Part shown: positions 1 to 24,155 of the stretch, one piece after another
Numbering within the stretch: position 1 is the stretch's first letter
Layout: every line of letters starts with the position of its first letter
Origin: a virus
DNA length: 24,155 nt
Strand: one strand, 5' to 3'
Virus record (IMG/VR): IMGVR_UViG_3300034095_000977
Coordinates: 1-24,155 of that record
The notes under the pieces: generated by a model
Databases searched by the model: none
What the model was told of the DNA's origin: nothing
Seen by the model: the letters and a program-made list of their open reading frames with translations, nothing else
Program-made: the position numbers and the translations under genes

Positions 1-30
1 ACAAATCTTAACATAACAAAAGCATAAATT

Positions 31-633
31 ATGATAGGGAACTATATAAAAGCGGTTGCAACTGCAGTAAGTAGAACAACGGCACAGCTAATGAAAACAG
101 GGCAAACAACGTCTTACAGAACGGGCGATGATGGTGATTTTGAAGCAGGTAGAAATGTAAGTTTTACGGTACTTGCAGAAAATAATCCTTTCGGTAACAC
201 AAACAGATTTACAGATGAGTTAGGCGGTTCTACTTATACAAATAATATTGTAATTGATTGGTCAACTTATAATGGTGCTACGGTTTTGGGTTGGTATAGA
301 TTAGGCGATAATGGTGTTGTAGCAACTTGGAATCAAGCAATAGATTTATCTTTAGCTTTAAGTATAGGAACATTTACAACTGGGTGGAGATTAGCAAATA
401 TGATGGAATATATGAGTATTTGCAATTTTTCAGTTTCACGATTTATAACATATTCACCAATAAATGCACCTAATTCTAATAATTCTTATTGGTCATCTAC
501 AACAAATGCAGGTGGAACAACACAAGCATATAGACTTGATAATTTTGGCTTAGGTTCATCTAATGCAAAAACAGGTACTGCCAAATGGTTAGCTGTCCGC
601 ACTTTCACAGTAACAGGAACAACACTTTCATAA
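31..633 (+). CDS. Fibre-like protein with Lcl/DUF1566 (C-type-lectin-like) domain
   Basis: A 200-residue protein whose C-terminal two thirds follow the Lcl/DUF1566 pattern: WNQAIDLSLAL, then GWRLANMMEYMSI, then NSYWSSTT, an AYRLDN block and a closing AVRTFTV. This family adopts a C-type-lectin-like fold, and in phages it usually forms the receptor-binding end of tail fibres or related adhesins. The N-terminal 60 residues would be the attachment part; no collagen-like or coiled segment is seen. It starts with ATG after an A-rich leader. It lies upstream of a membrane protein and the holin, as the last structural gene of a late operon would. The same fold is used by diversity-generating retroelement targets, but no reverse transcriptase or template repeat is seen here. 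The domain call is fairly sure; the role in host binding is inferred. Confidence 0.7.
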   Translation: MIGNYIKAVATAVSRTTAQLMKTGQTTSYRTGDDGDFEAGRNVSFTVLAENNPFGNTNRFTDELGGSTYTNNIVIDWSTYNGATVLGWYRLGDNGVVATWNQAIDLSLALSIGTFTTGWRLANMMEYMSICNFSVSRFITYSPINAPNSNNSYWSSTTNAGGTTQAYRLDNFGLGSSNAKTGTAKWLAVRTFTVTGTTLS

Positions 634-650
634 CATAAAAAAATAATAAA

Positions 651-884
651 ATGACATACAAGTTTCCACAATTTCAAGTAGAAATTACAGACCCTGCAAT
701 AAGCATAAACCTAAACACAATTTCAGATAAGGCAATAGACAAACTTTTGGCTGTTGATGTACTATTGACAACTGCTTCCGCTAAGTTCGGTGTACGTGCT
801 GAAGATATGCCTTATGCTGGCACTTGGGATGATGCCGATGTTCCCGATATGGTTAATATTTGGTTAGCTCAATTTGCTGTTTAA
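651..884 (+). CDS. Small conserved-looking late protein
   Basis: A 77-residue protein starting MTYKFPQFQVEITDP, with a beta-like N-terminal part and a hydrophobic helical middle (DKLLAVDVLLTTASAKFGV). There is no signal peptide or clear membrane segment. It lies 17 bases after the fibre-like gene, and its stop overlaps the next start in TAATG, which argues for coupled translation within the late operon. I do not recognise the family. Position between the fibre-like gene and the holin suggests a minor tail or fibre-associated protein, but nothing in the sequence proves it. Confidence 0.6.
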   Translation: MTYKFPQFQVEITDPAISINLNTISDKAIDKLLAVDVLLTTASAKFGVRAEDMPYAGTWDDADVPDMVNIWLAQFAV

Positions 885-1372
885 TGCTATCCCTTATAAC
901 ACTATCAATATTTGCAGCCTTTGCAATTAAGTTTTTGCATTATTGCATCGGTTCACCTGTGCAGGGCGAATATTATTCTGGGCGTATATTTTCAGCTTAT
1001 GGCGCTTTTATTTCTAAACTGTACTTAGACTTCGAAGCAAAAGAAAAAAAACGTGTGTGGGCAAATTATAACGCGTGGAAGCAAAAACGCGATAAGGAAC
1101 TAAACGAAGAACTGCAAAACAAAACAGCTAATGAAGCTGATACTATTTATAAAGACTATTTGCAGCAAATTCAACACGTTTATAATGATGTTGAAAACAA
1201 TATGAAAAATAACCCGTGGTCAATGCTTGGCGCCTGCCCTATCTGTTTTGGTACATGGGTTTCATTATTTACATTTACATTCTTTGTTATATTTGTTCCC
1301 CTGCCGTGGTGGTTTATCTTTATTGGTACGCCCGCCGCGGTTATTATTTCACGTTATATTAAAATCTCATAA
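884..1372 (+). CDS. Membrane protein with CPxC-type motif, next to holin
   Basis: A 162-residue protein. I choose the ATG in the TAATG overlap with the upstream stop, rather than a TTG 24 bases earlier. It has an N-terminal hydrophobic segment (residues about 1-20, MLSLITLSIFAAFAIKFL). A charged, probably coiled middle rich in Lys, Glu and Gln follows (about 50-105). Then comes a conserved-looking GACPICFGTWVSLF stretch leading into one or two further membrane helices (about 120-157). The Cys pair just before the membrane could bind metal or form a disulfide. Its stop overlaps the holin start in another TAATG, so the two are probably made together; a lysis or membrane-anchoring role is possible. 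The family is not recognised. Confidence 0.65.
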   Translation: MLSLITLSIFAAFAIKFLHYCIGSPVQGEYYSGRIFSAYGAFISKLYLDFEAKEKKRVWANYNAWKQKRDKELNEELQNKTANEADTIYKDYLQQIQHVYNDVENNMKNNPWSMLGACPICFGTWVSLFTFTFFVIFVPLPWWFIFIGTPAAVIISRYIKIS

Positions 1373-1809
1373 TGGATTCCCTAACTATTACCGCCGATTC
1401 GCTAAATTATTTTGCACAGATTTTGCCCGAAATTAAACAGCAGCTAAACATTTTAAAGCCGCTAATTATTTGCCTCAGTTTTTTACTATTAGTTGATTTC
1501 ATGACAGGTGTTCGTAAAGCTAAAGCAAAAGGCGAAAAAATTATATCTGGCGGTTTTAGACGTACAATTAACAAAATGAATGATTACTGTTTAGCGATTA
1601 TTGCCAGTCAAGTTTTTACGTGGTCACTTGACCTTGAATTTACACTATCCTATTACGTGGCTTTATTCGTTTGCGGTATTGAATTAAAATCTGTTTATGA
1701 AAACGTATCACAAACAACAGGCGTTAATATAGTTGGTTATATAAAAGGCTTTATACCTAATCCAATGGATATAATAAAAAAGCCCGGTAAAGATACCGAG
1801 CCTAAATAG
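1372..1809 (+). CDS. Phage holin (Cp-1/toxin-secretion holin-like family)
   Basis: A 145-residue protein with a membrane helix at about 28-45 (LKPLIICLSFLLLVDFMTG). After it comes the family-typical pattern DFMTGVRKAKAKGEKI, SGGFRRTINKMNDY, and a later ELKSVYENVSQTTGV segment after a second hydrophobic stretch (about 88-105). This arrangement matches the pfam05105-type phage holins common in Bacteroidota phages. Holins form lesions in the inner membrane that time lysis and release or activate the endolysin. The C-terminus is charged and soluble. It is the last gene of the rightward late operon and is followed by a strong hairpin terminator. No endolysin is adjacent; wall hydrolases instead lie on the opposite strand at 4505-5029 and 12172-12636. 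Confidence 0.85.
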   Translation: MDSLTITADSLNYFAQILPEIKQQLNILKPLIICLSFLLLVDFMTGVRKAKAKGEKIISGGFRRTINKMNDYCLAIIASQVFTWSLDLEFTLSYYVALFVCGIELKSVYENVSQTTGVNIVGYIKGFIPNPMDIIKKPGKDTEPK

Positions 1810-1841
1810 TGTTTTTGCTTTTTCGTTGTTTTCATGTGTGG

Positions 1842-1868
1842 CCGCTGTCTTTTTGGGCAGCGGTTTTT
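1842..1868. terminator. Intrinsic terminator between convergent operons
   Basis: CCGCTGTC at 1842-1849 pairs with GGCAGCGG at 1856-1863 (8 pairs, one of them G-T) around a 6-nt loop. T5 follows at once on the plus strand, with another T6 run a few bases on. It sits between the holin stop and the end of the leftward operon. On the minus strand the stem is followed by AAAAGAC, so termination should be mainly rightward. A-rich sequence on its left side is weak support for any leftward function. Confidence 0.8.
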
Positions 1869-2266
1869 CATTTTTTCGCTATAAGTATTTCGTGTGTTTC
1901 AAACTTAATTAGCGCTGCTACTTGAACTATTTTGTTACGTTGAAAATATTCATCAGCATCGTGTTCAATATCATTAACTACAACCGTGTTACGGTCCCAT
2001 AACGCAAATTCACAATGTAGCTTAAAGCGGTCCGACATAACCGAACTAAATATAAATAACGGTATAAAATGTTCGGTTTTAGGTAACTGCCTTATAAGGT
2101 CAAAATTTAAGCATTTATGATGGTTGCAATAAACAGGCCATACAGATAAATCCTTTGGTATCATTCGCTGGATATCACCCATACCAACGCCTAATTTACG
2201 GTCGTAAAATTCTGTTAAATCCTGATTAGGAAACAATTTATTGACCGCCTTCGCTACACAGTTCAT
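1868..2266 (-). CDS. Unknown protein, possible papain-like cysteine peptidase fold
   Basis: A 132-residue protein, last gene of the leftward operon. It begins MNCVAKAVNKLF and later has LHCEFALWDRNTVVVNDIEH. A Cys at the start of a helix, followed about 85 residues later by a His in a strand and then an acidic residue, is the order seen in C39-like and other papain-fold cysteine peptidases. The match is only one of pattern, so I leave the function open. Its start lies 29 bases inside the end of the upstream gene, in another frame, which suggests translational coupling. Confidence 0.55.
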   Translation of the reverse strand: MNCVAKAVNKLFPNQDLTEFYDRKLGVGMGDIQRMIPKDLSVWPVYCNHHKCLNFDLIRQLPKTEHFIPLFIFSSVMSDRFKLHCEFALWDRNTVVVNDIEHDADEYFQRNKIVQVAALIKFETHEILIAKK

Positions 2267-2648
2267 TTTGTGATTTGTTGTAAGCTGAAAATAATAATTT
2301 TTTGCATTCGTTTAAATACCATTCTGATTGTGATTCGGGCAATGTAGAAGCCATTGCTATAAGTTCAGCTATAACGGCTACATTGTCATAGGTACTTTCA
2401 TTTAGTAGGTCGCGTTCGGTTGGTGTGGCAGCCTTTTCAAAATTATTAACAAATAGATTTATAGATGTATGCAAATCCATAAACCGTTTTTTCATTTCAA
2501 ATTTTAGCTTTTTAGGTTCAAACTGTGCAATAGCATATTTTGCCGTGCTTAGTGCGCCTAATAAAAGCCAAATGTTTTGCGTCAATTCGTTTACTCGCTG
2601 CTCACCAACTTTAGCAATTAATGCCGCTTTTTTTTCTTCATTCGTCAT
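2238..2648 (-). CDS. Helical protein of unknown function
   Basis: A 136-residue protein beginning MTNEEKKAALIAKVGEQ. I choose this ATG, not one 17 codons earlier, because it overlaps the end of the small upstream gene (the usual coupling in this operon) and has AAAGGA just before it. The protein is almost entirely alpha-helical by composition, with no signal peptide, membrane segment or known motif (EPKKLKFEMKKRF, NNFEKAATPTERD). The leader, inside the upstream gene, carries the AACTTCAA motif that also precedes several other starts on this strand. Function unknown. Confidence 0.6.
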   Translation of the reverse strand: MTNEEKKAALIAKVGEQRVNELTQNIWLLLGALSTAKYAIAQFEPKKLKFEMKKRFMDLHTSINLFVNNFEKAATPTERDLLNESTYDNVAVIAELIAMASTLPESQSEWYLNECKKLLFSAYNKSQNELCSEGGQ

Positions 2649-2817
2649 GTCCTTTAAGTTTGTTTTGAAGTTCTTCAATTTTGTGTAAATATATGTCAAT
2701 CTTTAGTTCAAGTTCTTCATCATACGGCTCTTCATTTTGAATCCATAGCAGCGCATCTAAATAGCCTTTTTTGTATTCAAGTATTTTTTTTAATCTTAGC
2801 TGTTCTGTACGTGTCAT
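2638..2817 (-). CDS. Small helical protein (59 aa)
   Basis: A hand-found gene that begins MTRTEQLRLKKILEYKKG and ends LQNKLKGHDE. It is mostly charged helix, with likely coiled-coil character at about 33-56. Its ATG overlaps the upstream stop in ATGA and its end overlaps the next gene by 11 bases, so it fills the only gap in a chain of coupled genes. That continuity is the main reason to accept it. No family is recognised; small coiled proteins of this kind in phages often act as adaptors, but that is a guess. Confidence 0.65.
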   Translation of the reverse strand: MTRTEQLRLKKILEYKKGYLDALLWIQNEEPYDEELELKIDIYLHKIEELQNKLKGHDE

Positions 2818-3080
2818 AAGTTTTCTTTTGCTTCTAATAACTTAGTATAAACTTCGGCCGCCGCTTTATAGCCGCGTTCAAATTCTGTTTTCGATTCTTT
2901 GCGTAAGCGCTCACAATATAAAATGGCATCCATCAATTCTTCTTGAATGTGATTTAACCAGTCTTTATAGTTTAAATCGGTTCTGTCAAGCGTTTTACCG
3001 TATTTGTTAATACCAACTTCGCTACGCTTTTTAAACTTCGCTATAACGGCTTCAACAATGCTATCAGTAAGTTTTTCCAT
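2814..3080 (-). CDS. MazG-like all-alpha NTP pyrophosphohydrolase (second copy)
   Basis: An 88-residue protein starting MEKLTDSIVEAVIAKF. The segment RSEVGINKYGKTLDR, then DWLNHIQEELMDAILYCERL, matches a phage family of the all-alpha NTP-PPase superfamily, in which the EELMDA acidic residues bind Mg2+ and the NTP. The enzymes hydrolyse (d)NTPs to monophosphate plus pyrophosphate. I prefer the start at 3080 to one seven codons upstream because it reduces the overlap with the preceding gene to 17 bases. It directly follows a second, differently built MazG-like gene, suggesting paired or heteromeric action on nucleotide pools. The family call is good; the substrate is unknown. Confidence 0.7.
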   Translation of the reverse strand: MEKLTDSIVEAVIAKFKKRSEVGINKYGKTLDRTDLNYKDWLNHIQEELMDAILYCERLRKESKTEFERGYKAAAEVYTKLLEAKENL

Positions 3081-3420
3081 GTTTGTAAGGTCTTGAAGCA
3101 TTATAATCTAATTTAGCTTTAATGTGAAAATCTAAATCAATATTGAACTTATGGCTAAAATCCAAAAGCCTTATTATAGCATCGGCTATTTCATCTTGTA
3201 CCGTATCTTTGATATTTTCTTTAAATCGTTCGGGCGTACTGATATTTTTGTACTGTAAAATATCTGTTTCGGTTGCCCATTTTTCAGCGCGGTCAGCTTC
3301 AATTGCTTCGGCTAATTCGCAAACAGTAAGCATAACAACTTCTGTTAATTTGCGTTCACCTTCCCAAAATCCGCGCGCGGCGTTACCTTCATGTATTTCT
3401 TTAGCTAATTGGTTAAACAT
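3064..3420 (-). CDS. MazG-like nucleotide pyrophosphohydrolase
   Basis: A 118-residue all-alpha protein with the two metal-binding halves of the MazG fold: VCELAEAIEADRAEKWA at about 33-49 and VQDEIADAIIRLLDF at about 74-88, the ExxxE and ExxD signatures of the superfamily. It should cleave nucleoside triphosphates, possibly non-canonical or alarmone-type substrates. Phage MazG proteins have been proposed to alter nucleotide pools or the host stress response. The start follows the upstream stop with a gap of two bases. It overlaps the second NTP-PPase gene by 17 bases, so both are probably made from one message. Confidence 0.85.
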   Translation of the reverse strand: MFNQLAKEIHEGNAARGFWEGERKLTEVVMLTVCELAEAIEADRAEKWATETDILQYKNISTPERFKENIKDTVQDEIADAIIRLLDFSHKFNIDLDFHIKAKLDYNASRPYKHGKTY

Positions 3421-3422
3421 AA

Positions 3423-3857
3423 TTATATAAATTTTACTAATTCATCAATTTCAGGAACTCTTATAAATTTTTTCTTAGTGATGCTGTTCATAATTCTAAC
3501 CCGCGATATGCCAAAATATAAACAAGCTGAATCGACCGACATAAAGTTAATAATTGTATCATTAGAAAATACAGCTTTAACATGCCTGTTTTGTTTTGGT
3601 ATTTTGCCTAACTGTTCTTTAGCTGCATTTCGATTCTGAATATATTTATAAACTGATTCAGCAGTTACTAAACATTCTGTTTTTATATTGCCTAAAGAAA
3701 CAAAATCTTCAAAATGCTTTACAAATATTTCATCGGGTTTTGCTTCAATTAAATATCCAAAATTTATAAGCTGTCTTATTCGCGTTGCGGCATAATTAGG
3801 ATTTTTAGCGCCGTTAGGTTTTATTAGCTGCATCGCTTGTTCAAACGTTAAATACAT
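3423..3857 (-). CDS. Putative DNA-binding protein with NUMOD1-like/HTH segments
   Basis: A 144-residue basic protein. The C-terminal part MSVDSACLYFGISRVRIMNSI resembles the short helical repeats (NUMOD1-like) found beside homing-endonuclease domains and in other DNA-binding modules. The N-terminal YLTFEQAMQLI with AATRIRQLINFGYL looks like a winged-helix or excisionase-type reading head. No nuclease motif is present. It lies just after a hairpin terminator that separates it from the SSB gene, so its expression may depend on read-through or on its own weak promoter. The DNA-binding call is an inference from local pattern only. Confidence 0.5.
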   Translation of the reverse strand: MYLTFEQAMQLIKPNGAKNPNYAATRIRQLINFGYLIEAKPDEIFVKHFEDFVSLGNIKTECLVTAESVYKYIQNRNAAKEQLGKIPKQNRHVKAVFSNDTIINFMSVDSACLYFGISRVRIMNSITKKKFIRVPEIDELVKFI

Positions 3858-3868
3858 ATCTTATTTTT

Positions 3869-3901
3869 AAAAAAAAACCGCCTGAACTTCAAAACAGGCG
3901 G
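3869..3901 (-). terminator. Intrinsic terminator after the SSB gene
   Basis: Read on the minus strand, a perfect 7-bp stem (CCGCCTG/CAGGCGG; plus-strand arms 3878-3884 and 3895-3901) around a 10-nt loop is followed by nine T (A9 at 3869-3877 on the plus strand). It lies about 60 bases after the SSB stop and just before the next gene of the same operon. It may therefore lower, rather than abolish, expression of the four or five downstream genes. Confidence 0.85.
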
Positions 3902-3962
3902 CCCAAACTAAAAGACCAAGTACAACAAAGAAAAAATAAGATAATTATTTTATTTTTGCAAC

Positions 3963-4316
3963 TTAAAACGGCAAATCTGTATCATTATTTTGTGAAATAA
4001 CTTCAACTTCTACTGATTGCGCTTTAGGCCCTGAATTAAATTTACGTACGTATGAAGCAATAATATCAGTATAGTATTTACCTTCATGTTCTCGGTATTC
4101 TATTTTACCTTCAATAAAAAGCATATCGCCTTTTTCAAGTTTAATATTATTCCAATAACTTACATTATGCCATTGTGTTTTTTCCTGCCATTCGCCGTTT
4201 TTGTCTTTGCTACTTTCAGATGTTGCAAAGCTAAATTTTGTTAATGTTTTTTCGCCAAATGTTTTTTGTTCGGGTTCTTTGCCAATTCTACCGATTAGCG
4301 TAACGCGGTTTACCAT
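3963..4316 (-). CDS. ssb: Single-stranded DNA-binding protein
   Basis: A 117-residue protein with the bacterial/phage SSB OB-fold signature: MVNRVTLIGRIGKEPEQK at the start, FSFATSE, the WQEKTQWHNVSYW strand, GDMLFIEGKIEYREHEGKYY and the C-terminal acidic tip NNDTDLPF. The tip recruits replication and repair partners. At 117 residues the linker is short, as usual in phages. It coats ssDNA during replication and supports the annealing protein at 15644-16177. The start lies 29 bases inside the upstream gene. It is followed by a strong terminator. Confidence 0.95.
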   Translation of the reverse strand: MVNRVTLIGRIGKEPEQKTFGEKTLTKFSFATSESSKDKNGEWQEKTQWHNVSYWNNIKLEKGDMLFIEGKIEYREHEGKYYTDIIASYVRKFNSGPKAQSVEVEVISQNNDTDLPF

Positions 4317-4530
4317 CGTATTTTGTTTTAAGTGTTAAAGAATGATTATTTGGCCTAAATTTACCTTTTGACCATATATCAAAGTCATCAAAAAAAAATG
4401 TTTTTACATCGCCTAATTTATAAATTCTATTTTCTCGGGTGCAGATAGCTTTGTAATTACCTGATGGTAAATGTTCAACTATTAGCCATTCGTGGCCTTC
4501 TATCTTATCGTGAAAAAACTTGTAAATCAT
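4288..4530 (-). CDS. Small protein of unknown function before ssb
   Basis: An 80-residue protein if it starts at MIYKFFHDKIEGHEW. Alternative starts at 4545 (ATG) and 4560 (GTG) lie deeper in the preceding glucosaminidase gene. It has a compact beta-rich pattern (EWLIVEHLPSGNYKAIC, NRIYKLGDVKTFFFDDFD), reminiscent of small OB- or SH3-like folds, but no recognised motif. Its end overlaps the ssb start by 29 bases, which links the two in translation. Function unknown; start uncertain. Confidence 0.55.
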   Translation of the reverse strand: MIYKFFHDKIEGHEWLIVEHLPSGNYKAICTRENRIYKLGDVKTFFFDDFDIWSKGKFRPNNHSLTLKTKYDGKPRYANR

Positions 4531-5029
4531 AGCGCCAAAGTTCATATTTTTCAATGACACTTATAAGTATTTGAGCATATTTTTTTTCGGTTGCATATCC
4601 GCATTTTTTTAAACCGTGCGCCCAGCTTTTATAATCCGTTCTTTTTAGCTTTGTTAAATGTCTATAATGCTTAGATGTTAGCAGCTTTGAATGGTCGCGA
4701 TATGACCACCATGCAGATTTATAAACTTGAAATTTATCTCGCGGCGTATCATCTGCATAAATCGCATATTTGCCCCTACCGCGATACTTTACGCCAAAGT
4801 GATTATTATGTTTAACGGCTAAACTTGAACGGCCTGCATTCGATTCTATAATGCCCTGTGCCAGCGTTATGCTTACAGGTATGTTATACAGTTTCGCTTC
4901 TTGCTTTGCAGTCTTTAAAAAGCGGTTTATATAACGTTCAATGTGATTTTGTTTTGGCTGTTTTTTTAGTGCCGGGAATGTTGCCGCTGATAATAGCAGC
5001 GCTGTTAAAATTAAGATTGCTGTTTTCAT
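4505..5029 (-). CDS. Secreted glucosaminidase (GH73-type endolysin)
   Basis: A 174-residue protein with a cleavable-looking signal peptide (residues 1-20, MKTAILILTALLLSAATFPA) and then a glucosaminidase domain. Visible motifs are NIPVSITLAQGIIESNAG (the Glu at about 62 is the likely catalytic acid), KHNNHFGVKYRG, FQVYKSAWWSYRDHSKLL and LKKCGYATEKKYAQ. This enzyme type cleaves GlcNAc-beta-1,4-MurNAc bonds of peptidoglycan. With the signal peptide it could reach the periplasm through Sec rather than a holin. Its first 92 bases overlap, in another frame, the end of the preceding gene. It sits in the leftward operon beside ssb, far from the holin, so it may serve lysis, entry or remodelling. Confidence 0.85.
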   Translation of the reverse strand: MKTAILILTALLLSAATFPALKKQPKQNHIERYINRFLKTAKQEAKLYNIPVSITLAQGIIESNAGRSSLAVKHNNHFGVKYRGRGKYAIYADDTPRDKFQVYKSAWWSYRDHSKLLTSKHYRHLTKLKRTDYKSWAHGLKKCGYATEKKYAQILISVIEKYELWRYDLQVFSR

Positions 5030-5210
5030 GTGTGTGTTTGTTTAAAAGTTGTTCGTTTAGCTGTTTGATTGTTTCTTTAAAATGTAATGGAAAGCAAGTA
5101 TATTCCCAAAGATAGAACTCACATTGTTCATCTGTCCAGTCGGGTTTAAAATGTTTTACCCAATTTATGTAAGGCATTTGGTTTGCCATTTCAATTGTTA
5201 GTTCTGTCAT
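4938..5210 (-). CDS. Unknown protein overlapping the glucosaminidase gene
   Basis: A 90-residue protein beginning MTELTIEMANQMPYINW. I choose this ATG over one 12 codons upstream because the AACTTCAACACAAACACC leader shared with neighbours ends directly at it. The core (FKPDWTDEQCEFYLWEYTCF) is helical with several aromatic residues; the Lys/Asn-rich tail is encoded by the region that also codes for the glucosaminidase signal peptide. That 92-base dual coding makes the tail suspect as a functional part. No family is recognised. Confidence 0.5.
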   Translation of the reverse strand: MTELTIEMANQMPYINWVKHFKPDWTDEQCEFYLWEYTCFPLHFKETIKQLNEQLLNKHTHENSNLNFNSAAIISGNIPGTKKTAKTKSH

Positions 5211-5226
5211 GGTGTTTGTGTTGAAG

Positions 5227-5439
5227 TTAAAAAATTTTATGTCCACATCTTAAAGGCGTTCCATCTGAGTTAAATATTTGCATAGCAGCCCTATCTTTTA
5301 TTTTATAAACAAAGCCATTTTCGCATCTTATATGGTAATCCCAATGCATTCCAACTTCATAAGGGTTTTTAGGTTCACAGCATATTGCAATTGAAAATAT
5401 TACTGAAATTAATAATATAAATCCTAATATGGTTTTCAT
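5227..5439 (-). CDS. Small exported or membrane-anchored protein
   Basis: A 70-residue protein with an N-terminal hydrophobic segment (MKTILGFILLISVIFSIAICC, shown here at 21 residues split as 1-10 and 11-21 in meaning: a membrane helix or signal peptide). A short soluble part with two more Cys follows (HIRCENGFVYKI, TPLRCGHKIF). The sequence before the first Cys pair is only a poor lipobox. It starts behind an AACTTCAA leader with a CA-rich run. Function unknown; possibly a periplasmic disulfide-bonded peptide. Confidence 0.55.
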   Translation of the reverse strand: MKTILGFILLISVIFSIAICCEPKNPYEVGMHWDYHIRCENGFVYKIKDRAAMQIFNSDGTPLRCGHKIF

Positions 5440-5473
5440 TGTGTGTGTATTGAAGTTATAAAAAATGCTGTCT

Positions 5474-5520
5474 TTCCAGCTGTCAGGTAAGTTTTTGTTC
5501 AGCGGCCTGCCTGTCTGGAA
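5474..5520 (-). other. Imperfect hairpin in the leader of the 5227-5439 gene
   Basis: TTCCAG (5474-5479) pairs with CTGGAA (5515-5520), and inside it CAGG (5484-5487) pairs with CCTG (5510-5513 or 5506-5509), with asymmetric bulges. Read leftward, the stem is followed by AAGACAGCATTTTTT. It could be a weak terminator after the 5568-5771 gene or a structured leader of the next gene. The 128 bases at 5440-5567 hold no gene that I can see. Confidence 0.4.
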
Positions 5521-5567
5521 CTACCGAAACCAAGTATCATTCGCAAACATTTATGTTATATGCTATT

Positions 5568-5771
5568 TTAAAAACCGACCTCAATCAAATGCTTTTTACT
5601 AATTGGCATATCTTCACCTTTAAAACCAGCGTTAGGAATGTAAAGTAATTCTACATTTTCTCTGTTATTACTATTTGATTTTTTAACACTCCAAGTTGTA
5701 ATGTGTCCTTCAATTATTTGTCCATTTTTAATGAAGAATTTATCTTCTCCTATGTATTTGTATTTTGTCAT
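5568..5771 (-). CDS. Small protein of unknown function
   Basis: A 67-residue protein with a predicted all-beta pattern (MTKYKYIGEDKFFIKNGQ, EGHITTWSVKK, NVELLYIPNAGFKGEDMP). It resembles small SH3-like phage accessory proteins only in general build. ATG start behind an AT-rich leader; no overlap with neighbours, unlike most of this operon. The 129 bases before it (5772-5900) hold no gene; the only feature is a 6-bp inverted repeat AATACT/AGTATT at 5864-5879. Confidence 0.5.
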   Translation of the reverse strand: MTKYKYIGEDKFFIKNGQIIEGHITTWSVKKSNSNNRENVELLYIPNAGFKGEDMPISKKHLIEVGF

Positions 5772-5900
5772 ATTATTTTAATTTGCGAAAGAAAAACAGC
5801 ATATATAAAAAATGCGTTTTTAAATTATCCCCTGAACGCTAACAGTGCCAACATACGATTTGGAATACTTAGTAGTATTATCTTCGTTCCATACTCAGCG

Positions 5901-6089
5901 CTAAGCAGAGGGCTTATAAGTTGCATTATAATAAACTTCACCCATATTTGATTTGTAGTTCCATTCTACCGCTGCAATTATCTGCTGCTTTTCCATTTCT
6001 TTAGCTTGTTTAATTATTTCATAAGCTAAATCAAGATATTCTATTCCATTATCTGTTAATTCATCTATCAACCATTCTATTGCTGTCAT
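5901..6089 (-). CDS. Small helical protein with MEKQQII motif, common in Bacteroidota phages
   Basis: A 62-residue protein beginning MTAIEWLIDELTDNGIEY, with a helix AYEIIKQAKEMEKQQIIAAVEW. This pattern (a WLIDEL-type start and an AKEMEKxQII segment) recurs in small early proteins of Bacteroidota phages; no function is known to me. Its ATG overlaps the upstream stop in ATGA, which supports the newly found gene 6086-6253. Confidence 0.65.
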   Translation of the reverse strand: MTAIEWLIDELTDNGIEYLDLAYEIIKQAKEMEKQQIIAAVEWNYKSNMGEVYYNATYKPSA

Positions 6090-6253
6090 TTTAAAGGTTT
6101 TATACTTGTTATCGAATCATTGTGAATCATTATTTTCAAAGTATCAGCACCGTTATATTTTATCATTTCAGGTGCTTTGTATTCGCGGCTGCAATCTATT
6201 AAACTATAACAGGCAGCAGCCAAAACAATAAATATTATTACATCCTTAATCAT
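6086..6253 (-). CDS. Small membrane or secreted protein (55 aa)
   Basis: A hand-found gene, too short for usual cut-offs. The protein begins MIKDVIIFIVLAAACYSLID, giving one hydrophobic helix, and ends NDSITSIKPLK. The start overlaps the upstream stop by 8 bases and the stop overlaps the next start in ATGA, so it fills a gap in a coupled chain. The Ala-Ala-Ala-Cys stretch could be a lipobox-like signal (C15), which would make it a small lipoprotein; that is uncertain. Function unknown. Confidence 0.6.
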   Translation of the reverse strand: MIKDVIIFIVLAAACYSLIDCSREYKAPEMIKYNGADTLKIMIHNDSITSIKPLK

Positions 6254-6575
6254 AATACTGGCATCTTAAATTTTCGTAATATGATTCTGCTTGCGCTTCG
6301 TGATATGCTTCTAATTCTGCATCGTAAGCATCTTGTAAGGCTTCATCTAAAAGTTCTTCAATATGCGATTCAGATGTTTTTAAAAACTTAGCTAATTCAT
6401 CATTATCAATAAATTCTTTATCATCTATGTGTGTGCTGATAATCTCAAACCACGCATCACAATCGGGTTCTAATGGTGCGCCCCAACGGTCACGGCTTCC
6501 GCGTTCAGGTTCATTATAAATACCTACTACTGTAATGGTAAAACCATCGTAATTTAATTCTGCTGTCGTTTTCAT
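6246..6575 (-). CDS. Acidic protein of unknown function
   Basis: A 109-residue, strongly acidic protein. The first half is beta-like (TAELNYDGFTITVVGIYNEP) with a GAPLEPDCDAWFEI segment. The second half is helical and rich in Asp and Glu (ESHIEELLDEALQDAYDAEL). Related beta-domain proteins with a Pro/Gly loop occur as small early proteins in many phages, without known roles. The acidity could fit a DNA-mimic or host-inhibitor role, but that is speculation. The leader carries AACTTCAA 12 bases before the ATG. Confidence 0.6.
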   Translation of the reverse strand: MKTTAELNYDGFTITVVGIYNEPERGSRDRWGAPLEPDCDAWFEIISTHIDDKEFIDNDELAKFLKTSESHIEELLDEALQDAYDAELEAYHEAQAESYYENLRCQYYD

Positions 6576-6577
6576 TT

Positions 6578-6817
6578 TTAGAAGTTTTTGAAGTTAATAA
6601 TTTCATTTAATACATCATAGTAATATTGTACTACTTCGGTTGTTTTTTCATCGGTCAAATCGTGTACTAATAAATCCGATACAACGCAGTCGCCTAATTC
6701 ATCAGCAACCATTAAACAGATATTTATAGTGTGCAGCTTTTCAACATCGGTCATTTGTTGCCAGCGCCCAAAGCTATAACGCTCTATTAGTTCAGCTGCT
6801 TTATCTTTTGGTGTCAT
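6578..6817 (-). CDS. Small helical early protein (MTPKxKAxEL family)
   Basis: A 79-residue helical protein: MTPKDKAAELIERYSFG, TINICLMVADELGDC, then a YYYDVLNEIINF tail. This layout is a familiar small-protein type in Bacteroidota phages and prophages, where the middle helix usually reads like A-L-I-x-V-D-E-I and the end like Y-x-x-V-x-x-E-I. No biochemical role is known to me. Its ATG overlaps the preceding stop in ATGA. Confidence 0.65.
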   Translation of the reverse strand: MTPKDKAAELIERYSFGRWQQMTDVEKLHTINICLMVADELGDCVVSDLLVHDLTDEKTTEVVQYYYDVLNEIINFKNF

Positions 6818-7017
6818 TCAGAAGTTAATAATCTGTTTGTTAATGTTTGTATCTGTTCTATTTCTTCGTACGTTATCTCAAAGCGTTCAATAATAGATTT
6901 TATATCTTGCATATCATTATCGGCTAATGCTATGTAAAGATTTAAAAGCATTTCAGATATTTCTTTTGTAGTGTACGCCTGAATAATTAAGCGGTTGTAG
7001 ATTAGTAATGTTTTCAT
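6814..7017 (-). CDS. Small helical protein of unknown function
   Basis: A 67-residue protein, MKTLLIYNRLIIQAYTTKE at the start, then helices (ISEMLLNLYIALADNDM, YEEIEQIQTLTNRLL). No signal peptide or motif is seen; the N-terminus is only mildly hydrophobic. It follows a leader that shares the 17-base AACAACAAAAAACTTCA sequence with the gene at 7075-7257. Function unknown. Confidence 0.55.
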   Translation of the reverse strand: MKTLLIYNRLIIQAYTTKEISEMLLNLYIALADNDMQDIKSIIERFEITYEEIEQIQTLTNRLLTSE

Positions 7018-7021
7018 TGTG

Positions 7022-7278
7022 TGAAGTTTTTTGTTGTTAAAAAAATACGGTTTAAAAATTACAGCTGCCCTAAATTATAAATTTATAGTATTAGTAATAA
7101 TACCTTTTTCATTTATTGTAATTATAGTTTTTTCATTATAAAAAGTATACTCAATGCTTATACATCCAGTTGAATAATAACCAATAGACCAATTAAAAAT
7201 AATACTTGGATTATTTAAAAGTAAATTATCAATACAATTTCTTTGTGCATTTGTCATAATCTGAAGTTTTTTGTTGTT
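7022..7278 (-). repeat. Repeated 17-base leader before two adjacent genes
   Basis: Read leftward, AACAACAAAAAACTTCA is identical at 7038-7022 and 7278-7262, each ending 4 bases before an ATG (starts at 7017 and 7257). The feature spans both copies. The AACTTCA core recurs before other minus-strand starts (5221, 5450, 6588, 22839, 23171). Confidence 0.75.
7075..7257 (-). CDS. Small protein of unknown function
   Basis: A 60-residue protein beginning MTNAQRNCIDNLLLNNPS, with a beta-rich rest (SIIFNWSIGYYSTG, KTIITINEKGIITNTI). It is the first gene after the P-loop ATPase gene and has its own promoter and the repeated leader, which supports it being real despite its AT-rich codons. Function unknown. 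Confidence 0.5.
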   Translation of the reverse strand: MTNAQRNCIDNLLLNNPSIIFNWSIGYYSTGCISIEYTFYNEKTIITINEKGIITNTINL

Positions 7279-7297
7279 ATTTAATCAAATCCTGACA

Positions 7298-7327
7298 CGA
7301 AGATACAACCCTTTTTTATATTTGCAA
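7298..7327 (-). promoter_or_regulatory. Probable Bacteroidota-type promoter
   Basis: Read leftward: TTG (7327-7325), 19 bases, then TATCTTCG (7305-7298), one mismatch from the Bacteroidota -7 consensus TAnnTTTG with the standard spacing. Transcription would start near 7290 and drive the small genes from 7257 leftward. It lies in the 88-base gap after the P-loop ATPase gene. Confidence 0.6.
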
Positions 7328-7345
7328 CTATTTTTATAAAAATTT

Positions 7346-9061
7346 TTATAAATTTTTTAAATTTATTGAAACGCAGCGCCCTGACATACCAGCTGCAAAA
7401 CGCGTATTACTTCGGCGTGATGCGCCTTTAAGCCTTAAAAGAATAGTATTCCATGATATTTGCCAAGGCGTGCCGCTTAAAACTTTTTTTACATAAACAG
7501 ATGTATTTAGTATCAAAAGTTCGTCACCAATAACGCGAATACCTAAACGCATTAACCTTTCGTTTGCTTCAGCTTGCGATGGCTTAACCGATGGCTGGTA
7601 ATTAAATGCGCATTCTACTAATTCACCTATCGTTTTATTGCCTACATAGTTTTCTGCTTCTATTCGTATTTCTTGACTTAGTATCTGCTGTAAGCATCTT
7701 TGTTCATCTGTTAGGTCTTCTTTGTCTTCTTCATATTTGCGCATTTCTAAAATCGCGTTTGCTTCTTCTAATGCTATTTCGGCCGTTACCGGGTCATCGT
7801 GCAGCGTATGCCACCAACCGCCCATTAGCGCCCCGAACTGGTCACCTACTGCCCTGTCCTCAGTTAATAGTGATACGGCGTTTGTAAATAGCCTAATGCT
7901 TTTTTGTATGTTATCAGCTAAATTTAGCATTCGCGCCTGAAAACGTGAACCAAAATCATCAGTAATAACTTTATTCTTTAGCTTTTCAAGTTCGTTAAAT
8001 TGTTTTGGGTCGGGTAACTTCTTTAGTTCTAAAACACAAAAACGCCGCTTATCAGAATCATTTACTAACTGCGGGTTTATGCTTACAAATAAAAAACAGC
8101 TTCTTACAAAATAATCAATAGCTTTACCATCTTTGCCGCCTTTTGCAATTGCAGGCGATTTTTCACTACTTGCGGCCCTTGCTAATCCTATTATTTCTTG
8201 CATACGTTGCGCTGCGCGTTCATCATTACCTTCGCCTTCATCAATTGTAACAGGTAGTGCATCGCTATTTAGTTTTTGTCTTACCGCTGGTTCGGTTGCC
8301 GCTGTGCCCTGTACACTAACTGCAATGTTACCGATAACTTCATTTATAATATTTTCTAAAACCCACGATTTACCATTACCGCGCGGGCCTGTTATCCAAA
8401 CGTGGGGCCGCCATTTTAAAATACCTGAAATTGGCGCCAATGCTAACCAACCTGATAATAGTATTGCATCGGCCTTTGTTTGCCAATTCAGCTTGTTTAA
8501 TATCTTAGGTATCATACCCGCTTCAGTAGGCAACAGCGCCGCTTCAATTGGCATATCAATTGCCTTATTATAAACATAGCTATATTTTGTATCTAAGCCG
8601 CCTAAATTGTAGCGCTTTTTATCCTGTATCAGCTGTTGCCCGGCATGAAATACAACGCCGTTTTTTTCCTGCCATGCACCGCGACCGCGTATGTTTTCAG
8701 TATTGTAAAATCCAATAGCATTACAGAAATTTATAAGATAATCTGCCGCCGTGGTTACTTCGTAATTACTATTGTCACGGTTCGGAAAACTTGTTACCCA
8801 AAATTCTAACGGCGCAATGCTTAATAAATTAGCCTTGTTTATTGTTACAGCTTTGTACTTTACAATCGACATTGTTGAACGAATGTAGAAATAGTAAAGC
8901 ATTTGCCCATCTTCAATGCCCCAACCTAACGGTCGAAAATAGCCACCTATAAACCCTTTTTTATCGGTTTCGGGTGCTGATGCTGCTGGCCGTTCTGCTT
9001 TTGGTTTCTTTGTACTTTGTTTGGGTTTTTGTTCCCAGTCTATCGGTTTGTCTTGTTTCAT
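7346..9061 (-). CDS. Replication P-loop ATPase (DUF927/SF3-helicase-like)
   Basis: A 571-residue protein. Residues 1-35 are a basic, Pro/Ala-rich linker. Residues about 36-215 form a globular part with no primase motif that I can see. The ATPase core has Walker A GPRGNGKS (225-232), Walker B LPVTIDEGE (269-277), a sensor FLFVSINP (323-330) and a likely arginine finger DKRRF (337-341). This is the plan of DUF927-like and SF3-type ATPases that act as phage replicative helicases. The C-terminal 150 residues probably bind DNA or partners. Its start overlaps the DnaB-N-domain gene by 4 bases, so the two probably work together at the fork. ATPase call sure; helicase role inferred. Confidence 0.8.
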   Translation of the reverse strand: MKQDKPIDWEQKPKQSTKKPKAERPAASAPETDKKGFIGGYFRPLGWGIEDGQMLYYFYIRSTMSIVKYKAVTINKANLLSIAPLEFWVTSFPNRDNSNYEVTTAADYLINFCNAIGFYNTENIRGRGAWQEKNGVVFHAGQQLIQDKKRYNLGGLDTKYSYVYNKAIDMPIEAALLPTEAGMIPKILNKLNWQTKADAILLSGWLALAPISGILKWRPHVWITGPRGNGKSWVLENIINEVIGNIAVSVQGTAATEPAVRQKLNSDALPVTIDEGEGNDERAAQRMQEIIGLARAASSEKSPAIAKGGKDGKAIDYFVRSCFLFVSINPQLVNDSDKRRFCVLELKKLPDPKQFNELEKLKNKVITDDFGSRFQARMLNLADNIQKSIRLFTNAVSLLTEDRAVGDQFGALMGGWWHTLHDDPVTAEIALEEANAILEMRKYEEDKEDLTDEQRCLQQILSQEIRIEAENYVGNKTIGELVECAFNYQPSVKPSQAEANERLMRLGIRVIGDELLILNTSVYVKKVLSGTPWQISWNTILLRLKGASRRSNTRFAAGMSGRCVSINLKNL

Positions 9062-9669
9062 TGTCTTATGATTTGCTTACCTACGTTAAATTTTTTAATA
9101 TTTTGCATTAACCCGCGCACCGTTTCAAAAACATCTTCGGTATCAGCCATTATAGTATTTATCATTTCAACAGATGTTTTTATCAATTCGCGCTGTACAT
9201 GCTTTTGTATTAGTATTCTTGCGTGGTATTCTAAATTTGCCGAACTTGCAACACGATTTGTTAATTCAGCTAAATAGGCAGGTCCGCCGCAACGGTATTT
9301 TAATTTTTCAGCCACGGTTATAATATCTACTACTTCAACTGATTGGCAAAGTTCAAAAATTAGTTTGTGATTATCAAAATAAAAATGCTCAGAGCTTAAA
9401 AAATTAACTTTATCGCGGGCGTTATTATCTACTAAGATAGCGCCTAAAATGACTTGTTCTAAGTCTTTGCTATTAGGGAAAATTATAGATTTTTCAAAAA
9501 TACTTTGTTCTTTTTCTTCAAGTGCAATAATGATATTTTGCAGCGTTAAAAGTTGGCGTTCTTTAAGTTGTCTGTAATTTTGGCGCTTAGTATCGTCTTT
9601 GATGTAAGCATCCATTTTTAGCGCTTCATCTTTAAGTTCTGATAGTAGGTTTTCCGCTTCGTTGGTCAT
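9058..9669 (-). CDS. Stand-alone DnaB N-terminal domain protein
   Basis: A 203-residue protein. Residues about 1-60 form a charged helical lead. Residues about 64-170 match the DnaB helicase N-terminal domain: FPNSKDLEQVILGAILVDN, FLSSEHFYFDNHKLIFEL, the VDIITVAEKL strand-helix, CGGPAYLAELTNRVASSA and EYHARILIQKHVQRELI. The RecA-like motor domain that normally follows is absent; the gene stops cleanly at 203 residues. In DnaB this domain builds the ring and contacts primase and loader. Alone, it may be a loader or adaptor for the adjacent P-loop ATPase, whose gene it overlaps by 4 bases. The domain call is strong, the role inferred. Confidence 0.85.
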   Translation of the reverse strand: MTNEAENLLSELKDEALKMDAYIKDDTKRQNYRQLKERQLLTLQNIIIALEEKEQSIFEKSIIFPNSKDLEQVILGAILVDNNARDKVNFLSSEHFYFDNHKLIFELCQSVEVVDIITVAEKLKYRCGGPAYLAELTNRVASSANLEYHARILIQKHVQRELIKTSVEMINTIMADTEDVFETVRGLMQNIKKFNVGKQIIRQ

Positions 9670-11120
9670 ATGTTTAAGTTTTTTAATATTTTATAAAGTA
9701 CATTAACTACTATTGAATTACCAGCTTGTTTGTAGGCTTGTGAATCTGAAACAGGCCAGGTAAAAGTGTCGGGAAAGTCCATAAGTCGGAAGCATTCGCG
9801 AGGTGTTAGGCGGCGGATTTGATGTGTTGATTGATAAACTTTTTTACAAGAATCAATATATTCACTTGATGAACCTTGTCTACCTATTGCTTCTGTTATG
9901 CAATTATGTATAATAACATTATCCTTTTGAACAGTAGTAATTGAATTAGTATAATCACTATTATTTAGTTCTAATGTTTGTTCATTGTTTTCGCCTCTTC
10001 CGCGTATGGCACCACAAAATATAAGACCCTCTTTTTGCGGATTCGGATTAGCTAATAAAGTATCAGAATATTCTTGATTTTTTAAAATCAGTTCTTTGTC
10101 TTTAAAACTTCCTAAATCTAAACCAGTCTTTTTAAAATGTTCTTTGCGCCTTTTCTTTTCTTCTTCTGAGCGACCGAATGCAACTACCATTACACCTTGA
10201 TTGCATTGTGTATCCAATGTCTGCGCTACACCTTTGCCAACTCTACCTCGCCTTGTTTCGCTATTCGGTACGCTAAAATTTATCGAATCGCCTTCTGTAG
10301 CTTCTTCATAACCTTTAGATGTTGCGGAGTTGATTTTTAGTAATTTCATTCCTGAATGTTCATTTCCATCACCTCTTGCTGTTAAACAAGACATTAAATT
10401 ACTTTTTTCATTATATAAATTACATTCTAATGGGTTTTTAAATGATTTCCATTTTGAAATTTGATTTATTTTTTCATCACTCAAAAAATACTTTTCATCT
10501 ACCTCGCTTTCAAGTACATCTTTCAACCGCTTTGTCAAATGTTCCTCAGCCGGGAAGCTAAAATTATTATCTTTGTCATCACGAATACCAATTAAAAAAA
10601 CACGCTCTCTATTCTGTGGTACACCGTGATGCTTTGCGTTTAATACTTTCCAATATAAGTGGTAATCTACAGCATCGGCATAAGGAAACAAAACAGGTGA
10701 ACCATTAACGGATTTACCACCTAAAAAATTAACCCATTCCGAAAATGTTTTACCACCATCATCTGATAATAAACCTTTAACATTTTCAAAGATAAAAAAA
10801 CGTGGTTTATTCTTTTCTATAAATTCTAAACTATTAAAAAACAAAATACCTCTTTTGTCATTTTTGCCTAATCGCTTTCCTGCAAGACTAAACGCTTGAC
10901 AAGGCGGAGAAGTCATATAAATGTCCAAGGATTCAGATGGTATTTCACGCTCATAAACATTTGTTGGATAATATTCTGGCTCTCCATAATTATGGACAAA
11001 TGTTTGCCGAGCATATTTGTCCATATCGCAGGCAAATATTTCCTTGTATTCAATGCCGAGCCTGTTCAGCGCTTGATTAAATGCACCAACACCGCTAAAG
11101 TCTGAGCCTACTGTTTTCAT
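9666..11120 (-). CDS. DNA (cytosine-5) methyltransferase
   Basis: A 484-residue C5-MTase with motifs in standard order: I (SDFSGVGAFNQAL, 6-18), IV (SPPCQAFSLAGKR, catalytic Cys74), VI (FENVKGLL, 111-118), VIII (QNRERVFLIG, 169-178), IX (RRLTPRECFRLMDFP) and X (AGNSIVVNVLYKIL, from 466). The region of about 240-430, between VIII and IX, is an unusually long target-recognition part, rich in Asn, Ser and Gly. No restriction enzyme is adjacent; the neighbours are the VRR-Nuc nuclease and the replication genes, with 4-base overlaps on both sides. It therefore probably modifies phage DNA to escape host restriction, or marks it for packaging. The recognised site cannot be read from the sequence. 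Confidence 0.92.
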   Translation of the reverse strand: MKTVGSDFSGVGAFNQALNRLGIEYKEIFACDMDKYARQTFVHNYGEPEYYPTNVYEREIPSESLDIYMTSPPCQAFSLAGKRLGKNDKRGILFFNSLEFIEKNKPRFFIFENVKGLLSDDGGKTFSEWVNFLGGKSVNGSPVLFPYADAVDYHLYWKVLNAKHHGVPQNRERVFLIGIRDDKDNNFSFPAEEHLTKRLKDVLESEVDEKYFLSDEKINQISKWKSFKNPLECNLYNEKSNLMSCLTARGDGNEHSGMKLLKINSATSKGYEEATEGDSINFSVPNSETRRGRVGKGVAQTLDTQCNQGVMVVAFGRSEEEKKRRKEHFKKTGLDLGSFKDKELILKNQEYSDTLLANPNPQKEGLIFCGAIRGRGENNEQTLELNNSDYTNSITTVQKDNVIIHNCITEAIGRQGSSSEYIDSCKKVYQSTHQIRRLTPRECFRLMDFPDTFTWPVSDSQAYKQAGNSIVVNVLYKILKNLNI

Positions 11121-11491
11121 ATCTCATCTGCTTTAAAGTCTTCATCTACCCAGCGCAAAATATCACCAATGCCGCCCGATTTTCTGACTTGTTTAATAAA
11201 ATTGATTTGTTCTTTTGTAGCTTTACCGCTAAGGTTTTTTACTTCGAGGGCTGTAAATATAGCAATTTTTTTACCTACCATATCTTTAGTTATAATTTTT
11301 TCAGTCCATCCGATTAAATCAGAACTGCCAACGCATAAGCCAAATGTTATTTGCCGGGGTTCGGTTATTATAGGGCGGCTGTTAATTACCGCCCGTTTGC
11401 CCTGAAATGCTGTGCCCGTATTATTACGAAATAATATGCCGTGTTTGCTATGCCGCGCTTGAAGGGCCTTGTATAGGTCTTGTTCTTTCAT
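11117..11491 (-). CDS. VRR-Nuc domain nuclease
   Basis: A 124-residue single-domain protein with the PD-(D/E)xK VRR-Nuc pattern: KEQDLYKALQARHSKHG, RNNTGTAF, VGSSDLIGW (Asp58), then FTALEVKNLSGKATKEQ (Glu83-x-Lys85, Gln95) and a closing KSGGIGDILRW. Family members of this size cut branched DNA such as flaps or Holliday junctions. In phages they lie among replication genes and probably resolve recombination intermediates before packaging. It overlaps the methyltransferase gene by 4 bases and follows the 11493 gene by a single base. Confidence 0.88.
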   Translation of the reverse strand: MKEQDLYKALQARHSKHGILFRNNTGTAFQGKRAVINSRPIITEPRQITFGLCVGSSDLIGWTEKIITKDMVGKKIAIFTALEVKNLSGKATKEQINFIKQVRKSGGIGDILRWVDEDFKADEI

Positions 11492-11492
11492 G

Positions 11493-11909
11493 TTATCTAT
11501 CTACTATTACTATTGAATTAGGATATTGTTTTAATGCGTTTAGGTAATTTTCAACAAACGGCACAAAGTTTACATATTTGCCCCAACCATTTGGCGAATC
11601 AAACTTACTAAAATAATCAGGTCTATTTTTTAGCAAATCTAAACCTTGTTCGATAATATCAATTATGTCACTTGCAATTATAGTTACTGAATCTTCAAAT
11701 GCCATTTCAATTTTGTAATCTTCAGTATGTACATAATCTTTATGCAGTTGATATGGCCGCCAAAGTGCTTTATAAATGCCAGCTTGTTCAGCCATTAGAT
11801 ATAAATTGTGTGTTATGTTAGCACCATAAAGTTCTTCTTTTTCTTCATGAAAATTTACCATATCATAGCTAACATATTTTATTCTGTATAATCCAACATC
11901 TAAACTCAT
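11493..11909 (-). CDS. Conserved phage protein of unknown function
   Basis: A 138-residue protein: MSLDVGLYRIKYVSYD, then ANITHNLYLMAEQAGIYKALWRP, a helical SDIIDIIEQGLDLLKNRP and NGWGKYVNFVPFVENYL, ending PNSIVIVDR. This pattern (NITHN, KALWRP, GWGxYxxFVPFV, a terminal I-V-x-x-R) is one I know from hypothetical proteins in many unrelated phages. No function is established as far as I know. Conserved polar motifs suggest an enzyme or a binding protein rather than a structural part. It overlaps the upstream gene by 4 bases. Confidence 0.7.
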   Translation of the reverse strand: MSLDVGLYRIKYVSYDMVNFHEEKEELYGANITHNLYLMAEQAGIYKALWRPYQLHKDYVHTEDYKIEMAFEDSVTIIASDIIDIIEQGLDLLKNRPDYFSKFDSPNGWGKYVNFVPFVENYLNALKQYPNSIVIVDR

Positions 11910-12190
11910 ACTTTCTTACTTTTAGGTGAACAGCCAAGCCAAAAACTAAATGAAAACTGTTTAAGTCTATATCCTTTAATTTTATACTTTGCCATTGTTT
12001 CGTTAAAAATATCTTGCATTACTTTGTCTTCACATTCGTAATTCATGAACTTAATATCTTTTTGGCCGTGTTCGTTAAGTTCGGCATTAGCTACAAGTTC
12101 ATCGAAATCTGCGGGCGGTTCGCTAACAGCATAAACACGCCTAAAAATTTCTAAAAGTATTTCGTAATCTGTTAATTTTTTGCGTGGCAT
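11906..12190 (-). CDS. Unknown protein
   Basis: A 94-residue protein beginning MPRKKLTDYEILLEIFRRVY. The middle is acidic and helical (ADFDELVANAELNEHGQKD) and the end basic and aromatic (KGYRLKQFSFSFWLGCSPK). No motif is recognised. It overlaps the next gene by 4 bases and the lysozyme-like gene by 19 bases, so it is a member of the coupled chain. A DNA- or partner-binding accessory protein is possible. Confidence 0.6.
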   Translation of the reverse strand: MPRKKLTDYEILLEIFRRVYAVSEPPADFDELVANAELNEHGQKDIKFMNYECEDKVMQDIFNETMAKYKIKGYRLKQFSFSFWLGCSPKSKKV

Positions 12191-12636
12191 TGTTCAAATT
12201 TTTTAAGGTAATTTAATGTGCTTTCATATTGATAACCATTTGGGCCGCCGTTCCACATACGTGCTAATTCGCCATAATCAGGATATTTGCCGTACTTTTG
12301 CGCGTACACGTGGCAATTGATACCCATAACCGCCCAAAATACTCGTTCAGATTTAACTGAATCAAACATGTCTTTATGATGGTAATTAAGTAGGTCTTGC
12401 AAGCCCGAACCTTTAACGCAAACCGCGTGCATCTGATATCTACCAAAAGCGCGACCGCTATCACCTATTAAGCTATCGGTGTTTTGCGTTTCAATTTCGC
12501 CAATGGCATTTATAAAATCGCTGTCGGTATCGCAAGTGTCGCGGGTTATGTAAACCGTTTTTACGATAACTTCGGGTTTGGGTTTGCAGCCAAATAAAAC
12601 GGCTACTAAAATAATAAATGCTGTTAATTGTTTCAT
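12172..12636 (-). CDS. Lipoprotein with lysozyme/lytic transglycosylase-like domain
   Basis: A 154-residue protein if started at MKQLTAFIILVAVLFGCKP (ATG at 12636; a start ten codons earlier would spoil the signal). The lipobox LFGC (14-17) predicts a lipidated Cys17. The body has DFINAIGEIETQ (Glu47 or Glu49 as the likely catalytic acid), SGRAFGRYQMHAVCVKG, and ELARMWNGGPNG, all typical of goose-type lysozyme and transglycosylase folds. The enzyme would cut the glycan strands of peptidoglycan from an outer-membrane anchor. Its place among replication genes, not next to the holin, is odd: it could assist lysis, block superinfection or loosen the wall early. Confidence 0.8.
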   Translation of the reverse strand: MKQLTAFIILVAVLFGCKPKPEVIVKTVYITRDTCDTDSDFINAIGEIETQNTDSLIGDSGRAFGRYQMHAVCVKGSGLQDLLNYHHKDMFDSVKSERVFWAVMGINCHVYAQKYGKYPDYGELARMWNGGPNGYQYESTLNYLKKFEQCHAKN

Positions 12637-12647
12637 AATGTTAAGTT

Positions 12648-12752
12648 TTAAATATTCCTGTGGCATCGGATTGAACGATGCTTAAGACCTGAACTTTTAA
12701 TAAAGTCTTGTTTTTCGCCACATAAACTACACAGGGTTTGTGATAAATTCAA
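12648..12752 (-). CDS. Possible mini zinc-finger protein (34 aa)
   Basis: A hand-found frame between the SF2 helicase and the lipoprotein gene. It would start with TTG, overlapping the helicase stop in TTGA, and reads LCSLCGEKQDFIKSSGL, then KHRSIRCHRNI: Cys-x2-Cys, then Cys-x-His about 18 residues on, a plausible treble-clef or zinc-knuckle. Small Zn proteins of this kind are frequent in phage early operons. Against it: a TTG start and only 34 codons. It would explain an otherwise empty 112-base gap. Confidence 0.4.
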   Translation of the reverse strand: MNLSQTLCSLCGEKQDFIKSSGLKHRSIRCHRNI

Positions 12753-14260
12753 TGTTTTTTAGTTTTATAAAATTCGTTCCATTTACGCAATACAGCAGCT
12801 TTTAAATCATCGCGGTTTATAGCGTTCAAACCGTGTTTATTGTTTATGTATTCAATAGAACCTTTGTCTTTTAAAACCCTACTTTCAAATACAAAATAAA
12901 CCCATTTATCTTTGTGACCGCGCTGAATTTTTAACTGCCATAAGTCTTCAAGTGTTCGGCTTTTTGCCTGCTCAGTACGTTTAACTTTCAATAGTTCGTC
13001 AAGTGTTGTTTCATCTTTTACGGCAACGCCTGCAACCTGTTCAATTTCGCTAACCTTTACAGGCTCAACAAAACCACAATAAGGACATTTTAAGTGTGTT
13101 TTTTCATAAGTTCTAAAGCATTCTGTACAATCTTTGTATTCATTATCAATCTGTTCATCTGTATCTTTGCGTTTTCGCTTTTGCATTCCTTCTAATGACC
13201 ATTCGCGCGTCATTAGTGGGTGTCCGTGTAGTTTTTGGTTTCCGACATGATCTAAAATCAAACAGCGGTCTTTGCCTTCCATCGGTCTTAATCCGCGCCC
13301 TACTATCTGTAAATATAAACTAAGCGACATAGTGCGTCTAAGCATGCCTACAACGCTAACTGCTGGTATATCTGTACCTTCACTTATAAGGTCGCAAAAC
13401 GTTAATATCTGAATATCGCGATTCGCGAATTGCGATATAATTTCTTTAACTTCGTTTTCGTGAAAGTTTCCATTTATAGAAACTGCCTTAAACCCAGCTT
13501 CATTAAATGCCGCTGCTACGTTATCAGCATGCTTAATATTTACGCAGCTATAAATAGCAGGTTCACCCGGTGCTAAACGTTTATATTCTTCAACTGCATT
13601 GCCTGTAATCGCAGGTTTATCCATTTCTTTAAATAGGTCATCAGCTTTATATTCGCCGTTTTTATCCTTCTTAATCTTAGTAAAATCGGCAAGTGATTTG
13701 AAGTTGTAATATTCAGGCATCACTAAATTTCCCATTTGCACTAATTCAGCGGGTAACGGCCCTAAAACTAAATCACTAAACACATCGCCTAATCCTTGAC
13801 CATCGCCGCGCCACGGTGTAGCAGTAACGCCTAAAACATAAACAGAATCTTTGTAGAAATCTAAAATATCCTTCCATGTTCCCGCGTTGGCGTGGTGCGC
13901 TTCATCAATAATAAGCAAGTCAGGTTGTGGCACTTCATTAAGCCTATTCTTTAAACTTTGAACGCTGCAAACTTGCGCTGGTAAATAATACTGTTTTGGT
14001 CTGTTGCCTGCTATAAAACCATGCCTTAATCCGTATCTTTTGCAACGTTCCGAAATCTGATTAACAAGGTTTTTTTTATGGACTAAAAAATAAACACGTT
14101 TACCTTTGCTAACTGCTTCCATTGCCATATAAATAAACGTTTCAGTTTTGCCACCGCCCGTTGGTAATACGAACAATACTTTTTTATTCCCCTGTCGGTA
14201 ACTCTCTCTTATGTCGCTTACGCTTTTCGATTGATATGGCCGTAGCTGTATTGTGTTCAT
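12749..14260 (-). CDS. SF2 DEAH helicase with C-terminal zinc finger
   Basis: A 503-residue superfamily 2 helicase. Visible motifs: LRPYQ near the start, Walker A PTGGGKT (33-39), DEAH (119-122), TATP (146-149), the motif V region SEGTDIP (293-299) and motif VI QIVGRGLRP (318-326). After the motor, four Cys (378, 381, 392, 395) form a zinc ribbon, and a helical C-terminal region with KWNEFYK follows. Phage members of this RadD/type-III-restriction-like group unwind or remodel DNA during replication and recombination. No nuclease domain is present. Its first 77 bases overlap the end of the HTH gene in another frame. Confidence 0.9.
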   Translation of the reverse strand: MNTIQLRPYQSKSVSDIRESYRQGNKKVLFVLPTGGGKTETFIYMAMEAVSKGKRVYFLVHKKNLVNQISERCKRYGLRHGFIAGNRPKQYYLPAQVCSVQSLKNRLNEVPQPDLLIIDEAHHANAGTWKDILDFYKDSVYVLGVTATPWRGDGQGLGDVFSDLVLGPLPAELVQMGNLVMPEYYNFKSLADFTKIKKDKNGEYKADDLFKEMDKPAITGNAVEEYKRLAPGEPAIYSCVNIKHADNVAAAFNEAGFKAVSINGNFHENEVKEIISQFANRDIQILTFCDLISEGTDIPAVSVVGMLRRTMSLSLYLQIVGRGLRPMEGKDRCLILDHVGNQKLHGHPLMTREWSLEGMQKRKRKDTDEQIDNEYKDCTECFRTYEKTHLKCPYCGFVEPVKVSEIEQVAGVAVKDETTLDELLKVKRTEQAKSRTLEDLWQLKIQRGHKDKWVYFVFESRVLKDKGSIEYINNKHGLNAINRDDLKAAVLRKWNEFYKTKKH

Positions 14261-14432
14261 TTTCGATTTGGTTTAAAGCATTCATAAGTTTAAAATAAAT
14301 AATCAATGTTTGCGGTTCTACCTTTGACCAATATTCAACCGTTTGCCGCCCTACATCGGCGCGCCTGCAAAGTTCCGAAATACTGATGCCTAAAATGTCG
14401 CATCGAATAGATAGCTGTTCAAATGTTTTCAT
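14184..14432 (-). CDS. HTH transcription regulator (Xre-like), first gene of the leftward operon
   Basis: An 82-residue protein starting at ATG 14432 (MKTFEQLSIRCDILG); a TTG eight codons earlier is less likely. The segment GISISELCRRADVGRQTVEYW is a helix-turn-helix of the Cro/Xre type. The Lys/Arg-rich tail (KRKRHKREL) may help bind DNA. It lies right after a -7 element at 14472-14465 and next to the divergent rightward promoter, so it probably controls both early transcripts. The tail region overlaps the helicase start by 77 bases. Confidence 0.75.
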   Translation of the reverse strand: MKTFEQLSIRCDILGISISELCRRADVGRQTVEYWSKVEPQTLIIYFKLMNALNQIENEHNTATAISIEKRKRHKRELPTGE

Positions 14433-14461
14433 AATATTTTTTAATTTTTCGTTCAATTGTG

Positions 14462-14491
14462 TTGCAAAGTTAAAAAACCTTTTTAAATTTG
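14462..14491 (+). promoter_or_regulatory. Rightward promoter before the exonuclease gene
   Basis: TTG at 14462-14464, exactly 19 bases, then TAAATTTG at 14484-14491: a full match to the Bacteroidota housekeeping consensus TTG-N19-TAnnTTTG. Transcription would start near 14497, leaving a leader of about 27 bases before the ATG at 14524. It interlocks with the leftward -7 element at 14465-14472. Confidence 0.8.
14465..14472 (-). promoter_or_regulatory. Leftward -7 element before the HTH gene
   Basis: Read leftward this is TAACTTTG followed by CAAC, matching the TAnnTTTG -7 box. No TTG stands 19 bases upstream, so the promoter may be weaker than its rightward partner or need an activator. The leader to the ATG at 14432 is about 27 bases. 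Confidence 0.65.
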
Positions 14492-14523
14492 TGCTATTAT
14501 TTAATAAAATATTTTTAAAATTT

Positions 14524-15279
14524 ATGACAAATCAAGAGTATCACAAAAAAACTGAGTACATCAGTAAATCACTTTTAGACTTAGTACATAAGTCACCCGC
14601 GCATTATAAAGCCTATATTGAAGGTGAAAAACAGGCGCCAACATCAGCTATGAACTTAGGTAGTTTAGTTCATAGCGTTGTATTTAATCAAGATAATTAC
14701 GCCGTTATGCCAGAATGCGACCGCCGCACAAAAGAAGGTAAATTGATTTATGAATCATTTATTGCTGAATCCGAAGGCAAAGAATTATTTGTATCGCATA
14801 AAGATTACGAATTGGCCCTAAACATTAGAAATGCTGTATTAGCACATCCAAAGGCTGCTATACTATTAGAACAAGGACAAGCGGAATTGCCTATATTTGG
14901 TAAAATCGCAGACCTTGACGCAAAATGCAAAGTAGATTTTTTAAACACAAAGTATAACGTTTGCATTGACCTTAAAACAACAACTAATTCAGCACCCGGT
15001 GAATTTGCTAAATCTGTTTGGAATTATCGCTATCACGTTCAAGCGGCGTTTTATATGGACCTAACAAAGGCTGAACGCTTTATATTTATAGCCGTTGAAA
15101 AAGAAGCTCCGTTCAATGTCGAACTTTATGAACTTGACCCCGAAGCTATCGAACGCGGCCGCCAAGAATATTTAGCCGATATTGAAACGCTAAAAAAATG
15201 CAAGGAAACAAATAATTTTCACGGCTATACAACTGATAACAAAATTCATATTCTTTCATTGCCTGGATGGGTTAAATAA
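14524..15279 (+). CDS. RecE-like PD-(D/E)xK exonuclease (DUF3799-type)
   Basis: A 251-residue protein. The ATG at 14524, 27 bases after the predicted transcription start, is chosen over a start 46 codons earlier that would overlap the HTH gene and both promoters. Motifs of the RecE/RecB nuclease group are visible: YHKKTEYISKSLLDL at the start, LGSLVH (45-50), Glu121, KVDF (Asp138), the catalytic IDLKT (Asp149-x-Lys151) and YHVQAAFY (Gln173-x3-Tyr177). The enzyme resects one strand of dsDNA to give ssDNA for the annealing protein two genes on. This is the nuclease half of a phage recombination pair. Confidence 0.9.
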   Translation: MTNQEYHKKTEYISKSLLDLVHKSPAHYKAYIEGEKQAPTSAMNLGSLVHSVVFNQDNYAVMPECDRRTKEGKLIYESFIAESEGKELFVSHKDYELALNIRNAVLAHPKAAILLEQGQAELPIFGKIADLDAKCKVDFLNTKYNVCIDLKTTTNSAPGEFAKSVWNYRYHVQAAFYMDLTKAERFIFIAVEKEAPFNVELYELDPEAIERGRQEYLADIETLKKCKETNNFHGYTTDNKIHILSLPGWVK

Positions 15280-15286
15280 ATAAAGT

Positions 15287-15637
15287 ATGGAAAAGCATTA
15301 TTTATATGTTCTTGAATGCGAACAATACTATAAGATAGGCAAAAGCAATAATCCAAAAAATAGATTTACAGCAATTAGAACTGCTAATCCTTTTGAGGTT
15401 AAACCAGTTATTTGCATATTTTCTTATGATAAGAATAAAATTCATTTATTAGAAAAACAACTCCATCAAAGATTTATAAGAATAAAACACCGTAATGAGT
15501 GGTTTCAAAAAATTGATACAATAAAAGAAGCTGTAATTTTAAAAGTAAATGATAAAGATTTTTTCTTATTTGAAGAATTTGAAAAAATGTATTACGGTAT
15601 TCATTCATCTGATTTAAAACGCGATAAAACAATTTAA
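15287..15637 (+). CDS. GIY-YIG nuclease-like protein (T5orf172/MUG113 type)
   Basis: A 116-residue protein: HYLYVLECEQYYKIGKSNNP (the GIY-YIG-like core with YVLE and YKIGKS), then KNRFTAIRTANP with the conserved Arg, a HLLEKQLHQRF segment that carries the family Glu, and HRNEWFQ. This matches the T5orf172/MUG113 branch of the GIY-YIG superfamily. Members are thought to nick or bind DNA; phage ones are of unknown purpose. It sits between the exonuclease and annealing genes and could be a free-standing homing nuclease or a working member of the recombination set. Its AT-rich codons differ a little from those of its neighbours, which hints at separate acquisition. Confidence 0.8.
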   Translation: MEKHYLYVLECEQYYKIGKSNNPKNRFTAIRTANPFEVKPVICIFSYDKNKIHLLEKQLHQRFIRIKHRNEWFQKIDTIKEAVILKVNDKDFFLFEEFEKMYYGIHSSDLKRDKTI

Positions 15638-15643
15638 CAAACC

Positions 15644-16177
15644 ATGACACAACTAACAAAACTTCCAACACTTCAGGAACTTCTAATTGAAAATGAAGAC
15701 AGCCTAAAGCAAAACGCGCTTACTGTTTTATTGAATCAAGATCCACCAGCTAAGTGGTTAGTTCAGCATCCAATGATTCGCGATTACCGATACATACCTA
15801 TTGAAAAAATAGAATATCTGTTAACGCGTATCTTTGGCAATTTTAACGTTGAAATACGCTCAACACAGATAGTAGCTAACTCAGTAGTAGTAACTGTAAG
15901 ACTGCATGTAATAAACCCTATAAACGGCCAACCAATGTGGCAGGATGGCATAGGCGCGGCACCAATTCAAACTGATAAAGGTGCAGGCGCAACTGATTGG
16001 AACGCCGTTAAAACAGATGGCGTGCAAAAAGCTGCACCCGCCGCCGAAACTTACGCCGTTAAAGATGCAGCCGAAAAGTTTGGTAAAATATTTGGCCGCG
16101 ATGTTAGCCGCAAGGGCAGCATGAATTATACTGATTTGCTGAAAAAATCAGCGTTTAATGATGAATTAGAAAAATAA
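15644..16177 (+). CDS. Rad52/22-like single-strand annealing protein
   Basis: A 177-residue protein with the phage Rad52-like pattern: YRYIPIEKIEYLLTRIFG, a beta-hairpin NSVVVTVRLHVINPINGQP, the basic/aromatic loop QDGIGAAPIQ, TDWNAVKTDGVQKAAPAAETYAVKDA (given in two parts, TDWNAVKTDG and VQKAAPAAETYAVKDAAEKF) and GKIFGRD. These proteins form rings that coat ssDNA and anneal complementary strands. With the exonuclease at 14524 it makes a RecE/RecT-like system for double-strand break repair and replication by recombination; SSB at 3963 would be a partner. It is the last gene before the candidate RNA. Confidence 0.85.
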   Translation: MTQLTKLPTLQELLIENEDSLKQNALTVLLNQDPPAKWLVQHPMIRDYRYIPIEKIEYLLTRIFGNFNVEIRSTQIVANSVVVTVRLHVINPINGQPMWQDGIGAAPIQTDKGAGATDWNAVKTDGVQKAAPAAETYAVKDAAEKFGKIFGRDVSRKGSMNYTDLLKKSAFNDELEK

Positions 16178-16183
16178 AAGTGT

Positions 16184-16191
16184 TATATTTG
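16184..16191 (+). promoter_or_regulatory. -7 element before the candidate structured RNA
   Basis: TATATTTG fits TAnnTTTG and lies 7 bases after the annealing-protein stop. No TTG stands at the standard distance upstream (16162-16164 reads TGA), so activity is likely but not certain. The predicted start is near 16197. Confidence 0.55.
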
Positions 16192-16197
16192 TGCCGT

Positions 16198-16292
16198 TGA
16201 TTCGGCTTCACAATTAGAATCATAAAAGATATTAAAAGCCATGCTTGAAGTTGGTAGTGAAGCCCCAACAGATAGTGTGGCTTTACTTTTTT
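16198..16292 (+). ncRNA. Candidate structured small RNA or attenuator leader with loop-loop pairing
   Basis: About 95 nt between a -7 element and a terminator. Hairpin 1: TGATTC (16198-16203) with GAATCA (16217-16222). Hairpin 2: AAAGCCA (16235-16241) with TGGCTTT (16278-16284), a symmetric 8x8 internal loop, then GTTGG (16250-16254) with CCAAC (16265-16269). The two loops hold GGCTTCAC (16204-16211) and GTGAAGCC (16257-16264), perfect complements that could form an 8-bp kissing contact. The outer stem is followed by ACTTTTTT, a terminator signal ending 11 bases before the ATG at 16304. The GGCTT and AAGCC segments occur twice each and permit a second, exclusive fold. It may be a free RNA or a switch for the ParB-DUF4326 gene. 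I do not recognise a known family. Confidence 0.65.
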
Positions 16293-16303
16293 AAAAAAAT
16301 GTT

Positions 16304-17290
16304 ATGGAACTTAAAATTAAAGAAGAATTTAAAAAGCTGATTCCACCGCTTACGCCTGATGAATACAAACAGCTTGAAACAAATTGCATTGAAGAAGGTA
16401 TTCGCGATGCTATTATTACTTGGAATGGCTATATTATTGATGGGCACAATAGGTATAAGATAGCACAGGATTGGCAATTAAGTTTTAAGAGTATAAGTAA
16501 AAATTTTGATAGTGAATTTGATGTTGTTGAATGGATGCTGGTTAATCAGTTAGGTAGAAGAAATATTACACCTGAACAAAAAGATTATTTGATAGGTAAA
16601 AAGTATGAAAATGAGAAACAAAGACAAGGTAGACCAGAAAATAAACTTGACAAAATGTCAACATTAACATCTCAAAAAATAGCTAATGAAGTTGGTATAT
16701 CTGATAGGCAAGTAATAAGAAACGAGCAATTTGCTAAAGGTATTGACAAAATGAATGATGATTTGAAAAACGTTGTATTGCAAGGTAAATCTTCATTAAA
16801 TAAACAAGACATTCAAATTATTGCTAAAGCTGAACCGACATTTGTTGCAACTACAGAAAAGCAAATAATTGAAAAGGCTAAAGAATTAAAAGAGCAAAAA
16901 GCGCAAGAATTTAAAGCTAAGATTGAGCAAAGAATTGAACAGAAAACACAAGAACAACCTATTTCAATTGATGAACAAATTTTGTTTGATAAGATAGAAC
17001 AAGGCGAAACGGTTGTTATAAATATGAATTTACATTTTCACGTTTTGAAATATGCTAAAGACAAAGGTATTTATAAACAAATAGATAGGTATTCAGAATT
17101 TGGCAATCCTTTTTTTTTAGATTCTGATGGTACACGCGATGAAGTATGTGATGGCTATATTGAATACTTTAAACACAAAAGAAGCCTTCACAGCAAAGTA
17201 AAAGATTTGAAAGGTAAAGTTTTAGGCTGCCATTGTGCGCCTCAAAGATGCCACGGTGACCATTTAAAACAATTAGCAGATGAAAATTAG
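16304..17290 (+). CDS. ParB-like/DUF4326 fusion protein
   Basis: A 328-residue protein in three parts. Residues about 1-100 resemble the ParB/Srx fold: PLTPDEYKQLETN, then GYIIDGHNRYKIAQ, where DGHNR is the motif of phage ParB-like proteins. Residues about 100-165 hold an HTH-type region (QKIANEVGISDRQVIRNEQF). A Lys/Glu/Gln-rich coiled linker covers about 185-225. Residues about 230-325 match DUF4326 (YSEFGNPFFLDSDGTRDEVC, then LGCHCAPQRCHGDHL at 307-321). ParB-like phage proteins bind or cut DNA; the role of DUF4326, with its Cys/His cluster, is unknown. It comes 11 bases after a terminator-like hairpin, so expression may need read-through. Confidence 0.8.
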   Translation: MELKIKEEFKKLIPPLTPDEYKQLETNCIEEGIRDAIITWNGYIIDGHNRYKIAQDWQLSFKSISKNFDSEFDVVEWMLVNQLGRRNITPEQKDYLIGKKYENEKQRQGRPENKLDKMSTLTSQKIANEVGISDRQVIRNEQFAKGIDKMNDDLKNVVLQGKSSLNKQDIQIIAKAEPTFVATTEKQIIEKAKELKEQKAQEFKAKIEQRIEQKTQEQPISIDEQILFDKIEQGETVVINMNLHFHVLKYAKDKGIYKQIDRYSEFGNPFFLDSDGTRDEVCDGYIEYFKHKRSLHSKVKDLKGKVLGCHCAPQRCHGDHLKQLADEN

Positions 17291-17966
17291 ATTCTTACAA
17301 GTTGCCATTGCCCAATGGGAACATAACAACAAATTAAAAGGCACGTTTCATTGTACTATAGGCATAAACTTAGATACATACGAACTTACAAGAATGTACC
17401 CGGTAGAAATGTATAAAATGCAAAAACATGGTGTATATGAAGTTACAGTTGAACCAATGACATGCAGGCGCGAAAATAGTTTTAGACCTTTAAAGATTAA
17501 ACAAGTAGGGTTATTCAAAAAAGAACAAACACAAATGATTCTTAATAAAATAAAACTTACAACTATTGATACTTTAAATTCTAATCATTTATCAATGGGT
17601 GTTGTTGATATTACTGATAAAAAAATAATGGTTGTAACTTCTAAAAATTATGTAAATGATTCCCAGTTTGATTTATTTGAAGGTACTGAGTATTCTATAA
17701 AAGAAAGTTTAAAAGGTAAAAGCTACAGCAATAAACTTTACAAAGATATTCGAATTTTATACCCTACAGATGAAACTAAACAGGGTTATCGTGATTTAAG
17801 TTATAATGAACATCACTTTTTTGTAGGCTTAGAAAAAAACGGTTATGTACCTGATTATTACAATACAAATGCCTATAATAGAATGATAATTGGTAATTTA
17901 AGAAATCATAGAAATGTGTTTATAGGTTTATGTATGTTTAAGTCAGAAGAAAATTTATTTACCTAA
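17280..17966 (+). CDS. Unknown protein, possibly dual-OB-like
   Basis: A 228-residue protein overlapping the ParB-DUF4326 gene by 11 bases. The N-terminal part (YELTRMYPVEMYKMQKHG, then VEPMTCRRENSFRP) recalls the 'dual OB' type of protein found near nucleic-acid-related genes in bacteria, where an RxYP and a basic R/K-RENS segment recur. The C-terminal half (SYNEHHFFVGLEKNG, FIGLCMFKS) is beta-rich. I hold this likeness loosely. Operon partnership with a DNA-binding fusion protein suggests a nucleic-acid task. The gene ends where the repeat-rich origin-like region begins. Confidence 0.55.
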   Translation: MKIRFLQVAIAQWEHNNKLKGTFHCTIGINLDTYELTRMYPVEMYKMQKHGVYEVTVEPMTCRRENSFRPLKIKQVGLFKKEQTQMILNKIKLTTIDTLNSNHLSMGVVDITDKKIMVVTSKNYVNDSQFDLFEGTEYSIKESLKGKSYSNKLYKDIRILYPTDETKQGYRDLSYNEHHFFVGLEKNGYVPDYYNTNAYNRMIIGNLRNHRNVFIGLCMFKSEENLFT

Positions 17967-18038
17967 TACTATGATTTTTCAAATATTACCTTTACTTTTG
18001 CCATTACGGCAGCCTACTGCTAAAAACGTTCTTACTAC

Positions 18039-18257
18039 TTGTTAACACCATGTTACACCAATTGTAACGCATAAAACGCTGATAATCATAGCTTGTTACG
18101 CTGTTACACTTGTTACACCACTTCAACACGTATATGCGTGTATTTTTTATGTTTACTCTCACATATATGTAGAATATAGTGTAACATACGTAACAGTGTA
18201 ACATGTACTATATATCAATTACTTATGTGTTACACTTAATGTAACAAGTGTTAACAA
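18039..18257. repeat. Array of 12 TGTTACA-type repeats (putative origin iterons or packaging site)
   Basis: Copies of TGTTAC or its reverse GTAACA start at about 18040, 18051, 18063, 18094, 18102, 18111, 18180, 18189, 18197, 18228, 18240 and 18249. The two outermost carry an extra A (TGTTAACA). Left copies are mostly in one orientation and right copies mostly in the other, so the ends form an imperfect inverted repeat (TTGTTAACAC at 18039-18048 and its complement at 18248-18257). A perfect palindrome ACATATATGT lies near the middle (18161-18170). The 442 bases at 17967-18408 hold no gene. Such arrays bind initiator, partition or terminase proteins. Confidence 0.8.
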
Positions 18258-18312
18258 TAATAATAAATAATAATAATAATATAAATAATAATACTAATAA
18301 TAATATAGATAT
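18252..18312. other. AT-only tract of AAT-type repeats, possible DNA unwinding element
   Basis: Some 60 bases made almost wholly of AAT/ATA triplets (a single G and two C), directly adjoining the TGTTACA array. Low melting stability next to iteron-like repeats is the standard layout of replication origins. Strand slippage could also have produced it, so the role is inferred. Confidence 0.6.
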
Positions 18313-18318
18313 AGTCTT

Positions 18319-18400
18319 AAAACTTTTTTAAAAGCTGTTTAAAGGCATTTTTATATTAAAGTGGTGTATAGATATCAAAACTTATTAAAAGTTGCTTAAA
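18319..18400. repeat. Pair of imperfect 24-base direct repeats before terS
   Basis: AAAACTT...TTAAAAGCTGTTTAAA at 18319-18343 and AAAACTTATTAAAAGTTGCTTAAA-like at 18377-18400 share the core TTAAAAGyTGyTTAAA, 57 bases apart. The second copy ends 8 bases before the terS ATG. They could be binding sites for the small terminase, for a regulator, or promoter elements read by the phage sigma factor. Confidence 0.6.
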
Positions 18401-18408
18401 ACGAAAAT

Positions 18409-18834
18409 ATGAAAGATACAGGTAGACCTATGAAATTCAAATCACCTGAAGAATTACAAAAGAAAATAGAATCTTACTTTGATTGGTGCGATTCACGTAC
18501 ACGCGTTAAGCATCTTGTTACTAAAGATGGTGTTCAAGAAGTAGTTGAAAGTTTTCCAAGACCTTACACAGTTGAAGGCTTAGCTGTTTATTTAGATACA
18601 TGCCGCGATACTTTGATAAATTATTCAAACAAGGAAACCTTTTTCGACATTATTAAACGCGCAAAGCAAAAAATACTGGCTAACAAGGTTGAAGGCGGAT
18701 TAGATAGAACTTATGATATGGGTGTTGCTAAGTTTATGCTTATCAATAATTACGGCTTTAAGGATAAGCACGAAACAACCGAGGACGACAAAAACATAAA
18801 CATCAACATTCAGTACCCACCTGACACTAAATAG
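18409..18834 (+). CDS. terS: Terminase small subunit
   Basis: A 141-residue protein: GRPMKFKSPEELQKKIESYF, then FPRPYTVEGLAVYLDTCRDTL, FFDIIKRAKQKI and MLINNYGFKDKHE. This order (a KFKSPEEL start, a YTVEGLAVYL HTH, an NNYGxKDK end) is that of the small terminase family widespread in phages of Bacteroidota and Firmicutes. It binds the packaging site in phage DNA and delivers it to the large subunit. The HTH lies at about 57-85 and the oligomerisation part after it. Its TAG overlaps the TerL GTG start by one base. Flanking repeats (18039-18257, 18319-18400) are candidate binding sites. Confidence 0.9.
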   Translation: MKDTGRPMKFKSPEELQKKIESYFDWCDSRTRVKHLVTKDGVQEVVESFPRPYTVEGLAVYLDTCRDTLINYSNKETFFDIIKRAKQKILANKVEGGLDRTYDMGVAKFMLINNYGFKDKHETTEDDKNININIQYPPDTK

Positions 18835-20285
18835 TGCCGCGCAATATTGACATACAGCTTTATAAGCCGCACACCGGGCAAAAACGAATATTAGATAATA
18901 AGCGCAGGTTTAACTGTATTGTTTGCGCGCGTAGGTTCGGCAAAACTGAATTGATTACTTCTGTTGCATTGCCGCTTATAAGCCCCGCGGTGTTTGAAGG
19001 TAAGTTTGTTGGTATATTTGTCGATGACTTTAAGGACTTTGCGCAAAGCTGGAATAAGATTGTTGATACTTACAAAACAATATCAGAGGGCGGAATCATT
19101 AAGCACAAAGATGAAACTTCAAAGATAATGCAGTTTCTAAACGGCGGCGTTTTAGAAGTCTGGTCAATCGGCGATGAAGGGCGAAAGGATAAAGGGCGCG
19201 GCCGTAAGTATCACCGGGTAATCTATGAAGAAACGCAAAAGATACCTTCACATATATTAGAATACCATTGGAAAACAGTTGCACGCCCTACCTTAACTGA
19301 CTACAAAGGTGAGGCGTTTTTCATTGGTACCGCAGCGGGTAAAGATAACTATTGGTATGAACTATGCCGCAACGGCGCTAAGGCTGGCAACGTAGAAAAG
19401 AATTGTTATAATGACATAGACTTGCCACAAAGCGAAAACGGTTCTGATAGTTGGATAACGTTTCGAATGGAAACAACTGACAATCCAAACATAGACCCAG
19501 ATGAAGTAGCCGATGCAAGCCGCGACCTTGACCGCTTAACATTTGAACAAGAATATAAATCTGTATTTGTTGACTATTCAGGTGAAGCATGGGTATATGT
19601 TTTAAAGGACAAAAGCATTCAGCAAAAAGTATTTCAGCCTTCAAAGAAAATTAATTGGGAAACTGAGCAAATTTACGTTTCATTTGACTTTAATAAAATA
19701 CCAATGACCGCCGCCGTTATGCGCAAAACTACATTGGCGCCTGATGTATCAGCACGTTCACGTTATCGTTACGGTGTGCATATTGTAAAGGAATTTAAGA
19801 TAGGTAGTGAAGAACGCGGTGAGGCTTCAATCTATGATACATGCCAGGCGTTTAGGGAATGGGTATTTGCAGAAACAAATAAAAAGATAGGCCGTTGGTC
19901 TGATACTGCTATTTATCCTTGTACTATACCGCTACTGATTACAGGTGATGCAAGTGGTGACCGTTCCGATGGTAGGCAGCGAGTATCAAAAACATATTAC
20001 GAAATTATACAAGAAGAATTGCAATTACCCGCGCGGTTTTTTGTAGTGCCTAAAGCTAACCCGCTGCATGCTGAAAGCTACGTGCAAACAAATACTATTA
20101 TAAGCATGTGTCCAGACTTTCAGATTTATGAAGACAAATGTCCGGGCTTACGTATGGACTGTTTACGTATTAAATCCGATAACAGCAGGCGCATAATTAA
20201 GGGCAAAGGAGAAGAAAGGCAGGCTGACTTACTTGATAATTTGAGGTATTTACTTAACACGTTTTGTCAAGATATAAAATTATAA
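18834..20285 (+). CDS. terL: Terminase large subunit
   Basis: A 483-residue packaging motor and nuclease. It starts with GTG in TAGTG. ATPase motifs: Walker A ARRFGKTE (32-39), Walker B HRVIYEET (127-134), and coupling motif GTAAG (about 165-169). RNase H-like nuclease: SFDFN (Asp285), LITGDASGDR (Asp372) and the late ADLLDNLRY acidic triad member. The ATPase pumps DNA into the prohead and the nuclease cuts the concatemer. The protein has no insertion or truncation that I can see. The TerS-TerL-phosphoesterase order is typical of Bacteroidota phages, but portal and capsid genes do not follow here. Confidence 0.95.
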   Translation: MPRNIDIQLYKPHTGQKRILDNKRRFNCIVCARRFGKTELITSVALPLISPAVFEGKFVGIFVDDFKDFAQSWNKIVDTYKTISEGGIIKHKDETSKIMQFLNGGVLEVWSIGDEGRKDKGRGRKYHRVIYEETQKIPSHILEYHWKTVARPTLTDYKGEAFFIGTAAGKDNYWYELCRNGAKAGNVEKNCYNDIDLPQSENGSDSWITFRMETTDNPNIDPDEVADASRDLDRLTFEQEYKSVFVDYSGEAWVYVLKDKSIQQKVFQPSKKINWETEQIYVSFDFNKIPMTAAVMRKTTLAPDVSARSRYRYGVHIVKEFKIGSEERGEASIYDTCQAFREWVFAETNKKIGRWSDTAIYPCTIPLLITGDASGDRSDGRQRVSKTYYEIIQEELQLPARFFVVPKANPLHAESYVQTNTIISMCPDFQIYEDKCPGLRMDCLRIKSDNSRRIIKGKGEERQADLLDNLRYLLNTFCQDIKL

Positions 20286-20289
20286 CCTA

Positions 20290-21126
20290 ATGATTTACCG
20301 CCCCAAAATTAAAGTACATTCTAATGAAGAAGTAGAATATTGGAAAAACCTAATAAATGAAAAGCGCCAACAAAACAAAAGTTTGCAGCGCTGGTTAGTT
20401 GTTAGTGATGTACACAGGCCGTTTCATAATCAGATACTATGGCAAAAACTACTGAGGCTAATATCTGAACTTGGCACTAATTTACACGGCATTGTTTTAG
20501 CGGGCGATTATTTAGACTTATACACGTTAGGTTCTTATAATGCTGAATCATTAGCTAACTTATCGGGCCTTACATTACAAGATGAATATATTGATGGCTT
20601 ACAAGGTATTGATGATATTAACAGCGCGTTCAAAGGTGCAAAAAAGTATTTTCTATTTGGCAACCATGAAGACCGATACTTTAGGCATATCAAAGAAAAG
20701 GACAATGCTAAATACGGTGGCGCTTTAATAAATCCTACTGATGCATTATACTTGTATGAACGTGGATGGGAAGTTAAAACAGACTGGCAAAGTGATTTTT
20801 TCACGTTAGGCAAACACTTAGATATAGTTCACGGCGTTTACACATCTATACATGCAGCTAAAGCGCACTTAGATAAAACTCAACATAGTGTTATGTTTGG
20901 ACATACACACCGAGTTCAATGCTATCATTCAGGTAATAGGGCCGCGTTTAACATTGGCGGATTATATGATATTAAATCAAAAGGTTTTAGCTATATGCCG
21001 CGATTCCAGCGCCAATTGTGGGCAAATGGTTTCGCCATCGTCAATATAAATGACAATGGCGATTTTTACGTAGAACAAATTAACGTTTGGGCCGATAAGT
21101 TTTTAGCTAATGGTAAAATGTATTAA
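20290..21126 (+). CDS. Calcineurin-like metallophosphoesterase
   Basis: A 278-residue protein with the five metallophosphoesterase blocks in order: VVSDVHRPFHN (Asp40, His42), VLAGDYLDLY, LFGNHEDRYFRH, DIVHGVYTS and MFGHTHRVQ. A dinuclear metal centre would hydrolyse phosphodiesters or phosphomonoesters. The N-terminal 35 residues are a helical lead. Genes of this type often follow terL in Bacteroidota phages; the substrate is unknown, and a role in DNA end processing or in degrading a signalling nucleotide is possible. It begins 4 bases after terL and ends the rightward operon. Confidence 0.85.
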   Translation: MIYRPKIKVHSNEEVEYWKNLINEKRQQNKSLQRWLVVSDVHRPFHNQILWQKLLRLISELGTNLHGIVLAGDYLDLYTLGSYNAESLANLSGLTLQDEYIDGLQGIDDINSAFKGAKKYFLFGNHEDRYFRHIKEKDNAKYGGALINPTDALYLYERGWEVKTDWQSDFFTLGKHLDIVHGVYTSIHAAKAHLDKTQHSVMFGHTHRVQCYHSGNRAAFNIGGLYDIKSKGFSYMPRFQRQLWANGFAIVNINDNGDFYVEQINVWADKFLANGKMY

Positions 21127-21141
21127 GTTGTACAAAAACTA

Positions 21142-21154
21142 GGACAAAATGTCC
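21142..21154. repeat. Short inverted repeat GGACA-AAA-TGTCC
   Basis: A perfect 5-bp inverted repeat with a 3-base centre, just after the metallophosphoesterase stop and overlapping the possible small ORF start. Too small for a terminator and without a T run; it might be an operator-like site. Confidence 0.4.
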
Positions 21155-21268
21155 AAGTATCTACATATGAATTTGGGGTGTGGCGAAAATGATGTTTCTA
21201 AATGCTCGCTGTGTCTTATTGATAGAATCGGTTTGAACGACATCAGCCCCAATTTAACGTTCACGTAA
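21149..21268 (+). CDS. Possible 39-aa Cys-rich small protein, or structured RNA
   Basis: An ATG with AGGA six bases before it opens 39 codons: MSKYLHMNLGCGENDVSKC, then SLCLIDRIGLNDI. Three Cys (11, 19, 22) could bind metal. The same DNA, however, holds nested complementary segments: TTGGGG (21173-21178) with CCCCAA (21247-21252), TGATGT (21190-21195) with ACATCA (21240-21245), and TTCTA (21196-21200) with TAGAA (21223-21227). Such nesting is unusual in a coding region and points to an RNA fold. I cannot decide between the two; both may apply. It lies in the 258-base gap between convergent operons. Confidence 0.4.
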   Translation: MSKYLHMNLGCGENDVSKCSLCLIDRIGLNDISPNLTFT

Positions 21269-21308
21269 AATGAACATTAGTATTTTGTGAACATAGCTGT
21301 ATAAATGC

Positions 21309-21363
21309 TTATGTTACTTTAAGGCCGCAAAGTAAAATATAAATATTGTTATGTTACTTTAAG
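21309..21363. repeat. Two 15-base direct repeats 40 bases apart
   Basis: TTATGTTACTTTAAG occurs at 21309-21323 and 21349-21363. The similarity goes on weakly (AAAGTAAAATA versus AAACTAAAATA). The first copy also forms a 7-bp inverted repeat TTACTTT/AAAGTAA. Upstream, GTTCAC (21259-21264) and GTGAAC (21287-21292) form another inverted pair. These lie between the plus-strand operon end and the minus-strand operon end, so they could be protein-binding sites or weak terminators. Confidence 0.65.
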
Positions 21364-21384
21364 CCTTTAAACTAAAATAAGGTG

Positions 21385-21780
21385 CTAATTACGCCATCGT
21401 GCAAACATAGTAGTATAAGGATGGCCGCCGCCTGTAAACATTGGACCATTATAAGGCCATTTGAAATAATTAGTAATATGCAGCTGCCAATGTTCCCACG
21501 GCGTTTTGTACTTTGGTTCTTTAAAGTCAAGCCAAAAATAAGCCTTATGCGTTTTAAGTTCGTTATTTAATAGTGCAACCCATGAATAATAACGCGATTC
21601 GGATTCTAATACTGAATAATGCCGCGGTGGATGCCAGAATTTAAAGCGCTTATGTTTTCTGTAAAACTTACGGGTTAACGGAAAACAATTAAAAGAATCA
21701 TTCAGGATTAAACCCAATTCAATATTATCAGTTTGACCGCTTAATATTAGTTCGCGTATCCATTTAGATTCCGTTTGCAT
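21385..21780 (-). CDS. Unknown protein after the sigma factor gene
   Basis: A 131-residue protein with many aromatic residues: MQTESKWIRELILSGQ, then RKHKRFKFWHPPRHYS, SYYSWVALLNNEL-like and FKWPYNGPMFTGGGHPY. The overlap of 17 bases with the sigma gene suggests co-translation. I know no family for it; the Trp/Tyr/His-rich pattern suggests a small nucleic-acid or protein-binding domain. It is the last gene of this short operon. Confidence 0.6.
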   Translation of the reverse strand: MQTESKWIRELILSGQTDNIELGLILNDSFNCFPLTRKFYRKHKRFKFWHPPRHYSVLESESRYYSWVALLNNELKTHKAYFWLDFKEPKYKTPWEHWQLHITNYFKWPYNGPMFTGGGHPYTTMFARWRN

Positions 21781-22531
21781 ATTTATTTCGTATTTTTTTT
21801 AATGCTTGTTCTTGAATTTGCCTAACTCGTTCACGGCTGATATTCATTTTTTGGCTAACCTGTGTAAGTTCTTGAGGGAACGAATCAAAGTATCTATACT
21901 TTAAAACTTCTAATTCTTTAGCATTTAAACACCGGGTAACATCTTTGTAAAGTTCATTTTGTTCTAACTTTAAAACATGCTTATCACAAAGGTCATCTGA
22001 TGCAACCTGATATATTTTGTCGCCATCTTCATTTGTTTCATCTAAGCTAACAAAGCCTGCTATACATTGCGCTGATTTTACAACGCGTTCTTTAACGTTA
22101 AAACGTTTTGCCAGCGCTTCGGTGTCAGGTTCCTGAATATTGGCAATTGCGTATTTAATTTGTTGCAGCCTGTGCGGGTATCTAACAACATTTTTCTTAG
22201 TATCAATAAAATCTTTGATATGCTGCTGAATGTGAAATAGCGCATAGCTGATAAATTTATTTTGAAACGCTGGATTAAATGTATCGGCCGCTTTGATTAA
22301 ACCTAACATGGCCTCGCTTACTAAATCCATTATATCGATTTGGGCATTATCATATCTAAAGGCTATTGATGCAGCAAATAACATATTATGATTTATCAGC
22401 TGTTCACGCGTGGCCGTTCGTTCCTGTTCAAATGTTAACGGCTTATACTTTTGCGCTTCCGATAAAAATTTTTGTAATATTCCGCTTTTGTTTCGGTGGT
22501 TATTTTGCTTAATGCTTACGTGCTTAATCAT
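21764..22531 (-). CDS. Sigma-70 family RNA polymerase sigma factor
   Basis: A 255-residue sigma factor. Region 2 (about 44-115): LINHNMLFAASIAFRYDN, DIMDLVSEAMLGLIKAAD, and NKFISYALFHIQQHIKDFI, the RNA polymerase-binding and -7/-10 reading part. Region 3 (about 118-160) follows. Region 4 (about 198-250): LNAKELEVLKYRYFD, then ISRERVRQIQEQALKKIR, the HTH that reads the upstream element. There is no region 1.1, so it resembles small group-2 or phage sigma factors of Bacteroidota. It should redirect host RNA polymerase to phage promoters, most likely late ones. Its start overlaps the SPOR-like gene by 8 bases. Confidence 0.93.
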   Translation of the reverse strand: MIKHVSIKQNNHRNKSGILQKFLSEAQKYKPLTFEQERTATREQLINHNMLFAASIAFRYDNAQIDIMDLVSEAMLGLIKAADTFNPAFQNKFISYALFHIQQHIKDFIDTKKNVVRYPHRLQQIKYAIANIQEPDTEALAKRFNVKERVVKSAQCIAGFVSLDETNEDGDKIYQVASDDLCDKHVLKLEQNELYKDVTRCLNAKELEVLKYRYFDSFPQELTQVSQKMNISRERVRQIQEQALKKIRNKYANGI

Positions 22532-22835
22532 AAGTGTAAAATTGATAAAAGTTTAAAACTTGTTGAGATGTACGGCGGCAAATAAACGCATCTTTGTGTG
22601 CGCGCTTCCACGTTGTTAGCATAATTTCAGCTTCTTCAAGTGTATTATAAACAAACATAATCCTGTATAAGCTATCTGTTTGTTCTACTTGCGCCTGTTC
22701 TAATGTACACATAGCTAAATGTTCAGCGCGTATAAATTCAGGGTGTCTTGTGCTAAGTATCTGAATGCAGTACATAGTATCTGTTTGCGCGTATGCTGCG
22801 GCGCTAAATAGTAAAATAAAAAGTAGTGTTTTCAT
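22524..22835 (-). CDS. Secreted SPOR-like domain protein
   Basis: A 103-residue protein with a signal peptide (MKTLLFILLFSAAAYA, 1-16) and a short SPOR-like domain: MYCIQILSTRHPEFIRAE, SLYRIMFVYNTLEEAEI and KDAFICRR, the typical strand-helix order with YxVQ, YRI and DAF blocks. SPOR domains bind denuded glycan strands at the division septum. A phage SPOR protein in the periplasm might guide lysis or disturb division. An AACTTCAA leader ends 3 bases before the ATG. Family call moderate. Confidence 0.65.
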   Translation of the reverse strand: MKTLLFILLFSAAAYAQTDTMYCIQILSTRHPEFIRAEHLAMCTLEQAQVEQTDSLYRIMFVYNTLEEAEIMLTTWKRAHKDAFICRRTSQQVLNFYQFYTYD

Positions 22836-22856
22836 GATTTGAAGTTTTAAGTGTTA

Positions 22857-22891
22857 AAAGGTTCGGTTTTGTAGGTTGACCGAAAACCTTT
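22857..22891. terminator. Hairpin between two minus-strand genes
   Basis: AAAGGTTCGGT (22857-22867) pairs with ACCGAAAACCTTT (22879-22891) with a two-base bulge. Read leftward it is followed by TTTT only in part (CCTTTTAACAC). It could attenuate transcription between the 22898 and 22524 genes or shield the leader of the latter. Confidence 0.5.
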
Positions 22892-22897
22892 GATAAG

Positions 22898-23158
22898 TTA
22901 GTTGTATTTTGCTTTGAATTTTTTTACAAGTGACATAGCGTACATGTGTGCATCCAATTCATCAGAGAAAAATTTTTCTTTAGAAACATAAGTATCAAAA
23001 ACATATTTTACACAAACTTCGCCATCGCATTCTTCAACCCAAATTTGATATTCTCCGATTGGAACTTTTGTTTCAGTAGATATAATAAAGAAAGAATAAG
23101 TTGTAATGTTAGCGATACCATCAAAGTAAGTTTCAGTAGATAAAGTTGAAGTTGTCAT
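22898..23158 (-). CDS. Small protein of unknown function, first gene of the sigma operon
   Basis: An 86-residue protein, MTTSTLSTETYFDGIANITT at the start. I choose ATG 23158 because the longer frame would start inside the promoter at 23216-23209. It is beta-rich with helical end (YQIWVEECDGEVCVKYVFD, then HMYAMSLVKKFKAKYN). Function unknown; no motif. Its leader contains AACTTCAA 12 bases before the start. Confidence 0.65.
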   Translation of the reverse strand: MTTSTLSTETYFDGIANITTYSFFIISTETKVPIGEYQIWVEECDGEVCVKYVFDTYVSKEKFFSDELDAHMYAMSLVKKFKAKYN

Positions 23159-23208
23159 AATCTTAATTTTTTGAAGTTTAAATAATTCCCTTTCGTTATT
23201 TGTTGATA

Positions 23209-23238
23209 CAAAATTACACCTAATTTTCATAACTGCAA
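23209..23238 (-). promoter_or_regulatory. Bacteroidota-type promoter for the sigma operon
   Basis: Read leftward: TTG (23238-23236), exactly 19 bases, then TAATTTTG (23216-23209), a full match to TTG-N19-TAnnTTTG. Transcription should start near 23203 and give a leader of about 45 bases. It implies that the phage sigma gene is made by host RNA polymerase, early or middle in infection. No clear plus-strand promoter for the 23310 gene is seen in the remaining gap (best TAACTTTA at 23284). Confidence 0.8.
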
Positions 23239-23309
23239 ATAATTTTATAAAAATTTAATAAAATATTTTATCTTTTTTTGCGCTAACTTTACAACCAAAT
23301 TAAATACAC

Positions 23310-23870
23310 ATGATTTTCAGAAAACGAAACAGGGCAGAACAAAACGAAAGTAATTACCAGAAGTGGCTTAAAACCTACATTCCCGAAACTACAAAGCAGC
23401 GTATAGAATTGACAAGAGTATTTACTGACCGCGCTGGTAATAACTTTTACATTTTAAAGAATCCTGCAAATTTAACACGAGAACGTGCGCAAAGGATTGA
23501 AGAAGCAATGACAGCTATTGATTTTGGCATTAACAAAACAGAAGTAGTTGAAAAATTAAACGGCATGTTAGAAACGGTTGAGGATATGCCGTGGCAAAAT
23601 ATGACCCGCGATAAGCTAAAAGAATTTCACACAAAGTCTAAAGACCAATTGAATGATATTCTGTATAGGCTTAAAAATGTAAAGATTGACGACCTATTAT
23701 TAGAAGCTGGTTTATATTTCTTTTTTATTGATGGTGAAAACCCCTACATTATAAATTCAGAAACACAGCAGCGCAAAATGGATGCAATTAAAAAAGATGA
23801 TGAACTGCGCGCTTTTTTTTTGAACAGTATAGAACAAATTTTGAAAGGTTCGAGCGCTTTAAAAGATTAA
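23310..23870 (+). CDS. Tail assembly chaperone (short, G-like form)
   Basis: A 186-residue soluble helical protein: MIFRKRNRAEQNESNYQKW at the start, then FTDRAGNNFYILKNPANL, RAQRIEEAMTAIDFG and LFFLNSI-like end. I recognise no sequence family, and the assignment comes from position and layout. It lies directly upstream of an open frame that has no start and of a gene that begins like a tape measure. Near its end is the T9 run at 23813-23821. This is the plan of lambda G/GT and of many long-tailed phages, where two chaperone forms are made in a fixed ratio and coat the tape measure. Normal decoding gives 186 residues. Confidence 0.65.
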   Translation: MIFRKRNRAEQNESNYQKWLKTYIPETTKQRIELTRVFTDRAGNNFYILKNPANLTRERAQRIEEAMTAIDFGINKTEVVEKLNGMLETVEDMPWQNMTRDKLKEFHTKSKDQLNDILYRLKNVKIDDLLLEAGLYFFFIDGENPYIINSETQQRKMDAIKKDDELRAFFLNSIEQILKGSSALKD

Positions 23871-24118
23871 ACTTTCCACGGCTAAACAAGATTGAACCGA
23901 ACGTTAAAGCAAAAAAGAAACCACAAACATATCAACACGCTATACAAAAACTGAAAGAACAAAACCGCGAAAATGATTATATCATAACAAAGGGCGACCC
24001 GGTGCAAATGGCAAATGTTAGGTTTTGGGTTATACGTGATTATTACGCGGCATTAGAACAGATATTAAAAGACAATGATAGGGCCGAACAGGCTAATAAA
24101 AAAATAAACAAAAAGTAA
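23310..24118 (+). CDS. Frameshifted tail assembly chaperone (long, GT-like form)
   Basis: Joined product of 23310-23819 and, after a -1 shift, 23819-24118: 269 residues. The second frame is open from 23804 to a TAA at 24116-24118, about 100 codons, and has no ATG for its first 60 codons. The first is at 24008. It can therefore be reached only by shifting. The T-part reads FEQYRTNFERFKRLNFPRL, then QTYQHAIQKLKEQN and FWVIRDYYAALEQIL, with a Lys-rich tail. Its stop overlaps the next start in TAATG. The length ratio of the two forms is like that of lambda G and GT. Confidence 0.7.
23813..23821 (+). promoter_or_regulatory. Probable -1 ribosomal frameshift site (T9 run)
   Basis: Nine T in a row; the zero frame reads GCT TTT TTT TTG, so tRNA-Phe on TTT TTT can slip back one base onto T-TTT-TTT, a canonical X-XXY-YYZ heptamer. 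The shift joins the 23310 frame to the startless frame ending at 24118. Polymerase slippage on the T9 run could give the same result. Confidence 0.7.
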
Positions 24119-24155
24119 TGGCAGAAATTAAAGACGTTTATAGTTTAGAATTTAA
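24118..24155 (+). CDS. Start of probable tape measure gene (cut by window end)
   Basis: An ATG in TAATG overlaps the chaperone stop and opens the frame MAEIKDVYSLEF, which continues beyond the window. Only 12 codons are visible, so the product is named from context: the gene after a frameshifted chaperone pair is nearly always the tape measure, which sets tail length. Confidence 0.5.
   Translation, partial: MAEIKDVYSLEF

Follow-up and report, generated by a model that had tools for sequence, protein, structure and literature searches.

Leader RNAs with covarying kissing loops ahead of replication genes in phages of Bacteroidota: a previously uncatalogued family of probable transcription attenuators

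In the plasmid systems pT181 and pIP501 (RNAIII) and ColE1 (RNA I/II), lineage-specific kissing loops are combined with leader attenuation ahead of a replication initiator gene. Type III toxin-antitoxin loci consist of a promoter, a structured pseudoknotted RNA and a terminator, followed by a gene. Immunity of phage P4 depends on Rho-dependent termination and on an RNA that is processed and then acts in trans, and its leader, the CI RNA, was reportedly described by Deho et al. in 1992. The putL and putR elements of phage HK022 are cis-acting nascent RNAs of about 70 nt with two stem-loops that are located downstream of the early promoters, with more than one copy per genome (PMC9378689).

The RNA discussed here lies in the window, which is the whole 24,155-nt stretch of viral DNA that was analysed, a virus record of IMG/VR. 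Like put, it is predicted to be a cis-acting nascent phage leader RNA situated just past a promoter, with two stem-loops and multiple copies (PMC9378689). However, put suppresses remote termination, has no described loop-loop helix and no terminator of its own, and belongs to other hosts; homology between the two is not shown. The P4 CI RNA (cited in PMC10362022) is also a phage leader with internal complementary elements upstream of a replication gene, and it also links a small RNA to premature transcription termination. It differs from the present family, in which there is an intrinsic-type U-run and both pairing partners are in one short transcript. The plasmid kissing RNAs share with this family the lineage-specific kissing loops and the position of a predicted attenuating leader ahead of a replication gene, but they use a separate antisense RNA, whereas here both loops are in cis. 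No antisense promoter was found on the opposite strand in or next to the window leader, and the nearest downstream minus-strand TAnnTTTG box is at 17062-17069. The order of promoter, structured RNA, terminator and gene is that of type III toxin-antitoxin loci; unlike these, the leaders have no tandem repeats and are followed mostly by replication genes rather than by ToxN-like nucleases. The likeness to put, the CI RNA and the plasmid RNAs is one of functional analogy and not of homology.

We consider it reasonably likely that the window RNA belongs to a family of phage leaders, not catalogued before, whose members are cis transcription attenuators. RNA polymerase would start near 16196 from a Bacteroidota sigma-A promoter, and the first 27 nt or so would fold into H1 and expose the K1 loop. 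H2 would form next, its K2 loop would pair with K1 over 8 bp, and the outer stem of H2 together with the U-run would halt a large share of the transcripts near 16291. Transcripts that read through would carry the replication/recombination operon, with its first start codon 15–25 nt further on. Most likely the K1–K2 helix holds H2 in its terminating form, and either sets the fraction of read-through or lets something else set it. The leader would probably decide how often the virus makes its replication proteins. Within this model the exact start site, the termination itself, the favouring of termination by kissing, and a phage or host origin of the signal during infection are points that we infer. 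The features of the window RNA are collected in Table 1.

Table 1. Features of the predicted leader RNA and its first downstream gene in the window
Feature	Position	Strand	Basis
Sigma-A type -7 box TATATTTG (Bacteroidota TAnnTTTG)	16184..16191	+	Box also upstream of members located via the downstream protein; putative promoter activity
Predicted leader RNA of about 96 nt, +1 to end of U-run	16196..16291	+	MFE/centroid fold, R1 covariance-model matches; start site predicted from box position
Hairpin H1, stem 16198-16203/16217-16222	16198..16222	+	Fold; 84% of the MFE folds across the family keep H1
K1 loop octamer GGCTTCAC, kissing partner 1, abuts H1 5' arm	16204..16211	+	Covariation over 56 first-loop sequences; gene-blind test
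A-rich linker, H1 to H2	16223..16234	+	Mostly 12-14 nt among members
Hairpin H2: outer stem 16235-16244/16275-16284, inner stem 16250-16254/16265-16269	16235..16284	+	Fold and A1 alignment
5' side (UGAA) of symmetric internal loop, opposite AGAU 16270-16273, tandem G-A type	16246..16249	+	UGAA/GGAU or near variants in most members; presumed sheared geometry
K2 loop octamer GTGAAGCC, kissing partner 2, abuts inner-stem 3' arm	16257..16264	+	8/8 pairs standard in 15/15 A1 rows, 5 changed on both sides
U-run of intrinsic-terminator-like end	16284..16292	+	At least 6 T within 11 nt at H2 end, 88/88 members
First operon gene: ParB-like N-terminal domain and DUF4326, 328 aa	16304..17290	+	Pfam DUF4326 at 259-322; relatives annotated ParB-like

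Published start-site data for Flavobacterium place the sigma-A -7 box, TAnnTTTG, at -12 to -5 (PMC9723704), and the window +1 is therefore expected near 16196. When the predicted transcript (16196-16291) is folded, H1 and H2 make up both the MFE and the centroid structure, at -24.2 kcal/mol, and both octamers lie fully in loops. This agrees with the original prediction of two hairpins carrying perfect 8-nt complementary loops, and its positions for the box, the loops and the stems are all correct. The outer stem of H2, which had been drawn as 16235-16241/16278-16284, is real but longer than that; it has 10 bp including G-U pairs, with a possible 11th pair at 16245/16274. Folding of the full 120 nt (16184-16303) gives a different H1 because untranscribed promoter bases are included. 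The stability of the transcript fold has a z-score of -2.55, and 3 of 200 shuffles were equally stable. The two octamers are the sole complements of each other in the 24-kb window and neither recurs there. The neighbours of the RNA are a Rad52-type gene on one side and, on the other, the ParB-like/DUF4326 gene, the start codon of which (16304) is 19 nt past H2. The family was defined in this analysis by a TAnnTTTG box, H1 with K1 abutting its 5' arm, an A-rich linker, a two-part H2 in which K2 adjoins the 3' arm of the inner stem, a U-run, a start codon within about 30 nt, and covarying K1 and K2. The window RNA has all of these features, and its architecture score is 35.0 compared with a maximum of 24.8 in 400 dinucleotide shuffles.

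Relatives of the window RNA were sought by searching viral contigs with the downstream ParB-like protein, which gave 67 loci. The promoter, the two hairpins and the U-run are found ahead of the ParB-like gene in 46 of these, and the loop pairs differ among them: GGCTTCAC/GTGAAGCC, GCAACCAC/GTGGTTGC, GACTTCAC/GTGAAGTC, GGCACTAC/GTAGTGCC, AATGCAG/CTGCATT, CATCTCAC/GTGAGATG and others. The first covariance model, R1, located second copies of the RNA downstream on the same contigs, ahead of DUF6291 genes, and each of these copies carries a loop pair of its own.

The strongest evidence for the loop-loop helix comes from a search that took no account of genes. All viral contigs were scanned with the pattern TTTG-N6-GTTC-N6-ACANTATAGAAC, which represents the end of the box, the arms of H1 and the two final bases of the loop; it leaves six of the eight positions of K1 free, and K2 is not part of it. 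There were 77 matches, comprising 50 distinct RNAs with about 45 different first-gene starts behind them. An exact complement of the full K1 octamer occurs within the next 68 nt in 49 of the 50, and the 50th pairs by way of G-U. When K1 was swapped between RNAs with different octamers the count was 0 of 2150, and with shuffled downstream sequence it was 9 of 10,000. The complementarity on which the original prediction had staked its case is thus kept in homologues, both in the gene-blind set and in the RNAs found at ParB-like loci.

The structure was further evaluated with an architecture parser and an alignment. The parser, applied at every candidate box on both strands of 3.67 Mb, returned 269 matches. 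These correspond to 150 distinct RNAs, among which there are 56 different K1 sequences; the reversed sequence, scanned in the same way, returned none. There are 46 distinct complementary pairs among 88 parsed RNAs, with a mean score of 32.5, and no shuffle scored above 26.3. Alignment A1 (15 rows) has the loop-loop helix 100% paired, with five of its eight pairs changed on both sides, which is the covariation that had been looked for. The outer stem is paired in 95% and the inner stem in 100% of the cells, also with changes on both sides. The covariation score of the whole structure in A1 is 0.435, compared with 0.175 +/- 0.018 for shuffled alignments and at most 0.073 when the partners are slid by 1–3 columns. 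The mutual-information values for K1–K2 are partly circular, as the parser picks complementary octamers, and it is the gene-blind test that is free of this circularity. At the level of sequence comparison, H1, H2, the K1–K2 pairings, the U-run and the location between box and start codon are demonstrated; covariation establishes the structure, and the function is what we infer from it.

The anatomy is described here by medians over the 88 RNAs. H1 begins 5 nt after the box, at +1/+2, K1 (8 bp of kissing helix) follows the 5' arm of H1 without a gap, H1 is closed by 6 nt (typically AUUAUA), and the linker has 13 nt. H2 has an outer stem of 11 bp, a symmetric 4 x 4 internal loop, an inner stem of 4 bp and 2 nt before K2, which abuts the inner 3' arm. 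The distance from the end of H2 to the ATG has a median of 20 nt (5–95%, 8–24). The internal loop is UGAA/GGAU or UGAU/UGAU, of tandem G-A type, in most members. A second subtype (L010, L110, L211) has the internal loop GAGUA/GAAA, which we take to fit the bulged-G (loop E) consensus, together with loops of 6-7 nt, all of which the kissing helix takes up; both motif assignments are made from sequence alone. Across the family, K1–K2 duplex energies are about -11 kcal/mol. The leaders of Muminvirus (L239, ~2134-2240) and of an elemovirus (L240, ~2124-2240) have a longer H2 and 7-8 nt of kissing (TGAGACG/CGTCTCA and TGAGAGC/GCTCTCA). Both score under the parser threshold, and from these two the family extends beyond the models built here.

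An attenuator is the simplest reading of this arrangement because a complete promoter-proximal terminator of intrinsic type stands directly ahead of the first gene of the operon: the RNA is a 5' leader that runs from promoter to first gene and ends in a hairpin and U-run. An open reading frame starts within 60 nt of the leader in 139 of 144 cases, so there is no room for another promoter. Several points count against it. The U-run is interrupted in a few members (e.g. L124, L105, L214), some phages have the ParB or DUF6291 gene but no detected leader RNA, and promoters further upstream could also feed the operon.

A further point against the attenuator is that classical ones have a mutually exclusive antiterminator, and none is conserved here, as judged from the alternative helices in 111 relatives and from mutual information. 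Any regulation should therefore depend either on a factor whose target is the folded RNA or RNA polymerase, or on competition for the loops. The original prediction had included a second, nested fold that excludes the first. The window sequence can form these helices, and a 5' leader with a terminator is what a metabolite riboswitch or bistable RNA would look like; however, only 4 of the 111 relatives have one of the two helices complete and only 11 the other, and no alternative pairing is conserved, so that this claim fell away. A riboswitch is expected to have a conserved ligand-binding core and a function-linked gene set, and neither was found: there are few conserved unpaired residues, the internal loop of H2 switches between two unrelated, interchangeable motifs, and no metabolite is common to the downstream genes. 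We regard such a switch as very improbable. From the earlier choice of riboswitch, attenuator or regulated small RNA, it is the attenuator type, with its own box and terminator, that stands and the riboswitch core that does not.

A complete transcription unit with a TAnnTTTG box and a U-run could also be a stand-alone phage sRNA that acts in trans on a host RNase, ribosome, RNA polymerase or mRNAs, with the operon expressed from elsewhere; given efficient termination such an RNA would accumulate by design. This is unlikely, as the RNA keeps a fixed distance of 15–25 nt to the start codons of dozens of unrelated genes, which leaves a second promoter without space. Its loops also differ in every lineage, and therefore no constant external target can pair with them.

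The nearly invariant U-run bears on two further proposals. The leader sits at +1 of phage operons, has two hairpins in about 95 nt, occurs in up to three copies on a contig and needs no partner protein; in comparison with put, it might likewise be an antiterminator that binds RNA polymerase as folded nascent RNA, so that the enzyme passes over pause and termination sites further downstream. An antiterminator has no need for a U-run right after H2, and HK022 put, which has no described kissing loops, acts on remote terminators (PMC9378689), so we think a put-like role quite unlikely. Alternatively, H2 at about 20 nt before the AUG may modulate ribosome loading or mRNA stability rather than termination. 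Bacteroidota mRNAs are SD-less and secondary structure tunes their initiation (PMC6847099), and the closeness of H2 to the AUG, which in the L043 clade is only 8 nt, would suit such a translational leader. It is nevertheless an improbable explanation, since it accounts neither for the conserved U-run nor for the promoter-proximal architecture of the whole leader.

The attenuator would serve many different operons. The original prediction had tied the RNA to a ParB-DUF4326 gene, and this tie is incidental: the same RNA precedes DUF6291 replication genes, at 64 of the 80 loci searched, and some 37 further clusters of genes. First and second genes are mostly for replication or recombination (DUF6291, HTH, replisome-organiser-like, ERF-like, primases, helicases), and HNH and many small genes also follow the leader; several of these assignments come from reading the sequence or from the annotation of neighbours. 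The first ~90 residues of the ParB-like protein (window 16304-17290, L003-L069) are nearly invariant across viruses and its C-terminal part varies, being DUF4326 in the window and other sequences elsewhere. The protein is modular, with an N-terminus that travels with the RNA.

Where a contig carries two or three copies, these differ from one another in their loop pairs, and this is so in every such set. On contig L110, three copies (954, 2822-2828 and 4542), each with a different kissing pair, precede an ERF-type region, a ParB-like gene and a DUF6291 gene. Ahead of genes that are 95–98% identical, one entire RNA has in places been replaced by another (e.g. L157/L155, L172/L173, L169/L176). 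A different subtype or loop ahead of such replication genes is seen in these pairs and in L192/L191, and the leader/gene boundary in all four resembles a recombination joint. There are also pairs in which the rest of H2 is identical and K1 and K2 have changed together (L030/L016, 0/44 vs 7/16; L218/L222, 0/41 vs 4/14). Among 19 disjoint sister pairs with orthologous RNA, 27 of 304 loop sites and 26 of 722 other H2 sites differ (p 0.001), with the differences concentrated in five pairs. Unbiased sister pairs overall have a small loop excess (0.306 vs 0.253, p 0.01), which is clear only in pairs with orthologous RNA. The stronger statement, of faster evolution in the loops than elsewhere, was dropped, as the first comparison had chosen pairs by loop change, and the excess is kept as suggestive. 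These patterns suggest that there may be selection on loop identity.

Why would a leader change its two loops together? It is conceivable, although we give the idea little credence, that the loops are a specificity code, by which nascent leaders whose loops match would be targets, in trans, of the terminated ~95-nt RNA, and that the same code provides RNA-based replication control and superinfection immunity of tailed phages, with loop types comparable to plasmid incompatibility groups. This would be consistent with the differing loops of copies on the same contig, the bursts of change in K1 and K2 and the replacement of whole RNAs. If it is true that loops act between molecules, this would be a new kind of phage immunity.

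The family was not recognised in the original prediction, and database searches bear this out. No matches to Rfam 15 were found for the window and 20 diverse relatives at the gathering cut-off or at permissive E-values; the best sub-threshold match, TtnuHACA12 (E 0.29, 22 of 80 bits), is a chance one. When phage and plasmid records were searched by BLASTN with the 141-nt region there was no real match, because the primary sequence is too variable. None of the open-access papers searched describes this RNA. By its membership the family is new, and it appears, from the sequences, to work like a phage attenuator leader.

Control of gene expression in Bacteroidota phages is largely unmapped, and the leader RNA gives a direct handle on early regulation. 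In phages of Flavobacterium, Cellulophaga, Olleya and Polaribacter and in many uncultured viruses, it shows where the promoter and the start site lie and where the replication operon begins. The natural and highly diversified set of loop-loop pairs on terminators (56 first-loop sequences) is useful for RNA structure work and for orthogonal regulators. Cultured carriers, which are phages of these four genera, include 11b, phi13:2, phi19:3, Harreka_1, Danklef_1 and Muminvirus tooticki, and the elemovirus was added on reading. A search with R2 over 395 Bacteroidota genomes, with about 10 candidates per genome scored, gave one weak match that on reading is not a leader RNA, a result that does not imply absence; DUF6291 matched in 2 of 247 genomes, both with no leader RNA.

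Two weaker candidates were noted. Cellulophaga phage phi13:2 has an extra weak covariance-model match (L324:23462-23567, E 0.02) that the architecture parser did not report and that surrounds a small hypothetical gene. A possible distant relative with a score of 29.1 is found in the gut Bacteroides phage LoVEphage (L326:972-1087, record 21044-21159). It has a TATATTTG box, an H1 loop (GTAGCAG) fully complementary to the 7-nt H2 loop (CTGCTAC), a U-rich tail and a long linker, and its H2 is without the usual internal loop. It starts just past a repressor-side gene and is divergent from it, which is the site expected for an early rightward promoter.
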